Positions 1 through 64,000 of a stretch of 64,000 nt of DNA are shown piece after piece. The notes under the pieces are model-generated. The model searched no databases and was not told where the DNA came from. It was given only the letters and a program-made list of their open reading frames with translations. The position numbers and the translations under genes were made by a program. Numbering within the stretch: position 1 is the stretch's first letter; every line of letters begins with the position of its first letter. Origin of the DNA: Nodularia sp. LEGE 06071 (GTDB taxonomy: Bacteria > Cyanobacteriota > Cyanobacteriia > Cyanobacteriales > Nostocaceae); assembly GCF_015207755.1 (NCBI RefSeq), contig NZ_JADEWH010000002.1:434001-498000 (forward strand), given 5' to 3'.

Positions 1-127
1 ATAATATTGGTATTTGGGGAATTTTTATGATTATAAATTCCCTGAGAGGCTATATTTTATTTGTCTACAGGAATCAATGCCTGTTGCTGACAAACAAAGG
101 CGTTATTAGCAGGCTACGCCAACAAAA

Positions 128-148
128 CCCCACAGATAAATCTGGGGG
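128..148. repeat. Short dispersed hairpin repeat, copy 1
   Basis: The arms CCCCACAGAT and ATCTGGGGG fold around a short A-rich centre and are followed by cttgtatc. The same design recurs at 15915-15932 and 59781-59800; the last copy is also followed by cttgtatc. It could act as a transcription terminator, but nothing here shows that directly. Confidence 0.55.
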
Positions 149-201
149 CTTGTATCATAAAGGAACTATCGGTCAATCTAAGTAGCCATCATGAACTGCG
201 T

Positions 202-367
202 ACACCAATTATTTGTGAGGCTGCATATTATTTCGACCCCTCCCCCTTCGGGTTCACCAGTCGCCTACGGTGGGAAACCCGCCTACAGCGCTGGTTCACC
301 GCAAGCGAGGAGGGGAACTGGATTTCTGGTTAAATTCTATTTATCCATCTTTATATTAAATTGGTAT
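202..367. repeat. MITE-like repeat, copy A
   Basis: The stretch begins ACACCAATTATTTGTGAGG and ends AATTGGTAT, giving short terminal inverted repeats. It shares the blocks GAGGCTGCATATTATTTCG and TTAAATTCTATTTAT with copy B at 59927-60050. Copy A is about 40 bases longer because its middle carries an extra palindromic segment (roughly 250-300). Confidence 0.6.
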
Positions 368-525
368 TACTACTAAGTTAATTTACCGCTAAAGCGGTCT
401 GATGACTGCACCGACCCAAATTTGATGCTGGTCTGCAAGGAGGCTTTGACAGACTAATATTGGGTAATGATGAATAATATAAGAGAATGCTTTACATTTC
501 TTAAATATTCACCTTTGTTAGAACA

Positions 526-2034
526 ATGGCAAGAGACTTACGGGGATTCATCAAAATTCTAGAAGAAAAAGGACAATTAAAGAGAATTTCGGCTTTAGTT
601 GACCCAGAGTTTGAAATTGCGGAAATTTCCAACCGGATGCTGCAACAAGGTGGGCCAGGGTTACTATTTGAGAACGTCAAAGGTGCATCCTTCCCGGTGG
701 CAATAAATTTGATGGGAACAGTGGAAAGGATATGCTGGGCAATGAATATGCAGCATCCAGAGGAGTTGGAAACTCTGGGTAAAAAGCTGGGTATGCTGCA
801 ACAACCAAAACCACCAAAGAAGATTTCCCAGGCGATAGATTTTGGGAAAGTCCTGTTTGATGTGGTGAAGGCTAAACCAGGAAGAGACTTTTTCCCAGCT
901 TGTCAGCAAGTGGTGCTGCAAGGTGATGATTTGGATTTGAATAAGTTACCCTTGATTCGTCCTTACATCAATGATGCTGGTAAAATTATCACCCTGGGGT
1001 TGGTAATTACCAAGGATTGTGAAACAGGTACGCCAAATGTGGGTGTGTATCGCTTGCAACTGCAATCCCAAAATACGATGACTGTTCACTGGTTATCTGT
1101 GCGCGGTGGGGCGAGACATTTACGCAAAGCTGCTGAACGTGGTAAAAAGTTAGAAGTGGCGATCGCACTGGGTGTAGATCCTCTAATTATCATGGCAGCT
1201 GCGACACCTATTCCTGTAGATTTATCAGAGTGGTTGTTTGCGGGACTATATGGCGGTTCCGGTGTGAACTTAGCCAAGTGTAAAACTGTAGATTTGGAAG
1301 TTCCTGCCGATTCCGAGTTTGTTTTAGAAGGGACAATTACACCAGGGGAAGTGTTACCAGATGGCCCCTTTGGTGATCATATGGGTTATTACGGCGGCGT
1401 GGAAGATTCGCCATTGGTGCGCTTTGAGTGTATGACTCACCGCAAAGATCCAATTTATTTAACCACATTTAGCGGTCGTCCACCAAAAGAAGAAGCAATG
1501 ATGGCGATCGCACTCAATCGGATTTACACTCCTATTCTGCGGCAACAAGTCTCCGAAATTGTCGATTTCTTCTTACCAATGGAAGCTTTGAGTTACAAAG
1601 CGGCGATTATTTCCATTGATAAAGCATATCCGGGACAAGCGCGACGGGCAGCTTTGGCGTTTTGGAGTGCCTTACCCCAATTTACCTACACCAAATTTGT
1701 GATTGTCGTGGATAAAGATATCAATATTCGTGATCCGCGTCAAGTCGTTTGGGCGATTAGTTCCAAAGTTGACCCCAGTCGGGATGTATTTATTTTGCCC
1801 AACACACCCTTTGATACCTTAGATTTTGCCAGTGAGAAAATTGGTTTAGGTGGACGGATGGGAATTGATGCGACGACCAAGATTCCACCAGAAACCGATC
1901 ATGAATGGGGTTCTCCCTTAGAATCAGATCCAGATATAGCGGCGATGGTAGAAAGACGATGGGCTGAATATGGTTTAGCAGATTTAAAGTTAGGAGAAGT
2001 CGATCCAAATTTGTTCGGTTACGATATGCGCTAG
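526..2034 (+). CDS. ubiD: UbiD family prenylated-FMN-dependent decarboxylase
   Basis: A 502-residue protein of normal UbiD length. In cyanobacteria this family member is thought to decarboxylate the prenylated 4-hydroxybenzoate intermediate of plastoquinone synthesis, using prenylated FMN made by UbiX. Visible family signatures include VGVYRLQ near residue 173, GEVLPDGPFGDHMGYY near 275-290 and the C-terminal GGRMGIDATTK segment. The active-site acidic positions read PDGPFGD, with Asp where some characterised relatives carry Glu. It starts at an ATG about 500 bases from the window edge and appears monocistronic. The UbiD assignment is firm; the exact substrate is inferred from cyanobacterial physiology. 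Confidence 0.93.
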   Translation: MARDLRGFIKILEEKGQLKRISALVDPEFEIAEISNRMLQQGGPGLLFENVKGASFPVAINLMGTVERICWAMNMQHPEELETLGKKLGMLQQPKPPKKISQAIDFGKVLFDVVKAKPGRDFFPACQQVVLQGDDLDLNKLPLIRPYINDAGKIITLGLVITKDCETGTPNVGVYRLQLQSQNTMTVHWLSVRGGARHLRKAAERGKKLEVAIALGVDPLIIMAAATPIPVDLSEWLFAGLYGGSGVNLAKCKTVDLEVPADSEFVLEGTITPGEVLPDGPFGDHMGYYGGVEDSPLVRFECMTHRKDPIYLTTFSGRPPKEEAMMAIALNRIYTPILRQQVSEIVDFFLPMEALSYKAAIISIDKAYPGQARRAALAFWSALPQFTYTKFVIVVDKDINIRDPRQVVWAISSKVDPSRDVFILPNTPFDTLDFASEKIGLGGRMGIDATTKIPPETDHEWGSPLESDPDIAAMVERRWAEYGLADLKLGEVDPNLFGYDMR

Positions 2035-2048
2035 AAACTATGACATTC

Positions 2049-2396
2049 TTAGCCCCCTCCTCGCTTGCGGGGAGGGGGTTGGGGGTGGGGTTCTTCTTGC
2101 AACCAACGCACAATTTCCGCCAACACCTCCTCAATACTCTGCAAAACATCCTCATTCTTAAACCGCACAACTCGCAACCCTAAACTCTGCAAAAATTCTT
2201 GCCGAATTGCATCTTTTTCTGGGGTATAGTCGTGAATCTCACCATCCACTTCCACCACTAACTGCACTTCTCCACAGTAAAAATCAACAATAAAACGGTC
2301 AATTGCGTGTTGACGGCGGAATTTAAACCCCAAGACTTGCTGGTTTCTCAACTTTTGCCAAAGTTGCTTTTCTGCTGGGGTGAGTTCACGCCTCAT
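2049..2396 (-). CDS. DUF559 domain protein (Vsr/PD-(D/E)XK-like nuclease fold)
   Basis: A 115-residue DUF559 protein; the family is related to very-short-patch-repair endonucleases, but its biological role is unsettled. The sequence shows the family start RRELTPAEKQLWQKLR, then FKFRRQHAIDRFIVDFYC and the acidic core VVEVDGEIHD, with a final RVVRFKNEDVL block. The last 13 residues (PHPQPPPRKRGGG) are encoded by a dispersed G/C-rich repeat. Upstream of the ATG the frame still reads KLKPLTRQ, which resembles the usual DUF559 N-terminus, before meeting a stop codon. The 5' end may therefore have been trimmed. The gene sits inside an inverted repeat pair, consistent with movement as a small cassette (inference). 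Confidence 0.78.
   Translation of the reverse strand: MRRELTPAEKQLWQKLRNQQVLGFKFRRQHAIDRFIVDFYCGEVQLVVEVDGEIHDYTPEKDAIRQEFLQSLGLRVVRFKNEDVLQSIEEVLAEIVRWLQEEPHPQPPPRKRGGG
2053..2092. repeat. G/C-tract repeat, left arm of an inverted pair
   Basis: A stretch containing CCCCTCCTCGCTTGCGGGGA and a G-rich tail. It is the near-perfect reverse complement of 2451-2491 and encodes the C-terminal PHPQPPPRKRGGG tail of the DUF559 protein. Confidence 0.75.
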
Positions 2397-2450
2397 CTGT
2401 CGTGTTAATGGCTTGAGTTTCTACCAGAGTTTGGGCGATGTTTGCCAAGG

Positions 2451-2491
2451 AACCCCACCCCCTAACCCCCTCCCCGCAAGCGAGGAGGGGG
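2451..2491. repeat. G/C-tract repeat, right arm of an inverted pair
   Basis: Reads AACCCCACC, then CCTCCCCGCAAGCGAGGAGG, and is the reverse complement of 2053-2092 with about one indel. Related pieces follow at about 2530-2550 and 2574-2597. The 101-residue open frame across this region (2386-2691, minus) is composed largely of these repeats and is not called a gene. Confidence 0.7.
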
Positions 2492-2632
2492 GATTTGATT
2501 GGTTTTGGTGATTGATCATTTTCTCTTTGCCGCGAAGAGGGGGGATGGGAATTTTCCTGGTGATTGATCATTTTCTCCCCGTAAGCGGGGAGGAGGGATT
2601 TGATTAGTTTTGGTAATTCCTCTTGGTGAAAA

Positions 2633-2785
2633 CTACCAACCGTTGGCTGTGCGTCCTTTATAAAGTTCACCTGTAAATGGCTGGACACCAATCATCGGAT
2701 AAGCATCATCCGTAGGGCTAAAAATCCGCACTACAGCTTCAGAAATATACTGCGTTATGCTATCAAGTAACTTTAAAATAGCCAT
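2633..2785 (-). CDS. Small conserved-looking protein, 50 residues
   Basis: A 50-codon gene: ATG at 2785, TAG at 2633-2635. The translation begins MAILKLLDSITQYISEAV, continues through DDAYPMIGVQPFTGEL and ends in GRTANGW. A strong Shine-Dalgarno (AGGAG) lies about six bases before the ATG, and the N-terminal half forms a plausible amphipathic helix. No cysteines and no signal peptide. Two palindromes lie 60-90 bases upstream and may regulate it. I do not recognise a function; the DAYPxIGVQPF stretch gives me the impression of a cyanobacterial small protein family. Its 3' end abuts the repeat cluster around DUF559. Confidence 0.7.
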   Translation of the reverse strand: MAILKLLDSITQYISEAVVRIFSPTDDAYPMIGVQPFTGELYKGRTANGW

Positions 2786-2844
2786 ATGAGACTCCTTTCT
2801 TGAGTCGCGTCGGTTGTTATTTCTCTACTCTAGTTCTGATATTC

Positions 2845-2873
2845 TCAACTTAGTTGAAATCTCAATATATTGA
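2845..2873. promoter_or_regulatory. Pair of palindromes upstream of the 50-residue gene
   Basis: TCAACTTAGTTGA (2845-2857) and TCAATATATTGA (2862-2873) are consecutive perfect palindromes with centres about 16 bases apart, upstream of the minus-strand gene at 2633-2785. This looks like a tandem operator for a dimeric regulator; which regulator is unknown. Confidence 0.4.
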
Positions 2874-3166
2874 AAACATCTGCAATACTTCTTCGGGTAT
2901 CTTTGCAATACTTTAGCTAATGCCTAAGTCTCAGTTTTACTTTTGATTCTAAATTATTCATCATCCTCTCATCTGAGCCAAATTTTGTCCAGCAATATTG
3001 TTGAAAATCACTATTACAATATATTAAATAATCGGATATTTTAGGATTAACCTCTGTTATTTATCCTGAATGACCGCAGTCTATAACTTTATGAGTTTTA
3101 TAGTTGACATTATTTATAGTAAAATCTACCATAATAGAAGCAGCATTCTTCTAAGGACGCTCTTGC
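2874..3166. other. Intergenic region upstream of pncB
   Basis: A/T-rich, with no gene seen. It contains the divergent regulatory regions of the 50-residue gene (left) and of pncB (right). Confidence 0.5.
3104..3133 (+). promoter_or_regulatory. Candidate pncB promoter with overlapping NrtR-like operator
   Basis: TTGACA (3104-3109) followed 17 bases later by TACCAT (3127-3132) makes a reasonable sigma-70 promoter. A near-palindrome, TATAGT-N7-ACCATA (3115-3133), covers the -10 box. An NrtR-type regulator is encoded two genes downstream, so this is the natural candidate operator. A second inverted repeat, CTATAA to TTATAG, lies just upstream at 3081-3103. Confidence 0.4.
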
Positions 3167-4552
3167 ATGGCAACTTTTCCAGACTGGGACGGCGAACTGA
3201 CTCTGTGTGCGGCTGATTACAGCCTGCTAACTGACCTTTACCAGCTAACGATGGCAGCTTGTTATACAGGCGAAGGTGTAGAACAACGACGGGCGAGCTT
3301 TGAATTATTTGTCAGACGCTTACCAGAAAATTTTGGCTATTTAATAGCTATGGGACTAGAGCAGGTTTTGGCATATTTAGCAAACTTTCGCTTTAGCCCA
3401 TCTCAGATAAAGGCTTTACAGGCAACGGGAATTTTTGCTCATGCAACCGAAAGCTTTTGGTCACTTTTAGCTGAGGGGTGTTTCACTGGTAATGTCTGGG
3501 CAGTACCGGAAGGAACAGCCGTATTTGCTAATCAGCCTTTATTGCGGGTGGAAGCACCTCTTTGGCAAGCACAGCTGGTGGAAACTTATTTACTGAATAC
3601 GATTAATTATCAAACCTTGATTGCCACAAGGGCTGCACGCATCCGGGATGTGGCAGGGGAAGCAGCCACACTGTTGGAATTTGGCACGAGAAGGGCATTT
3701 AGTCCCCAAGCCTCTTTGTGGGCGGCGCGGGCTGGTTTGGCTGGGGGATTAAACTCGACTTCCAATGTGTTAGCAGCGCTACAACTGGGAGAACAGCCAA
3801 GTGGTACGATGGCTCACGCTTTAGTTATGGCACTTTCAGCAATGACAGGTAGTGAAGAGCGGGCTTTTACTGCCTTTCATCGATATTTTCCCGGTGCGCC
3901 ATTGTTGATTGATACTTACGATACGATCGCTGCGGCAAAGCAGTTAGCGGCTAAAGTCAATGCTGGCGAAATGGAATTAACTGGGGTGAGGTTGGATTCT
4001 GGAGATTTGGTTACTTTGTCAAAACAAGTGCGATCGCTGCTTCCTAATATATCAATTTTTGCTAGCGGCGATTTAGATGAGTGGGAAATTGCCAGACTCA
4101 AAGCTGCTGATGCCCAAATCGATGGCTATGGGTTGGGAACTCGGTTAGTTACGGGTGCGCCTGTGAATGGAGTTTATAAACTCGTGGAAATCGATGGTAT
4201 CCCGGTAATGAAACAGTCTCCTAGCAAGGTGACTTATCCCGGACGCAAGCAAATTTTTCGCTCGTTTGTGGGAGGTAAGGTAAAAGCCGATAAGTTGGCA
4301 TTAGTAGATGAAAGCAATGTCTTAGGATCACCTTTGTTGCAATTGGTACTCAAGAATGGTGAACGCTTGTATCCGCCAGAAAGTTTACAGGAGATTCGCC
4401 AACGGACTGCATCTAATGTGGTTAGTTTACCCCAGGAAACTCGGCGTTTGGATGATCCGGTGGGGGTGGAGATGGAAATTTCTGCTGGTTTGCAGAAGTT
4501 GATTTTGAAGACCAAGAATCGAACCGCAGAGGCGCAGAGGACACAGAGATGA
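3167..4552 (+). CDS. pncB: Nicotinate phosphoribosyltransferase
   Basis: A 461-residue enzyme of NAD salvage that converts nicotinate and PRPP to nicotinate mononucleotide. Family features visible include DLYQLTMA near residue 22, the FVRRLPENFGYLIAMGLE block, EFGTRRA, LDSGDL and the GTRLVTG phosphate-binding loop. It opens the NAD gene block and overlaps nadD by an ATGA junction (4549-4552), which suggests translational coupling. The last residues (NRTAEAQRTQR) are encoded by a copy of the ACCGCAGAGGCGCAGAGG dispersed repeat, so the tail is probably a recent addition. Likely controlled by NrtR through the promoter-proximal palindrome (inference). Confidence 0.95.
   Translation: MATFPDWDGELTLCAADYSLLTDLYQLTMAACYTGEGVEQRRASFELFVRRLPENFGYLIAMGLEQVLAYLANFRFSPSQIKALQATGIFAHATESFWSLLAEGCFTGNVWAVPEGTAVFANQPLLRVEAPLWQAQLVETYLLNTINYQTLIATRAARIRDVAGEAATLLEFGTRRAFSPQASLWAARAGLAGGLNSTSNVLAALQLGEQPSGTMAHALVMALSAMTGSEERAFTAFHRYFPGAPLLIDTYDTIAAAKQLAAKVNAGEMELTGVRLDSGDLVTLSKQVRSLLPNISIFASGDLDEWEIARLKAADAQIDGYGLGTRLVTGAPVNGVYKLVEIDGIPVMKQSPSKVTYPGRKQIFRSFVGGKVKADKLALVDESNVLGSPLLQLVLKNGERLYPPESLQEIRQRTASNVVSLPQETRRLDDPVGVEMEISAGLQKLILKTKNRTAEAQRTQR
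4519..4547. repeat. Dispersed repeat inside the pncB 3' end
   Basis: GAACCGCAGAGGCGCAGAGG followed by ACACAGAGA. It belongs to the family also seen at 13679-13706, 15174-15190, 39817-39846, 46051-46079 and 59871-59897. Here it forms the C-terminal codons of pncB and ends two bases from the nadD start. Confidence 0.75.
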
Positions 4553-5196
4553 GAATTGCTTTGTTTGGTACTAGTGCTGACCCGCCGACGGCTGGACATC
4601 AAAAGATTCTCAGATGGTTATCTGAGGGTTATGATTGGGTAGCAGTTTGGGCGGCTGATAATCCTTTTAAGTCTCATCAAACACCTTTAGAACATCGGGC
4701 TACAATGCTGAGATTGTTGATTACGGATATTGATACTTCGACTCCGCTCAGTAACCATGTTTCGACTACGCTCAACAACCATACGCCACGGCAGAATATT
4801 GCTTTGGAACAGGATTTGAGTAGTTTCAGAACTCTGGAAACTCTGGAAAAAGCTAAGTCTCGCTGGGGGGAGGATACTGAGTTTACCTTGGTGATTGGTT
4901 CTGATTTATTACATCAGTTACCGCGCTGGTATCGTATTGAAGATTTGTTACAGCAAGTGCAACTCCTAATTGTGCCAAGACCAGGATATGCCATAGATGA
5001 GTATAACTTGGAGGCGGTGCAAAATCTGGGCGGTCAAATTGCGATCGCTAGTTTAACTGGTATAGATGTTTCTTCCAGCGCCTATCGTGAACATGGAGAT
5101 ACTCAAGCCCTGACTCCCCCAATTGTCGCTTATATTCATCAAGAGCATTTGTACAAATGCCAGGACGCAACCACAAAAAGTTACCAACTCCACTAA
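4549..5196 (+). CDS. nadD: Nicotinate-nucleotide adenylyltransferase
   Basis: A 215-residue nucleotidyltransferase that adenylates nicotinate mononucleotide to deamido-NAD. The N-terminal GTSADPPTAGH is the HxGH-type nucleotide-binding motif, and SSSAYRE near the C-terminus matches the ISSTxIR-type motif. The start overlaps the pncB stop. Residues about 64-80 consist of two 8-residue units (STPLSNHV and STTLNNHT) encoded by a 24-base tandem repeat of TTCGACTCCGCTCAGTAACC type. This is an in-frame repeat insertion in a surface region between the second helix and TLETLEKAKSRWGED. Length and motifs indicate a functional enzyme. Followed by nrtR, overlapping it by 40 bases. Confidence 0.9.
   Translation: MRIALFGTSADPPTAGHQKILRWLSEGYDWVAVWAADNPFKSHQTPLEHRATMLRLLITDIDTSTPLSNHVSTTLNNHTPRQNIALEQDLSSFRTLETLEKAKSRWGEDTEFTLVIGSDLLHQLPRWYRIEDLLQQVQLLIVPRPGYAIDEYNLEAVQNLGGQIAIASLTGIDVSSSAYREHGDTQALTPPIVAYIHQEHLYKCQDATTKSYQLH
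4736..4782. repeat. 24-base tandem repeat inserted in nadD
   Basis: Two consecutive units, TTCGACTCCGCTCAGTAACC and TTCGACTACGCTCAACAACC, start at 4737 and 4761. The 24-base period keeps the reading frame. A third related unit lies in nrtR at about 5208-5229. Confidence 0.75.
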
Positions 5197-5927
5197 ATCA
5201 GCCACCTTGCTTCGGCTCCGTTCAGCAACCTTTAGCCGATTTTAAGGTTGGTGTTGATAATGTGATTTTTTCTGTAGATACTGCCCAAAATCGGCTGCTA
5301 GTTCTCTTAATCATGCGACAGCAGGAACCATTTTTAAATTCTTGGAGTCTTCCCGGTACTTTGGTACGTCAAGGAGAATCTTTAGAAGATGCTGCCTATC
5401 GCATTATGGCAGAGAAAATTAGGGTGAATAATCTCTATTTAGAACAGTTATACACCTTTGGCGGACCCAATCGCGACCCAAGAGAAGCTACAGGTAGTTA
5501 TGGTGTCCGTTATCTATCAGTTAGTTACTTTGCTCTGGTGCGGTTTGAAGAAGCCGAATTAATTGCTGATAAAGCCACTGGGATTGCTTGGTATCCAGTT
5601 AAAGATGTACCACAATTAGCCTTTGATCATAATCAAGTTTTGGCTTATGGACACAGACGTTTACGAAATAAGTTAGAGTATAGTCCGGTGGCTTTTGATG
5701 TTTTGCCAGCTAGCTTTACTTTGAATGATTTGTATCAGTTATACACCACAGTTTTAGGCGACAACTTCGCCGATTATTCTAACTTCCGGGCGCGGCTACT
5801 CAAGTTAGGTTTTTTATCCGATACCGGAATCAAGGTTTCACGGGGTGCTGGTCGTCCGGCTAGTTTATATAAGTTTGATGCTGATGCTTTCGCACCTTTA
5901 AAAGATAAACCTTTAGTTTTTATTTGA
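5157..5927 (+). CDS. nrtR: NrtR-type Nudix-related transcriptional regulator of NAD metabolism
   Basis: A 256-residue protein with an N-terminal Nudix-like domain (about 30-160) and a C-terminal winged-helix region (about 170-250, with SNFRARLLKLGFL and GAGRPASLYKF). The Nudix box is degenerate: where active enzymes have REUxEExGU this protein reads RIMAEKIRV, losing key metal-binding glutamates. That fits the NrtR family, which senses ADP-ribose or related nucleotides and represses NAD genes, rather than a hydrolase. Location inside pncB-nadD-nadE strongly supports this. Residues about 18-25 (CFGSVQQP) are encoded by a repeat related to that in nadD. The start at 5157 overlaps nadD by 40 bases. 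Confidence 0.85.
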   Translation: MPGRNHKKLPTPLNQPPCFGSVQQPLADFKVGVDNVIFSVDTAQNRLLVLLIMRQQEPFLNSWSLPGTLVRQGESLEDAAYRIMAEKIRVNNLYLEQLYTFGGPNRDPREATGSYGVRYLSVSYFALVRFEEAELIADKATGIAWYPVKDVPQLAFDHNQVLAYGHRRLRNKLEYSPVAFDVLPASFTLNDLYQLYTTVLGDNFADYSNFRARLLKLGFLSDTGIKVSRGAGRPASLYKFDADAFAPLKDKPLVFI

Positions 5928-5953
5928 CTACCCCAATTTCAGGACATCAATTT

Positions 5954-6247
5954 ATGAAAGCAGCAGCAGAATGTGCGGATATGCAAGAGATTCGGATTGA
6001 AATTGATAGAATTGATCATGAGATAATCACGGCTTTTGGTCAACGTTTTGAATATGTGAAAGCAGCAGCAAAATTCAAAACTAATGAAACAAGTGTGAAA
6101 GCCCCAGAAAGATTTAATGCGATGTTACAGCAAAGAAGACTTTGGGCAGAAGCATCAGGTTTAAATCCAGATGTAATTGAAAATTTATATCGAGATTTGG
6201 TGAGTTATTTTATTGATGAAGAATTAAAAAATTGGCGTTCTAAGTAA
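5954..6247 (+). CDS. Chorismate mutase type II fold protein (PchB-like)
   Basis: A 97-residue all-helical protein resembling the AroQ/PchB fold: IRIEIDRIDHEIITAFGQR at the N-terminus and a C-terminal VIENLYRDLVSYFIDEE helix. PchB-type proteins are isochorismate pyruvate lyases with weak chorismate mutase activity; AroQ members make prephenate. I chose the ATG at 5954, which has AGGA about ten bases upstream; a TTG ten codons earlier is possible. It lies 26 bases downstream of nrtR and may be cotranscribed with the NAD genes, although no metabolic link is obvious. Substrate cannot be decided from sequence. Confidence 0.75.
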   Translation: MKAAAECADMQEIRIEIDRIDHEIITAFGQRFEYVKAAAKFKTNETSVKAPERFNAMLQQRRLWAEASGLNPDVIENLYRDLVSYFIDEELKNWRSK

Positions 6248-6330
6248 GTAATATAGAAATCAATAAATAGAAACAGGGAAACCGTTAATTGCATCAGTTA
6301 AGTAGCTCAAACTTAAAAAACGTAATACCC

Positions 6331-6363
6331 AGATCCCCGACTTCTCGAAGAAGTCGGGGATCT
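6331..6363. terminator. 15-bp perfect hairpin, terminator-like dispersed element
   Basis: AGATCCCCGACTTCT and AGAAGTCGGGGATCT flank a three-base loop. It lies between the chorismate-mutase-like gene and nadE and lacks a strong T-run. A shorter relative is at 28165-28192, so this is a mobile hairpin repeat that may also stop transcription. Confidence 0.6.
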
Positions 6364-6479
6364 ATATCGTCAAGGTTTTATGTTTAATTATGTTGACCTA
6401 CTTATCGGTCAATTGATTGTTGCTGAAGGCTAAAAGCTCAATTAATCTCTTTTGTATAATCCCAAAACCCAAATCAAAA

Positions 6480-8213
6480 ATGAAAATTGCGATCGCTCAA
6501 CTAAATCCCATAATTGGAGATTTGCCCGGAAATGCTCAGAAAATTGTGGAAGCAGCCCAACAAGCAGCCGCCCAAGGTGCGCGTTTATTATTAACACCAG
6601 AACTTTCTTTGTGTGGCTATCCCCCCAGAGATTTATTACTAAATCCTAGTTTTGTGGCAGCGATGGGCATGACATTGCAACAGCTAGCCCCTGATTTACC
6701 GCCTAATTTAGCTGTGTTGGTAGGAACTGTTTCCCCAAATTTAAAAGCGCATACTACTGGCGGTAAATGTTTATTTAATAGCATTGCTTTGTTAGAAAAT
6801 GGCAAGGTAAAACAAGTTTTTCATAAGCGGCTTTTACCTACATATGATGTATTTGATGAAAATCGTTATTTTGAACCAGGGTTACAAGCTAGTTATTTCA
6901 CCCTAGATAATCTTGATATTGGTGTAACTATTTGCGAAGATTTATGGAACGATGAAGACTTTTTAGGTAAACGCAGTTATGCCGTAAATCCCATTGCTGA
7001 TTTAGCGATTTTGCGTGTTGATCTAATTGTGAATTTATCTGCCTCACCTTACAGTCTTGGTAAGCAGCAGTATCGAGAATCTCTGCTGAAGCATAGTGCC
7101 ATCCGTTTTGACCAACCAATGATTTATGCTAATCAAGTTGGGGGAAATGACGATTTAATTTTTGATGGGCGCAGTTTTGCTTTAAATCGTCAAGGTGAAA
7201 TTGTCTGTCGTGCTAATGGTTTTGCCACTGATTTAGTCATAGTTGAATTTGATCAGGCGCAGCGAGATTTACAGTTGGCTTCTGTAGTACCTGCATATCA
7301 GTCAGATGAGGAGGAAATTTGGCAGGCTTTAGTCTTGGGAGTCCGAGACTATGCCCAGAAGTGTCATTTTTCTAAAGTGGTGCTGGGTTTAAGTGGGGGA
7401 ATTGATTCGGCATTAGTAGCGGCGATCGCATCTGTAGCCCTTGGTAAAGAAAATGTCCTCGGTGTTCTCATGCCTTCTCCCTACAGTTCGTCACATTCTG
7501 TCAGCGATGCTTTGGCATTGGCAGAAAATCTGGGTATCCAAACCACTATTTTAAAGATCGGAGAATTAATGGCAGGGTTTGATCACACCCTAGCTGATTT
7601 GTTTGCTGGGACTGAATTTGGTATTGCTGAGGAAAATATCCAGTCCCGGATTCGCGGTAATTTATTAATGGCGATCGCGAATAAATTTGGTTATCTGCTG
7701 TTATCTACTGGCAACAAGTCGGAAATGGCAGTAGGTTACTGCACCCTTTATGGAGATATGAATGGCGGGTTGGCTGCGATCACTGATGTGCCTAAAACCC
7801 GTGTTTATTCACTGTGTCATTGGTTAAATCGCAATCGCGAAATCATTCCCCAAAATATTCTCACCAAACCACCCAGCGCTGAACTTAAACCCGGCCAAGT
7901 TGATCAAGATTCTCTACCCGACTACGAAATTTTAGACGACATCTTGCAACGCCTCATCCATAACCACCAATCAGCCGCCCAAATTGTAGCCGCAGGACAT
8001 GATCCGGTAATTGTCAACCGAGTCATTCAGATGGTGGCGCGTGCGGAATTTAAACGCCGACAAGCACCCCCAGGATTAAAAATTACTGATCGCGCCTTTG
8101 GTACTGGTTGGCGAATGCCAATTGCCAGTAATTGGGCGGCTGTTAAAAATGCCTATCAGACTCAAAGCATCCCCAGCCCGACATTAGTCGGCGGCGACGA
8201 ACAAGATGCCTAA
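6480..8213 (+). CDS. nadE: Glutamine-dependent NAD+ synthase
   Basis: A 577-residue two-domain enzyme catalysing the last step of NAD synthesis: amidation of deamido-NAD using glutamine. The N-terminal nitrilase-type glutaminase (about 1-260) shows the Glu-Lys-Cys triad in LTPELSLCGYP, FHKRLLPTYDVF and GVTICEDLW. The C-terminal synthetase has the PP-loop LGLSGGIDSALVAA and the segment STGNKSEMAVGYCTLYGDMNG. The ATG at 6480 is preferred over a TTG 21 codons upstream because nitrilase homology begins directly at MKIAIAQLNP. It completes the NAD block but is separated by a hairpin and about 230 bases, so it may have its own promoter. Confidence 0.95.
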   Translation: MKIAIAQLNPIIGDLPGNAQKIVEAAQQAAAQGARLLLTPELSLCGYPPRDLLLNPSFVAAMGMTLQQLAPDLPPNLAVLVGTVSPNLKAHTTGGKCLFNSIALLENGKVKQVFHKRLLPTYDVFDENRYFEPGLQASYFTLDNLDIGVTICEDLWNDEDFLGKRSYAVNPIADLAILRVDLIVNLSASPYSLGKQQYRESLLKHSAIRFDQPMIYANQVGGNDDLIFDGRSFALNRQGEIVCRANGFATDLVIVEFDQAQRDLQLASVVPAYQSDEEEIWQALVLGVRDYAQKCHFSKVVLGLSGGIDSALVAAIASVALGKENVLGVLMPSPYSSSHSVSDALALAENLGIQTTILKIGELMAGFDHTLADLFAGTEFGIAEENIQSRIRGNLLMAIANKFGYLLLSTGNKSEMAVGYCTLYGDMNGGLAAITDVPKTRVYSLCHWLNRNREIIPQNILTKPPSAELKPGQVDQDSLPDYEILDDILQRLIHNHQSAAQIVAAGHDPVIVNRVIQMVARAEFKRRQAPPGLKITDRAFGTGWRMPIASNWAAVKNAYQTQSIPSPTLVGGDEQDA

Positions 8214-8266
8214 GCGCAAATCAAATGTTTTGGGAAAAATCTGTAATTGTTTTACCAGTGGGGATT

Positions 8267-8947
8267 TTAACCACCTAACTCCCGCAACATCCCTTCTATC
8301 CTGTTCACTCCCGCCGAGTCATTTCGCCGTTGATACAAGTCGCGAGCTTTCCGAAGCACGTTGTTTGCTTGTGCGGTTTGTCGTCGCTGTTTATACATCG
8401 CAGCCATAAACTCATAAGTTTGGGCATTATTGGGATCAAGTTTAATTGCTTCTCCGTAAGCCCAATTAGCGGCTGTAAAGTCTCCCATCCGGGCTTGAGT
8501 GATACCTAATCCCAAATAAGCATTCAAATGGTTACGGTTGAGCTGGATGGCACGACGGTAAGATTCTTTCGCTCCATTCGTATCACCCATATTAACTTTG
8601 ATGTAACCCACAGCGTAATGAAAATCACTATTATTACCGTTAATAGCGATCGCCCGACGATAAGAAGCTAGAGCTGGTGGGAAATTTCCTTGTTTGGCAT
8701 AGAGATAACCAATACCAGAATGAATTTTAGCGTTTCTTGGCTCAATGTTAGCCGCTTGTTGATAAATGGCGATCGCCCCATTATAGTCGTTAGCTGCCAC
8801 CAGCCGCTCTCCTTCCTCGAAGAGTCTCTTTAATTGGGGGTTTGTGGTTTGCGCTATGAGTACCTGAGCCTGAGCCACCGAGGGGATGCTAACGGCACTA
8901 AATCCTAAGCACAGAACACCAACTACAAGTGATATGCGTTTGTACAC
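8267..8947 (-). CDS. Secreted tetratricopeptide repeat protein
   Basis: About 226 residues: a signal peptide (VYKRISLVVGVLCLGFSAV, cleavage near VAQAQ), then at least four TPR units between residues 40 and 185. Their periodic cores read AIAIYQQAANIEPRNAKIH, ALASYRRAIAINGNNSDFH, AKESYRRAIQLNRNHLNAY and ANWAYGEAIKLDPNNAQTY. Such proteins scaffold complexes in the periplasm or at membranes; no partner is evident. I favour GTG at 8947, with AGGA eight bases upstream, over a TTG two codons earlier whose spacing is too tight. Convergent with nadE, whose stop lies 53 bases away. Confidence 0.85.
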   Translation of the reverse strand: MYKRISLVVGVLCLGFSAVSIPSVAQAQVLIAQTTNPQLKRLFEEGERLVAANDYNGAIAIYQQAANIEPRNAKIHSGIGYLYAKQGNFPPALASYRRAIAINGNNSDFHYAVGYIKVNMGDTNGAKESYRRAIQLNRNHLNAYLGLGITQARMGDFTAANWAYGEAIKLDPNNAQTYEFMAAMYKQRRQTAQANNVLRKARDLYQRRNDSAGVNRIEGMLRELGG

Positions 8948-8953
8948 AGTCAA

Positions 8954-9395
8954 ATTCCTGAAATTCTAGGGGACTTTTTTTTGTACATTAAAACAAAAAT
9001 TTTGAGTTTTGAAAACTGTAATTATTTCCCTTCACCAAAGTTAAATAAATTGTCAATTCAGATACTTTTCACAGCACAAAACCTCCTGAGCTTATATTAA
9101 AGGACAGATTGATTATTATAAAGTATTCAGTATATCCCACCAATGAATTTGTCTGTGGACAAAATGCCTTTTATTGTGAGTGCTTTTCCTGTGGCCTTCT
9201 TGCTATACAAATGCAAGGTATCTTGCCTTGCTATGATGCCACAAAGAGGCCCCGGAGCAGGGAGCAGGGATCTGGGGGATTTGGAACTCACCTACCAAAA
9301 GGGTTTCAAGCAACTACATTGATATATGAGGTCAATCTAAAATCTAAAATCCAAAATCTAAAATCCAAAATTGAGTGCAGGGGCTAATTTAATTT
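8954..9395. other. Intergenic region between TPR gene and ybjQ-like gene
   Basis: A/T-rich spacer with an STRR-like heptamer tract at 9333-9372 and a short purine-rich repeat near 9258-9270. An open frame at 9109-9387 runs through these repeats and shows no protein-like pattern. Promoters for both flanking genes presumably lie here. Confidence 0.5.
9333..9372. repeat. STRR-type heptamer tract (AAAATCTAAAATCC)
   Basis: Alternating heptamers TCTAAAA and TCCAAAA. The same heptamers occur at 15985-16014 directly before sufS and, in reverse complement, at 39498-39530. Confidence 0.75.
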
Positions 9396-9722
9396 ATGAT
9401 TGTAACTACGACTGATGTGATTCAAGGTGCTGTGATTGAATCATATTTAGGCATTGTGACGGCCGAAGTCGTCTACGGCAGCAATTTCATCAGAGATTTT
9501 TTTGCCAGCATTCGAGATGTTATCGGTGGTCGGACTGCTAGCTATGAGCGTCTATTTGAGCAGGGACAGCGCCGAGCCATAGAGGAATTAGAACTACGCG
9601 CCCAGCGTCTGGGTGCAGATGCTGTAATTGGGATTGAATTTGATACTGGCACAATCAATATTGATCAGACCGGAGTTTTGTTACTGATTACAGCCACAGG
9701 TACTGCTGTGAAAATGCGTTAG
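9396..9722 (+). CDS. YbjQ/UPF0145 family protein
   Basis: A 108-residue protein matching the YbjQ family: VIQGAVIESYLGIVTAEVVYG at the start, a central acidic/basic helix with GGRTASYERLFEQGQRRAIEEL, then ADAVIGIEFDTGTI. The family forms a pentameric dodecin-like fold and is sometimes annotated as heavy-metal binding, but the role is unproven. It has no signal peptide or membrane segment, so is cytoplasmic. It appears to be a single-gene unit, with about 450 bases to the next gene. Confidence 0.85.
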   Translation: MIVTTTDVIQGAVIESYLGIVTAEVVYGSNFIRDFFASIRDVIGGRTASYERLFEQGQRRAIEELELRAQRLGADAVIGIEFDTGTINIDQTGVLLLITATGTAVKMR

Positions 9723-10179
9723 TTTGTTAATTTTATGATGTTCCTAGCTAATGGGTAATGGCTTAGTTATAATTACCCATTAGTATTTTTTGAGCCTAAC
9801 TAAAAGAAAGGATCTGATTTATTTGAGCAAGCCATAAAAGAATCTCACATCAACTCTTTCCTTACTCAGGACAGAGAGGACTAATATTGTTTTTTGTCTC
9901 AATACAAACTAATTGACAATAACTTACCCAAATATTTAATACTATATCTAAATATGCCAATGAAAACGTCAAAAAGATCAGACATAAAGAATCAATAAAT
10001 TTAATTGAGATTTATTAAGTAATTTTAGTTAATCCTGCTGAAGATAGAGTAATTAACTCCTTCTATTGATAGATATTAAAAATCATATCTGGCAATTTAA
10101 TTTTAAGCATAAGCATGAATCATCAAATCAATATAACTGAGAAAAAACTTTGCTGACAAAGCAATGGAGAAAATAAACT
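9723..10179. other. Long intergenic region, no gene seen
   Basis: About 457 A/T-rich bases. Shortly after ybjQ the inverted pair TAATGGGTAAT/ATTACCCATTA (about 9749-9785) may terminate it. The rest presumably holds the promoter and leader of the membrane protein gene. Confidence 0.45.
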
Positions 10180-10809
10180 ATGTCATACATAAATCGCGTA
10201 GGCGATGATGTTATTAATGAACCCGCAGTAGCAGGTAGAGTAGCTGAATATCATGATCGCGTCCGCTGGGGGCCAATAATTGCTGGTGTATTGGTGGCTT
10301 TAGCTACTCAATTAATCTTGAGTTCCTTGTTTGGTGCTATCGGCGCAGGTACAATTGCCGGTTCAGGAGCGCCCAGAACCATCACACCTGATATTGCTGC
10401 TAATGTGGGAATTTGGTCAACCCTGGCTTTGTTAATTTCCCTATTCGTTGGTGGTTGGGTGACGACTCGTGCTTGTGGTCCAATGAACCGGAATACAGCT
10501 CTGCTCAATGGCGCAATCCTTTGGGCTACTACTATCGCCCTGAGTTCTTGGCTCTTGGCCAGTGGAGTCTGGGGTACTTTCGGTGTTGTGGCTCCTAATG
10601 TTGCAGTAGCTATACCCCCCGAAGCAGTTCAACCAGGCGCTCCCGTACCGCCAACTACTGTAACTGCTGAACAAGCTCGCCAAATTGCTGCGGCTACTTC
10701 CAGAGCTTTGTGGTGGTTTGTCTTGGGTTCTTTGTTGAGTTTAGCTGCGGCTCTCATGGGTGCTGTTGTGGGCGCTCGCAGTCCTAGAACTAACAATTAT
10801 CGGACTTAA
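10180..10809 (+). CDS. Conserved integral membrane protein, function unknown
   Basis: A 209-residue protein with a short polar N-terminus (RVGDDVINEPAVAGRVAEYHD), then about four hydrophobic segments near residues 30-55, 75-95, 105-130 and 178-200. Between the third and fourth lies a Pro/Val-rich loop (IPPEAVQPGAPVPPTTV). The WGPIIAGVLVALATQLILS segment resembles cyanobacterial and proteobacterial membrane proteins of unknown role. No catalytic motif is seen. It ends just before a good intrinsic terminator, so it is probably monocistronic. Confidence 0.75.
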   Translation: MSYINRVGDDVINEPAVAGRVAEYHDRVRWGPIIAGVLVALATQLILSSLFGAIGAGTIAGSGAPRTITPDIAANVGIWSTLALLISLFVGGWVTTRACGPMNRNTALLNGAILWATTIALSSWLLASGVWGTFGVVAPNVAVAIPPEAVQPGAPVPPTTVTAEQARQIAAATSRALWWFVLGSLLSLAAALMGAVVGARSPRTNNYRT

Positions 10810-10844
10810 ATATTTTTGGTACAATTAAAAACAATTCATCCCTG

Positions 10845-10871
10845 AAAGTACCTTTTTTTAAGGTGCTTTTT
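10845..10871 (+). terminator. Intrinsic terminator after the membrane protein gene
   Basis: A ten-base-pair stem, AAAGTACCTT with AAGGTGCTTT (one G-T pair), around a five-T loop and followed by a short T-rich run. It lies 36 bases past the stop codon at 10809. Confidence 0.7.
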
Positions 10872-10906
10872 ATTGTGGAAAATAGTATTTTTCTGAAAGT
10901 TGCCTT

Positions 10907-11167
10907 TTACCACTTCAAATATGAAGCTTCAATTCCTTGTTCGCGCTTGATTTTGGCATCCTTTTCAAACCAGGCAATTAGTTGCTGTGTGGTTAAATCT
11001 TCCATAGCAACACCGTACTCTTGGGCAATATGCTTTAAGACTTTAAGGGATGAAATTGTTAATCTGGTTAAAAACTTTTCTGAAGAAGACAACAAAGCTG
11101 CATCTACTTTTGCTGATTCTTCTAAGGTGAGAAATTGGGTTGTCGGTTGCTGAGGTGGTATATCCAT
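10907..11167 (-). CDS. Small conserved-looking cytoplasmic protein, 86 residues
   Basis: A charged helical protein beginning MDIPPQQPTTQFLTLEES, with a repeated pattern of leucine-rich helices (LTRLTISSLKVLKHIAQEYG) and a final LTTQQLIAWFEKDAKIKRE helix. No cysteines, signal peptide or known catalytic motif. Codon use and the ATG start look genuine. It lies tail-to-tail with the membrane protein gene across the terminator and shares orientation with sufR, whose stop is about 95 bases upstream. I do not recognise the family. Confidence 0.65.
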   Translation of the reverse strand: MDIPPQQPTTQFLTLEESAKVDAALLSSSEKFLTRLTISSLKVLKHIAQEYGVAMEDLTTQQLIAWFEKDAKIKREQGIEASYLKW

Positions 11168-11262
11168 ATATTTAGTTTTTAAACCTAGTTAAATGTTGAT
11201 TAATGGACAATGGGTAATTCTGGATTGGTAAAAAGCTTTACCACTCAACTATCAGCCATGAT

Positions 11263-11970
11263 TTAAACTGAATGTGATTGTGTTTGTCGAGCTTGCACCA
11301 AATAGCCGCAACGATGTTCACCATCGATGATCCAATGGGTACGCTCTACCTGACAATCTGGTAGCACCGCCGCAAACATTTCTAATTCATGACCGCAGAT
11401 ACTAGGGAAAGATTCAGCGACATTAGAAATGGCACAGTTATGCTCCATGAAGATAAAGCTATTCTCCTGTGAGGATTCCACAGAGTGATATTCTGCCATG
11501 AAACCTTCCGCTTTTCTCAGATCCACTAAATTAGCTACACGCTCTTCTAGTGATCCATTACCCAAGCGATCGCGATATTCTTGAGCTTTACGCTCCCACT
11601 GTTTTTGTAAAATTGACCTAACTTGGTCACGGCCTACGGTTTCTGCTAAAGTATCCAGCAGTGAAACAGCAAATTCACCGTAGCGATCGCTTTGATGATT
11701 GTTTAAACTCCGTTGCAGGCGATCGCGTCCCCGGCGACTTAATCTATAGATATGCTGCGGTCGTCCCATACCTATTTGTACAGATGAATACAAAACTAGG
11801 TCTTCCGTCTCCAAATCTTTGAGATGACGACGAATTGCTTGCTTGCTGACATCTAAAACTTCGGCTAACTCAAAAGCAGTTGCTTGTGAGCGCTTAAGCA
11901 GATACTCCAAAATATCTTGCTTGGTTGAGGTCTGGTGAATAGTCTCCATTTGCTCTACAAGACGCTGCAT
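11263..11970 (-). CDS. sufR: SufR, iron-sulfur cluster-binding repressor of the suf operon
   Basis: A 235-residue regulator. The N-terminal DeoR/ArsR-like winged helix (about 15-80) contains ATAFELAEVLDVSKQAIRRHL. Four C-terminal cysteines (179, 192, 206, 221) are spaced CX12CX13CX14C, the arrangement known for SufR proteins that bind a [4Fe-4S] cluster and repress sufBCDS when iron-sulfur supply is sufficient. The ATG at 11970 is preferred because GGGGA sits six bases upstream; an in-frame TTG four codons earlier is less likely. It is divergent from sufB, with two perfect SufR boxes in the shared intergenic region, so autoregulation is likely. Confidence 0.95.
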   Translation of the reverse strand: MQRLVEQMETIHQTSTKQDILEYLLKRSQATAFELAEVLDVSKQAIRRHLKDLETEDLVLYSSVQIGMGRPQHIYRLSRRGRDRLQRSLNNHQSDRYGEFAVSLLDTLAETVGRDQVRSILQKQWERKAQEYRDRLGNGSLEERVANLVDLRKAEGFMAEYHSVESSQENSFIFMEHNCAISNVAESFPSICGHELEMFAAVLPDCQVERTHWIIDGEHRCGYLVQARQTQSHSV

Positions 11971-12010
11971 GAACGTCCCCAAATATTTTTTTTAGAAAAT
12001 TTGACTTTAA

Positions 12011-12069
12011 CAACATTCTTGTTGTTAATTTAGCGTAAAATGAAAATAAATTAAACAACGAATATGTTG
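12011..12069. promoter_or_regulatory. Two SufR operator sites in the sufR-sufB intergenic region
   Basis: Two perfect CAAC-N6-GTTG motifs, the arrangement reported for cyanobacterial SufR: 12011-12024 (extended palindrome TTAA/TTAA) and 12056-12069 (flanked by A and T). Their centres are 45 bases apart. A -35-like TTGACT begins at 12001, so the first site covers the spacer of a probable sufB promoter. Confidence 0.85.
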
Positions 12070-12218
12070 TTTTACTCCCTAAGTCCTATTTTAACAGCCG
12101 TGTAGCCACTGGGAAACACGAGAAGGGAAGAGGCTCAAACAGCCCGTCTCCCATCCTTAAAGAGATTTTCGTAAACAGATTCCACGATTCCAGTTCTGAA
12201 CACAAGAGATTAATACCG

Positions 12219-13658
12219 ATGAGTGCCACTGTCAAAACCTTAGTCAACCAACCCTACAAGTACGGCTTTATCACAGATATCGAAGCCGACACTATCCCGC
12301 GTGGACTAAATGAGGACGTTGTTCGCTTGATCTCCTCCAAGAAGAACGAGCCACAGTTCATGTTAGATTTTCGCCTCAAATGTTATCGCCAGTGGCTAAA
12401 AATGACGGAACCAACTTGGCCGAGTGTCAAGTATCCAGCTATCGACTATCAGAATATTATCTACTACTCTGCGCCCAAGAAGAAGAAAGCCAAACTCAAC
12501 AGCTTAGATGAGGTAGATCCTACCTTGCTGGAAACTTTTGAGAAATTGGGTATTTCCCTAAATGAACAGAAGCGCCTAGCCAATGTAGCTGTGGATGCGA
12601 TTTTCGATAGCGTTTCTGTTGCTACGACATTTAAGGACAAACTCGCCGAAGATGGCGTTATCTTCTGCTCAATTTCGGAAGCCTTACAAGAACATCCCGA
12701 ACTTGTGCGGAAGTATCTGGGTAGCGTCGTTCCTCCAGCCGACAATTATTTTGCCGCTTTAAATGGTGCTGTATTCAGTGACGGTTCTTTTGTCTATATT
12801 CCTAAAGGCGTAAAATGCCCAATGGAATTATCTACATATTTCCGCATCAACTCCGGTGATACAGGACAGTTTGAACGGACTTTGATTGTGGCTGAAGAAG
12901 GTAGCTATGTTTCCTACCTAGAAGGTTGTACTGCGCCAATGTATGACACGAACCAATTACACGCGGCTGTGGTGGAACTTGTCGCCCTGGATAACGCGGA
13001 AATTAAATATTCCACTGTGCAGAACTGGTACGCCGGGGATGAAAAGGGTAAAGGTGGAATTTATAATTTCGTGACCAAGCGCGGTTTATGTCAAGGTGTC
13101 AATTCTAAGATTTCCTGGACTCAAGTAGAAACTGGTTCGGCGATTACTTGGAAGTATCCTAGCTGTGTGTTGGTTGGTGATAACTCTGTGGGTGAATTTT
13201 ACTCGGTGGCGCTGACAAATAATATGCAGCAAGCTGATACGGGGACGAAGATGATTCACGTTGGTAAGAATACTCGCAGTACGATTATTTCTAAGGGGAT
13301 ATCGGCGGGTAATTCTAGTAATAGTTATCGCGGTTTGGTGAAGGTGAATCCCACGGCTAAGGGTGCGAGAAATTATTCTCAGTGTGACTCGATGCTGATT
13401 GGGGATAATGCCCATGCTAATACTTTCCCTTATATTCAGGTGCAGAATAACGCTAGTAAGGTGGAGCATGAGGCTTCTACTTCTAAGATTGGTGAGGACC
13501 AATTGTTTTATTTTGCTCAACGGGGTATTTCTCAGGAGGACGCTATTTCGATGATGATTAGCGGTTTCTGTAAGGATGTTTTTAATCAGCTACCTATGGA
13601 GTTTGCTGTGGAAGCTGACAAGCTTTTGAGTATGAAGTTGGAAGGTAGTGTTGGGTAG
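12219..13658 (+). CDS. sufB: Fe-S cluster assembly scaffold SufB
   Basis: A 479-residue SufB, typical length. With SufC and SufD it forms the scaffold on which clusters are built from sulfide supplied by SufS. Recognisable stretches include [41 protein letters not shown], the beta-helix core and the C-terminal [17 protein letters not shown]. It starts at an ATG about 150 bases downstream of the second SufR box, leaving a long 5' leader. It is the first gene of sufBCDS; a 72-base gap containing a dispersed repeat separates it from sufC. Confidence 0.97.
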
Positions 13659-13678
13659 TTGGTTGGTTTTGGATTAAC

Positions 13679-13706
13679 GAACCACAGAGACGCAGAGAGC
13701 GCAGAG
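13679..13706. repeat. Dispersed CGCAGAG repeat in the sufB-sufC gap
   Basis: GAACCACAGAGACGCAGAGA followed by GCGCAGAG. It belongs to the same family as the pncB 3'-end repeat. The purine-rich tail AGAAGATAAGAGAAGAGAAG runs up to the sufC start and may supply its ribosome binding site. Confidence 0.75.
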
Positions 13707-13730
13707 TAAGAGAAGATAAGAGAAGAGAAG

Positions 13731-14513
13731 ATGATTATTGAAAATAGTGATGTTGTGCTGTCGGTTAGGGATTTGACGGCTAGTGTTGATGGGACTCCGA
13801 TTCTGAAGGGTTTGAATCTTGAGGTTCGGGCTGGGGAAATTCATGCGATTATGGGACCGAATGGTTCTGGTAAGAGTACTTTTTCTAAGGTTTTGGCTGG
13901 ACACCCGGCTTATGAGGTGACTGGTGGTGAAGTGATTTTCCAAGGTAAGAATTTACTGGAAATGGAACCGGAGGAACGGGCTAGAAGCGGTGTGTTTTTG
14001 GCGTTTCAATATCCTTTGGAAATTCCGGGTGTGAGTAATCTGGATTTCTTACGGGTTGCTTACAATTCTCGGCGGAAGGCTCAGGGTTTGGAGGAGTTGG
14101 ACGCTTTTGATTTTGATGATTTGATTGAGGAAAAGTTGGAAGTTGTAAAAATGAATCCTTCTTTTCTTAATCGCAGTCTGAATGAAGGGTTTTCTGGTGG
14201 TGAGAAGAAGCGGAATGAAATTCTGCAAATGGCTCTGCTGGAACCAAAGTTGGGTATTCTGGATGAGACTGATTCGGGTTTGGATATTGATGCTCTGAGA
14301 ATTGTGGCTGATGGTGTGAATCAATTGGCTAGTCCAGAAAATGCCACGATTATGATTACTCACTATCAACGTTTGCTGAATTATATTGTGCCGGATTTTG
14401 TCCATGTGATGGCAAATGGTCGCATTCTGATGAGTGGTGGTAAGGATTTGGCGCTGGAATTGGAAGAGCGCGGTTATGACTGGGTTCTGGAAGGTGCTGA
14501 GGTGGGTGTGTAA
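13731..14513 (+). CDS. sufC: Fe-S cluster assembly ATPase SufC
   Basis: A 260-residue ABC-type ATPase that drives conformational change in the SufBCD complex. Walker A is GPNGSGKST (about residue 40), the signature is [11 protein letters not shown] and Walker B is [14 protein letters not shown], all typical of SufC. The ATG follows a purine-rich repeat tail. The stop overlaps the sufD ATG by one base (TAATG at 14511-14515), indicating translational coupling. Confidence 0.97.
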
Positions 14514-15883
14514 TGACTATTCAAGTTTCTCCTAGTCCGGTTCCTAACTCGAATCCTGTGAGTTTGATTTCTACTCTGTTAAATAAAGATACTTATCTGA
14601 CTGGGTTGTTAGATGAAGTAACCGCAGCAACCGCAGCAGATTGTTTCCAGGAATTACGCCAAGGTGCTGCTAATTGGGTACGTCATTCCAGTATCCCTAC
14701 TACCCGTGAGGAGGAATGGCGGTTTACTGATTTGTCGGCGCTACGTCAAGTGCAGTTTCATGTGGAAACACAATTAAAATCAGTTGATATCTCGGCTTTA
14801 ACTTTACCAGAGGCTGTTAATAGTCGTTTGGTGTTTGTTAATGGTGTTTATGCGCCGGATTTATCCGCCGTTGCAGATTTACCTTCTGGGGTTGTGGTCG
14901 GTAATTTGGCTGATTTTTCCAGGTCTCAGCAGGAGCGTGTTAAACAGTTTTTAGCACAAGCTGAGGGTTCACAGGAAGTTTTTACTGCTCTCAATACTGC
15001 TGGAATATGTGATGCGGCGGTGGTTTGGGTGACTAAGAATGTCATTCTGGAAACGCCTATTCATCTGTTGTTTATTGCGGTTGCTGGTGAACAAGCGACG
15101 ATTTCTCAGCCTCGTTGTTTGGTGGTGGCTGAAACTGGTGGTAGTGTGACTGTGGTGGAAGATTTTACTAACCGCACAGACGCAGAGAATGAGGGGGTTT
15201 ACCTCACTAATGCGGTTACGGAAATTTGGCTGGGTGAAAATGCTCAGGTAAGTCATACTAGGATTGAGCGGGAAGGTGCAGAGGCTTTTCATGTGGGGAA
15301 GACTGCTGTTACCCAAGCTCGTGATAGTCGATATACTTGTCATGCTTTGAGTTTTGGTGGGAAGTTATCGCGCCACAATTTAGAAATTTTGCAAACTGGT
15401 GAACAAACTGAAACGACTCTCAACGGTTTGACGATGATTTCTGGTAGACAGGTGGGTGATACTCACAGTGCGATCGCACTTAATCATCCCCATAGTACCA
15501 GCACACAGTTACATAAATGTATTGTAGGCGATCGCGCTCATGCAGTATTCAATGGTAAGGTGTTTGTGCCGAAAGCAGCGCAGTTAACAAATGCTGGTCA
15601 GTTAAATCGCAATTTATTGTTATCATCAAAGGCCAGAGTTGATACTAAGCCCCAGTTAGAAATTACCGCCGATAACGTTAAATGCGCTCATGGTGCTACC
15701 GTCAGCCAATTGGAAGACGATGAAATCTTTTATCTCCAAAGTCGGGGAATTAACGAAAATGAGGCGCGTAAGTTGTTAATTAATGCCTTTGCTGCGGAAA
15801 TTATCAACCAAATCCCAGTCAAATCTCTGCAAGCAGTCCTATTCAACACAGTTAATAGTCTCAAGTCTTTGACTAATGACTAA
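14513..15883 (+). CDS. sufD: Fe-S cluster assembly protein SufD
   Basis: A 456-residue SufD, partner of SufB in the scaffold complex and implicated in iron entry. Recognisable features include TREEEWRFTDLSAL near residue 65, the beta-helix core with HALSFGGKLSRHNLEI, and C-terminal CAHGATVSQLEDDEIFYLQS, RGINENEARKLLINAF. Residues about 220-227 (NRTDAENE) are encoded by a copy of the ACGCAGAG dispersed repeat, apparently accommodated in a loop between strands. It is coupled to sufC and separated from sufS by about 135 repeat-rich bases. Confidence 0.95.
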   Translation: MTIQVSPSPVPNSNPVSLISTLLNKDTYLTGLLDEVTAATAADCFQELRQGAANWVRHSSIPTTREEEWRFTDLSALRQVQFHVETQLKSVDISALTLPEAVNSRLVFVNGVYAPDLSAVADLPSGVVVGNLADFSRSQQERVKQFLAQAEGSQEVFTALNTAGICDAAVVWVTKNVILETPIHLLFIAVAGEQATISQPRCLVVAETGGSVTVVEDFTNRTDAENEGVYLTNAVTEIWLGENAQVSHTRIEREGAEAFHVGKTAVTQARDSRYTCHALSFGGKLSRHNLEILQTGEQTETTLNGLTMISGRQVGDTHSAIALNHPHSTSTQLHKCIVGDRAHAVFNGKVFVPKAAQLTNAGQLNRNLLLSSKARVDTKPQLEITADNVKCAHGATVSQLEDDEIFYLQSRGINENEARKLLINAFAAEIINQIPVKSLQAVLFNTVNSLKSLTND

Positions 15884-15913
15884 TGACAAAAATTTCCTTA
15901 ATGCTAGTACAAA

Positions 15914-16014
15914 CCCCCAGATAAATCTGGGGAATCAATCCCAAATCCCAAATCCTCAAACCTATAGATTTATCTGTGGAGTCAATCCAAAATCTAAAAT
16001 CTAAAATCTAAAAT
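15914..16014. repeat. Hairpin repeat plus STRR heptamers between sufD and sufS
   Basis: CCCCAGAT/ATCTGGGG hairpin at 15915-15932, a related half-site near 15964-15980, and AAAATCT heptamers at 15985-16014. The sufS ATG begins four bases after the heptamer tract, so the repeat forms the sufS leader and no clear Shine-Dalgarno is present. Confidence 0.7.
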
Positions 16015-16017
16015 TGT

Positions 16018-17280
16018 ATGACTTTCACCCCTACCAAAACCCTAGCTGATCAAGTTCGCGCTGATTTCCCGATATTGCATCAGGAAGTTAACGGGAAACC
16101 GTTGGTTTATCTGGATAATGCAGCTACTTCCCAAAAACCTTTGTTCGTGTTAAATATTCTGCGGGATTATTACGAACAATATAATGCGAATGTGCATCGT
16201 GGCGCTCATACTCTGAGTGCTAAAGCCACTGATGCTTATGAAGGTGCGCGAGATAAAGTAGCAAAATTTATTAATGCTGCATCACGTCAGGAAATCATCT
16301 ACACTCGCAACGCCAGTGAAGCCATTAACCTGGTAGCCTACAGCTGGGGGATGAACAATTTGCAAACAGGGGACGAAATTATTATGTCGGTGATGGAACA
16401 CCACAGTAATATTGTTCCTTGGCAACTTGTATCACAAAAAACGGGTGCGGTGTTAAAGTTTGTGGAATTGACACCAGAAGGCAGTTTTGATTTAGAACAG
16501 TTTAAAAACCTGATTTCTGACAAAACTAAATTAGTCGCTGTGAGTCATGTTTCTAATACTTTGGGTTGTATTAATCCAGTAGCAGAAATTGCGAAAATTA
16601 CTCACAAATACGGTGCAAAATTATTAGTTGATGGTTGCCAAAGTATACCGCATATGCCTGTGGATGTGCAACAAATCGACTGTGATTGGTTGGTGGCTTC
16701 CGGTCATAAAATGTGCGCCCCCACTGGCATCGGATTTTTGTATGGTAAATTGGAACTGTTAGAATCAATGCCGCCATTTTTTGGTGGGGGTGAGATGATT
16801 GCAGATGTGTATTTAGATCATTCTACCTACGCAGAATTACCGCATAAATTTGAAGCGGGTACTCCAGCAATTGCGGAGGCGATCGCATTGGGAGCGGCGG
16901 TAGATTATCTTAGTAACATTGGGATGGATAAAATCCACGCCTACGAAGCCGAACTCACCGCTTATTTGTTCCAACAATTAGAGCAAATACCCCAAATCAC
17001 AATCTACGGACCCAAACCCAACGCCAAAGGGGAAGGAAGGGCTGCATTAGCTGCATTTACAGCCGCAGATGTCCACCCCAACGACTTATCGACATTATTA
17101 GACCAAGAAGGCGTAGCGATTCGTTCTGGACATCACTGCACTCAACCATTACATCGTTACTTAGGTCTACCGGGAACCGCACGGGTAAGTTTATCTTTCT
17201 ATAATACCCGCGAAGAAATTGATATTTTTATCAAAGCGCTGAAAGAAACTCTGGAGTTTTTTGCTGGTTTCCTTGCTTAA
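16018..17280 (+). CDS. sufS: SufS-type cysteine desulfurase
   Basis: A 420-residue group II PLP-dependent cysteine desulfurase that mobilises sulfur from cysteine for the Suf system. Visible are [22 protein letters not shown], the PLP-lysine motif [16 protein letters not shown] and the catalytic cysteine in RSGHHCTQP. Length is normal. It is last in the sufBCDS cluster and is followed within ten bases by a strong terminator. I saw no sufE within the window. Confidence 0.96.
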
Positions 17281-17285
17281 GTACG

Positions 17286-17308
17286 AGGTGGGTAATTCCC
17301 ACCTTTTT
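17286..17308 (+). terminator. Intrinsic terminator of the suf operon
   Basis: AGGTGGG and CCCACCT form a seven-base-pair G/C-rich stem around TAATT, followed by a T-run, six bases after the sufS stop. Confidence 0.85.
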
Positions 17309-17401
17309 GATGTTTCGCGCTAAATCAAAACTATAGTTATCCGATTTAGTTAATGACAAATTTTAAAAAATCTAATATTGTCATGGAATAGGTATTGTAA
17401 T

Positions 17402-18034
17402 ATGCTTGTCCAGTCAACGCTTGCTGAACAAAGAACGGTTTTACATAACATCAGTTGGGAAACATTTGAAGCCTTGCTGAGAGATACAGGTGAGGATAGA
17501 GGTTCTCGGCTTGCTTATGACTGCGGTATTTTAGAAATCATGACCCCACTTTTTGAACATGAAAACGCTAAAAGTAATTTTGGCAATTTTATTATTGCTT
17601 TAGCTGAAGAATTAGATATTGAAATTAAAAGTGCTGGTTCCACAACACTGAAGCGGCGATTAGCAAATAGAGGTATAGAGCCAGATAATTGCTATTATAT
17701 TCAAAATGAGCCAGCTATTAGAGGTCAGGAAACACTAAATTTAGAAATAGATCCTCCCCCTGATTTAGCCATTGAAATTGATATTACCAGTAGTTCAGTT
17801 AATAAACTGGGTATTTATGCAGCGCTGGGTGTGACTGAATTGTGGCGATATAACGGGGAAGATTTAAAATTTTACCAGTTGGTAGAAGGAGAATATATTG
17901 AGTGTAACTTTAGTCTGGCTTTTACCCTAATTTCAGTTAGTGATATCAGTCGATTTATTCAGCAGAGTAAAAACATCGGCGAAATTTCTTTATTAAAATC
18001 CTTTCGCGCTTGGGTGAGGGAAAAGATACAGTAG
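17402..18034 (+). CDS. Uma2 family (DUF820) putative endonuclease
   Basis: A 210-residue member of the Uma2/DUF820 family, greatly expanded in cyanobacteria, with a PD-(D/E)XK nuclease-like fold and unproven function. The core is PPDLAIEIDITSSS followed by KLGIYAALGVTELWRY, the classic family block. The N-terminal half holds SWETFEALLRDTGEDRGSRLAYDCGILEIMTP-type residues, also typical. The ATG at 17402 is preferred; a TTG eight codons upstream also reads in frame. The gene stands alone between the suf terminator and a convergent TPR gene. Confidence 0.88.
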   Translation: MLVQSTLAEQRTVLHNISWETFEALLRDTGEDRGSRLAYDCGILEIMTPLFEHENAKSNFGNFIIALAEELDIEIKSAGSTTLKRRLANRGIEPDNCYYIQNEPAIRGQETLNLEIDPPPDLAIEIDITSSSVNKLGIYAALGVTELWRYNGEDLKFYQLVEGEYIECNFSLAFTLISVSDISRFIQQSKNIGEISLLKSFRAWVREKIQ

Positions 18035-18082
18035 TTGCAATTTTTCGGAATCATTTATATATATAAATTACAAATTATGAGA

Positions 18083-19141
18083 TTATCCCTCCTCGTATTC
18101 AATAACTTTGGCGTAATCACCCAAGGCTTCACAAGTAAACTTCAAACTTGCCAAAGATTGCTTTTCAATTTGAGCATCTCTAATTTGTCTCCCTAAAAGC
18201 AAACGTTCTTCGTAATATTTAATTGCTTGCTTATAGTCACCCAATGCTTCACAAGTAACTCCTAAATTTCTCAGAGATTGTTCTTGAATACGTGTATCTT
18301 TGAGGTCTTTAGCTAATTGTAAACGCTCCTCATAATAGAGGATTGCTTTACCATAATTGCCTGTAGCACAGCAAGCTTTACCCAAGTTCCTCAGTACATT
18401 GGAAGCATGGCGAATATGGCTGAATAGGCGGGCTATTCTCACACATCTTTCATAGTAAGCGATCGCTTCCGGGTAATTGTCCAACGCGTAATAAGTATTA
18501 CCTATATTGTTAAGTACCTGTTCCATACCCCAATTGTCGTCGAGTTCTTCAACAAGTGCTAAACTTTGTTTTTGATATTCAATCGCTTGAGCAAATTTAC
18601 CAGCAGCTTTATAAACCAATCCCAAATTATTTAATGCTGCAACCTGACTCCGCTTATTTGACATCTGAAGGGTAATTTTTAACCCCCGTTGCAAATACTT
18701 TATTGCTCGTTTATAGTCCTTCAGGTGACGGTAAGCATTACCCAAAAGAGAAAGTGCTTGCATCTCGCTCAATAAATCTGGGCTAGTCTGTTCCAAAGCT
18801 AGACACTGCTGGGAATAAGAAATTGTGCTTTGATAATCACCTGATGTATAGGTTACAAGTGCTAAAAAAGAAAGTACTTGTTTCTGTTGTTGTATATTAC
18901 CAACAGCCCGAAACATCTGTAGCGCTTGTTGTAATGACTTTAACGCTGCGATTAATTCACCAGCTTGTTGCTGTTCAACTCCTAGATCCAGTAAATTGGA
19001 TGCTTCCAATAACTGGTGATCTCTTTCCTGTGGAAGTACCATTTCCCCCAAGGTACTCTGGTCAAATTTATGTGTAATAGTATTCGGCTTGATTTGTTCC
19101 AAACTATTTTTTATACTGTCGTTAACTTCACCGTTGCACAT
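18083..19141 (-). CDS. Tetratricopeptide repeat protein
   Basis: A 352-residue protein made almost entirely of TPR units of about 40 residues, in the Kinesin light chain/Rapsyn-like style common in Nostocales. Repeated cores include AIKYLQRGLKI, AIEYQKQSLALVEELDD, AIAYYERCVRIARL, AILYYEERLQLAKDL and AIKYYEERLLLGRQI. The N-terminal 35 residues are not repeated. No signal peptide or fused effector domain, so probably a cytoplasmic protein-interaction scaffold. It ends in a partial repeat (VIEYEEG), which may reflect erosion of the 3' end. Confidence 0.82.
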   Translation of the reverse strand: MCNGEVNDSIKNSLEQIKPNTITHKFDQSTLGEMVLPQERDHQLLEASNLLDLGVEQQQAGELIAALKSLQQALQMFRAVGNIQQQKQVLSFLALVTYTSGDYQSTISYSQQCLALEQTSPDLLSEMQALSLLGNAYRHLKDYKRAIKYLQRGLKITLQMSNKRSQVAALNNLGLVYKAAGKFAQAIEYQKQSLALVEELDDNWGMEQVLNNIGNTYYALDNYPEAIAYYERCVRIARLFSHIRHASNVLRNLGKACCATGNYGKAILYYEERLQLAKDLKDTRIQEQSLRNLGVTCEALGDYKQAIKYYEERLLLGRQIRDAQIEKQSLASLKFTCEALGDYAKVIEYEEG

Positions 19142-19230
19142 CGACCAATTCCTGTTGAATCTTGTGATAAATCTAGTGTTCCCAAAACCACAGTTTGACT
19201 TTCATCGGTGAAATAATCGGGAGATGTCTA

Positions 19231-19467
19231 ATGCAAAGAATCCTAGAACCAGAAGTGATGGATACCTGGGAAGAAGCCATTGAGTATGATGCAATGGATT
19301 TCACTGAAGTAAATACGGCTTTTGCGTCAGAGGCGATCGCCTTGGGGCCAAAACAAGCTAGTTTAGTCTTAGATGCTGGGACTGGAACTGGTCGAATTCC
19401 GGTGTTAATCTGCCAAATGTGTCCTCAATGGCAAATTGTGGCCATTAATTTAGCTGCGTTAGCGTAG
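19231..19467 (+). pseudogene. Truncated SAM-dependent methyltransferase
   Basis: Seventy-eight residues starting MQRILEPEVMDTWEEA, with a good GGAG ribosome site, and including SAM-binding motif I (LVLDAGTGTGRIPVLICQM). The fold is cut off right after motif I by a palindromic dispersed repeat (GCTGCGTTAGCGTAGCTTAC, 19453 onwards). Class I methyltransferases need about 200 residues, so this is a remnant. In the same direction after the repeat, 19488-19529 reads GRLKDPGLANEKK and a stop, possibly part of the original C-terminus, but that is speculative. Confidence 0.7.
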
Positions 19468-19589
19468 CTTACCGTAGGTATCGCCATTGGACGATTGAAA
19501 GATCCTGGACTTGCTAACGAAAAGAAATAATTAGGTGCGTTTTTACCTAACCTGCTGCTTGACGCACCTTGCTGTTCTACTCCGAAGTT

Positions 19590-19892
19590 TTATCTATTCA
19601 TTGGTGTTTTGCTACTCCAAACCTGCTCAAATTCGGCTTTGGTAATCCCAAACTCTTGAATATCTGCTTCACCTAAAGGTTTATCACATAACATTCCATG
19701 ATTATCTGTAAAGTGGCTACCATCGTAAAATAATACGTTGCCATTTTCGTAAACTTCTATTTGTCTGACAGCGCATAAATCATGGCCCACTTCCATAAAA
19801 TAGGTACTTGTACCCCAAGTATCATATTCGCCGCCAAGAGATTCATCCCAGAACCATTTACAATATTGCTTTAACTTTCTTGATAGAGACAT
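19590..19892 (-). CDS. Uncharacterised 100-residue protein (DUF6881-like pattern)
   Basis: A compact acidic protein rich in aromatic residues: YDTWGTSTYFMEVGHDLCAV, then RQIEVYENGNVLFYDGSHF and a C-terminal helix with ITKAEFEQVWSS. The strand-turn-strand RQIEVYENGNVLFYD pattern resembles small immunity-type or DUF6881-like proteins, though I cannot confirm membership. No signal peptide. Adjacent genes (methyltransferase remnant, NADAR) mark an accessory pocket. Confidence 0.6.
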   Translation of the reverse strand: MSLSRKLKQYCKWFWDESLGGEYDTWGTSTYFMEVGHDLCAVRQIEVYENGNVLFYDGSHFTDNHGMLCDKPLGEADIQEFGITKAEFEQVWSSKTPMNR

Positions 19893-20123
19893 AATTTATT
19901 GACTCCTATAAGGGATTTTTACTTTCAAGCTACTCTATGAGAATATGCTTTTCGTATGTCTAGACGAGCATCCCTTGAAAAGTTAAGTGCAGCAAAATGC
20001 TCTTACAAGGTAACGCACTATCAGAACTCGATGACTATGAAGATTAGTTTCAGACTTTGAGAATGCTTTGCTCTCAATAATTGTTGGAGACATCTGCAAG
20101 AACAAGCATTAACAACAATAATC

Positions 20124-20594
20124 TTATTTTACCTTAATATTCTCAACCTGTAGGCCATTATTATAGCGCAGTATCTCTCGCACTTCCATTAAAATGATGC
20201 CCAACATATTTTTACCACTACCATCAGATCCACAACCCCAATAGTAATCAATAGGTGAGTTTTCCACGATTTCTTGATTATCTGTGGCTAGTAATATTTG
20301 CCTAATATCCTGATGTGTTTCAAATTTACGCAGTACCGCTTTTCGCATCACATCATCTTTAACCTTTTCCCAGTCTTGGCGTAAAGGACGGCTTCTTTCA
20401 CGTCCCATTTTTGCAGCATCTTTAGGAGTTTTGACTAAGCGTATTTGTTCTACATGGAATGTCCCCATAAATTTTTGGGCTTGAAAATAGTGTTCACTGG
20501 TAGACCAATACAAATTATCCAACTCAAAGCCGTGGGGGGAAAAGTTGGAGAAGCAGCCATATTGTTCGCGCGCACTGTAAAAATAGATTGTCAT
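20124..20594 (-). CDS. NADAR family protein (YbiA/DUF1768-like)
   Basis: A 156-residue protein with the NADAR signatures FSNFSPHGFEL, LYWSTSEHYFQAQKF, RPLRQDWEKVKDDVM and the C-terminal YWGCGSDGSGKNMLGIILMEVRE. E. coli YbiA is an N-glycosidase acting on reactive riboflavin-pathway intermediates; other NADAR proteins have been reported to remove ADP-ribose from guanine in DNA as antitoxins. No DarT-like toxin is visible nearby, so a metabolite-repair role is at least as likely. It sits 35 bases downstream of the histidine kinase gene on the same strand, so read-through is possible. Confidence 0.87.
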   Translation of the reverse strand: MTIYFYSAREQYGCFSNFSPHGFELDNLYWSTSEHYFQAQKFMGTFHVEQIRLVKTPKDAAKMGRERSRPLRQDWEKVKDDVMRKAVLRKFETHQDIRQILLATDNQEIVENSPIDYYWGCGSDGSGKNMLGIILMEVREILRYNNGLQVENIKVK

Positions 20595-20629
20595 GATTTT
20601 TTAAAGAAATATTAGTTAACTATATTTCG

Positions 20630-22489
20630 CTAGTTTAGTTGTGTTTGAATTGGTAAGAGAATGATAAATTCTGTTCCCTGTCCTAACTCGGAGATTACTT
20701 CTATTTTCCCTTTGTGTTTGTCGATTATCTGATAAGAGATACTTAAACCTAAGCCAGTGCCTTTACCTACTGGTTTAGTTGTGAAAAAAGGATTAAATAA
20801 CTTATTGATAATTTCTGGTGGAATTCCCAAACCGTTATCTTTAATTCCTACTTTGATATAATCAGCATCTAATTTTGAAGTTTCTATAGTAATTTGTTTT
20901 TCTCTGTTAGCTTTTTGTTCCATTAACGCATCTATAGCGTTACTTAAGATATTCATAAATACTTGATTTAGTTGAGATGGATAACATTCAATTAAAGGTA
21001 AAACTCCATAGTTTTTAATTACTGCTATTTCCTGGTTAATTTTGTGATTTAGAATTAATAGGGTGTTGTCAATTCCTTCGTGAATGTTCACTTTTTTTAT
21101 AGCTGATTCATCGAGGCGGGAAAAATTACGTAAAGATAAGACAATTTCCCGAATACGTTGAGCGCCCATTTTCATAGAAGTAAGTAGGCTGGATAAATCT
21201 TTAGTGATAAAATTTAAATCTATTTGTGCGATTTTTTCGGCAATAATCCAGCTTGGTTCTGGGTACTCTTGCTGATATAAATCTATTAAAATTAATAAAT
21301 CTTGAATATACTCATTGGCACACTCGATATTACCATTAATGAAATTAACTGGATTATTTACTTCATGAGCTATACCTGCTACCATTTCTCCCAGAGAAGA
21401 CATTTTTTCGGTTTGGATTAATTGTCCTTGGGTTTCTTTCAAATCTTGGAGAATTTTTTGCAGTTCCTGAGTGCGTTCTTCTACCCGTTGCTCTAAATTT
21501 TGGCGTGCTAATTCCAATTCCTGAGTGCGTTCTTCTACCCGTTGCTCTAAATTGTCACGTGCAAGTTCTAATTCTTGTGTATAATCACCTACCCACTCGA
21601 CTAATTGATTTAAGGAAGTAGCTAAAGTCCCAACTTCATCATTACTGTTGATATTAGCTCTAAGTTTAAAGTTGGATTCTTGCGTAATTCTTCTAGCAAC
21701 GTTAGTAACTAATTCTAAAGGACGAGCAATTAACCTACTGCTATATATTGCTAGTGCTGCGGCGATCGCACCGGAGAACAGCATACTACCAAGAATAACT
21801 GTGATTCGCAGTTGTTGAGCTTTTTCAAAGTGAGTATGTGCTTTTTGTTTTTGACTATTCGCCTGACGGATAACTAGAATTAATTCGTCGGAAAGTTGAT
21901 CGAATCTTAGATTGATATTAACTTGCTGTTTTTCCTGAAGTAAAATCATTAATTCTGTATAATTAAGCTTGACTTTTTCTTCAGACAAGTTATTTTTTTC
22001 GACTTGTTCCCAGAAAGCTTTTACTGTTTCAGTATATAGTCTTGTCGTAAAATTATAATCATCTAAAAGCTGCTCAAATTCTATTTGACTTATGACTAAA
22101 TCATTGGAATAAGTATTAATAAATATTTGAATTTCCTCTAAATGTTTATTTACTGTAATTAGTTGATTTTCAAATTGATTTTTTTCAAATTCAAACCAAA
22201 TTGAATTATCTAAAACAGGAGCTAAACGTTGTGGATGTAGTCTGATTCGTGCGACTGCATTTTCTAAATCTTTTAACAGAGATTGCTGTTGATAAGCAAT
22301 ATCTAATTGTTTATGGGCATATATTTCGTTGTTGTATGCAAGTAGCAAACCACTTATTGTCCCGATAAAAGAAATGCCAATTGCCACAGTGTAGCCATAA
22401 CTAATTTTCTGGGCAATATTCCAACGATTACTTAAGTTTGTTAGCCAGCTTAACTTTTGTTTGAATAGATTTTGATAATCTTTAATCAT
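20630..22489 (-). CDS. Membrane sensor histidine kinase with periplasmic domain and HAMP
   Basis: A 619-residue kinase: TM1 about 33-52, a helical periplasmic segment of about 175 residues, TM2 about 228-250, HAMP about 250-305, a coiled coil with a perfect-looking 18-residue tandem duplication (units of NLEQRVEERTQELELAR), then HisKA with the phospho-acceptor His375 in AGIAHEVNNPVNF and an HATPase domain (N, G1 and G2 boxes, VGIKDNGLGIPPE, GKGTGLGLSISYQI). The periplasmic part lacks an obvious ligand domain; the adjacent upstream gene encodes a solute-binding lipoprotein 19 bases away, suggesting sensing through it. No response regulator is nearby. Confidence 0.92.
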   Translation of the reverse strand: MIKDYQNLFKQKLSWLTNLSNRWNIAQKISYGYTVAIGISFIGTISGLLLAYNNEIYAHKQLDIAYQQQSLLKDLENAVARIRLHPQRLAPVLDNSIWFEFEKNQFENQLITVNKHLEEIQIFINTYSNDLVISQIEFEQLLDDYNFTTRLYTETVKAFWEQVEKNNLSEEKVKLNYTELMILLQEKQQVNINLRFDQLSDELILVIRQANSQKQKAHTHFEKAQQLRITVILGSMLFSGAIAAALAIYSSRLIARPLELVTNVARRITQESNFKLRANINSNDEVGTLATSLNQLVEWVGDYTQELELARDNLEQRVEERTQELELARQNLEQRVEERTQELQKILQDLKETQGQLIQTEKMSSLGEMVAGIAHEVNNPVNFINGNIECANEYIQDLLILIDLYQQEYPEPSWIIAEKIAQIDLNFITKDLSSLLTSMKMGAQRIREIVLSLRNFSRLDESAIKKVNIHEGIDNTLLILNHKINQEIAVIKNYGVLPLIECYPSQLNQVFMNILSNAIDALMEQKANREKQITIETSKLDADYIKVGIKDNGLGIPPEIINKLFNPFFTTKPVGKGTGLGLSISYQIIDKHKGKIEVISELGQGTEFIILLPIQTQLN

Positions 22490-22508
22490 TCATTTATGTT
22501 GAACTTAA

Positions 22509-23399
22509 TTAGATAAAATTACCCTGTCCTATTTTTTGATAAACTTCACGAATTATGTTGTATTCAGCATCATTGATTGGGATCAGTTTTGAGCCTTGAT
22601 AAGGTTGGTTTACTGTCGCAACCAGCAGACTTTTCAGTAGTTTATCTTGATGTTTCAGCATACGCGATCGCACATCTTCTATAAAGCTAGGTGCAAACTG
22701 GTTATTAATGACGAATAAATCACTAGGTAGCAGTGCGCCTTTAGCGATTACAGAAAATTCTTTCTCAGACAAACCTCCAGACTTCAGGGCTGTGTTGTAT
22801 CTATCAGATGCAATTGTCCAAGCATCTACTTTGCCTTTTCTTAAAGCCTCTATTCCCTCATCACCTAACATGAGAATTTTGACATCAGTATTGGGATCTA
22901 ATCCAGCATCTATCAGCATCTTTATCGGAGCCAAATGTCCAGAAGTCGAACCAGTTGTTCGCATGGCAATTGTTTTGCCTTTTAGTTGAGCTAATGATTG
23001 AATTTTGCTATCGGCACGGACAACAATAATGGGATAATAGTTAAGGCGTTGGATAGCAAGAAGCGGTATAGCTTTAGCGCGAGAACTTAAAACTACGTAT
23101 TCTGATGGCCCTGCTAAGACAATATCTACTTGACCAGATTGCAATGCTGGTGCTGCTGCTGTGCGATTTTCCACGGGAAAAAATTCAATAGCTATGCCCA
23201 AAACTGCTTCTAAGGTACTGCGAAAAGCTCCATAATTCCGCTGTAAATCTTCAATACCAGTAGCATCTGCTACGGCAAATTTTAGTTTTTCTGATGAATA
23301 TATTAAGGATTTATTAGAGTTATGATTGTTCTGGCTAATTCCTGTTGTACAACCGCCAATGAACAGGATAAAATTAAAAACTAATTTACGCCTTTTCAT
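22509..23399 (-). CDS. PhnD-like periplasmic solute-binding lipoprotein
   Basis: A 296-residue protein with a lipoprotein signal (KLVFNFILFIGGC, lipid Cys about 17) and a PhnD/TAXI-like binding fold: LKFAVADATGIEDL, SGQVDIVLAGPSEYVVL, LKGKTIAMRTTGSTSGHLAP and GKVDAWTIASDRY. Family members bind phosphonate, phosphite or phosphate-like anions for ABC transporters, but no permease or ATPase gene is present. The pairing with a kinase suggests a signalling co-receptor. Ligand cannot be assigned from sequence. Confidence 0.88.
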   Translation of the reverse strand: MKRRKLVFNFILFIGGCTTGISQNNHNSNKSLIYSSEKLKFAVADATGIEDLQRNYGAFRSTLEAVLGIAIEFFPVENRTAAAPALQSGQVDIVLAGPSEYVVLSSRAKAIPLLAIQRLNYYPIIVVRADSKIQSLAQLKGKTIAMRTTGSTSGHLAPIKMLIDAGLDPNTDVKILMLGDEGIEALRKGKVDAWTIASDRYNTALKSGGLSEKEFSVIAKGALLPSDLFVINNQFAPSFIEDVRSRMLKHQDKLLKSLLVATVNQPYQGSKLIPINDAEYNIIREVYQKIGQGNFI

Positions 23400-23911
23400 A
23401 AATATGAGGAATTTTCATAATTGCACTTCGGCAGTTTTTATTATAAGTCATATTACAATAATATTTTTTATTTCTAACTACTACGGTGAAATTACTTAAA
23501 AATATAATTAATCTTCCATAAATTTCGCTGAAAACTCTGATTTGTTAGCTGTTTTTACCAACTGATCCTTTTATTTAACAAATGCCAAAGGTTAAGAAAA
23601 GGTTATTAAGTAATAACTCAAATAAGGTAATTAAAAATATTAGAATACCCACAATTTTTTTATGGGATGATTTGGCACTGTATACAGCTAATTTATTATA
23701 GAGGCAGAAAATGAATAATTTAATTTTGACAAGTTCTCAAATACACTTGCTTGGCAGATGAGCAATAGTTCCTGAATGGTACAAGCCTCCAGATATATAA
23801 GGGCGGGCATCTTTGCCCTCCCCCACAAAATTTATCATATTAAAATGTGGAGTTGATTAACTTGCAAAGTGCTGTTGTATATCGCCTAGCGTTACTAGTG
23901 CCAAGACTGCT
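23400..23911. other. Intergenic region with hairpin repeat
   Basis: About 510 A/T-rich bases. A hairpin, GGGCGGGCA to TTGCCCTCCC (23801-23822), resembles a common dispersed cyanobacterial repeat. A 16-codon frame at 23711 (MNNLILTSSQIHLLGR) with AGAGG upstream was noted but not called. Confidence 0.45.
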
Positions 23912-24292
23912 TTAAAATGGTTGATCACGCTTCACCAATTCTCTGGGTTCATAGTGACGGCAATTCTGACAGGGGCCACTGGGGTTAACAGCACAGCGCA
24001 TATAGCCAGACCGAGCATTAAATTTGCAACTGATATCGCCAATGAGGTAACCCACGCCTTCCAAATAATAGCGATCGCCTTCAACAGGTCTGATATGATC
24101 TCGGATGCGTCTCCCTGACAAATTCGTAGCTGCTTGTCTCATCCGGAGGCGTGTCCGCGAATGGGTTTTACGGATGACCCACAGGGAAATCAAGGACGGT
24201 AACAAACCCACGGTAATCACTAAAAGTGTTTTCAACACCTGATCTTTACCTCTTTTATGCGCTGAATACTCTTTCCTGATGTTACACACCAT
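23912..24292 (-). CDS. DUF6464 family protein with one membrane segment
   Basis: A 126-residue protein: a hydrophobic segment at about 19-38 (VLKTLLVITVGLLPSLISLW), a basic linker and the C-terminal domain YYLEGVGYLIGDISCKF, ending RCAVNPSGPCQNCRHYEP. Three or four cysteines (CAVN, CQNC) could bind a metal. This pattern is characteristic of the cyanobacterial DUF6464 family. ATG at 24292 is used; GTG at 24238, with AGAGG nine bases upstream, would place the start directly before the membrane segment and is a serious alternative. Divergent from the TrmJ-like gene. Confidence 0.8.
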   Translation of the reverse strand: MVCNIRKEYSAHKRGKDQVLKTLLVITVGLLPSLISLWVIRKTHSRTRLRMRQAATNLSGRRIRDHIRPVEGDRYYLEGVGYLIGDISCKFNARSGYMRCAVNPSGPCQNCRHYEPRELVKRDQPF

Positions 24293-24440
24293 TTTCCCAC
24301 AGGAAAAATTCTGGGCAGATTGCCATGCCAGTATGGCATCTGGTAACTTTGGGGATATGTCCTGATGCTACTTCCATCCGCATCAACTATTCACAGATGG
24401 TAACTTACAAGTCAGCGCTAGCTATAGAGGGAGGGAAAAA

Positions 24441-25178
24441 ATGGGTTTGGCTGGGTTAAGAATTGTGTTGGTGGAACCAGCTGGCCCGATTAATGTAGGG
24501 TCAATCGCTAGGGTGATGAAAAATTTTGGTTTACATAATTTAGTATTAGTCAATCCCCAATGCGATCCTGTTGGGGAAGAAGCTTTAAAAATGGCAGTTC
24601 ATGCCAAGGAGATTTTAGAATCTGCGGTATTGGTGACCACATTACCAGAAGCATTGCACGGATGTGTCCGAGCGATCGCCACCACAGCTCGTGTGCGTGA
24701 TTGGGAAACACCCTTAGAAAATCCCCGCATAGCCCTACCTTGGCTACTAGAGTCACCAGAGTCACCAGCCGCACTGATTTTTGGCAGGGAAGACCGGGGT
24801 TTAAGTAACGAAGAATTAAATTATGCCCAGCGATTTGTTCGCATACCCACAAGTGAAAATTATTCATCCCTGAATTTAGCTTCAGCCGTGGCTATCTGCT
24901 GCTATGAACTGGCACAATATACAGCACCGACCACACCACCCCCCAGCCAAACTGAACTAGCATCTTTGGATATTGTCGAAACCTACTACCAACAATTAGA
25001 ATCTTTACTACTAGATATTGGTTATTTATATCCCCATACAGCCCTGACACGCATGGCCAAATTCCGACAATTGTATAATCGCGCTCACCTCCAAACAAAG
25101 GAAGTAGCTATGCTGCGAGGGATTTTACGACAAATAGAATGGGCGCTTAAAAATCAGAGTAATCAGGAAAACTTGTGA
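24441..25178 (+). CDS. TrmJ-like tRNA/rRNA 2'-O-methyltransferase (SPOUT class)
   Basis: A 245-residue SpoU-family enzyme with the three SPOUT motifs: motif 1 GPINVGSIARVMKNFG, motif 2 ALIFGREDRGLSNEE and motif 3 IPTSENYSSLNLASAVAICC. The C-terminal helical extension (about 175-245) is typical of TrmJ, which methylates position 32 of tRNA anticodon loops using S-adenosylmethionine. The ATG is preceded by GGGAGGGAAAAA, a strong ribosome site. Target nucleotide cannot be proved from sequence. Confidence 0.9.
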   Translation: MGLAGLRIVLVEPAGPINVGSIARVMKNFGLHNLVLVNPQCDPVGEEALKMAVHAKEILESAVLVTTLPEALHGCVRAIATTARVRDWETPLENPRIALPWLLESPESPAALIFGREDRGLSNEELNYAQRFVRIPTSENYSSLNLASAVAICCYELAQYTAPTTPPPSQTELASLDIVETYYQQLESLLLDIGYLYPHTALTRMAKFRQLYNRAHLQTKEVAMLRGILRQIEWALKNQSNQENL

Positions 25179-25343
25179 TTCATCCGGGAAAATCTCTGGA
25201 ATTAATTCCCCCAAAAATAGTTAATATGGCCTAAGCTAAACACAAAAAGGCTACTGAGTGATTTCCGCATCCAGCTGCTTCAGAAGTGAGTTGTGGGTCG
25301 GGAGTCTGCTGGAAAACATTCGAGTGGGTCACAAGGAGTAACA

Positions 25344-26798
25344 GTGTCTGAGTCAAGTGACAAACGCAGAAATTTCTCGCGGCGACAACCCACAAACCGC
25401 CGCCCGCGTCAGCATGAAGGCGAAAAAGTGGGCAAGAAAAAAGTTAAAGTACCCAATCCGCAGCAACGTCCTGCCAAAAAAGAAGTAGCTTTAACACGGC
25501 TGAACCATAATATGCTGCCGCCTCCTAGTGCTACTGTGGTCAGGAAGTCAAAACCAGGGCTAGTGATGCCAGCAGCGGTGAAACCCATTGGGTATGTGGG
25601 GACGACAGCACCCTTTTATCCCAACACAGTCAAGTACAAGACCGTGCGGGTACAGAAGCCAGCAATGCCCAAAATGGGCAGACGCGCATCGCGCAAAACG
25701 CGGTTAAAGCCAATGGCTAGAACCATGTTATACGCTCTAAGATTGTTGATTGTGGGAGTCGGTATTGGTGCCATTGTGGGTACGATTTTATCAGTCTTAG
25801 ACCCTGCTACTCGTATGCCCAGTAATTCGGCAGCATCATCTGGGAATCTGGGGACTAATCAGCCACAACTTACCCCCAATCCGGCTGGTGGTTTATACTT
25901 ATCCCAAGAAATTACCCCCTTGAAAGATGCCGTCCAAACTTTGGCAACGGCAAACCCGATTCTGACACCTGGCGTTTTCTTTGTGGATTTAGAGACTGGT
26001 GGCTACGTAGATGTGAATAGCTCCGCCAGTTTCTCTGCGGCTAGTACAATCAAAGTGCCGATTCTAATCGCCTTTTTCCAAGATGTGGATGCCGGTAAAG
26101 TCCGCCTGGATGAAATGCTGACGATGGGAAAAGAGATGGTGGCTGGTGGTTCGGGCAATCTGCAATACCAAAAAGTGGGAACCCAGTACAGCGCCTTGGA
26201 ACTTGCAACTCTCATGAGTACAAGCAGCGATAACACAGCTACCAATATGGTGATTGCCAGACTAGGAGGTATGGAGGCGCTGAATCAACGTTTCCAAAGC
26301 TGGGGATTGTCAGCTACAGCAATTCGTAATCCTCTGCCAGATTTAGCCGGAACAAATACCACTAGCCCCAGAGAATTGGGAAGTTTGCTGGCTATGGTCA
26401 ATCAGGGTAATTTAGTCAGTATGCGATCGCGCGATCTAATTCTGGATATTATGCGCCGCACAGAGCGAAATCATCTGTTACCTTCTGGTTTAGGCGCAGG
26501 TGCAAGAATTCACCATAAAACGGGTGACATTGCCACCATGCTGGGTGATGTGGGTTTAATTGATATCCCTACTGGCAAGCGCTACATCGCTGTTGTCATG
26601 GTACAACGCCCCAATAATGACCCTGGAGCCGAAAAACTGATTAGCTCGATTTCTAGCGCTGCTTACAAACAATTTAGCCAGAGTATTGCACCCAATCCCA
26701 TGATCAATACCCCCACACCTCCCAATATAGGTAACACTATGCCGCCGAATGTGACTCCAGTCCCATTCTCGACTCCACAAAGTTTCCCCTCTAGATAA
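25344..26798 (+). CDS. Membrane-anchored serine hydrolase of the class A beta-lactamase fold
   Basis: A 484-residue protein: a very basic, proline-rich cytoplasmic tail (1-120), one membrane segment (about 128-155), a spacer and a penicillin-recognising domain. The three family motifs are present: SxxK in AASTIKVPI (Ser234, Lys237), SDN in TSSDNTATN and KTG in HHKTGD. The omega-loop region reads NPLPDLAGTNTTSP, without the Glu166/Asn170 pair of hydrolytic class A enzymes, so a peptidoglycan DD-peptidase or non-lactamase role is more likely. The tail is Pro/Thr-rich. GTG at 25344 has AAGGAG five bases upstream and is preferred to a GTG 17 codons earlier. Confidence 0.85.
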   Translation: MSESSDKRRNFSRRQPTNRRPRQHEGEKVGKKKVKVPNPQQRPAKKEVALTRLNHNMLPPPSATVVRKSKPGLVMPAAVKPIGYVGTTAPFYPNTVKYKTVRVQKPAMPKMGRRASRKTRLKPMARTMLYALRLLIVGVGIGAIVGTILSVLDPATRMPSNSAASSGNLGTNQPQLTPNPAGGLYLSQEITPLKDAVQTLATANPILTPGVFFVDLETGGYVDVNSSASFSAASTIKVPILIAFFQDVDAGKVRLDEMLTMGKEMVAGGSGNLQYQKVGTQYSALELATLMSTSSDNTATNMVIARLGGMEALNQRFQSWGLSATAIRNPLPDLAGTNTTSPRELGSLLAMVNQGNLVSMRSRDLILDIMRRTERNHLLPSGLGAGARIHHKTGDIATMLGDVGLIDIPTGKRYIAVVMVQRPNNDPGAEKLISSISSAAYKQFSQSIAPNPMINTPTPPNIGNTMPPNVTPVPFSTPQSFPSR

Positions 26799-26820
26799 GT
26801 TTTGGTAAATCACTTGTTTT

Positions 26821-27939
26821 TTAACACTTCTGATATCGCATTCCGGGAAGTTGCGAAACTAAACCCATAAGTTCTAACTGTAATAATGCACTTGAAACTG
26901 AGCCAGTATTCATCCCGGTTTTTTGCACAAGATAATCAAAGGGCGAAACATCACAGGCGATCGCATCCATGACTTGTTGCAGTTCTGGTGATAAATCCGG
27001 CAACTTTAACTGTTCTGGAATTGGCAATGTGTCAATTGAATCAATTTTAGGGATGGCTCCCAGCATTTTTAGCAGTTCGTCTAATTCCCTGAGAACGAAA
27101 GAAGCACCTTGATTGAGTAATTTTAAACACCCTTGAGATGGATAATCATCTATTCTTCCAGGTAATGCATAAACATCTCTGCCAAATTCATTCGCATAAG
27201 TAGCCGTAATTAACGCCCCAGACTTCACAGGCGCTTCCATGACCAAAATCGCACGGCTTAAACCGGCAATGATCCGATTACGGCGAGGAAAGTGTGTGCG
27301 ATCGGGTGGGGTTTTGCTGGGATATTCACTCACGACTAAGCCTTGACTCAAAATCTGTTTGTACAAATCCCGGTTTTTGGGTGGGTAAATCACATCGACA
27401 CCAGTCCCTAACACGGCGATTGTTCTTCCCCCGGCTTTCATTGTGGCTAGATGGCTTTCTGTATCGATTCCCTCCGCCATCCCAGATACAACTGTAAAGC
27501 CATTTTTAGCTAAAGCTGTGCTAATCTGGCGCGTCCAACGAATACCATAATCTGAAGGTTTGCGTGTCCCGACAATCCCCACCAGGGGTTTTTGTCCCAA
27601 ATTTTCTTGTAGTTCAACTTCACCGCGATAGTACAACATTGGCGGTGGGCTGGGCGTTTCCAGCAACAACCGGGGATAATCTGCGTCGCCTGGTGTCCAG
27701 AAATGGGGGTTTTCTTGCTGGTGTTGGATCAGTAATTGTTTTGGATGCAGACGCGATCGCTGTTCATCTATTTTCCCTAATGTCTGAAACCCAAAACCTG
27801 GAACTTCTCCTAACTGGGCTTTGGTAGCATTCCAAGCAGTGGCTAGCGTGCCAAAATGCTGGTGTAGTCGTCGCAGTAACACCGGGCCAACCCCAGAAAT
27901 TCGCGTCCAAGCTAGCCAATATGCTCTTTCTTCTTCCAC
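26821..27939 (-). CDS. dprA: DNA processing protein DprA
   Basis: A 372-residue DprA/Smf. It protects incoming single-stranded DNA and loads RecA during natural transformation. N-terminal helix-hairpin-helix-like region (SGVGPVLLRRLHQHFG), Rossmann-like core with PLVGIVGTRKPSDYG, VSGMAEGIDTESH, VLGTGVDVIYPPKNRDLY, FPRRNRIIAGLSRAI and VKSGALITATYANEFGRDVYALPG, and a C-terminal winged-helix domain. The start is GTG at 27939, preceded by GAGG about eight bases upstream. Convergent with the serine hydrolase gene, with stops 22 bases apart. Confidence 0.95.
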   Translation of the reverse strand: MEEERAYWLAWTRISGVGPVLLRRLHQHFGTLATAWNATKAQLGEVPGFGFQTLGKIDEQRSRLHPKQLLIQHQQENPHFWTPGDADYPRLLLETPSPPPMLYYRGEVELQENLGQKPLVGIVGTRKPSDYGIRWTRQISTALAKNGFTVVSGMAEGIDTESHLATMKAGGRTIAVLGTGVDVIYPPKNRDLYKQILSQGLVVSEYPSKTPPDRTHFPRRNRIIAGLSRAILVMEAPVKSGALITATYANEFGRDVYALPGRIDDYPSQGCLKLLNQGASFVLRELDELLKMLGAIPKIDSIDTLPIPEQLKLPDLSPELQQVMDAIACDVSPFDYLVQKTGMNTGSVSSALLQLELMGLVSQLPGMRYQKC

Positions 27940-28239
27940 TATGCTATCCTCACACCTACTGATTTGAGTATTCCCAAATTAGGTTTGTCGATCACCAGGC
28001 GCACTGATTTAATCGTCGTTTCTCGTTATAATTTACTTCTGCGGTAATTTAGGTGTTAATGATTCTTGAGTTTAGAAAATATTTAATTTAGGATTATTGC
28101 TCAGACAATTCCCTCTTATTTGCTAATTTAAATTCAACAAATCCTGATTATATAATCAGTTCAAATTCCCGACTTCTCAAGAAATCGGGAATCTAGTTGT
28201 TTAGCAATTATGGAAAATTACTATGTTTACATGAAGCCC
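27940..28239. other. Intergenic region between dprA and the double-glycine peptide gene
   Basis: No gene seen. It contains a hairpin repeat at 28165-28192 located 47 bases downstream of the peptide gene on the minus strand, where it could act as a terminator. Confidence 0.45.
28165..28192. repeat. Hairpin repeat, relative of 6331-6363
   Basis: ATTCCCGA and TCGGGAAT arms around CTTCTCAAGAAA, sharing the CCCGACTTCT core with the hairpin before nadE. Confidence 0.6.
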
Positions 28240-28494
28240 TTAGTATTCATAACTGAATGACTTAGCTAGCACGGTAATATGACCAATTGCATAGGTGGCG
28301 ACAAATGCCTCAGCCAGCTTATTCAGTGTTGAGAGATCGCTAATAGCAGGGGCAACGCTAGCATCTGTAGAGGCTGTAGAACTGTCTCCACCAGAGATAA
28401 AATCTACATCTTGGAATTCATTGAGAAAACTTTCAGAATCTTGAAACAATTCAGAACCAGTAGCGTTTAGTTCGTAAAGATTGATAGTTGCCAT
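28240..28494 (-). CDS. Orphan peptide precursor with double-glycine leader
   Basis: An 84-residue peptide. ATG at 28494 has a strong GAGGAG eight bases upstream; a longer frame starting at 28605 lacks support. The leader (1-36) contains LNATGSELFQDSESFLNEF and ends FISGG, matching the pattern of cyanobacterial double-glycine leaders cut by C39-peptidase transporters. The 48-residue cargo starts DSSTASTDASVAPAISDL and ends LAKSFSYEY; it has no cysteine, a Ser/Thr-rich start and a hydrophobic helix (KLAEAFVATYAIGHITVLA). No transporter, modification enzyme or immunity gene is visible within 10 kb, so any export machinery must be elsewhere. Bacteriocin-like function is an inference. Confidence 0.65.
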   Translation of the reverse strand: MATINLYELNATGSELFQDSESFLNEFQDVDFISGGDSSTASTDASVAPAISDLSTLNKLAEAFVATYAIGHITVLAKSFSYEY

Positions 28495-28605
28495 ATCATT
28501 AGCTCCTCGATTATATGTTGCGCGTTGATTAACTTGGTAAACAATTAAGCTATCTTTTGCTGAACTGTTACTGCTAGTTTTAGTCATAAAATATAAAAAA
28601 ATCAA

Positions 28606-28914
28606 GGCGGAAAAAAATTAAAATAGACATATCTTCATGTATTTTGTCTTGATTTAAATGTGAGAAAATATTTATTCTTTGCTAAAAAATCCTGCTTTCA
28701 TATATGCAACTCTCAAAAAATAATTGACTGCTCACCTGCATCTAGACAATTTTAGCCAGTAGACAGAAGAATTTAGGATATTGGTGGGTTACGGAGTATC
28801 GTCCTAACCCCGACTAAAAATTGGGGATTTTATTCATTAGAAGTCTCTAAAGCAATCATCGCCGGCAACAGACCGCAAAGCGTTACCCTAGATCCTAGAA
28901 ACTCAAAACAGACA
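28606..28914. other. Intergenic region with a GGTGGGTTAC-type repeat
   Basis: Holds the promoter region of the peptide gene (left) and of the 192-residue protein (right). At 28781-28811 the sequence TTGGTGGGTTACGGAGTATC and following CGTCCTAACCC is a relative, in opposite orientation, of the repeat at 49032-49075. Confidence 0.55.
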
Positions 28915-29493
28915 ATGATACCAGAAGAAATTGCAGGTACGCTCACAAAATTATTTGATACAACAGAAGTAAACGCGATCGCCCCTGGATCGTGGCAAGT
29001 GGACACCTCTAGTTTTCGGCTGTTGGTACTGCTATCTGAAGATAATACTTGGTTACGGATTCTCCTGCCTATTGTCCCCATCCAAGAAGCCCAACCGTTT
29101 TTAGCACAGTTTTTAGAAGCCAACTTTGATGAGACGCAAGAAGTCCGTTATGCTTTGTTTGATGGTGTAGTTTGGGCAGTGTATCAACACAATAGCGAGA
29201 CTTTGGTTAGCGCAGACTTTGCCAGTGCGATCGCCCGACTGGTATCTTTGTCCGAAGCCGGGTTAGATCATGTCTTCAATCGTCTGATTGAAAGTCGCAT
29301 CCGGCAAATTATCCAGACAGCAAAACAGCAAGGACAATCTCTCGCAGCAACCATGCAAAATCTAGAACGTTTTTATGCAGAAGGATTGTTGGGTGAAATT
29401 GACCAAACCGCAGAAACCAGAGAACAAGTATTAACAGCTTGGCAGCGTCAATTAGAACGCTTATGGAATGAAATCGACATTAAAGTTGAATAA
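28915..29493 (+). CDS. Uncharacterised 192-residue cytoplasmic protein
   Basis: An acidic alpha/beta protein: an N-terminal sheet-forming half (SWQVDTSSFRLLVLLSEDNTWLRILLPI) and a helical C-terminal half (VFNRLIESRIRQIIQTAKQQG, RFYAEGLLGEIDQT, WQRQLERLWNEIDI). The first half is reminiscent of the YbjN/type III secretion chaperone-like fold, seen only as a pattern of strands and helices. No membrane segment, no catalytic motif. The ATG start looks sound. It is followed after 79 bases by a DUF2358 gene on the same strand. Confidence 0.65.
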   Translation: MIPEEIAGTLTKLFDTTEVNAIAPGSWQVDTSSFRLLVLLSEDNTWLRILLPIVPIQEAQPFLAQFLEANFDETQEVRYALFDGVVWAVYQHNSETLVSADFASAIARLVSLSEAGLDHVFNRLIESRIRQIIQTAKQQGQSLAATMQNLERFYAEGLLGEIDQTAETREQVLTAWQRQLERLWNEIDIKVE

Positions 29494-29572
29494 AATTTCA
29501 ATTTAAGTAGATAAGCACCGAATAAACCAAACTATATGACAACTTGTCAACATACCTCATGCCAGCCAACTT

Positions 29573-29956
29573 ATGGATATTATTGAAATCCTCAAACAAG
29601 ACTATCAAAGATTTCCGGAAAATCAAACATACAGCATTTACGCCGAAAACGTTTATTTTCAAGACCCATTAACTAAATTTCGGGGTGTTAAACGCTATCA
29701 GCAGATGATAAAATTCATCCAGACATGGTTTATCAATCCCCAGATGGACGTACATGATCTTCAAAATTTAGGAGACACCATCAAAACAGAGTGGACACTT
29801 AGCTGGAATACACCCATCCCTTGGAAACCCCGCATTTCTATCTCCGGGTGGAGTGAATTAGGGTTAAACTCTGCTGGTTTAATTATTTCCCACATCGATT
29901 ATTGGCACTGTTCACGCCTAGACGTAATTAAACAGCATTTTTACCCTATTCATTAG
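29573..29956 (+). CDS. DUF2358 family protein (SnoaL/NTF2-like fold)
   Basis: A 127-residue protein with the DUF2358 pattern: an N-terminal helix (DIIEILKQDYQRFPENQTY), YAENVYFQDPLTKFRGVKRY, and beta strands with TIKTEWTLSWNTPIPWKP and HIDYWHCSRLDVIKQHF. Such small cone-shaped folds often bind hydrophobic ligands, and plant and cyanobacterial members are of unknown function. No signal peptide. It may be cotranscribed with the preceding gene. Confidence 0.82.
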   Translation: MDIIEILKQDYQRFPENQTYSIYAENVYFQDPLTKFRGVKRYQQMIKFIQTWFINPQMDVHDLQNLGDTIKTEWTLSWNTPIPWKPRISISGWSELGLNSAGLIISHIDYWHCSRLDVIKQHFYPIH

Positions 29957-30201
29957 TATAAAAAAATACTTAATTTTACATTCGGCTGTGAAGTTAGAAT
30001 CCCCTCTCTAGAGAGATGCTGAGGCGATCGCCTTTAGGCAGAGATTTTGTCAAAATGATATGATTCACAGAATGGTACGAAGTTTGTCCAAGTTAAACAA
30101 AACACTTCAGAATATTGTGGCAAAACAGCCTGTAAATTAAGGAGGTTTATCTGAACAGCGATCCCCCAGAACTATCTAATTTACAAAAAGAGTTTTCTGA
30201 A

Positions 30202-33200
30202 GTGGCTTCAGAAGTATTCCCTGTAGGTGATAAATCTGTAGAAGAAAGGCTAACAGCCATTTTGGAAAATATGGCTGAAGCATTTATGGAGATTGACACA
30301 GCGTGGCGTGTTACTTCTGCGAATCATCAAGCAACACAGCTTTTAAATAAAAACACAGACGATTTATGCAGCAAACTGTTGTGGGATGTATTTCCCGTAG
30401 AGGCGACAACTCAGTTTTATCAACAGTGTCATCAAGTAATTGTCGAAAAAATATGCGTTGAATTTGAGGAGTTCTATCCGGCGTTAAATCGATGGTTGAA
30501 GGTGCGGCTTTGTCCGAGTGGAAATAGTCTATTAACATATTTTCTCGATATTACAGAACGAAAAGAATTAGAAATAACACTGCGTCAAAAACAAGATTTT
30601 CTCACAGTCCTGCTGGATAACGTTCAAGCCGGCATTGTCGCCTGCGATGCGGAGGGAAGATTACAGTTATTTAACAAAACAGCGCAATCATTGCATGGAT
30701 TGTCTGAAAAACCGCTTTTTCCAGAAGAATGGGCAGAACATTATGATTTGTATCTGCCGGATGGCAAAACGCTCATGGAAACAGCCGACATTCCCTTGTT
30801 TCAGGCATTACAAGGGCAGCAGGTTGATAATGTCGAAATGATCATTATGCCCAAGCAAGGAGTCACACGCATCCTCAGCGCCAAAGGTCAAGCAATTGTC
30901 GATTGGCATGGTGAAAAACAGGGTGCAGTGGTAGTCATGCACGATATCACCGAACGCAAGCAAGCTGAGGAAGCGCTCCGCAAAACTGAGCAACGTTACC
31001 GCTCAGTAGTGGATCATGTTAAAGAAGTCATCTTCCAAATCGATGCCGTAGGGGTATGGACATTTCTCAACCCGGCTTGGACGGAAATTACTGGATTTTC
31101 AGTTGATGAAAGTATCTGTACTCATTTTTTAAACTACGTATATCCCGATGATCGGCAGCATAATTTAGAACTCTTTCAATCTTTAATGCAAAGAGAAAAA
31201 GATGATTGCCATCATGAAATTCGTTACCTGACGAAAACTGGAGGGTTTCGTTGGATTGAGGTATTTGCCCACTTGAACTTAGACGACGATGGTACAATCC
31301 TGGGGACTTCAGGAACATTAATCGACATTACCGAACGCAAACAAGCTGAGGCAAAACGAGTGCAACTGGCGCGGGAGCAAGTAGCTCTTGCAGTCGTAGA
31401 AGTGGCACACCAACAATCGTCTTTTTTAGCAGAAATCAGTGCTGTGCTGGCATCTTCGTTAGATTATCAACAAACTCTTCAAAGCGTTGCTAATTTAGTT
31501 GTACCCTACTTTGCCGACTGGTGTTGTGTTGATTTGCTCAATGATGATCTCGCCATTAGCCGTGTTGCTGTTGCTCATGCTGATGCGGAAAAGGTGGGAT
31601 TAGGATGGGAAGTGATCCAACTCTATCCCAATTATTTGGATGATGGCTATGGCATTTCTCAGGTGATGAAAACTGGGCAAAGTCAAATTGTAGTAGAAAT
31701 TACGGATGAGCAGTTAGTAGCGACCATTCAAGATCCTCAATACTTGCAACTCTTACGCGAACTGAGCTTAAAATCGTGCATTATTGTGCCGTTAAAAGCA
31801 CGGGAACGAGTTTTTGGCAGCATTTCCTTTATCTTTGCCGAGTCTCATCGCCACTACAGCATGACTGATTTGACTTTGGCTGAAGATTTAGCTCGTAGAG
31901 CTGCAAACGCCATTGATAATGCTTATCTTTATCATGAAGCACAGCTAGCAAGGCAAGCCGCCGAAAAAGCCGCAGACCTCACTGCTAGGTTGCAAACCGT
32001 CACAGCAGCCCTTTGCGAATCTCTCACACCCTTGCAAGTTGCAGAGGTAATTGTCGAACAAAGTATGACAGTTTTGGCAGCGACTTCGGCAATGGTAGTT
32101 TTGGTGAGCAAAGATAGACAAGAATTAGAAATAATCAAAGCCGTCGGTTACAATCCCGATTTACTGGAATCCTGGCACAAATTTTCCATTAATTCCGCTA
32201 CCCCCTTAGCAGAAGCCATTAGAACTGAAGCACCTATATGGTTAGAAACCTCAGCAGAGAGAATTGCTAGTTATCCTCACTTAGCTGAAGTTTACGATCA
32301 ATACGATTTCCAATCATGGGTATCGCTGCCTCTCGTGACTGAGGGACGGTCTGTGGGCGGAATATCGCTGAATTTTCGAGAATTAAAGCACCTAAGTCAG
32401 GACGACCGCGAATTTATATTGGCATTATGTCGTCAATGCGCTCAAGCGATTGCCCGATCGCAATTGTATGAAGCAGAAAGCCAAGCTAGAGCCGAGGCGG
32501 AACAAGCGAACCGCATCAAAGATGAGTTTTTGGCAGTACTTTCCCACGAATTGCGATCGCCTCTCAATCCCATTCTGGGTTGGACAAAAATCCTGCGAAC
32601 AAAGCGTTTAGATGCCGCCAAAACCACACAAGCCTTAGAAACTATCGAACGCAATGCCAAGTTGCAAGCGCAATTAATTGAAGACTTGTTAGATGTTTCA
32701 CGCATCCTCCAAGGCAAAATCACCTTAAACGTCGCGCCAGTTAATTTAGCTACAACCATTAAAGCCGCCTTAGAAACAGTCCAACTAGCAGCAGAAGTCA
32801 AAAATATTCACATCCACACCCAATTCAACCTGACTTCTGGAAACGTTTCCGGCGATAGCAACCGCTTACAACAGGTTTTCTGGAATCTGTTCTCTAACGC
32901 CGTCAAGTTCACACCATCGGGAGGGCGAGTAGAAGTGCAACTAGAGCAGGTGGGGATGTATGCTCAAATCCAAGTCAAAGACACTGGTAAAGGTATCACT
33001 CCAGAGTTTTTACCTTATGTGTTTGAATACTTCCGCCAAGAAGATGGCGCAACCACCAGAAAATTCGGGGGATTAGGATTGGGGCTGGCAATTGTCCGCA
33101 ATTTAACGGAACTGCATGGAGGAACCGTTCACGCAGATAGTCCGGGGCAGAATTTAGGAACAACATTCATAGTCAGGTTGCCGTTAAACCTTGCTGAACA

Positions 33201-33621
33201 GCAGCTATCTTCTGATCATAGTCATTTAGAAACTTTAATCGACCTCACAGGTATTCAGATATTGGTTGTGGATGATGACCCAGATATGCGTGAGTTAGTA
33301 GAATTCATCCTGGTACAAGCTGGCGCACAAGTGAGTACAGCCGCTTCAGCATTACAGGCATTGACCCTCTTAAATCAATCTATCCCTGACTTGCTGTTGT
33401 CTGACATCGGGATGCCAGAAATGGATGGCTATTCTCTGATTCGGCAAATTAGAAAATACTCACCCCCAGAGGGAGGAACTATTCCGGCGATCGCACTTTC
33501 TGCTTATGCGGGTGAAATTAACCAACAACAAGCACTCCAAGCCGGATTTCACAAGCATATTTCCAAACCCATCGAACCCGAAGAGTTAGTCAGGGCAATT
33601 GCATTATTAATTACAAAATAA
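30202..33621 (+). CDS. PAS-GAF hybrid sensor histidine kinase
   Basis: At least 1139 residues: three PAS domains (about 12-115, 120-250, 255-385, each closing with DITERK), two GAF domains (about 405-580 and 600-755), HisKA with phospho-acceptor His in AVLSHELRSPLNPILGW, an HATPase domain (VKDTGKGITPEFL, GGLGLGLAIVRNL), and a C-terminal receiver domain with VVDDDP and phospho-Asp in LLSDIGMPEMDGY. No membrane segment, so cytosolic. The GTG at 30202 is a conventional choice. However, a perfect AAGGAGG at 30138-30144 is followed in frame by CTG at 30151, which would add 17 residues and has a much better ribosome site. GAF domains lack the Cys-His of bilin-binding types. Confidence 0.9.
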   Translation: MASEVFPVGDKSVEERLTAILENMAEAFMEIDTAWRVTSANHQATQLLNKNTDDLCSKLLWDVFPVEATTQFYQQCHQVIVEKICVEFEEFYPALNRWLKVRLCPSGNSLLTYFLDITERKELEITLRQKQDFLTVLLDNVQAGIVACDAEGRLQLFNKTAQSLHGLSEKPLFPEEWAEHYDLYLPDGKTLMETADIPLFQALQGQQVDNVEMIIMPKQGVTRILSAKGQAIVDWHGEKQGAVVVMHDITERKQAEEALRKTEQRYRSVVDHVKEVIFQIDAVGVWTFLNPAWTEITGFSVDESICTHFLNYVYPDDRQHNLELFQSLMQREKDDCHHEIRYLTKTGGFRWIEVFAHLNLDDDGTILGTSGTLIDITERKQAEAKRVQLAREQVALAVVEVAHQQSSFLAEISAVLASSLDYQQTLQSVANLVVPYFADWCCVDLLNDDLAISRVAVAHADAEKVGLGWEVIQLYPNYLDDGYGISQVMKTGQSQIVVEITDEQLVATIQDPQYLQLLRELSLKSCIIVPLKARERVFGSISFIFAESHRHYSMTDLTLAEDLARRAANAIDNAYLYHEAQLARQAAEKAADLTARLQTVTAALCESLTPLQVAEVIVEQSMTVLAATSAMVVLVSKDRQELEIIKAVGYNPDLLESWHKFSINSATPLAEAIRTEAPIWLETSAERIASYPHLAEVYDQYDFQSWVSLPLVTEGRSVGGISLNFRELKHLSQDDREFILALCRQCAQAIARSQLYEAESQARAEAEQANRIKDEFLAVLSHELRSPLNPILGWTKILRTKRLDAAKTTQALETIERNAKLQAQLIEDLLDVSRILQGKITLNVAPVNLATTIKAALETVQLAAEVKNIHIHTQFNLTSGNVSGDSNRLQQVFWNLFSNAVKFTPSGGRVEVQLEQVGMYAQIQVKDTGKGITPEFLPYVFEYFRQEDGATTRKFGGLGLGLAIVRNLTELHGGTVHADSPGQNLGTTFIVRLPLNLAEQQLSSDHSHLETLIDLTGIQILVVDDDPDMRELVEFILVQAGAQVSTAASALQALTLLNQSIPDLLLSDIGMPEMDGYSLIRQIRKYSPPEGGTIPAIALSAYAGEINQQQALQAGFHKHISKPIEPEELVRAIALLITK

Positions 33622-33649
33622 ACAAAATGAACTATTCAGGTGGAATTAT

Positions 33650-33673
33650 CCCCCCTGCCCCCTGCCCCCTGCC
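33650..33673. repeat. CCCCCTG tandem heptamers (STRR type)
   Basis: Three or so heptamers CCCCCTG between the hybrid kinase and the ArsA gene. Similar CCCTGCA units occur at about 53125-53146 before trpD. Confidence 0.7.
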
Positions 33674-33769
33674 TCTTTTTCCATGTCTTGCGCGAACAGT
33701 ATTTATTTTCTTTAAACAGTTGATAATGTAAATAAATGTAAATAATGCTGAGATAGGACGTAATCATCC

Positions 33770-34948
33770 ATGCGTGTAATTTTGATGACAGGCAAAGGCG
33801 GCGTAGGCAAAACCTCCGTTGCTGCCGCTACTGGTCTGCGTTGTGCAGAACTAGGCTACCGCACACTGGTTTTGAGTACAGACCCAGCTCACTCTTTGGC
33901 AGACAGTTTTGACTTAGAAATGGGACACGCACCGCGAGAAATTCGCCCGAATTTGTGGGGTGCAGAACTCGATGCGCTGCAAGAACTAGAGGGAAATTGG
34001 GGTGCGGTGAAGCGTTATATCACCCAAGTGTTACAAGCCAGAGGCCTAGAAGGGGTGCAAGCCGAAGAATTAGCCATCTTACCAGGTATGGATGAGATTT
34101 TTGGCTTAGTCAGGATGAAACGCCACTACGACGAAGGCGAATTTGATGTTTTGATTATCGACTCAGCCCCTACCGGCACAGCATTACGCCTGCTGAGTTT
34201 ACCTGAAGTTGGTGGCTGGTATATGCGCCGTTTTTACAAGCCATTTCAAAATATCTCAGTGGCGCTTCGACCGTTGGTGGAACCTTTCTTTAAACCAATT
34301 GTCGGTTTTTCTCTCCCAGATAAAGAAGTGATGGATGCACCTTATGAGTTTTATGAGCAAATTGAAGCTCTGGAAAAAGTATTAACTGATAATACTCAAA
34401 CCTCAGTGCGTCTGGTCACTAATCCCGAAAAAATGGTGCTGAAAGAATCTCTGCGCGCCCATGCTTATCTAAGTTTATATAATGTAGCCACAGACTTAGT
34501 GATTGCTAATCGGATCATTCCCCAGGAAGTCCAAGACCCATTTTTCCAACGTTGGAAGGAAAGCCAGGAGCAATATCGCCAGGAAATACATGACAACTTT
34601 CTGCCTCTACCTGTAAAAGAAGTGCCACTTTTTTCTGAAGAAATGTGTGGTTTAGCTGCCTTGGAACGTCTGAAAGAAACTCTCTACAAAGATGAAGATC
34701 CAACTCAAATATATTACAAAGAAACAACTATGAGAGTTGTGCAAGTGCAGAACCAATATAGTTTGGAAATCTACTTGCCTGGGATTCCCAAAAACCAAAT
34801 TCAACTGAGTAAAAATGGAGATGAATTAAATATTACTATTGGTAATCATCGCCGTAATTTAGTATTGCCACAAGCTTTGGCAGCACTACAACCAGGTGGA
34901 GCCAAGATGGAAGAAGACTATCTGAAAATTTCCTTTACGACAATGTAA
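33770..34948 (+). CDS. ArsA/Get3 family ATPase with C-terminal HSP20-like domain
   Basis: A 392-residue SIMIBI-class ATPase. N-terminal deviant P-loop [15 protein letters not shown], switch [13 protein letters not shown], and [16 protein letters not shown]. The last 75 residues ([18 protein letters not shown], then [19 protein letters not shown]) form an alpha-crystallin/HSP20-like beta domain, as in the ArsA-HSP20 fusion family of cyanobacteria and plastids. The family relates to arsenite pumps and tail-anchored protein targeting; with no arsenic genes here, a chaperone or targeting role is more plausible. Stand-alone gene followed by a terminator-like hairpin. Confidence 0.9.
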
Positions 34949-35310
34949 AAGTTGAATTTTGCGGATAGCTTAACTCACAGATAAATGGTCAAAAGTAGAG
35001 ACTGAATTAGCTGAGAAACTCTACTTTTGACCTGGAATATCTCTAATTATGCTAAGATTTGAGTTATAATTTAGGGAAAGCTTGATCAAAAAAATACTTG
35101 ATTTTTAGCAATGGCTGATTTTTGATTTTGCCATGTAAATTTTTATTAAAAAATAAATTATTTAAGCAATATTTTGCCCGTAGTTAATTAGTTGGGACTC
35201 GGAAAAACCAAACTATATTACGAATCGTAAACACCCATAAAACCTTTACCAATGACAAAAGACAAATGACGACACCCGCCAGTTAAGTTTATTTACGCCC
35301 ACCTACTTAC
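34949..35310. other. Intergenic region before the first TnpB element
   Basis: About 360 A/T-rich bases with the 34989-35030 hairpin and no other gene seen. It ends with TTAC at 35307-35310, the presumed insertion site of the element. Confidence 0.5.
34989..35030 (+). terminator. Long hairpin after the ArsA-type gene
   Basis: TCAAAAGTAGAG and CTCTACTTTTGA form a perfect 12-base-pair stem with an 18-base loop, 40 bases past the stop codon. There is no clear T-tract beyond the stem's own T4. Confidence 0.55.
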
Positions 35311-35371
35311 CGAAGAAATGGGTTTAAAGCCCCGTCGTTATACGACGGCTTTTTATGGTATTTTAATTAAT

Positions 35372-35396
35372 CTTATACCAAACGTGGTAGTATAAG
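35372..35396. promoter_or_regulatory. Palindrome upstream of tnpB copy 1
   Basis: CTTATACCA-AACG-TGGTAGTATAAG is an imperfect palindrome 16 bases before the tnpB start and just before its ribosome site (AGGAGGT). Similar in position to the perfect palindrome in the second element, although no RHH gene is present here. Confidence 0.4.
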
Positions 35397-35411
35397 ACAG
35401 GAGGTAGAAAG

Positions 35412-36602
35412 ATGCTTGTTTTTGAGTTCAAAGCTTATGGAAAGCCAGCACAATTCATTGCGGTAGATGAAGCAATTCGTACTGCCAAGTTCATTCGTAA
35501 TAGCTGTATTCGGCTATGGATGGATGTTAAAGGCATGGGTAAAAACGACTTGCAGAAATATTGTGCTGTACTGGCGGCGAACTTTCCCTTTGCTAATGAA
35601 CTCAACTCAATGGCTCGTCAAGCTTCTGCGGAAAGAGCTTGGTCTTCTATCTCTCGGTTTTATGACAACTGCAAAAAGGGTATTCCAGGGTTAAAAGGAT
35701 ATCCTCAATTCCAGAAGGAGTGCCGCTCGGTTGAGTACAAAACTTCAGGATGGCGGATTGCCGATGACCGTAAATCAATAACTTTCACCGACAAGAAAGG
35801 CATTGGGCGCTTAAAACTCAAAGGTACTCGTAATTTGCACTTTTACCAGATCAACCAAATTAAACGGGTAAGATTGGTCAGACGTGCAGATGGTGTGTAT
35901 GTTCAGTTTTGCATTGATGTAAACCGTTCCCAGAACATAGAACCTACGGGTAATACGGTTGGGTTAGACGTTGGGCTGAAAGAATACTACACTGACTCTG
36001 ATGGCACGATGGTTGAAAACCCTAAGTTTCTTCGTGTTGGTGAAAAAGTTCTCAAGCGCTCACAACGTCGTGTTTCCAGAAAGGTAAAAGGTTCAAAGAA
36101 CAGAGGCAAGGCAAGACTTGTTTTAGGAAAACGCCACCTCAAAATAAGTAGGCAACGTAAAGACCATGCTGTGAAGTTAGCACGGTGCGTAGTTCAGTCT
36201 CACGACTTGATAGCCTATGAAGATTTGAGGATTAAAAATCTGGTGAAAAACCATTGTCTTGCTAAGTCTATTAATGACGCATCTTGGTATCAGTTCCGTG
36301 TCTGGATTGAATATTTTGGCAAGGTATTTAAACGGGTCACGGTGGCGGTTAATCCGCAATACAGTAGCCAGGAATGCTCTAGCTGCGGTGAAGTTGTGAA
36401 GAAAACACTATCCACTAGGACACACGTTTGTAAATGTGGCTGTGTGATGGATAGGGATGAAAACGCAGCTAGGATCATCCTTAGTCGAGGGTTGGGTACG
36501 GTAGGGCATACCGGAACCTTTGCGCTAGACGCAAGCAACGCTTGGGGAGATGAAACCTCTACTCTTGTTGGTGAAAACCTGCATGAGCAAGTTATGTCTT
36601 AG
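35412..36602 (+). CDS. tnpB: TnpB, predicted RNA-guided nuclease of an IS605-type element
   Basis: A 396-residue TnpB with all nuclease residues: RuvC Asp in VGLDVGLKEYY, Glu in IAYEDLRIKNLV and Asp in MDRDENAARII. A zinc ribbon lies at about 320-345 (QECSSCG and HVCKCGC). TnpB proteins are ancestors of Cas12 and use an RNA from their own transposon's right end to cut DNA next to a short motif, aiding element retention. The start has an excellent AGGAGGT site. The gene looks intact, with no frameshift. Closely related but not identical in layout to the gene at 60407-61585. Confidence 0.92.
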   Translation: MLVFEFKAYGKPAQFIAVDEAIRTAKFIRNSCIRLWMDVKGMGKNDLQKYCAVLAANFPFANELNSMARQASAERAWSSISRFYDNCKKGIPGLKGYPQFQKECRSVEYKTSGWRIADDRKSITFTDKKGIGRLKLKGTRNLHFYQINQIKRVRLVRRADGVYVQFCIDVNRSQNIEPTGNTVGLDVGLKEYYTDSDGTMVENPKFLRVGEKVLKRSQRRVSRKVKGSKNRGKARLVLGKRHLKISRQRKDHAVKLARCVVQSHDLIAYEDLRIKNLVKNHCLAKSINDASWYQFRVWIEYFGKVFKRVTVAVNPQYSSQECSSCGEVVKKTLSTRTHVCKCGCVMDRDENAARIILSRGLGTVGHTGTFALDASNAWGDETSTLVGENLHEQVMS

Positions 36603-36641
36603 ATCCAAGAATCCCCGTGCGTTCACGCCGGGGAGTGTCAA
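36500..36641 (+). ncRNA. Predicted omegaRNA scaffold from the right end of TnpB element 1
   Basis: By analogy with known TnpB systems, the guide RNA overlaps the 3' end of tnpB and runs through the right-end stem-loop (TCCCCG to CGGGGA, about 36612-36634). The guide would begin immediately after TCAA at 36641, reading ACTGTGGACAAAGTAATTAG. The 5' boundary is a guess. Confidence 0.35.
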
Positions 36642-36736
36642 ACTGTGGACAAAGTAATTAGATAAAATACAAAATGTTTTTATATTTATGGGTAGTCTCA
36701 TTATTAATTTTTCGGAAATTTATTTAATTAACAGCA

Positions 36737-39493
36737 ATGTCAGACGTATCTCAACCAAATTTGCGGGCAAGCATTGATCAAGAAAGTGTACTAAGACGCA
36801 TTACCAATTGTATCCGCCAAACCTTAGAACTAGAAGAAATTATCACAACGACAACGGCGGAAGTCTGTTCATTACTAGGAACTGACCGAGTAATGATTTA
36901 TAAATTTCAGGCCGATGGTAGTGGTCAAGTTATTGCTGAGTCGATTCATGAGCAGCGATTACCCTCATTAAAGGGGCTAAATTTTCCAGCTGATGACATT
37001 CCCCCCTACGCCCGTGAATTATTGATGAAATTAAGGGTGCGCTCTGTTGTCAATGTGGAAAAACAAGTGATTGGTCAAAGTCCCCTGCACGTGGGGGAAA
37101 ATGGCGAAAATTTAGCTGAGGATATCCGTTATCGCCTTGTAGATCCCTGCCATCTGGAATACTTAACGGCAATGGGGGTGAAGTCTTCTTTAGTCGCGCC
37201 TATTTTTTATCAAGATGAAATGTGGGGGCTATTGGCTTCTCATCATTCTGAGTCACGGGCAATTTCCGAAGGTGAATTCACACTGATCCAGATGGTAGTA
37301 GATCAGCTATCGATCGCGATCGCTCAAAGTAACCTTTTGACTCAGGCTCGTGAAAAAGCCGAACGGGAAACGATTATTAACCGAATTTCTACTCTACTGC
37401 ATTCACTGCCCACAATTATCTTCCAACCAGCATTAGAAGCAGCTGTTGCGGCCTTTGATGGCTGTGGTGGTAGGCTTTGTATGAAAAATCAAGCTTTTAA
37501 TCTCCAAAATGACCAACTTGCCAGTTTAACAGAATGCTTAATGCCTGGAAATGATTGCGTCAAAGTTTATACCTGTGGAGAACAACCCCTCATCCCAGCA
37601 CAAAGTATATATCCACTCATGGAGCAGTACAGTGTTTGGCACGAACATTACAAGTCTGGTAAATACGATGTTTGGGCAATTACCGACATCTATAAAATGC
37701 CCTACTTACGAAGCTTGCAACCTGCGTTTCAACCAACTAAAATTCGCAGCATCTTGATGATTCCCCTGGAATATCGTCAGCAGTTAGTCGGCTATCTCAG
37801 TATTTTTCGCCAGGAAATAGACACAGAAACCCTGTGGGCTGGTCAATTTGACCTCGATAAAAGACAAGTATATCCCCGGCTGTCCTTTGAAGTTTGGCGG
37901 GAATGTAAAAAGGCACAAGCTCAGACATGGAAGCTCACAGAAATTGAACTAGCTACAGACATTGGTCATATTTTCGCATCGTCGATTCAGCAACGTGAAT
38001 TATACCAACAGGTACAAGCCTTCAATGCCAACTTAGAAAATGAAGTCCAAAAGCGGACTCTGGAACTGCAACGGACATCTGAACAACAACGGGTATTGTT
38101 TGAAGTTGTGGCCAAAATCCGGGAATCTCTGGATCTAAAAGCTATTTTTCAGACTACGACTCAGGAAATTTGTCACTCTCTGCAAGCAGATCGCGTGGCT
38201 GTCTACCGCTTTGAACCTGATTGGAGTGGCGAGTTTATCGCTGAGTTTGTCGGTGAGGAATGGATGAAGCTGGTAACTGTGGATATGAATACAATTTGGG
38301 AAGATTCCTATTTGCAAGAAACGGAAGGCGGGCGATATCGCCACAATGAAACCTTGGCGGTGGATGATATTTATCAAGCTGGCTACTCTGAATGTCATCT
38401 TGCATTGTTGGAGCAATTCCAGGCGAAAGCTTATGCGATCGCGCCAATTTTTATTGGGCAAAAACTTTGGGGCTTGCTGGCAGCATACCAAAACTCTGCA
38501 CCCCGCCACTGGTCAGCCTCAGAAATTCAGTTCCTGGCTCAAATTGCGTTGCAGCTGGGGGTAGCACTCCAACAAGCTGAATTGCTGAAACAGAGCCAAG
38601 AGCAGTCAGAACAGCTAGTGCAAGCTATGCGGAATTTACAACAAACTCAAACCCAACTCATCCAGACTGAGAAAATGTCTAGTTTGGGTCAATTGGTTGC
38701 GGGTGTAGCTCACGAAATCAACAACCCAGTCAATTTCATCTATGGCAATTTAGCCCATGTCAGTCAATATGCTGAAGACTTAGCTAGTATGTTAGCGCTC
38801 TATCAGCAGCACTGTCCCCACCCCAGTCAGGACATTATTAATCGGGCGCAAGAGATTGACTTAGAATTTGTCACCGAGGATTTCCCCAAAACTTTATCTT
38901 CGATGAAAATCGGCGTTGATCGTATCCGTCAGATTGTCATGTCTTTACGAAATTTCTCTCGACTCGATGAGGCAGAAATGAAAGCTGTGGATATTCACGA
39001 AGGCATTGATAGCACCCTACTAATTTTACAGCATCGTTTGAAAGCATTACCGGAAATCCCCAATATTCAGTTAATCAAAGAATACGGTAATTTGCCACTG
39101 GTAGAATGCTATGCCGGACAAATTAATCAAGTATTTATGAATGTTTTGAGCAATGCCATTGATGCTATAGAATATCGAAAAAAGCATAAATCAGAGCATC
39201 ATCCTGGTCAAATTATGATCCATACTGCTGTGAATGAACTTGATCACAAAGTTAAAAGTGTGGTGATTCGTATTACCGACAATGGCGAAGGAATCCCCGA
39301 ATCTGTGCAAAAAAGAGTATTTGACCCATTTTTTACAACTAAACCAGTCGGAAAAGGTACTGGTTTGGGGTTATCTATTAGTTATCAAATTGTTGTGGAT
39401 AAGCACCGCGGCATCTTTAAATGTAATTCTCAACCAAATTTAGGGACAGAATTCTGGATTGAAATTCCCATTTGTCATCGAATTACTCAGTGA
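36737..39493 (+). CDS. Histidine kinase with two cyanobacteriochrome-type GAF domains
   Basis: A 918-residue light-sensor candidate. GAF1 (about 20-205) has the phytochrome-like FPADDIPPYARELL and the chromophore-type Cys138-His139 in DPCHLEYLTAMG. A middle GAF (about 217-420) lacks that Cys. GAF3 (about 450-615) has Trp521 and Asp523 in IWEDSYLQET, GGRYRHNET, AVDDIYQAGYSECH with Cys553-His554 and LLEQF, closely following red/green cyanobacteriochromes such as AnPixJg2 and NpR6012g4. A coiled coil leads to HisKA (His659 in AGVAHEINNPVNF) and HATPase. No receiver or membrane segment. Bilin binding is inferred; no partner response regulator or bilin gene is adjacent. Confidence 0.9.
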   Translation: MSDVSQPNLRASIDQESVLRRITNCIRQTLELEEIITTTTAEVCSLLGTDRVMIYKFQADGSGQVIAESIHEQRLPSLKGLNFPADDIPPYARELLMKLRVRSVVNVEKQVIGQSPLHVGENGENLAEDIRYRLVDPCHLEYLTAMGVKSSLVAPIFYQDEMWGLLASHHSESRAISEGEFTLIQMVVDQLSIAIAQSNLLTQAREKAERETIINRISTLLHSLPTIIFQPALEAAVAAFDGCGGRLCMKNQAFNLQNDQLASLTECLMPGNDCVKVYTCGEQPLIPAQSIYPLMEQYSVWHEHYKSGKYDVWAITDIYKMPYLRSLQPAFQPTKIRSILMIPLEYRQQLVGYLSIFRQEIDTETLWAGQFDLDKRQVYPRLSFEVWRECKKAQAQTWKLTEIELATDIGHIFASSIQQRELYQQVQAFNANLENEVQKRTLELQRTSEQQRVLFEVVAKIRESLDLKAIFQTTTQEICHSLQADRVAVYRFEPDWSGEFIAEFVGEEWMKLVTVDMNTIWEDSYLQETEGGRYRHNETLAVDDIYQAGYSECHLALLEQFQAKAYAIAPIFIGQKLWGLLAAYQNSAPRHWSASEIQFLAQIALQLGVALQQAELLKQSQEQSEQLVQAMRNLQQTQTQLIQTEKMSSLGQLVAGVAHEINNPVNFIYGNLAHVSQYAEDLASMLALYQQHCPHPSQDIINRAQEIDLEFVTEDFPKTLSSMKIGVDRIRQIVMSLRNFSRLDEAEMKAVDIHEGIDSTLLILQHRLKALPEIPNIQLIKEYGNLPLVECYAGQINQVFMNVLSNAIDAIEYRKKHKSEHHPGQIMIHTAVNELDHKVKSVVIRITDNGEGIPESVQKRVFDPFFTTKPVGKGTGLGLSISYQIVVDKHRGIFKCNSQPNLGTEFWIEIPICHRITQ

Positions 39494-39497
39494 AACA

Positions 39498-39530
39498 ATT
39501 TTAGATTTTAGATTTTAGATTTTAGATTTT
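39498..39530. repeat. TTTTAGA tandem heptamers (STRR type)
   Basis: Four to five heptamers TTTTAGA, the reverse complement of the TCTAAAA tracts at 9333 and 15985. Confidence 0.75.
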
Positions 39531-39682
39531 GGTTCGACTCACTAATAAATCCAAAGGATTGTACCATTAAGCAACTATCGGTCAGTGTCTTTGAATTAAA
39601 ATAAATTATTACTAGTACAAGTTGGCGTAAATAAACAGACCATTCAAAATCCATGAAAAGCCCATTTTATAAGCTTTTTGTC

Positions 39683-39712
39683 TTTTGACTTTTGACTTTT
39701 GACTTTTGACTT
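39683..39712. repeat. TTTTGAC tandem heptamers (STRR type)
   Basis: About four TTTTGAC units in a row. Confidence 0.75.
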
Positions 39713-39816
39713 CCGCCTTGCGGTACTAGTGGCGTGACAAGCTTAAAATAGTGCTATATGTTTCAATACGGTTCAGTTAAGGAACCACACTTTTTGTCAA
39801 AGTCATTTTTTTTACT

Positions 39817-39846
39817 AACCGCAGAGGCGCAGAGGACACAGAGAAA
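39817..39846. repeat. CGCAGAG dispersed repeat
   Basis: AACCGCAGAGGCGCAGAGGA followed by CACAGAGAAA, nearly identical to the copy that ends pncB (4519-4547). Confidence 0.75.
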
Positions 39847-40063
39847 TCAGAAAGAGTTGGAAAAAATTGCTTAACTGAACTGTATTGCATTATGTTTCTC
39901 TTGTGGAACAGGCATACTATGGCTAACGCCACGCTACGCGGTAAGCGCAGCTATGCCGTAGGCTTTACGACAAGCTCAGTACAAGTCTTGCCTGTTCTGG
40001 GGGGACTAGAAGCCCACCCCACAATATTTATGCTTACACTATTTTAGGCTTGTCAAAATCAGG

Positions 40064-41227
40064 CTAACTTCTCAGTTGTACTGGCATAGCTAAATAGGTC
40101 ATTTTCAAACCTCCCAAGGGGGTAAAAATTACTGGAGTTAGGGCTTGATTGAGGTGGATTTGAATTTCTGAAGATGGTAGTTCTTTCAAACCTTCCATTA
40201 AATATTTAATGTTAAAAGCAATTTCGATATCTTCCCCAGATATTTGTGCAGGTATTGATTCTCTACCGCTTCCCACATCTTGAGCTTCACAGGATAAGGT
40301 AATTTCCTGTGCGGCGTTGTTAATGCTGACTTTGACAATATTATTCTTCTGGTCGGCTAAGACGGCGATGCGCTCCAAAGTGCTAATCAATTGTTTGCGC
40401 TCAATTGTCAATTGGCGCTCAAATTGGCGGGGGATTAGTTGGCGATAGGCAGGATATTGACCATCTAAGGTGCGGCTGGTTAAGCGTTGATTTTGCCACG
40501 CAAATACGACTTGACCTTGATCTAAATATAAGGCGATCGCTTCATCGGCGGCAGCATTATGAGCCAACATCCTTTGTAGTTCCCGTAAGGCTCTGGCTGG
40601 AACAGTCACTTCTAGTTGATTACTATCCCCCAAGGGACGCTCGTTAGTCGTTTCCACTACAGCGAGGCGGTGTCCATCGGTAGCCGCAAATTCTAGGGTG
40701 TCTTGTTTAACTGTTAAATGCACTCCCGTCAGGACTTGCTTGGTTTCATCGCCACTGGTAGCAAATAATGAACCGCGTAATCCTTCAATTAATGCGGCTG
40801 TGGTGAGTTGAATGGGTTCAGTATTTTCAATTATTGGGAGTTCGGGAAATTCTTCAGCGCTCATGGCTCGGACTTGATAATGTCCACTCTTGGGTGTGAG
40901 GGTGACAATTAAACCTTCCCCTGTGGCTGTGTCCGAGTCTAGGGCTGATTCATCGTCTAGAGTCACTTCTCCTTCTTGGAGGCGTGAGGTGATGTCTACA
41001 AGTAGTTTAGCTGGGAGTGCGATCGCACCGGCTTCTAATACCTCAGCATTAAAACTGGTACGAATACCCAAACTCAGATCAAAGGCGGTTAAGCTGACTT
41101 GGTTCGTTTCCGCATCTGCTTGTAGCAGCACATTAGCCAGTACTGGATGAGTGGGGCGTGAGGGTACGGCTCGGCTGACGAGTGAAAGGTTGGTACTGAG
41201 ATCGCTTTGGGTGCAAACTAATTTCAT
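40064..41227 (-). CDS. dnaN: DNA polymerase III beta sliding clamp
   Basis: A 387-residue clamp that tethers the replicative polymerase. Typical segments: MKLVCTQSDLSTNLSLVSRAV, RPTHPVLANVLLQAD, SGDETKQVLTGVHL, FAATDGHRLAVVET, and C-terminal YLMEGLKELP and MTYLAMPVQLR. I take ATG at 41227 because homology begins there; the frame extends 13 codons further upstream without similarity. It lies just beyond the origin region from dnaA, on the same strand. Confidence 0.96.
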   Translation of the reverse strand: MKLVCTQSDLSTNLSLVSRAVPSRPTHPVLANVLLQADAETNQVSLTAFDLSLGIRTSFNAEVLEAGAIALPAKLLVDITSRLQEGEVTLDDESALDSDTATGEGLIVTLTPKSGHYQVRAMSAEEFPELPIIENTEPIQLTTAALIEGLRGSLFATSGDETKQVLTGVHLTVKQDTLEFAATDGHRLAVVETTNERPLGDSNQLEVTVPARALRELQRMLAHNAAADEAIALYLDQGQVVFAWQNQRLTSRTLDGQYPAYRQLIPRQFERQLTIERKQLISTLERIAVLADQKNNIVKVSINNAAQEITLSCEAQDVGSGRESIPAQISGEDIEIAFNIKYLMEGLKELPSSEIQIHLNQALTPVIFTPLGGLKMTYLAMPVQLRS

Positions 41228-41284
41228 AAGGAAGTAGGTAGAGATGCAATTAAATAGAGTCGTCAATTGTTGGTGATTAAATCA

Positions 41285-41560
41285 TCAATAGAGCAATTGT
41301 GGAAATTGTGGAAAACTCCCCACAAGTCACTGGAAAAAATGCTTGACTAAGTTACTATCTGTGGAAAACTTGTGGAAAACTTTACTAGTTTTTCCACAGT
41401 TTGATCATATTTCACGAAGTTTTCCCCAACAAACAATGATTTTTCCACAGATAAATTTAAATTTAATCAGTTTTTATACTTTCCTTAATATTTTTTGTGA
41501 ACCGCTCAACAATTATGGCAGTGATGGTTGTGGAAAACAATTTTTTGCTCTCCAGAGGAT
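41285..41560. other. oriC: Probable chromosomal replication origin (oriC)
   Basis: Six perfect copies of the DnaA-box nonamer TGTGGAAAA or its complement lie between dnaA and dnaN: 41307-41315, 41360-41368, 41371-41379 and 41529-41537 (plus), 41390-41398 and 41441-41449 (minus). There are variants at 41299 and 41420. The A/T-rich stretch 41451-41500, including ATAAATTTAAATTTAATC, is a good unwinding candidate. Flanking dnaA and dnaN support the assignment. Confidence 0.85.
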
Positions 41561-41596
41561 TTGGGGGAGCAGCTAGCGCCTCTAGGCTAAAGTAAT

Positions 41597-42976
41597 TTAT
41601 TTGCGCTGTTGTCTGCTATTCATGTTGATGCGATCGCTCAATTGACCAAGGGTTTGTGCTAAACCGCGATCGCTTTGCAAGAGTTGGGCAATCTTATCAC
41701 AACTATAAATCACCGTTGTATGGTCTTTACCACCGAACTCTTCACCAATTCTCGGTAAACTCAAAGCCGTGTGTTGGCGCATGAGATACATTCCTATTTG
41801 ACGCGCCCAACTAATTTCTCGTCGCCGAGAGTTACTTTTCAGGTCTTCAATTGAGATCGCAAAAGTATCACCAATAACTGATAATATCACCTCCGGGGTA
41901 GCTGCTACTTTCTGGCTTTCTCTTTCTAAAACAGGTGTAATATTTTCCACCGTCATCGGTAAACCCCAAATAGAAATATAAGCCAGCGCTCGAATTAAAG
42001 CTCCTTCCAACTCGCGAATATTATTCGTATAGTTAGCAGCAATATACTCAACTACATCTTTGGGGAGGCGAATATTTTCGTATTCAGCCTTTTTTTGGAG
42101 AATTGCCATCCTAGTTTCTAAATCTGGAGTTTGCACATCAGCAATTAAACCCATAGAAAACCGCGAACACAGACGTTCTTGCAGCTGAGAAATATGGTGA
42201 GGCGGACGGTCAGAAGCGATCACCACTTGCTTCCCAGCTTCATGTAACGTATTAAAAGTATGAAAAAATTCTTCTTGAGTATACTCCTTACCCTCAATAA
42301 ACTGAATATCATCGACTAACAAAACATCAGCCGCCCGATAATGCTCCCGAAAATTTTGCATCCGATCATTACGGATAGCTGTAATTAAGTCATTAGTAAA
42401 TTGCTCTGTAGATACATAAAAGATTTTAGAATCTGGGCAAATTCGAGAGCGATAATGAGCAATAGCTTGCATCAGGTGAGTTTTTCCCAAACCCACACCA
42501 CCGCATAAAAATAAGGGATTGAACTCTTTCCCTGGCGATTCTGCAACAGCCAAAGCAGCGGCGTGAGCCATGCGATTGTTAGCACCGACAACAAATCGCG
42601 AAAATACATATTTAGAGTTTAAGTCTGTAATGGGTTGCTTTTTTTGCGTCACACTTGCATCATTCAGCTTGGGGCTAGGTAAGTCCCAAGTAACTTCCGG
42701 TTCCCCCAAATTAGTCACCTCATCACCCTGAGCAACTGTAATGTAGATTTCCAGAGGATGACCCAAAATATCTTGGACTACATTAGCAATGGTGTTGATG
42801 TAATATTTTTGTAACCAATTACGAGCAAAAGGATTAGGAGTAATGATTACCAAGCAATTATTTTCTAATCGCTCGGCGTGAGCAGTTTTTATCCAAGTTT
42901 CAAAAGTGGGACGGGATAATTCTAGCTGTAAGCGTTTCAGCACCTGACTCCACAGATTGTCAATGGGAATTTCCAT
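41597..42976 (-). CDS. dnaA: Chromosomal replication initiator DnaA
   Basis: A 459-residue DnaA. Domain I (1-85: [21 protein letters not shown]), a short linker, AAA+ domain with Walker [14 protein letters not shown], Walker [13 protein letters not shown], and sensor regions; C-terminal DNA-binding helix-turn-helix with the DnaA signature [20 protein letters not shown]. Its gene precedes the DnaA-box cluster and dnaN in transcription order. Confidence 0.98.
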
Positions 42977-43146
42977 TATTTACCACCTTTGCGACTAATC
43001 GTCACAATAGAAGATGTCGGAAGGGACTAATTTAGTATTGATAAGTTCTAGACCTGAAACCAGCTTTTGAGTTGTGATCATTCACAGGATATACCCGGTA
43101 GGCAATATCCTACCACCCACTGACTAGCACGGAGAAGCAAAGAAAC

Positions 43147-44415
43147 ATGAAAAAAACAGAGCATAACTTGAAAGACCCAGGTATCAATATCTGGGGTTTG
43201 CCCCACAGGAGGAAATCAAGCAGTATGATCAAGTTGATGCTGAGTGGGGTAACAGTGGTGTCCCTGGGAAGCTGCTCGTTTTTACCAGCCAAAATCTTTG
43301 AGAGTCAGAAAAATGAGCCTCAGTCTCAGGTGGTGACTCAAAATACAAATAATCAAAGTCCGGCTGTGACTATCCCAGAAATTAGCTCCTCATCTGCTAC
43401 AGATCCTAACTTTGTCGTCGCAGTTGTACAAAAAGTGGGAGATGCAGTAGTTCGGATTGATGCGTCTAGAACCGTACAATCTCGAAGTGTACCAACCGAT
43501 CCATTTCTGCGGCGGTTTGGCAATTCCGAGTCATCACAGCCTAGACAGCGAGTAGAACAGGGTAGCGGTTCTGGATTTATTATCAATTCCTCTGGTCAAA
43601 TTTTGACTAATTCCCATGTTGTAGACGGTGCTGATTCTGTAATTGTGACTCTCAAGGATGGCAGAACTTTTGATGGTAGAGTGCTGGGGGAAGATCCGGT
43701 CACAGATGTGGCTTTAATCGAAATTGAGGCTAATAATCTGCCAATTTTACCCATCGGTAACTCTGATACCTTGCAACCAGGAGAAGCAGTAATTGCCATT
43801 GGTAATCCTTTAGGGTTGAATAATACCGTTACCTCTGGGATACTCAGCGCGACGGGACGTTCTAGTAGTGATATTGGGGTAAGCGACAAACGCGTTGACT
43901 ATATTCAAACAGATGCAGCCATTAACCCTGGTAACTCTGGGGGGCCATTACTCAATTCCCGTGGTCAGGTAATTGGGATGAATACAGCCATTATTCGCGG
44001 CGCACAAGGGTTAGGATTTGCCATTCCCATTAATACAGTCCAAAGAATTTCTCAGGAATTAATCACTAAAGGCAGAGTCGATCATCCTTACTTAGGTATT
44101 CAAATGATGACACTGACCCCAGAAGTGAAAGCCACAATCAATAAAGATACACGCAATCGCTTGAATCTTCGGGCAGATCAGGGTGTTTTATTGGTTGATA
44201 TTGTACCTCGCTCGCCCGCATCTGTGGCTGGACTCAGATTTGGTGATCTGATTCAAAGCATTAATAACCAACCTGTGACTAAAATTGAAGAAGTACAAAA
44301 ACTGGTAGAAAAGAGCCAAATTGGTATCCCTTTACAAATACAAGTGGAACGCAATGGCCAAGTTATCGCAGTAGCTGTGAGTCCTGCACCTTTACCACCG
44401 CGAACAGAAGGCTAA
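43147..44415 (+). CDS. HtrA/Deg family trypsin-like serine protease with PDZ domain
   Basis: A 422-residue protease for periplasmic or thylakoid-lumen protein quality control. Triad: His in TNSHVVDGAD, Asp in VTDVALIEI and Ser in NPGNSGGPLL; one PDZ domain follows (about 315-410, GVLLVDIVPRSPASVAGLRFGD). The N-terminus contains a membrane-directed stretch with a possible lipobox (SLGSC). ATG at 43147 is used, but ATG at 43225, also with a ribosome site (AGGAGG), would begin directly at the signal segment (MIKLMLSGVTVVSLGSC) and is equally reasonable. Cyanobacteria carry HhoA, HhoB and HtrA; I cannot tell which this is. def follows 11 bases later. Confidence 0.93.
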   Translation: MKKTEHNLKDPGINIWGLPHRRKSSSMIKLMLSGVTVVSLGSCSFLPAKIFESQKNEPQSQVVTQNTNNQSPAVTIPEISSSSATDPNFVVAVVQKVGDAVVRIDASRTVQSRSVPTDPFLRRFGNSESSQPRQRVEQGSGSGFIINSSGQILTNSHVVDGADSVIVTLKDGRTFDGRVLGEDPVTDVALIEIEANNLPILPIGNSDTLQPGEAVIAIGNPLGLNNTVTSGILSATGRSSSDIGVSDKRVDYIQTDAAINPGNSGGPLLNSRGQVIGMNTAIIRGAQGLGFAIPINTVQRISQELITKGRVDHPYLGIQMMTLTPEVKATINKDTRNRLNLRADQGVLLVDIVPRSPASVAGLRFGDLIQSINNQPVTKIEEVQKLVEKSQIGIPLQIQVERNGQVIAVAVSPAPLPPRTEG

Positions 44416-44426
44416 GTTTCCTGAAC

Positions 44427-44960
44427 ATGGCTGAATTAATCCCTATCATCCAATTGGGCGATCCTAAACTGCGCCAAAAAGCCACTTGGGTTGAGAATAT
44501 TCAAGATCAACACATTCAAAAGCTCATTGACGACTTGATGGTAACAGTTGCCAAAGCTAACGGTGTGGGCATTGCTGCGCCTCAAGTAGCCACAAACTAT
44601 CGTTTATTTATTGTGGCTTCCCGCCCGAATCTGAGGTATCCCCACGCCCCGGTTATGGAGCCTACCGCCATGATTAATCCGCGAATCATCGCTCATTCTA
44701 CTGAAATTGTCAAAGGTTGGGAAGGTTGTTTAAGTGTGCCTGGTATTAGAGGTTTAGTGCCAAGATATCAAGCAGTGGAAGTTGCATATACTGACCGCAA
44801 TGGCAAGTTACAAAAGCAAAAATTAACTGATTTTGTGGCTCGGATTTTTCAACATGAATATGATCATCTCGATGGTGTGCTGTTTGTAGATCGTGTGGAA
44901 AACTCTTTGGAGATGATCAGCGAGGATGAATACCAAAAAAAAGTAATGAATCATACTTAA
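44427..44960 (+). CDS. def: Peptide deformylase
   Basis: A 177-residue metalloenzyme that removes the N-formyl group from new proteins. The three motifs are present: GVGIAAPQV, EGCLSVPG and QHEYDHLDGVLF, supplying the Cys and two His metal ligands. It begins 11 bases after the protease stop, so the two genes are probably cotranscribed. Confidence 0.97.
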   Translation: MAELIPIIQLGDPKLRQKATWVENIQDQHIQKLIDDLMVTVAKANGVGIAAPQVATNYRLFIVASRPNLRYPHAPVMEPTAMINPRIIAHSTEIVKGWEGCLSVPGIRGLVPRYQAVEVAYTDRNGKLQKQKLTDFVARIFQHEYDHLDGVLFVDRVENSLEMISEDEYQKKVMNHT

Positions 44961-45056
44961 ATTAAGATATCTCTCAGGGAAGAGACTGGACACTGAAGCC
45001 TATGGTTATATTTAACCTATTGTTAACCTTAGTCTTGAGTGTATTTGATTGATTAA

Positions 45057-46010
45057 ATGAGCAGGAATATCAGTAGTAGTGGGTGTGATTCGCAGATAAA
45101 TCAAAATATCAGCCAAGAAGTTGTACAGCCACAAACGCAAGTTGTTTCGGGCGGGTTAAAAATTGTTCATGCAACGAACGGGCGCGTCCGCATCCGCGCT
45201 ACTGACGCTAGTTTTCACCCAAAGTTAAAGACTATAGCTGAAGATTTACGGACGTATGAAGGAGTGAGACAAGTTTCTCCTGATCAGCAAACAGGTAGTT
45301 TGGTCGTGACGTTTGATCCCACGCTGCTGTCAATGCCACAAATGCTGAGTATACTGCAAGAGTTTGACATTCAACAAGTCCCAGTCAGTAATGTAGATGC
45401 CTTCGCTGCGTGGAAATCTGCGGATTTTTGGCAAGAGCAATCTGTTTCGTTGATTCCCTTGCTCACAGGGTTGGCGGTGACGGGAGGATTGGGAATCAGT
45501 GGTTTAGCCTCGATTCCAGTATATATGATTACCGCTGATGCGACTCGTCGGGTAATTGACTATTTGGAACCAAAAGTTTCAAAGTCAGATGTCGAAAAAG
45601 TTACCGAATCTTCTCTGGAAACGCCATTATCTGATCATCCCACCCTTGCTTATACTGTGGTTCATGCCATACCTGGACGAATCAGATTTCATTTACCTCG
45701 ACTCGTCCAAGATAGCGCCTATGGGCGGCGACTGAAAGAGTTATTGCAAGGAGATCCCCAAGTGGTGAACGTGCGGGTTAATGATCATGCAGGATCAATT
45801 GCGATCGCCTATCAACCTGCTACAGTGGCTGTAACTCATTGGGTGAGTTTAATGGAATTGGCTGGGGAAACTCACCCAGATGCAAATTCTGTGAACGTGT
45901 CTAGTCAATCAACTGAAGTGATTCAGCAAAATACATCCAGCCGATGGGCTGAGATGAAGTCTTCTGGGATGTCTTTTTCTCTGGGTTATATGGCGAAGTT
46001 TTCATTGTAG
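45057..46010 (+). CDS. Membrane protein with two HMA-like (HMA2) domains
   Basis: A 317-residue protein: HMA-like domain 1 (about 32-110, starting IVHATNGRVRIRATD), a hydrophobic pair (about 130-165, SLIPLLTGLAVTGGLGISGL), then domain 2 (about 200-275, starting VVHAIPGRIRFHLPRL) and a polar tail. In classical HMA domains the loop carries CxxC; here the equivalent position reads GR(V/I)R, so metal binding by that route is unlikely. It is the first gene of a cassette with a P-type ATPase, a DUF5132 protein and another HMA-like protein, all sharing the GR[VIL]R loop. Function unknown. Confidence 0.75.
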   Translation: MSRNISSSGCDSQINQNISQEVVQPQTQVVSGGLKIVHATNGRVRIRATDASFHPKLKTIAEDLRTYEGVRQVSPDQQTGSLVVTFDPTLLSMPQMLSILQEFDIQQVPVSNVDAFAAWKSADFWQEQSVSLIPLLTGLAVTGGLGISGLASIPVYMITADATRRVIDYLEPKVSKSDVEKVTESSLETPLSDHPTLAYTVVHAIPGRIRFHLPRLVQDSAYGRRLKELLQGDPQVVNVRVNDHAGSIAIAYQPATVAVTHWVSLMELAGETHPDANSVNVSSQSTEVIQQNTSSRWAEMKSSGMSFSLGYMAKFSL

Positions 46011-46339
46011 ATGGAAATAAGGTAGACGCGCTAGCGGCTTGCCGCAGGCTACCACAGAGGCACAGAGTACACTGAGAAATGAGTGTTTTAGAGAGTTATG
46101 ATGTAAGGTTTATAACACGTCATTGCTGATTGAGAATATGAATTTGTTTCACGCATTCGCCGCTAGGCGTTCTCGTAGAGTAGGCGCAAAGGCGCAAAGG
46201 AACGAAGAAAAAGAAAGGTAATTTTGGCATTTCATACTTTGATTCAGCAACGCCACAATATCAAATCACCGCAAATCTGCAATCAGCTATCTAATTTTCA
46301 CCGTTAATCAACAAGTTGATCAACCTTGAGTGAGAAGGA
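46011..46339. other. Repeat-containing gap within the HMA2 cassette
   Basis: Contains the palindromic segment GCGCTAGCGGCTTGCCGCAG (46027-46046), a CACAGAGGCACAGAG repeat copy (46051-46079) and CGCAAAGGCGCAAAGG (46181-46199). No gene seen. The ATPase promoter probably lies in 46210-46330. Confidence 0.55.
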
Positions 46340-48634
46340 ATGACACAAGTTACCGTTCAAATAGCTTCGCCTTCAGTAGAAATTCTTCAGGAGACTGTAG
46401 AGGAACAAAATGGAGAAATTCCTTTAACGCCACATCTGGAAAAGACTGTAGAGACAGTTGAAAATCATAGAGACTCCCAGAGGGAAATTTCCCAAGTTTC
46501 CTTCAATGTGATTCATACAATTCGGGGAAGAGTGCGGTTACGTGTGCCTCGGTTACGCTATGATGCAGATTATGCCGATCGCCTGCAAAGTTTACTAACA
46601 TCAGATCCGCTCGTCACAAGTGTGAGAATCAAGTCTGCGGCGGCTTCACTGGTTGTAACTTATAAATCCAGTGCAGTTACAGATAGCAAAATGCGATCGC
46701 GTTTAAGCTGTTTAATTTTAGCAGCGATTCCAGCGGGAATAGTGATCACAGATGCTCAAAAGTCATCAACTGCACTTGCAAACACTGACTCTTGGCCTGG
46801 GATGCAGTTGTCTGTGATGGCTACCAGTTTAGCTGTTCTACAAGGAACTTTAGGATTACCCATACCGCCAATTATGGTAATGGGAAGCATTGCTCTAGCC
46901 ACATTTCCCGTATTGCAAAGAGCGCTGGTTGGAATCATAACACAGCGAAAACTGAATATTGACTTTTTGGATTTGATTGCGATCGCCATCACCACATTCC
47001 AAGGACGATTTCTCACACCAGCTCTGATGTTGAGTTTAATTGAAATTGGGGAAAATATTCGCGATCGCACCGCTCGGTCTTCGCAACTGCAAACCCTGGA
47101 TTTACTCAACTCTCTAGGACAATTTGTTTGGGTAGAACGCGATGGGGAAAAGCAACAAATTCCCATCCAAGATGTACAACCAGGCGATATAGTCATTGTC
47201 TATCCTGGTGAACAAGTCCCCATCGATGGCAAAATTCTTCGGGGTAAAGCCTTATTCGATGAACAGAAACTCACTGGCGAATCTATCCCAGTCTTAAAAA
47301 ATCAAGGACAAACTGTTTTTGCTTCCACCTTAGTCCGGGAAGGACGAGTTTATATTTTAGCAGAGCGGGTAGGTAATAACACGCGTGCTGGACAGAGTAT
47401 TCAGTTAATCCAAGCCGCCCCAGTCCATGATACCCGCATGGAAAACCAGGCAATTAAAATTGCCGAACTTGCTGTGATGCCTACTTTGTTACTAGGTGGG
47501 GCAGTATTTGCCGCAACACGTAACCCAGCCAGGGTAGCCAGCGTCCTCACTCTAGACTTATGTACAGGGATTCGCGTATCTATTCCCACATCAGTTTTAG
47601 CGGCACTCTCCTACGCCGCCCGCCAAGGTATTCTCATTCGTAGTGGTAGAGCTTTAGAACAACTAGCAGCAGTTGATACCATTGTCTTTGATAAAACCGG
47701 GACGCTGACCAAAGGCGAAGTCACTGTAATTGAAGTGGAAAGTCGAAATCCCCACCTTTCCAGCTTGCGAGTTCTCGCACTAGCGGCCGCAGCTGAACAG
47801 CGCTTGACACACCCAGTCGCCGAGGCGATAATTCGTTACGCCCAAGCCCAGTCAGTGGAAATTCCCAGCCGCAGTCAGTGGAACTATGAACTTGGTTTAG
47901 GGGTTGAAGCCGAGATTGAAGGCGAAATTGTGTATGTAGGAAGCGATCGCTTTTTGCGTCAGCAAGGCATTAATATGGAGTCACTAGATGGAGAACAAAA
48001 ATCAGCAAGTTCGGTGATTTATGTCGCTAGTAACGGTCAACTCCAAGGTATAATTAAATATAGTGATGTTCTGCGCCCAGAAAGTCGGGAAGTAATTAAC
48101 AGCTTGTTGACAGTTGAAAGCGTAGAAGTTCATCTGCTGACCGGAGATAACAGGCGCACAGCTCAAGCTGTAGCTGCTGATTTAGGTATTCCCCCAACTC
48201 ATACTCACGCCGAAGCCTTTCCTGAAGAAAAAGCCGCAATTGTCAGTCAGCTGCATGAACAAGGAAAAACAGTTGCATTTGTCGGTGATGGAATTAATGA
48301 TTCGCCAGCTTTAGCCTACGCTGATGTGTCAGTGTCCTTTGGTGATGGTTCAGAAATTGCCCGTGAGACAGCAGACGTGGTGTTAATGCAGAACGATTTA
48401 CATAGTTTACTACAAGCGATCGCGATCGCGCGTCAGACAAAGCAACTAATTCAGCAAAACACCAACATCGTGGCTATTCCTAACTTAGCAGCAATGGCGA
48501 TCGCAGTTTTATTTGGTTTGAACCCCTTAGCCGCAACTGTAATTAACAACGGTTCAACCATCATTGCCGGAGTCAACGGTTTGCGCCCTATCCTCAAACC
48601 AGCGTCTCATCAAACTCTACCATCAGCAAGATGA
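46340..48634 (+). CDS. Atypical P-type ATPase with N-terminal HMA2 domain
   Basis: A 764-residue P1B-like ATPase. The N-terminal HMA2 domain (about 52-118) reads VIHTIRGRVRLRVPRL. Then come membrane helices, the actuator motif LTGESIPV, phosphorylation motif FDKTGTLT (Asp451), HP dipeptide in LTHPVAEAI, LLTGDNRRTAQ and VGDGINDSPALAYADVSV. The membrane metal-site motif, CPC in classical transporters, is here Asp406-Leu407-Cys408 in LTLDLCTGIRVSIPTS, so the substrate cannot be assigned as Cu, Zn or Cd. It lies in a cassette of HMA2 proteins with DUF5132 and is probably cotranscribed with the downstream gene (62-base gap). Confidence 0.9.
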   Translation: MTQVTVQIASPSVEILQETVEEQNGEIPLTPHLEKTVETVENHRDSQREISQVSFNVIHTIRGRVRLRVPRLRYDADYADRLQSLLTSDPLVTSVRIKSAAASLVVTYKSSAVTDSKMRSRLSCLILAAIPAGIVITDAQKSSTALANTDSWPGMQLSVMATSLAVLQGTLGLPIPPIMVMGSIALATFPVLQRALVGIITQRKLNIDFLDLIAIAITTFQGRFLTPALMLSLIEIGENIRDRTARSSQLQTLDLLNSLGQFVWVERDGEKQQIPIQDVQPGDIVIVYPGEQVPIDGKILRGKALFDEQKLTGESIPVLKNQGQTVFASTLVREGRVYILAERVGNNTRAGQSIQLIQAAPVHDTRMENQAIKIAELAVMPTLLLGGAVFAATRNPARVASVLTLDLCTGIRVSIPTSVLAALSYAARQGILIRSGRALEQLAAVDTIVFDKTGTLTKGEVTVIEVESRNPHLSSLRVLALAAAAEQRLTHPVAEAIIRYAQAQSVEIPSRSQWNYELGLGVEAEIEGEIVYVGSDRFLRQQGINMESLDGEQKSASSVIYVASNGQLQGIIKYSDVLRPESREVINSLLTVESVEVHLLTGDNRRTAQAVAADLGIPPTHTHAEAFPEEKAAIVSQLHEQGKTVAFVGDGINDSPALAYADVSVSFGDGSEIARETADVVLMQNDLHSLLQAIAIARQTKQLIQQNTNIVAIPNLAAMAIAVLFGLNPLAATVINNGSTIIAGVNGLRPILKPASHQTLPSAR

Positions 48635-48696
48635 GAAGACAATCCCACGCAGATTAAGCTAAAAGGCTTACTTACATCTAATAGAGTTAATTAATT

Positions 48697-48996
48697 ATGG
48701 CACCTAAAATTACTGATTTCGTTGAAGATGCTGGCGCTCCTGGAATTATCGCCGGCATAGGAGCAATATTACTAGCACCTGTCCTCATTCCTGTAGTTGC
48801 GGGAATTGGTAAACCCATAGCCAAGTCACTAGTCAAAGGTGGAATTGTCGCCTATGAAAAAAGCCGTGGCGCATTTGCAGAAATAGGCGAAACCTGGGAA
48901 GACATCATCGCCGAAGCCAAAGCTGAAATTGCCGAAGATAGAGAAACACCAACATTTGAAGCATCTGCTGACAACACAGTTCAACATGGCGGATAA
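48697..48996 (+). CDS. DUF5132 family protein
   Basis: A 99-residue protein: a hydrophobic glycine-rich N-terminal region (APGIIAGIGAILLAPVLIPVVAGIGKPIAKSL), then an amphipathic acidic C-terminus (GETWEDIIAEAKAEIAED). This is the DUF5132 layout, a family often found next to HMA2 proteins and P-type ATPases. It probably forms a membrane hairpin or amphipathic coat. No known function. It follows the ATPase gene by 62 bases on the same strand. Confidence 0.8.
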   Translation: MAPKITDFVEDAGAPGIIAGIGAILLAPVLIPVVAGIGKPIAKSLVKGGIVAYEKSRGAFAEIGETWEDIIAEAKAEIAEDRETPTFEASADNTVQHGG

Positions 48997-48998
48997 AA

Positions 48999-49202
48999 GC
49001 GATTAAAAGTTTGTAGTGAGTTGTCAGGTTGGTTAGGACGTAGGGTGGGTTAGGACGATAGTCCGTAACCCACCATTATACTTAAGTTTATAGTGGGTTA
49101 CCCTGTGCTTTAGCAAAGCCATGCCTCCCTATATCCACCCTACAATTTTTGGGTAATTTATTTTTTGGTGTTCCCTAAACGCGATTAAAAGTTTGTAGTG
49201 AG
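48999..49202. repeat. 22-base direct repeats bracketing a GGTGGGTTA palindromic repeat
   Basis: GCGATTAAAAGTTTGTAGTG plus AG occurs at 48999-49020 and again at 49181-49202. Between them lies GGGTGGGTTAGGACGATAGT with its inverted partner ACCCACC (49032-49075), a relative of 28781-28811. The layout suggests insertion of a small repeat or duplication. Confidence 0.65.
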
Positions 49203-49299
49203 GACTTCAGTCCTCAAAATAAATAGGACTAACGCCGGAACTCCCTAAAACTCTCATTTGAGGTGGATAATTTCATCATCTGGCGTAAGTCCTCACTAC
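49195..49299. repeat. MITE-like element with 13-base terminal inverted repeats
   Basis: GTAGTGAGGACTT at 49195-49207 and AAGTCCTCACTAC at 49287-49299 are perfect inverted repeats. An internal palindrome, GAGGACTTCAGTCCTC, follows the left end. No coding sequence. Confidence 0.65.
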
Positions 49300-49330
49300 G
49301 AGCAGAAATATAATTCAGGAGGGCTATAGT

Positions 49331-49912
49331 GTGTTAACAAATAGTCATGGTAATCTTACAAAGCTAGCTAAAACCATTGAGAAAGCCAGCTTCAAAACCA
49401 CACCCAAACCTATATCTACTAAAATCATCAGTGATACTCCAGGAAGACTAAGGTTGAGGATTTCTCAAGCTCATCGTCACCCTAGAGAAATCCAACGCAT
49501 TGCTCATGTACTCAAAGCACAATCTCATATCAGTCAAGTACGAACAAATATTAGTCACGGTAGTATCATCATCAATCATGATGGTAAAGATGGCACATTA
49601 GAAAATGTATTGACTACTCTATTGGATTTAGGAGTGACTTTTGCTGATATTACTGAAGGTAATTCGGAAGCAGCAGAAGATATGAAAAGCACAATTATCA
49701 ACTTAAATAAACGATTGGAGCAGGCGACAAGTGGAGAAGTTGATTTGCGCTTTCTTTTTCCTCTAGGATTGAGTCTTTGGGCTGTTAGACAAGTTATAGT
49801 CCAGGGTTTGCAACTGGAAATTATTCCCTGGTATGTCTTGGCTTGGTATGCCTTTGATAGTTTTATTAAACTCAATAGTAGTAGCCAATTACAGCTAAAT
49901 CCTGAGCCTTAA
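49331..49912 (+). CDS. HMA2 domain protein with C-terminal hydrophobic segment
   Basis: A 193-residue protein starting at GTG 49331, with AGGAGG eight bases upstream. The HMA-like domain (about 27-100) starts IISDTPGRLRLRISQAHRH and has the GRLR loop shared by the cassette. A polar linker leads to a hydrophobic C-terminus (FLFPLGLSLWAVRQVIVQGL and IIPWYVLAWYAFDSF). Last member of the HMA2/P-type ATPase/DUF5132 cassette, separated from DUF5132 by about 330 repeat-rich bases. No cysteine near the loop, so classical metal binding is unlikely. Confidence 0.75.
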   Translation: MLTNSHGNLTKLAKTIEKASFKTTPKPISTKIISDTPGRLRLRISQAHRHPREIQRIAHVLKAQSHISQVRTNISHGSIIINHDGKDGTLENVLTTLLDLGVTFADITEGNSEAAEDMKSTIINLNKRLEQATSGEVDLRFLFPLGLSLWAVRQVIVQGLQLEIIPWYVLAWYAFDSFIKLNSSSQLQLNPEP

Positions 49913-49933
49913 CTTGATGCAAGATAGGCAATT

Positions 49934-51166
49934 TTATTGAGTGATGCGGATAATTTTATCCTGACCTTGGGGACAATTACCACGACCATCACAATTACTG
50001 GTAGTGATGTATAACTCACCATCTTTACCCATAATCACATCCCTAATTCGCCCAAAACCATCTGGGGAATTTCCCTGAAAGTAAACTTCATGAGTTTGCA
50101 CTTGTCTAGGGTTAGCTGAGTCAAATACAACTCTATGCAGATGTCGGGAACCCAAAGTACCAATAATTAAATTACCTTTCCACTCTGGAATAGAATCTCC
50201 AGTATAAATTGCCGCTCCGCCTGGAGGTGCAGCTTCACGCCAAACCAGTGAGGGACGCACGAATTGTTTTTCAGCTTCACAGTTTTCCACAGCCGGCCAG
50301 CCCATATTCTCACCAGCTTGGAGTACAGAAACTTTGTCTTCACCTCTTCTGCCTAATTCTCCACTAGGGCCGTGGTCTGTCACAAACAACGTCGATGGAT
50401 TGTACCAATCAAAACCTTGGGTGTTGCGAATACCAGTAATGAAAACGGGATTATCTGGAAAGGGATTATCTGGGGGAATTTCTCCCTCTGGAGTTAAGCG
50501 CAGAATTTTACCCGCTAAACTATCAACATTTTGGGAAATTTGCGGTTCTCTAGCATCACCAGTCCCAATATAAAGCATTCCATCGGGGCCAAAGCGCAAA
50601 CGACCGCCATTATGATAAAGAGCAGCTGGAATATCATCAATAATCATTCGCTCTGATGATGCAGTCAATCCATCTGAGGATAATTGCCAACGTTCAACTC
50701 GGTTGACTGGCGAGCCATTTTTATCGGTGGTGTAGTATAAATAAAAAAATCGGTTAGTGGCAAAATCTGGGTGTGCCGCAATTCCCAGCAACCCACCCTC
50801 ACCGGAGGCTGTAATCTTGAGATTAGCAACAGGCGGCTTTAATTCTCCATTCTCTACCAGTCTCACCCGCCCTGGTCTTTCCGTCACCAGCATTTTGTTA
50901 TTCGGTAAAAAGGCAATTCCCCAAGGAACCTCTAAACCTGTGACTACTTCCTCAGCTCGTACTTTCACCTTTCCGGGAGAACCAACACCGTCTGCGACAA
51001 ATTTACAGGCTGGAGTTTCTGAAGACACATCTGTGGCATTAACTGGTGATGTGGTTTCTTCTCTATCATTGGCACTTATCGGTTCGGTTGGTGTACCGTT
51101 GCAAGATACAAGCCCCATGAGGCTAAGACTAATCAACGAGAGTTTGATAGTTTTTGGCAGCTTCAT
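49934..51166 (-). CDS. PQQ-dependent sugar dehydrogenase-type lipoprotein
   Basis: A 410-residue six-bladed beta-propeller of the glucose/sorbosone (aldose sugar) dehydrogenase family. Lipoprotein signal: LSLISLSLMGLVSC, lipid Cys about 22. Propeller signatures: GLEVPWGIAFLPNNKMLVTE, GGLLGIAAHPDF, YHNGGRLRFGPDGMLYIGTGD, AGKILRLTPEG, GIRNTQGFDW, HGPSGELGRRGEDKVS. PQQ binding in characterised members uses His/Arg residues, consistent with HNGGRLRFG, but PQQ use is inferred. ATG at 51166 chosen; TTG four codons upstream is possible. Convergent with the HMA2 gene. Confidence 0.9.
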   Translation of the reverse strand: MKLPKTIKLSLISLSLMGLVSCNGTPTEPISANDREETTSPVNATDVSSETPACKFVADGVGSPGKVKVRAEEVVTGLEVPWGIAFLPNNKMLVTERPGRVRLVENGELKPPVANLKITASGEGGLLGIAAHPDFATNRFFYLYYTTDKNGSPVNRVERWQLSSDGLTASSERMIIDDIPAALYHNGGRLRFGPDGMLYIGTGDAREPQISQNVDSLAGKILRLTPEGEIPPDNPFPDNPVFITGIRNTQGFDWYNPSTLFVTDHGPSGELGRRGEDKVSVLQAGENMGWPAVENCEAEKQFVRPSLVWREAAPPGGAAIYTGDSIPEWKGNLIIGTLGSRHLHRVVFDSANPRQVQTHEVYFQGNSPDGFGRIRDVIMGKDGELYITTSNCDGRGNCPQGQDKIIRITQ

Positions 51167-51281
51167 GTTGAAATGCAATTATTTTTTATAAATTTTAACA
51201 AAAGTTTTTGAATGCAGACGCGGCTGAAGTTACTACCTGCACTTTGATAGAGACGCGATGGATCACGTCTCTACTCAGCAC

Positions 51282-52094
51282 TTAGAATACTCGATGTTCT
51301 AGGGAGGGCATTTGACGGCGAACTTGTTCTAAGCGAGAAGGTTTGATTTCGGCGATCGCAATTCCCGGTTGTTCACCAGCATCAGCTAAAATTACACCCC
51401 AAGGGTCAATAATCACGGCGTGACCGTGGGTGTGGCGCAGGTCGTAGTTATTGCCAGTTTGAGCCGGGGCGATCACGTAGGCAGTATTTTCAATGGCTCT
51501 TGCTTGTAATAATACTTGCCAGTGGTCTTTGCCAGTGAAGGCAGTGAAAGCAGCCGGGACAAACATGATATCCGCTCCTTTGTCTGACAAATGTCGGTAC
51601 AATTCCGGAAAGCGGACATCGTAGCAAACAGAAAGTCCGATATTACCGAGTTGTTCAGAGAAATAAACTGCGGGGAGTTCTTTACCAGCTACAACGGTGC
51701 TAGATTCTCGATAGGTGTTGCCGTCGGGGACATTAACATCAAATAGATGTACTTTATAGTAGCGGGTGAGTTCTTCACCACTGGGGTCAATGAGGATTGT
51801 AGTGTTATAAACTTTGCCTGTATTCTCTACAGGAACTGGAAAACTGCCGCCCAAGATGGTAATTTGGTAGCGCTGCGCCATTTTTTTGAGAAATTGGGCA
51901 GATTCACGATAAATCTCGGCTGCTTGTGCGAGTTTGTCTTTCTCCTCTCCCATAAAAGAAAAATTTTCTGGTAACCCAACTAATTCAGCACCTCGACGCA
52001 CAGCCAGGTCAATTAGTTCTTCTGCCTGGACTAAATTTTTGTGTACATTGGATACACTGGTCATTTGAATAGCGGCGGCTAAATAAGACTTCAT
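51282..52094 (-). CDS. Nitrilase-superfamily amidohydrolase (Nit1/Nit2-like)
   Basis: A 270-residue carbon-nitrogen hydrolase. The catalytic Glu-Lys-Cys triad is visible: Glu in VGLPENFSFMG, Lys in RYYKVHLFDVNVP and Cys in GLSVCYDVRFPELYR. Sequence flavour is that of deaminated-glutathione amidase (Nit1) or omega-amidase (Nit2), enzymes of metabolite repair; I lean to the former because of the FDVNVPDGNTYRESS stretch. Cytoplasmic, single gene, on the minus strand 115 bases from the sugar dehydrogenase. Confidence 0.9.
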   Translation of the reverse strand: MKSYLAAAIQMTSVSNVHKNLVQAEELIDLAVRRGAELVGLPENFSFMGEEKDKLAQAAEIYRESAQFLKKMAQRYQITILGGSFPVPVENTGKVYNTTILIDPSGEELTRYYKVHLFDVNVPDGNTYRESSTVVAGKELPAVYFSEQLGNIGLSVCYDVRFPELYRHLSDKGADIMFVPAAFTAFTGKDHWQVLLQARAIENTAYVIAPAQTGNNYDLRHTHGHAVIIDPWGVILADAGEQPGIAIAEIKPSRLEQVRRQMPSLEHRVF

Positions 52095-52491
52095 AGATTC
52101 AACAAAAAACAGTGATTTTGTCTGGGTTAGATTTTAAAAATATATCGTTAGTTGCAGAACTACGGAACTTTTTGGGCATGGGGTCAGCTTTTTGCTAATA
52201 TTCTCTCTTTCCGATTCAAAATTTGACAACAACTATTCCATCATTAACTCATAACACCTGAGCAAGTGCGATCGCTTAACCTGGAGAAGAATTTTCCGAT
52301 TCAAAAAAGCTAAAAGTACACTGACGCGAGTTCATGCAACCCCAAACTGGTAAAGTGACATCGATTCAGCAACGATTAGACAGAAGTTCAGCTGAGAGAC
52401 AAAAACTTTTGACAAATTGGCACACCATTCGTCACGGCAGTTGTTACATTAGTGAATTATTCATAAAAAGTAATTAATAGGGTGTTAACTG
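52095..52491. other. Intergenic region with a possible small gene
   Basis: About 400 bases between the amidase and the DUF7219 gene. It contains a HIP1-like GCGATCGC near 52269 and a 47-codon open frame (52334-52477) listed separately. No clear promoter. Confidence 0.4.
52334..52477 (+). CDS. Possible small protein, 47 residues
   Basis: ATG at 52334, TAA at 52475-52477, 14 bases before the DUF7219 gene on the same strand. The translation starts MQPQTGKVTSIQQRLDRS and contains SAERQKLLTNWHTIRHGS, a plausible helix. No good Shine-Dalgarno is visible and the family is not recognised, so it may be chance. Confidence 0.3.
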   Translation: MQPQTGKVTSIQQRLDRSSAERQKLLTNWHTIRHGSCYISELFIKSN

Positions 52492-52758
52492 ATGGCAGAG
52501 CCGAATCAGGAAGATAAAAACAAATTTATTTACCCCCGCAGTCGTTACTATGGTCAATTTCAGCCAGAACATTTAGTATTTAATGCCAATCTCCAAGAAT
52601 TTGCTCAAAGAGTCGGCTACATCTCCAATTTGGAAACATCTGGGAAACTGACTCCCCAACAAGCGTATAAAAAAATTAAAATTCTGTGGAAACAGTTGAA
52701 ACGCAGCAAAAAACAACTGAACATTGCTAACAAACTAGAACCACCGACAACACCCTAA
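52492..52758 (+). CDS. DUF7219 family cyanobacterial protein
   Basis: An 88-residue basic protein: KFIYPRSRYYGQFQPEHLVF, NANLQEFAQRVGYISNLE, TGKLTPQQAYKKIKILWKQLKRSKK. This block is characteristic of a small protein family widespread in cyanobacteria (DUF7219). No signal or membrane segment. Role unknown. It is nearly tail-to-tail with the minus-strand gene that follows (stops two bases apart). Confidence 0.8.
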   Translation: MAEPNQEDKNKFIYPRSRYYGQFQPEHLVFNANLQEFAQRVGYISNLETSGKLTPQQAYKKIKILWKQLKRSKKQLNIANKLEPPTTP

Positions 52759-52760
52759 AA

Positions 52761-52970
52761 TTATTTAAATTCCGGGCTTAGTCCCTGAAACTCATCCGGG
52801 GTGAGTGACACCACGATATTTTCCGATTCTATTTGAATAATGCAACGCCTGCTAGCTTGACTGTCCGAGTTTGACTCGAATCCACAAACTACGCCAACTT
52901 TTCCAATTACGTATGCTGGACGTAGTATCAAAACTTTATCCCCGACTTGAACGCTCTTTGAGGTATACAA
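52761..52970 (-). CDS. Small beta-barrel protein with KOW/SH3-like start
   Basis: A 69-residue protein starting with TTG at 52970, which has a perfect AGGAG five bases upstream. The sequence VQVGDKVLILRPAYVIGKVGVVCGFE is KOW/SH3-like, followed by a strand pair CIIQIESENIVVSLTPDEF. It resembles small cyanobacterial proteins of unknown function. Convergent with the DUF7219 gene, which ends two bases away. Confidence 0.7.
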   Translation of the reverse strand: MYTSKSVQVGDKVLILRPAYVIGKVGVVCGFESNSDSQASRRCIIQIESENIVVSLTPDEFQGLSPEFK

Positions 52971-53100
52971 AATTGCTCCTATAAATTCTGCATTTTCAGA
53001 ATGAAATTATATGAGTGAGATCCGATAATTATTTTATTTTACTTAAAATTTGTGTACTTTATAACCTTTTCTTAACTAAATTTGGTTTAAATCATGCATT

Positions 53101-53150
53101 GTCCCCCTGCCTTTCCTCCTCTCCCCTGCACCCTGCACCCTGCCCCTTTC
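53101..53150. repeat. C-rich STRR-like tract before trpD
   Basis: Units of CCCTGCA/CCCCTGC, including CCCCTGCACCCTGCACCCTG; related to 33650-33673. Confidence 0.65.
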
Positions 53151-53233
53151 CTCTTTTTTGACTGCTAGGTTCCAATTTTTCGGTAGGATAGCTCCTATCC
53201 TCAACTGAGCTATACCGACAAGAAAGTAATACT

Positions 53234-54295
53234 ATGACAACTTCCCCAATCTCTGGTAACTGGCATCTCCTCCTGCAACAATTAATGGATAGTCAATCAT
53301 TGACTCGCATTCAAGCTGCTGAGTTGATGCAAGGGTGGTTAACTGAAGCTGTTCCCCCAGAGTTATCGGGGGCAATTTTAACAGCGCTCAACTTTAAAGG
53401 CATTTCCGCCGAAGAATTGACGGGAATGGCTGAAGTATTACAATCTCAATCAAGACTGGGGACTGGGCAAGAATCGACTCAATCCCCAATTCCCACTCTC
53501 ATCGATACCTGTGGTACTGGTGGCGACGGGTCGTCAACTTTTAATATTTCCACAGCCGTGGCTTTTGTGGCGGCTGCTTATGGTATACCCGTTGCTAAAC
53601 ATGGCAATCGCTCCGCCTCCAGTCTCACAGGCAGCGCCGATGTCTTGGAAGCATTGGGAGTCAATCTGAGTGCTGACCCTGAAAAGGTGCAAGCAGCAGT
53701 ACAAGAGGTAGGAATCACTTTCTTGTTTGCCCCTGGGTGGCATCCGGCGCTCAAAGCTGTTGGTTCTTTGCGACGGACTCTCAAAGTCCGAACAGTATTT
53801 AATTTACTGGGGCCATTAGTAAATCCTTTGTATCCTAATGGGCAAGTAGTAGGGCTATTTACTCCCACACTTTTAACTACTGTTGCCCAAGCGTTACATA
53901 ATTTGGGCAAACAAAAAGCAATAGTCTTGCATGGGCGAGAAAGACTTGATGAGGCTGGGTTAGGAGATATCACTGATTTGGCAGTTTTATCAGAGGGTGC
54001 AGTGCAGTTAACTACTCTCAATCCCCAAGAAGTGGGTGTAACTTCTGCTCCCATTGCGGCACTCCGGGGTGGGGATGTCCAAGAAAATGCCGTGATTCTC
54101 AAGGCAGTGTTACAAGGAAAGGGAACTCAAGCACAACAGGACGCTGTGGCATTAAATGCTTCTTTGGCACTGCAAGTAGCGGGGGCCATTCCATTGTTAG
54201 ACCATGCTCAAGGTGTCAGTGTGTCTAGGGAAATTCTTCAGAGTGGTTCTGCATGGGAAAAATTGGCACAACTTGTCCAGTTTCTACAGAATTAA
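53234..54295 (+). CDS. trpD: Anthranilate phosphoribosyltransferase
   Basis: A 353-residue tryptophan biosynthesis enzyme that joins anthranilate and PRPP. Motifs: [17 protein letters not shown] (PRPP loop), [22 protein letters not shown], and [11 protein letters not shown], with [11 protein letters not shown]. Normal length. No other trp gene is adjacent. Its last 71 bases overlap, tail-to-tail, the end of the gene on the opposite strand. Confidence 0.97.
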
Positions 54296-55274
54296 CTTCT
54301 AAGCGTGATTGCGGGCTAAATTCGACAACATCCCGTCTAATGGTGACATCATAGTTGCCAAAAAAGTCGTGTCCTAATAATCCCGTTTCTAGTTCTGCCC
54401 CGGCGATCGCCACTGTTACTTTATTGATCATCACCCCAGCCACGGCCATGGAATCAACATAACCAATGGGAAATTCTACTGTTCTGGCACTGGCAGTATT
54501 TGCCTTGACTGTTCCCACTTGTACCACTCCCAAGGTTTTGGCCATTTCTTGGGTGATGACTGTGCCACTGGCTCCTGTATCAATAATCATGTCAAATTTC
54601 TGCTGGTTGTTGAAGGTGACTTCGACAATTGGCGTTCCACCCATGCGTCGTTTGATAGGAGCAGTAAATACTGGTTTTTCTGGGGTGAGAAATGCTGATT
54701 TCGGCGCAACGGGTTTGACTGATGGCTGTTTTGGGGATAGTGGGGGAGTTAAGATCGGAATCGAGGGCTGAGTTTGAGGTTGGGGAACAGCCACTACGAT
54801 GCGCTGATTATCCGCCTGTGCTGAGGGGACGGAGAGAGGAGTCGCTTTTTGTCGGGCAGTTTTGACTTGGCCTCGGTATTCGGAAATTTTACCTTGGGCT
54901 GTGGCAAATTCTGGGCTTTGTTGCGGCACTTTTTCCATGAGCGCGATCGCATCTTGGTACTGACTCGCTACCAATTTCCAATCATCTGGCGATTGTGCCG
55001 ATTGACTGATGCTCCAGGCTCCCACAGCTTTATTTAAACCCAGTTCAAAAAAATTTATTTCCGGTTCTGACGGTGGTAGTGCTTTCGGTGCTGGCTGCGC
55101 TGGTGGTGCGAGCAGTTCAACAGGAGGCGACAGTGCCAAATTGTCAGTTCCTACAGAAATTTCCTTGCTAATAGTCCCAGAAGTGTCTTTTTTTTCATTA
55201 CAGGCAACACCCAAAACTGCGAGAGTGCTGGAGAGAAAAATCAGGGTTGCACGAGATAAAAATGACTGAAGCAT
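54225..55274 (-). CDS. Retropepsin-like aspartic protease lipoprotein
   Basis: A 349-residue protein with a lipoprotein signal ([11 protein letters not shown], lipid Cys about 25), a proline-rich region, a helix with TPR-like composition ([21 protein letters not shown]), another Pro-rich linker and a C-terminal clan AA domain (about 215-335). The catalytic motif is [10 protein letters not shown], with the second flap-type [10 protein letters not shown] and [12 protein letters not shown]. Such cyanobacterial single-domain proteases would act as dimers in the periplasm. Start ATG at 55274 is chosen over 55319 because the signal peptide begins there. The 3' end overlaps trpD by 71 bases. Confidence 0.85.
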
Positions 55275-55596
55275 AATTAACTTCAATTTTACATACGTAA
55301 GGGACTGCAAATCTATCAAGTGTAGAGTGTCACATGGGATAATTAATTTTGACAGTATTAGCTAAATTGGGGGCTAAAGACTGCTGACTATTAACTCTTA
55401 ACTGCTGACGGCTAAATAAATCCAGGTCAACAATCACAACAATGACTCTTCCACTATACCCAAAGTCAAGCTTTGCTACACTGGGCTAACACCCTCCTCC
55501 GCTAACGTGGGTGTGGATCAAGGAATTGCCTCCTTTGAAACCGCGATTATGCCCTATGTTTAATATTTAAACCTCATTCTTTTGTTTTAATCACCT
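55275..55596. other. Divergent intergenic region before carA
   Basis: Holds promoters of the protease lipoprotein (minus) and carA (plus). No gene seen. There is an imperfect inverted repeat around 55485-55520 (CTAACACCCTCC and similar). Confidence 0.4.
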
Positions 55597-56763
55597 ATGC
55601 CTCTGTCTGACTCAATACCTGCTCTACTTGTCTTGGCCGATGGAACCACATATCACGGTTGGTCTTTTGGTGCAACGGGAACCAAAATCGGGGAAGTGGT
55701 CTTCAACACCGGCATGACTGGATATCAAGAAGTCCTGACTGACCCTAGTTATTGTGGTCAGATTGTCATTTTTACCTATCCGGAATTAGGGAATACTGGC
55801 ATTAATCTGGAAGACGAAGAATCAGATCGGCCGATGTGTGCCGGTGCGATCGCTCGCAATATTTGTCATCGACCCAGTAACTGGCGCTCAACACAATCCC
55901 TGCCTGATTACCTCAATCAGCACCAAATACCTGGGATCTACGGCATTGATACCCGCGCCCTCACGCGGAAAATTCGCACGTTAGGAGCCATGAACGGTGG
56001 GATCTCCACATCAATTCTCGATGAAGCGGAATTGTTAGAACTGGTACAAGCAGCGCCCAGCATGGCTGGTTTAAACTTGGCACGTCAAGTCACCACCTCC
56101 ACCATGTATGAATGGACAGAGGCCACAATTCCAGCTTGGGAATTCAACTCGGAGTCTGTGGTCAATTCGGGAGAACCCTTTACTGTTGTCGCCCTGGACT
56201 TTGGTGTAAAACGGAATATTTTGCGTCGCCTAGCCAGTCACGGTTGCCGAGTCATCGTTGTCCCCCTAGATACACCACCAGAGGAAATTCTCAAATACAA
56301 TCCAGATGGGATATTTCTTTCTAATGGCCCTGGTGACCCAGCCGCCGTTACTGAAGGCATTACCACTGCTAAAGCATTGCTGGAAAGTCAAAAACCCATA
56401 TTCGGTATTTGTATGGGACACCAAATTTTAGGTCACGCACTAGGGGCAGAAACTTATAAACTCAAATTTGGTCATCGTGGTTTAAATCAGCCCGCCGGAC
56501 TACAGCAGAAGATAGAAATTACCAGCCAAAACCACAGTTTTGCTATTGACCCAGATTCATTACCTACCGGATTAGTGGAAGTGAGCCACCTCAACCTCAA
56601 CGATCGCACAGTTGCTGGGGTACGTCATAAGTCTCTGCCGATATTCTCTGTTCAGTATCACCCAGAGGCTAGTCCTGGCCCTCACGATGCTGACTACTTA
56701 TTTGAGCAATTTGTCCAAACAATGCGAACAGCACGGTCATCTAAAACTGCTGAAGTCAGCTAA
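55597..56763 (+). CDS. carA: Carbamoyl-phosphate synthase small subunit
   Basis: A 388-residue glutamine amidotransferase subunit that feeds ammonia to CarB for arginine and pyrimidine synthesis. N-terminal CarA domain with [21 protein letters not shown]; class I amidotransferase with nucleophile Cys in [11 protein letters not shown] and His-Glu in [10 protein letters not shown]. Start ATG at 55597. carB is not adjacent, as is common in cyanobacteria. Confidence 0.97.
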
Positions 56764-56871
56764 AAAAGGAGATGGGGAATCAGCATCAAAGCGATTAATC
56801 GTGATCTACCCATGCCCCTATTCCCCTTATCCCAGGAGATTGTAGACAAATTGTGCTAAAACCATCTATAC

Positions 56872-57267
56872 TTGAGCGTTCGCTTTAACCATGAGGAGGG
56901 AATTATTGCTGAGCCATTGAATCTAACCGTGAGCCTGAGAGGCACTCGCGAAGCCCGGGATAACTGTCAGCTATTCCGCCTCACAGGTTTGTTAGACGCA
57001 TTTTCTGAGCCGACGTTTCGCAAGATACTTGGCAATAAAATTGATGAGGGTCCAAAGCATATTATCCTGGATCTTTCACAAATTGACTTTGTTGATAGTT
57101 CCGGATTGGGCGCTCTGGTGCAGCTAGCTAAACAAGCTCAAACTGCCGGCGGTACTTTGCAAATTGTCACAAATGCCCGCGTCACTCAAACGGTCAAGCT
57201 GGTGCGCTTAGAAAAGTTTCTCGCCCTGCAAACTTCAGTTGATGCAGCTTTAGCAAACATCAAGTAG
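56872..57267 (+). CDS. STAS domain anti-sigma factor antagonist
   Basis: Up to 131 residues, with a STAS fold: LFRLTGLLDAFSEPTF, HIILDLSQIDFVDSSGLGAL (phosphorylatable Ser in DSSGLGAL) and GGTLQIVTNARVTQTVKLVRLEKF. These proteins relay partner-switching signals through Ser phosphorylation. The frame starts with TTG at 56872, but the strongest ribosome site, GAGGAGG at 56893-56899, precedes in-frame ATT codons (56902, 56905) and a TTG at 56917. Translation may therefore start at a rare ATT, giving (I)IAEPLNLTVSLRGT. The domain itself is secure either way. Confidence 0.88.
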   Translation: MSVRFNHEEGIIAEPLNLTVSLRGTREARDNCQLFRLTGLLDAFSEPTFRKILGNKIDEGPKHIILDLSQIDFVDSSGLGALVQLAKQAQTAGGTLQIVTNARVTQTVKLVRLEKFLALQTSVDAALANIK

Positions 57268-57689
57268 TCTTGATCGCTTTATCTAAAGAGATACACTCAA
57301 CTGTGAGAAATTATATCTGGGTAGCTTAATTTTTAGAACCGCTGACAAATAACCTCTCTCCTGGCGAGAGAGGTTTAAAAATTACTCAATCTCAACCCTG
57401 AAAGCGAGGAAGTTCAGATGACAATTATTTATGGATAGTGCAGTGCGTTGGAGTTGAGGTAATATTGAATATTGAACGCTGTCCAAGTGTGTAAAATAGC
57501 TTGATTATCTGATACAATATATTACTCCTCAAGATAAAGTACCAATCAACAAGGTTAAAAATAGTAAATAATATTTGAGAATTTCGATTATCTTAGGTGT
57601 GCCAACATGGGTGGCTTCAGAAATAATAAATAAATTAAAGCTCTCTGAAGATGCCTGCTAACTATAGCCCGTTAAGGAATGATTAATTT
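57268..57689. other. Intergenic region between STAS gene and mini-RNase III gene
   Basis: About 420 bases. Contains the perfect hairpin 57351-57375 and otherwise no feature; small open frames look random. Confidence 0.45.
57351..57375. terminator. Perfect 10-bp hairpin downstream of the STAS gene
   Basis: AACCTCTCTC and GAGAGAGGTT around CTGGC, about 85 bases past the stop. No T-run follows on the plus strand, so a terminator role is only likely. Confidence 0.5.
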
Positions 57690-58172
57690 GTGACATCACA
57701 GGAAAAAGAGCTATTAGATGGACAAGATGAAACGCCTACGCCGGAGTTGTCTTGGCATCAAGCACTGTTGGCTACCAGCGGGACATTACCTCTAGAGATT
57801 TCTCCGTCACAAATACAACAAATTTCGCCTTTGGCTTTAGCCTATATAGGTGATGCAATTTATGAATTGTATGTTAGGATGTTCTATCTGTTGCCAATGC
57901 AACAGACAAAAGTCTACCACTGTTTGGTAGTAGCACAGGTAAGAGCCGAAACACAAGCGCTTCATTTGCGATCGCTTACTCCTCATTTGAGTCTAGCCGA
58001 ATTAGAAATAGTCCGTCGAGGCCGTAATGCCGCATCAGGACGACCTAAGCGGGTTGACCCCAAAATTTATCAACAGGCAACAAGTTTAGAAACTTTAATT
58101 GGCTACCTTTACCTCACCGATTTCCCACGCTTAACCGAATTGTTACAAAAACTCCATCTAGAGAAACAGTGA
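57690..58172 (+). CDS. mrnC: Mini-ribonuclease 3
   Basis: A 160-residue RNase III catalytic domain without an RNA-binding domain. The signature LALAYIGDAIYELYVRMF carries the Asp and Glu that bind metal; VRRGRNAASGRPKRVDP and ATSLETLIGYLYL complete the fold. Mini-III matures 23S rRNA ends in other bacteria. Starts at GTG 57690 with AAGGA upstream. rlmB follows after 94 bases, so rRNA-maturation genes are grouped. Confidence 0.92.
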   Translation: MTSQEKELLDGQDETPTPELSWHQALLATSGTLPLEISPSQIQQISPLALAYIGDAIYELYVRMFYLLPMQQTKVYHCLVVAQVRAETQALHLRSLTPHLSLAELEIVRRGRNAASGRPKRVDPKIYQQATSLETLIGYLYLTDFPRLTELLQKLHLEKQ

Positions 58173-58266
58173 GTGACTCAATCTCAAGATAGGAAACTCA
58201 GCAATAGCGGTTCAGTAAATTCAAAACATCACAACGTCCACCCAATAAACTATACCCAAAACTTAT

Positions 58267-59235
58267 ATGACAAGCAAACCCAGGAAAATTCAGACTCCTA
58301 GCGAACCGAATCGTGGGCAACCCCTGAAATTGAAGACCAAGCGGATTATTCCTAGTTCCATTCGCAGTCCTCGCGTCGGCGATCGCGATAAAAAATCTGT
58401 CTCCAGAGGGATAAACCAACATCGCATTGATCCCCAGCCATCTCCAGCGCCAAAACCACCAGAAGATAGTGATCTCATTTACGGTCGCCATCCAGTTTTG
58501 AGTGCTTTGGAAGGTGAACGGGGATTGAACCGCATCTGGATTACTACTCGTCTGCGTTACGACCACCGCTTTCATCATTTACTCCTGCAAGCGAAGGAAC
58601 ATGGCACAGTCATTGATGAAGTAGAGCCAAAACGTTTAGACCAAATTACCGATAGAGCTAATCACCAAGGAATCGCGGCGCAAGTAGCCCCCCATGACTA
58701 CATTGAGTTACCTGATTTAATTGCACAAGCCAAATCTATTACTGATCCCGTAATTGTGGTGGCTGATGGCATTACTGATCCCCACAATTTGGGCGCAATT
58801 ATTCGCACAGCTGAAGCCATCGGCGCTCAGGGATTGGTGATTCCCCAAAGAAGAGCATCGGGGATCACTTCTACTGTGATCAAAGTGGCAGCAGGTGCTT
58901 TAGAAAACTTCTCTGTGGCTAGAGTAGTTAACCTCAGCCGCGCCTTAGAAGAATTGAAAGAAGCTGGCTTTTGGATCTATGGTACAGCCAGCACCGGCAG
59001 CGAACCCCTGCATACAGTTAAATTTAGTGGTCCGATTGTTCTGGTTATCGGTTCCGAAGGCGACGGGCTGAGTATGCTCACACAGCGTTCCTGCGATGTC
59101 TTGGTCTCCATACCCCTCCTGGGCAAAACCCCTAGTCTCAACGCCTCAGTTGCGGCAGGTATGGCGCTTTATGAAATCTATCGCCAACGGTCATCAAACA
59201 CTTTGTATCTAGATAAATTACCAAAACCTCTTTAA
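58267..59235 (+). CDS. rlmB: TrmH/RlmB family 23S rRNA 2'-O-methyltransferase
   Basis: A 322-residue SPOUT methyltransferase. A basic, low-complexity N-terminal extension (1-70) precedes the L30e-like substrate domain ([14 protein letters not shown], about 75-150) and the SPOUT catalytic domain with [31 protein letters not shown] and [25 protein letters not shown]. RlmB methylates G2251 of 23S rRNA in E. coli; the exact target here is inferred. Confidence 0.93.
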
Positions 59236-59334
59236 AAAAAGACAGTAACAGAGTATAAAGAAATGTAAAAGAAAAAACAACACCATATCCTTTCCTTTAA
59301 TATCCAGTACCACATTGATAAATCGGCTACAACC

Positions 59335-59637
59335 ATGCAAACGATTTGGAATAACCTGAAGGAATCATTAATTAACACATTCCACAACCTGGGCTTAGCT
59401 TGGTGGGTGGAGATCGTGACGCAAAATCCCCGTTGTACTTACTACTTCGGGCCATTTCTGAGTTCTGCTGATGCCAAAGTGGCACTCAAAGGCTACGTAG
59501 AAGATTTGGAGATCGAAGGAGCGCAAGGAATACTTGTGAATGTAAAGCGCTGTAAACCAGGTACTTTAACAATTTCCGAAGACTTGGGGGAAAGGATTGA
59601 CCGCAAAGTAAAGCCTGCCTTTAGCGGTCAGATATAA
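59335..59637 (+). CDS. DUF1816 family protein
   Basis: A 100-residue cyanobacterial protein: LGLAWWVEIVTQNPRCTYYF, GPFLSSADAKVALKGYVEDLE, ILVNVKRCKPGTLTI. This is the DUF1816 block, related in pattern to CpcD/phycobilisome-linker-like small domains in length only; no function is established. Start at ATG 59335, 99 bases after rlmB. Confidence 0.88.
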   Translation: MQTIWNNLKESLINTFHNLGLAWWVEIVTQNPRCTYYFGPFLSSADAKVALKGYVEDLEIEGAQGILVNVKRCKPGTLTISEDLGERIDRKVKPAFSGQI

Positions 59638-59654
59638 TTTAAATTCAAAGGCTT

Positions 59655-59687
59655 CCATAGTTCTCAGGCCGCGCTTGGGAACTATGG
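59655..59687 (+). terminator. Hairpin after the DUF1816 gene
   Basis: CCATAGTTC and GAACTATGG form a nine-base-pair stem, 18 bases after the stop codon. Confidence 0.5.
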
Positions 59688-59780
59688 TAGAAATTGGGCT
59701 GTTCACAACCGGATTTGTCACGTCGCTTATCTACGAGACGCTACGCGAACGCTCCGAATTCAAAATTCAAAATTAAATAA

Positions 59781-59815
59781 CCCCCGGATTAATCCGGGGG
59801 CTTGTATCCTTTTTT
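59781..59815 (+). terminator. Perfect palindrome followed by T-run
   Basis: CCCCCGGATTAATCCGGGGG (59781-59800) followed by CTTGTATCCTTTTTTTC. This copy of the dispersed hairpin family has the look of a real intrinsic terminator. Confidence 0.65.
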
Positions 59816-59870
59816 TCTTTGGTAAAGTGGAAATAAGGGACTTCCTAGAAATAAATTATCCGAATAAACA

Positions 59871-59897
59871 AACCACAGAGACGCAGAGGACACAGAG
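59871..59897. repeat. CGCAGAG dispersed repeat
   Basis: AACCACAGAGACGCAGAGGA then CACAGAG. Confidence 0.75.
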
Positions 59898-59926
59898 TTA
59901 TGAGAGTTTGAGAGGTTTTTTGCGTT

Positions 59927-60050
59927 ATACCAATGATTTGTGAGGCTGCATATTATTTCGACCCCACCCCTAACCCCTCCGGTGCAAGCGAGGATGGGAA
60001 CTCGATTTCTAGTTAAATTCTATTTATGTATCTTTATATTCAATTGGTAT
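59927..60050. repeat. MITE-like repeat, copy B
   Basis: A 124-base element with terminal inverted repeats ATACCAAT (59927-59934) and ATTGGTAT (60043-60050). Shares most of its length with copy A (202-367). Confidence 0.7.
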
Positions 60051-60213
60051 TAGGTGGTTGAGTGTTTTTTATTTGCAAGTCCCTAAAGTAATTTATCCTA
60101 TTGCAGAGATATAGCAAGCGCCTTGGCGGTTAGCACATGAAAAAATACCAAAACCAAGTCACAGCGATCATTTCAATTTTGACCGAAAATAATGGGATAC
60201 AAGCCCCGCCCTT

Positions 60214-60354
60214 CTAGGACGGCTTTTTATTTGTTTTCAATTTTCTAATCAAATTTCTAAGTACATCAGATTTAGTTCTCTGAGTCACCTTGCAGTAACT
60301 TTCGAGATGCGCCAATTCTTCCTCGGTTAATCGAAAAAATACACTTTTGTTCAT
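60214..60354 (-). CDS. Small ribbon-helix-helix protein of the TnpB element
   Basis: A 46-residue protein: ATG at 60354, TAG at 60214-60216. It starts MNKSVFFRLTEEELAHLESY and continues CKVTQRTKSDVLRNLIRKL, the classic CopG/Arc ribbon-helix-helix pattern: one strand, two helices and a TxSDVLRxLI second helix. It is encoded divergently from tnpB, inside the left end of the element, with its stop codon in the end hairpin. A perfect palindrome lies right at its start, overlapping the upstream region of tnpB, so it is most likely an autoregulator that also controls tnpB. No toxin partner is seen. Confidence 0.7.
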   Translation of the reverse strand: MNKSVFFRLTEEELAHLESYCKVTQRTKSDVLRNLIRKLKTNKKPS

Positions 60355-60356
60355 GG

Positions 60357-60383
60357 TATTGTATATTGATATGATATACAATA
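60357..60383. promoter_or_regulatory. Palindromic operator between the RHH gene and tnpB
   Basis: TATTGTATAT-N7-ATATACAATA is a perfect ten-base inverted repeat immediately upstream of the RHH start (60354) and 24 bases before the tnpB GTG (60407). Its position is what one expects for an RHH operator controlling both genes. Confidence 0.6.
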
Positions 60384-60406
60384 GTAGCAGTTTTGAAGAA
60401 AAAATA

Positions 60407-61585
60407 GTGAAAGCCAGATATAAGTTCCGATTCTACCCGACAAACCAACAGCAACAGCTTTTAGCTCAGTTGTTTGGTTGTGTGCGTGTAGTTTGGAATG
60501 ATGCTTTGGCTATTTGTAAAAAATCTGAGAAACTGCCAAGTAACAACGACTTGCAAAAGTTGGTGATTACCCAAGCTAAAAAGACTGATGAACGTTCGTG
60601 GTTATCTGATGTTTCCAACATCCCGTTGCAACAATCGGTGGCTGATTTAGGGGTTGCTTACAAAAACTTTTTCGATTCCCTTAAGGGTAAGCGCAAAGGC
60701 AAAAAAGTTGGTAGCCCAAAATTCAAGAAAAAGACAAACCAACAATCTGCACGTTTTAGAATCGGCGGATTCTCAGTCAAAGGTAATGAGGTGTATCTGG
60801 CAAAAATCGGCAACTTTAAGCCAATCTGGTCTAGACAACTACCTTCTGCACCTACTTCTTGTACTGTCGTAAAAGACTGTGGTAACCGCTATTTTTTGAG
60901 CTTTGTAGTAGAAGTTGAACCGATTCAAATCGATGCTAAGAGCCAAAGTATCGGGATTGACTTAGGGATAAAAACTTTTGCTGTAATGAGTAATGGTGAT
61001 AAATTTGTTAGCCCTGATTACTCAAAATTGGATAAACAAATTCGTCGCAAGCAGCGCCAATTAGCCCGACAGCAAAAGGAATCAAAGCGTAGAAATAAAA
61101 CCCGAATTCAAATTGCTAAACTGCATAACCAAATTGCAGATACTCGGAAAGATTTCCTACACAAACTATCCACTAAAGTAGTTAGCGACAACCAAGCAAT
61201 TGTTTTGGAAGATTTGAACGTGTCAGGAATGGTCAGAAATCGTAAACTTGCAAGAGCAATTAGTTTACAGGGATGGCGAGAATTCCGGGTATTTTGCGAG
61301 GCTAAAGCTGAAAAACTTAACCGTGATCTCAGGATCATTAGCCGATGGCAACCCACTAGTCAGACTTGTTCTTGTTGTGGGTATAGGTGGGGTAAAGTGG
61401 ATCTCTCTATCCGTTCAGTGCTGTGTTTAAATTGCAATGCTGAACACGACAGGGACGAAAATGCTTCTAAAAATATAGAAATGGTCGGCATGGGGCATCG
61501 GCACGACCTTAAACGGACGAGGAGCGACTATCAGACTACTCCGGTAGCAAGTTGCAGTGATTCGTCAAGAATCACCGCACTTTAA
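60407..61585 (+). CDS. tnpB: TnpB, predicted RNA-guided nuclease (element 2)
   Basis: A 392-residue TnpB from GTG 60407, where homology starts (VKARYKFRFYPTNQQQ). The frame extends 20 codons further upstream to a TTG, but that part overlaps the RHH gene and palindrome. Intact RuvC residues: Asp in SIGIDLGIKTFAV, Glu in AIVLEDLNVSGM and Asp in HDRDENASKNI. Zinc ribbon cysteines in TCSCCGYRWG and VLCLNCNAEH. The C-terminal tail is Ser/Thr-rich (VASCSDSSRITAL) and encoded by the right-end region. Looks intact and potentially active. Confidence 0.9.
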   Translation: MKARYKFRFYPTNQQQQLLAQLFGCVRVVWNDALAICKKSEKLPSNNDLQKLVITQAKKTDERSWLSDVSNIPLQQSVADLGVAYKNFFDSLKGKRKGKKVGSPKFKKKTNQQSARFRIGGFSVKGNEVYLAKIGNFKPIWSRQLPSAPTSCTVVKDCGNRYFLSFVVEVEPIQIDAKSQSIGIDLGIKTFAVMSNGDKFVSPDYSKLDKQIRRKQRQLARQQKESKRRNKTRIQIAKLHNQIADTRKDFLHKLSTKVVSDNQAIVLEDLNVSGMVRNRKLARAISLQGWREFRVFCEAKAEKLNRDLRIISRWQPTSQTCSCCGYRWGKVDLSIRSVLCLNCNAEHDRDENASKNIEMVGMGHRHDLKRTRSDYQTTPVASCSDSSRITAL

Positions 61586-61603
61586 GGGCGGTGAGTATGT
61601 CAA
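61460..61603 (+). ncRNA. Predicted omegaRNA scaffold from the right end of TnpB element 2
   Basis: By analogy with known TnpB systems: 3' part of tnpB plus the right-end stem-loop (TCACCGC to GCGGTGA, 61571-61594) ending at TCAA 61603. The guide would read TATTCTCTGCGAGACACTAC. The 5' boundary is a guess. Confidence 0.35.
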
Positions 61604-62171
61604 TATTCTCTGCGAGACACTACGTGAACGACTAAGTTCACGATAAACTTTTGACTTTTGCTATATATCCCAGGTTAATATTCCCATCGGGTTGTTCTAA
61701 GGGGGAAATTTTCACAAAAATTATTTCCTAAATGTAACTTTTTATCTGAATGAAGGGATTTGTGTCTTTTGGTATATGACTGAGTATAGTGAAAATTTAA
61801 AATAGAGTTATGGCAAGAATCCTAATTATTATTTATAACCACAGATAAACGTCAATGTAGACGCATTCTCAAACACCGAATGCTTTCCCACGGGGTATAC
61901 ATATCAGTTTATTCGTGGTTTTTTACTTTTATTTTTGAAAATTTAACTATAGCAACCGCCAAGGAGGTTAAGACATCAACAGATAATCAAAATTAGACAC
62001 CAAAAGGGTTTTAACTCACTCCCTACTCCCCAGCTATATCAGCTAAATTTTCAATTATGTAGGATGTGTAACGGCAATTCAAAAATTTTAGAGACGTGAA
62101 AAATCACGCCTCTCATTTCTTAGACCTCAAGCACTTTTTACTTAATTATTCACCAGCTTATTTCAACATAC
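61604..62171. other. Intergenic region with a degenerate inverted repeat
   Basis: About 570 bases, no gene seen. AACCACAGATAAAC (61837-61850) and GTTTATTCGTGGTT (61907-61920) form imperfect inverted ends of an 84-base repeat. Confidence 0.5.
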
Positions 62172-62501
62172 TTAGAGGTTTTTTTGCCGACTCCTAGTTT
62201 CTAAGTCTTTAGGAATTACTTTTTGCCCATTGACTATTTCTGGTGTCTGGATAATAACTCTTTCCTTCTTTCTTTCTTTTGTAGAATAGTAAGGTTTAGC
62301 AGGCTCTTCTTGTACTACTATTTGACGTTCCTTAGAGATATAATAGGGTTTAGTTATTGCTCCCTGATGATTTCTCTCCGAATAGTAACCATCCGCCTGA
62401 ACTGAAGTAGTAGGAAAGGTGACAAACCAAACTAAACTAGCAAGGAATACTAGAGTAAGTTTGCGGCACAATTGAGTAAATATTTGCTGGGCTTTCAACA
62501 T
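62172..62501 (-). CDS. Small secreted basic protein, function unknown
   Basis: A 109-residue protein with a clear signal peptide (KLTLVFLASLVWFVTFPTT, cleavage near VQADG), then a repeated motif: ITKPYYISKERQIVVQEEP and AKPYYSTKERKKERVIIQ, two copies of KPYYxxKERxxxV. It is lysine/tyrosine rich and probably periplasmic or extracellular. ATG at 62501 is used; TTG at 62507 has the best-spaced AGGAG, and ATG 62513 is too close to it. I do not recognise the family. Confidence 0.6.
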   Translation of the reverse strand: MLKAQQIFTQLCRKLTLVFLASLVWFVTFPTTSVQADGYYSERNHQGAITKPYYISKERQIVVQEEPAKPYYSTKERKKERVIIQTPEIVNGQKVIPKDLETRSRQKNL

Positions 62502-62648
62502 AAGCAAAACCATCTCCTAACTCTTTAACAAATGTCTGAATGTTAGGAAACTTTTTAGTTAGTTAACGTCTTCCCCCAGGCTGGTTACGTATATATAAAA
62601 AGTATTGCTCATTAGCCATTAGTTGTTTCCGCACACTGCCCACACTTT

Positions 62649-63731
62649 TTAAGCTATAGTCACATCTGGAGACAAGTAAACATCCTGAATGGCATGAAAT
62701 AGTTTCACCCCTTCGTCAAAGGGACGCTGGAAAGTCTTCCGCCCGGAAATTAAACCAGTACCGCCAGCCCGTTTATTAATCACAGATGTCCGCACAACTT
62801 CCGCAAGGTCATCTTTACCAGAAGCACCACCAGAATTAATTAGCCCCGCACGTCCACAGTAGCAATTAAGGACTTGATAACGAGTTAAATCAATCGGGTG
62901 ATCACTGGTCAATTCTGTGTAAACTCGTTCATCAGTTTTGCCGTAACTTTTGTTAGTCGCTTTAGCTACTGCACCGTAACCATGATTACATTCAGGTAAC
63001 TTTTGTTTAATGATGTCCGCTTCAATCGTCACACCCAAATGATTTGCCTGCCCTGTAAGGTCAGCCGCAACATGATAATCTTGTTCTTGTTTAAAAGCGT
63101 TATTACGCAGATAGCACCAAAGAATTGTTACTAAACCCAGTTCATGGGCGTGTTTAAAAGCTTGGCTAACTTCCTGAATCTGCCTAGCAGATTGTTCTGA
63201 ACCAAAGTAAATTGTCGCGCCTACCGCCACTGCACCCAAGTTCCAAGCTTGTTCTACATCAGCAAACAATATCTGGTCATATTGATTGGGAAAAGTTAGC
63301 AGTTCGTTGTGATTGATTTTGGCGATGAAGGGGATTTTATGGGCATATTTACGCGCAACACTACCTAATACACCTAAAGTTGTCGCCACAGCATTACAAC
63401 CTCCGGCTATTGCCAATCTGACAATATTTTCGGGATCAAAATAAATCGGATTAGGCGCAAAAGATGCACCAGCTGAGTGTTCAATTCCTTGGTCTACTGG
63501 TAAGATAGATAAATAACCAGTATTTGCCAGCCGACCATGAGAGTAAAGTTGCTGGAGATTACGCAAAACTTGAGGATGGCGATCGCTATTTATCCAAACT
63601 CGATCTATAAAATCTGGGCCTGGTAAATGTAGTAAATTCTGAGAAACTTTTGCTTTGTATGTAAGTAGGTTTTCTGCCTCTTTACCTAACAAAGACTGGA
63701 TAGAATTAGCTTCTAAAACTGTTGTAGTCAT
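62649..63731 (-). CDS. fbaB: Class I fructose-bisphosphate aldolase (DhnA/FbaB type)
   Basis: A 360-residue enzyme of glycolysis and the Calvin cycle. Typical features of the bacterial class I family: [84 protein letters not shown] and [20 protein letters not shown] Schiff-base lysine is expected but not pinned down by eye. ATG at 63731 with GAGGA upstream. Cyanobacteria usually also have a class II enzyme, not in this window. Confidence 0.94.
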
Positions 63732-64000
63732 TGAATTTTCCTCTAACTTCAGGCAATGACAAAAATAATTACTAATTCACAATTATAACAACTGCCAAGA
63801 TAATTTAAGCATAATACCTTGTACTGTGGAGCGATGACGCTTTGCGCCCACCGGAGGCGATCGCTATACCTCTTTCTTTAGATGAAGTAGTAACTTCCTA
63901 GAGATAGAGCCACTTGTCTGATCACAGAGGTTATTCTGATGATTACCAACAATTAGGTAGTAAATCAAACTCAATATTTCTCAGCTACATACATTTTTCA
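63732..64000. other. Upstream region of fbaB
   Basis: No gene seen. Contains a GACGCTTTGCGCCCACCGGA-type palindromic repeat followed by GGCGATCGC (63836-63866), and presumably the fbaB promoter at 63740-63830. Confidence 0.45.

Follow-up and report, generated by a model that had tools for sequence, protein, structure and literature searches.

Elements with tnpB are well known within the IS200/IS605 group, which includes IS605, ISDra2 and the IS1341-type elements that carry tnpB only. The TnpB protein is guided by an omega RNA, and the right end of the element contributes to this RNA. Two modes of control have been described around such elements. TldR proteins are nuclease-dead TnpB regulators, i.e. 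the TnpB protein itself is the repressor, and tnpA of IS200 is reportedly controlled by RNA secondary structure, according to a paper of 1999. Ribbon-helix-helix (RHH) proteins act as small regulators in other settings. CopG, a small plasmid-encoded autoregulator, recognizes a palindrome located over the promoter of its own gene; it is encoded in a co-directional operon and keeps plasmid replication in check. RHH antitoxins bind local operators. In autoregulated divergent gene pairs, an operator over the shared promoter region is the usual layout.

The window, i.e. the whole analysed stretch of 64,000 nucleotides, contains a TnpB-only element whose features are compiled in Table 1. Its limits, taken over from a preceding sequence-only reading, proved right: the two genomic copies, at C2 and C5, agree at 1337 of 1395 bases (96%) across the element and have unlike flanks. 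The joined flanks matched across the junction in another genome of the genus (G586:C1:4688793-4688923, query 27-157, 79%). As the flank is a dispersed repeat, this match is regarded as an unoccupied repeat copy, by which the same locus is not proven. Both flanks (60084-60183 and 61604-61703) match many sites in the own and in other genomes of the genus, and the element is located inside this dispersed repeat. The tnpB product harbors three TnpB Pfam domains above cut-off; the OrfB_IS605 and TNB domains and the guided_TnpB model (PF01385, 94 bits; PF07282, 64 bits; NF040570, 304.6 bits) all exceed their cut-offs. The GTG start of tnpB was chosen because the start position is the same in relatives. 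Of the tnpA and tnpB pair that characterizes IS605, an own Y1 transposase was sought in the element and is absent, and the three Y1_Tnp matches of the genome are all located on other contigs. These three Y1 genes could move the element. Mobilization in trans by a Y1 transposase is probable, because related Y1-bearing elements have like ends: where both ends are readable, the left and the right end resemble those of Y1-bearing relatives. The right end is presumed to yield a guide RNA with which TnpB would cleave DNA; an Rfam search gave no match. All 60 fetched loci that carry names stem from cyanobacteria, and a cyanobacterial origin is most likely for the window as well.

Table 1. Features of the TnpB element and of its sister element, with positions in the window
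Feature	Position	Strand	Signature or context	Basis
Inverted repeat of different sequence in the sister tnpB leader, outside the RHH module	35371..35397	.		Inverted-repeat search, relatives
TnpB-only IS200/IS605-type element, no tnpA, 1,420 bp	60184..61603	+	TTGAC on the 5' side (60179-60183), TCAA end	Two 96% copies, shared ends, junction-spanning match
Left-end hairpin region GCCCCGCCCTTCTAGGACGGCTTT	60203..60226	.	Contains the RHH stop codon	Sequence; KPS endings also elsewhere
RHH gene, 46 aa from ATG, divergent from tnpB	60214..60354	-		ORF, Pfam, linkage, dN/dS, model
Palindromic putative operator TATTGTATAT-N7-ATATACAATA	60357..60383	.	Arms 60357-60366 and 60374-60383	Inverted-repeat search, locus comparison
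TACAAT, presumed tnpB -10	60377..60382	+	Within the right palindrome arm	Assigned by eye
tnpB, RNA-guided endonuclease, 392 aa	60407..61585	+		TnpB Pfam domains, NF040570
Hairpin-bearing right end, presumed to form the 3' portion of the omega RNA	61570..61603	+		Right end common to copies and relatives

The hidden 46-residue RHH gene that had been read from the sequence is present divergently from tnpB; the ORF listing gives a longer form of 55 aa from a TTG start. With 19.9 bits (E 6.8e-4), the protein scores slightly below the cut-off of Pfam RHH_1 (20.5). Among 29 aligned homologues, 24 match RHH_1 at E <=0.01 (best 8.6e-8), and 12 match a NikA-like mobilization family at the same threshold. 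The AlphaFold model of the monomer (mean pLDDT 84.9) shows two helices, residues 11-24 and 28-38, with no strand assigned. In a Foldseek search with this model, CopG chains took five of the six best places and other top matches were RHH repressors or antitoxins, all at E >0.6; a CopG profile matches residues 1-29 weakly (E 0.14). About 8 residues follow the second helix, and the C-terminus reads KPS because the stop codon sits within the left-end hairpin. The same ending is found in several Y1 and MPF (see below) partner proteins that occupy this slot in other elements. Two types of the protein, denoted FFR and DFR, differ at residues 4 and 6 (S4 and F6 versus R4 and D6), which align with the DNA-contacting strand of CopG. 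The sequence-only reading had named a kept frame and dN/dS as its test in advance, and the frame is indeed kept: for pairs with dS of 0.05-2, median dN/dS is 0.12 in the FFR type (51 of 171 pairs) and 0.11 in the DFR type (14 of 45 pairs), with all values <0.5. The RHH gene is real and, judged by these ratios, under purifying selection. At one plasmid locus, where the gene table is incomplete, no feature is annotated under the RHH gene.

Similar RHH genes were fetched from 83 loci. The 43 rows at tblastn E <=3e-15 include six double fetches and correspond to 37 distinct loci; in 36 of these, tnpB or a fragment of it is oriented divergently to the RHH gene. Three of the 37 came via TnpB; with the RHH search alone, the count is 33 of 34. 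L044 harbors an RHH gene without recognizable tnpB, and L238, L035, L034 and L031 retain tnpB fragments only, some of them at contig ends. Among the 40 weaker rows, 13 show tnpB or a fragment, which indicates that the RHH family at large also occurs in other contexts; two loci among these 13 (L061, L223) have an RHH gene interrupted by a stop. Four RHH loci are situated on viral contigs. TnpB adjoins RHH in three of them (L289, L291, L292), and at L290 the sole TnpB match is antisense to RHH itself, with no recognizable tnpB. A search of phage records for the RHH protein gave no match.

Between the two genes lies the perfect ten-base palindrome claimed before, with arms of 10 bp that are 100% complementary and separated by a 7-nt spacer. 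The start codon of the RHH gene is 2 nt away and that of tnpB 23 nt. When the 52-bp gap was shuffled with its dinucleotides preserved, arms of >=10 came up in 4 of 5000 cases. Perfect repeats with arms >=10 and a loop of 3-15 occur at four distinct places in the 64 kb, the other three being at 6331, 9748 and 57351. In 42 of 45 RHH-tnpB intergenic regions, the -10 place is taken by a TA[ACT]AAT hexamer (TATAAA allowed); a scan of 60150-60480 for a sigma-70 consensus promoter and for terminators found none.

The 45 intergenic regions were compared around one axis, with the -10-like hexamer as anchor. Twice-fetched loci, the loci with broken RHH (L061, L223) and L243, a near-copy, were excluded; after operators of near-identical sequence had been merged, 38 of the 45 remained. 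Complementarity of the arms at the fixed axis amounts to 72% in 18 FFR loci, compared with 14-45% when the axis is displaced by one to four half-steps, to 58% in 12 DFR loci (slid 13-36%) and to 49% in 8 other loci (slid 18-34%). With right arms shuffled among the 30 FFR and DFR loci, the observed score of 240/360 was never reached in 20000 shuffles (mean 213.5, sd 6.6), and across all 35 merged loci, 2 of 5000 shuffles with swapped arms came up to the score of the real pairs. Within groups formed by right-arm sequence, no covariation of the arms was detected (3511 and 1888 of 5000 shuffles were as good); the paired change therefore lies between RHH types, and the claim rests there. It may reflect one old cassette that split and then spread.

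The operator agrees with the type of the RHH protein. At position 4, T-A is present in 17 of the 18 FFR loci, and all 12 DFR loci have C-G; the one exception, L041 (C/A), encodes arginine at residue 4, like the DFR type. Both RHH types are present in both TnpB clades, which are ~28% identical, and the operator tracks RHH, not TnpB. The rule fits three viral-contig loci outside the set from which it was derived; for L290, whose hexamer is altered, the anchor was set by position, and L292, whose RHH start was not located, was excluded. Poor left arms are seen in L225, L224 and L046 of the 12 DFR loci and in L036, L222 and L041 of the 18 FFR loci. At loci where TnpB measures >=300 aa and a -10-like hexamer is present, the mean operator score out of 12 is 7.3 with RHH (n=25), 3.5 without partner (n=44; one scoring 8) and 3.0 with Y1 (n=11). 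The best hexamer was used where several were present (mean number per locus 1.36, 1.18 and 1.0, respectively), and single-locus classes were left out. A score of >=8 is attained by 11 of 25 RHH elements, 1 of 44 without partner and none of 11 with Y1; the score is below 8 in 14 of the 25 RHH loci. In the genome, perfect operators occur only in the two RHH elements. With <=2 mismatches, the pattern is found once per RHH element, at the promoter, and nowhere at the element ends; genome-wide there are 4 such sites versus 5 for a reversed control pattern, and hence no sign of host operons under RHH. Good comparative evidence points to the palindrome, placed across the presumed -10 of tnpB, as the cognate operator of RHH.

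For the sister element at 35.3 kb, the sequence-only reading had described a comparable palindrome, no RHH gene, and possible control in trans. An inverted repeat is present (TCTTATAC, 35371-35378; GTATAAGA, 35390-35397) and no divergent RHH ORF is located between the left-end hairpin and tnpB; the motif itself is a different one and is placed in the leader, beside the ribosome-binding site. Control of the sister by RHH is not supported and was rejected, as the repeat is devoid of any RHH operator half-site, the arms vary in part of the relatives, and perfect RHH operators are confined to the two RHH elements. By inspection, sister-type relatives (L010, L012, L260, L262-L265, L268, L107, L124, L157, L158, L170, L120 and L284 were read) show other paired arms, i.e. 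TTATGCT/AGCATAA, TTTATGTT/AACATAAA, TTACGC/GCGTAA and TTATCGT/ACGATAA, or no clear repeat. The arms differ together, as though a hairpin or several distinct operators had been kept, and the sister repeat would rather resemble a hairpin in the leader or an operator of another kind.

The divergent slot of related elements contains a Y1 transposase, RHH, another small protein, or nothing, and even TnpBs 71-85% identical to that of the window are accompanied by Y1, RHH, MPF or no partner. A survey of 106 intact tnpBs from 10 genomes, drawn from the best listed rows of 252 PF07282 matches with open frames of >=340 aa, detected no partner in 93, Y1 in 5, RHH in 4, MPF in 3 and another RHH-like protein in 1. 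Four near-identical rows of one genome (the fifth was fetched), three contig-edge rows and one 1531-aa frame were excluded, and six tnpBs with short upstream sequence set aside. On a quick tree of 90 TnpBs, picked to cover every partner type and without L086 and L088 as near-copies of L083/L084, the RHH label changes 16 times, at least 8 of these forced by well supported branches, versus 29 changes with shuffled labels; all partner labels change 27 times versus 45. Single placements are unsure because some long branches were flagged. By this tree, the slot content changes repeatedly. Clustering of upstream ORFs yielded, beyond the known partners, clusters that read as antisense-to-tnpB shadows or left-end repeats.

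Members of the MPF family (MPFQKKHKLGF..., ~58 aa) are encoded divergently from tnpB at L066, L067, L083, L091, L021 and L022, and show no match above cut-off in Pfam. They also adjoin very distant TnpBs of 450 aa, and the six loci have in common a pseudo-palindrome near TATTGGTATACTAATA ahead of tnpB. Confidence in the MPF structure model is low (pLDDT 65), and an RHH nature of the protein is a guess from sub-threshold VapB matches. Close relatives with Y1 (L058-L060, L062, L063, L068, L070, L072, L075-L079 and L092) harbor repeated GACCAAT-like boxes round the tnpB -10, with an inverted copy inside the tnpA start; perhaps these are the site of yet another regulator. Further small proteins are encoded divergently from other tnpBs at L008 (61 aa), RHH-like by eye only, and at L064 (48 aa), with weak NikA-like and MbpA mobilization matches and RHH_1 below cut-off.

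The element is quite likely a TnpB-only transposon with an autoregulated divergent RHH module. This layout had already been proposed for it, and the conserved RHH gene, a palindrome that tracks RHH and the agreement between protein and operator type are consistent with it. Points against it are the operator scores below 8 and the poor left arms at several RHH loci, the missing covariation within right-arm groups, the negative sigma-70 scan, the strandless monomer model with its high Foldseek E-values, the share of 4 in 106 surveyed tnpBs, the interrupted RHH of L061/L223, and L044 and L290 with RHH but no recognizable tnpB. RHH and operator would very probably keep the TnpB nuclease controlled. 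It is supposed that the RHH protein binds the intergenic palindrome, probably as two dimers. Bound RHH would shut off both the tnpB and the RHH transcript, because the presumed -10 of tnpB falls within the palindrome and the RHH start is 2 nt away from it. In a cell that already holds a copy, the RNA-guided nuclease would stay low. Upon arrival in an RHH-free cell, the element would meet no repressor, which would lead to a brief TnpB burst and later silence; we infer that such a course would favor retention of the element and limit damage.

Other roles of the RHH gene are conceivable to different degrees. The RHH gene stands where related elements with like ends encode their Y1 transposase, and 12 of 29 homologues match a NikA-like mobilization family. 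The protein might mainly assist transposition: having taken the place of tnpA, it would mark or bend the element for an outside transposase, with the promoter site being secondary. This role is unlikely: the operator pattern (<=2 mismatches) is restricted to the promoter and absent from the element ends, and the palindrome overlaps the presumed -10. RHH folds are also common among antitoxins, several of the fold matches are antitoxins, and loss of the element would leave the nuclease uncontrolled, as would suit a toxin-antitoxin-like pair in which RHH neutralizes the TnpB protein by binding. Yet the protein barely exceeds the RHH core, its terminal KPS derives from the left-end hairpin, the same RHH family is found beside TnpBs only ~28% identical, and the genes are divergent and form no single operon. 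The toxin-binding region beside a toxin gene that marks type II systems is absent from this 46-aa protein, whose neighbor is TnpB, and such a pair is very improbable.

Two further explanations concern the palindrome. In part of the sister family, leader repeats with arms that differ together indicate that hairpins ahead of tnpB may occur, so the palindrome could be an RNA or DNA leader hairpin and the RHH gene incidental. A mere hairpin would not need type-linked half-sites, and here the half-site is nearly fixed per RHH type, shifts with the protein type and tracks RHH presence, which counts against this explanation and leaves it with a very slight probability. A chance ORF next to a chance palindrome in an AT-rich gap would accord with the single-sequence Pfam score of the window RHH slightly below cut-off, but it is hardly credible in view of the linkage, the dN/dS values, the RHH_1 matches of the homologues and the operator tests.

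Beyond the autoregulated module of this one element, a broader view can be put forward tentatively, as possible and still rather doubtful: in cyanobacterial TnpB elements, the transposase may have been repeatedly swapped for one of several repressor-plus-operator cassettes, namely the two specificities of RHH, MPF and perhaps another two proteins that look RHH-like. The RNA-guided nuclease of such elements would be silent in cells with a copy and fire in naive cells, and the specificities would define compatibility groups among elements. If this is true, nuclease induction on entry would resemble zygotic induction. If TnpBs of ~28% identity are accompanied by a repressor of their own whose operator code can be read, nuclease control becomes testable with simple reporters; whether elements are incompatible with one another, and whether TnpB bursts upon entry into a new cell, are questions that follow.

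Among the titles and abstract beginnings of the matches listed in literature searches for TnpB with RHH, CopG, repressor or antitoxin, no such module was found; subscription papers are mostly outside this scope, and an earlier description is possible. RHH and TnpB are each mentioned, apart from one another, in the accessible parts of PMC13092281 and PMC8987985. In the accessible text of PMC9956272, the strings 'small ORF' and 'cyanobacteri' are absent and its passages name no such gene.

Compared with the described systems, the element shares with IS200/IS605 elements that carry tnpB the TnpB domains, the end hairpins, the TTGAC flank and the TCAA end, whereas it lacks tnpA and carries the RHH gene and the putative operator in the divergent slot. 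As in IS200, expression of an IS200-type element would be limited, there by RNA structure acting on tnpA and here by a protein that binds DNA. In this respect, the sister at 35.3 kb is perhaps closer to IS200. Like TldR, the locus ties a TnpB lineage to transcription control, but TnpB would be the repressed gene. The ParD, VapB and AtaR types of RHH antitoxins probably have the RHH fold in common with the protein, judged by fold matches, and a local operator would be a further shared trait; in contrast to them, it possesses no toxin-binding tail and is followed by no toxin gene. CopG (PDB 1ea4, 1b01, 2cpg), a stand-alone RHH protein of 45 aa, provides the top fold matches; the difference is that the RHH gene here is divergent from a transposon nuclease.
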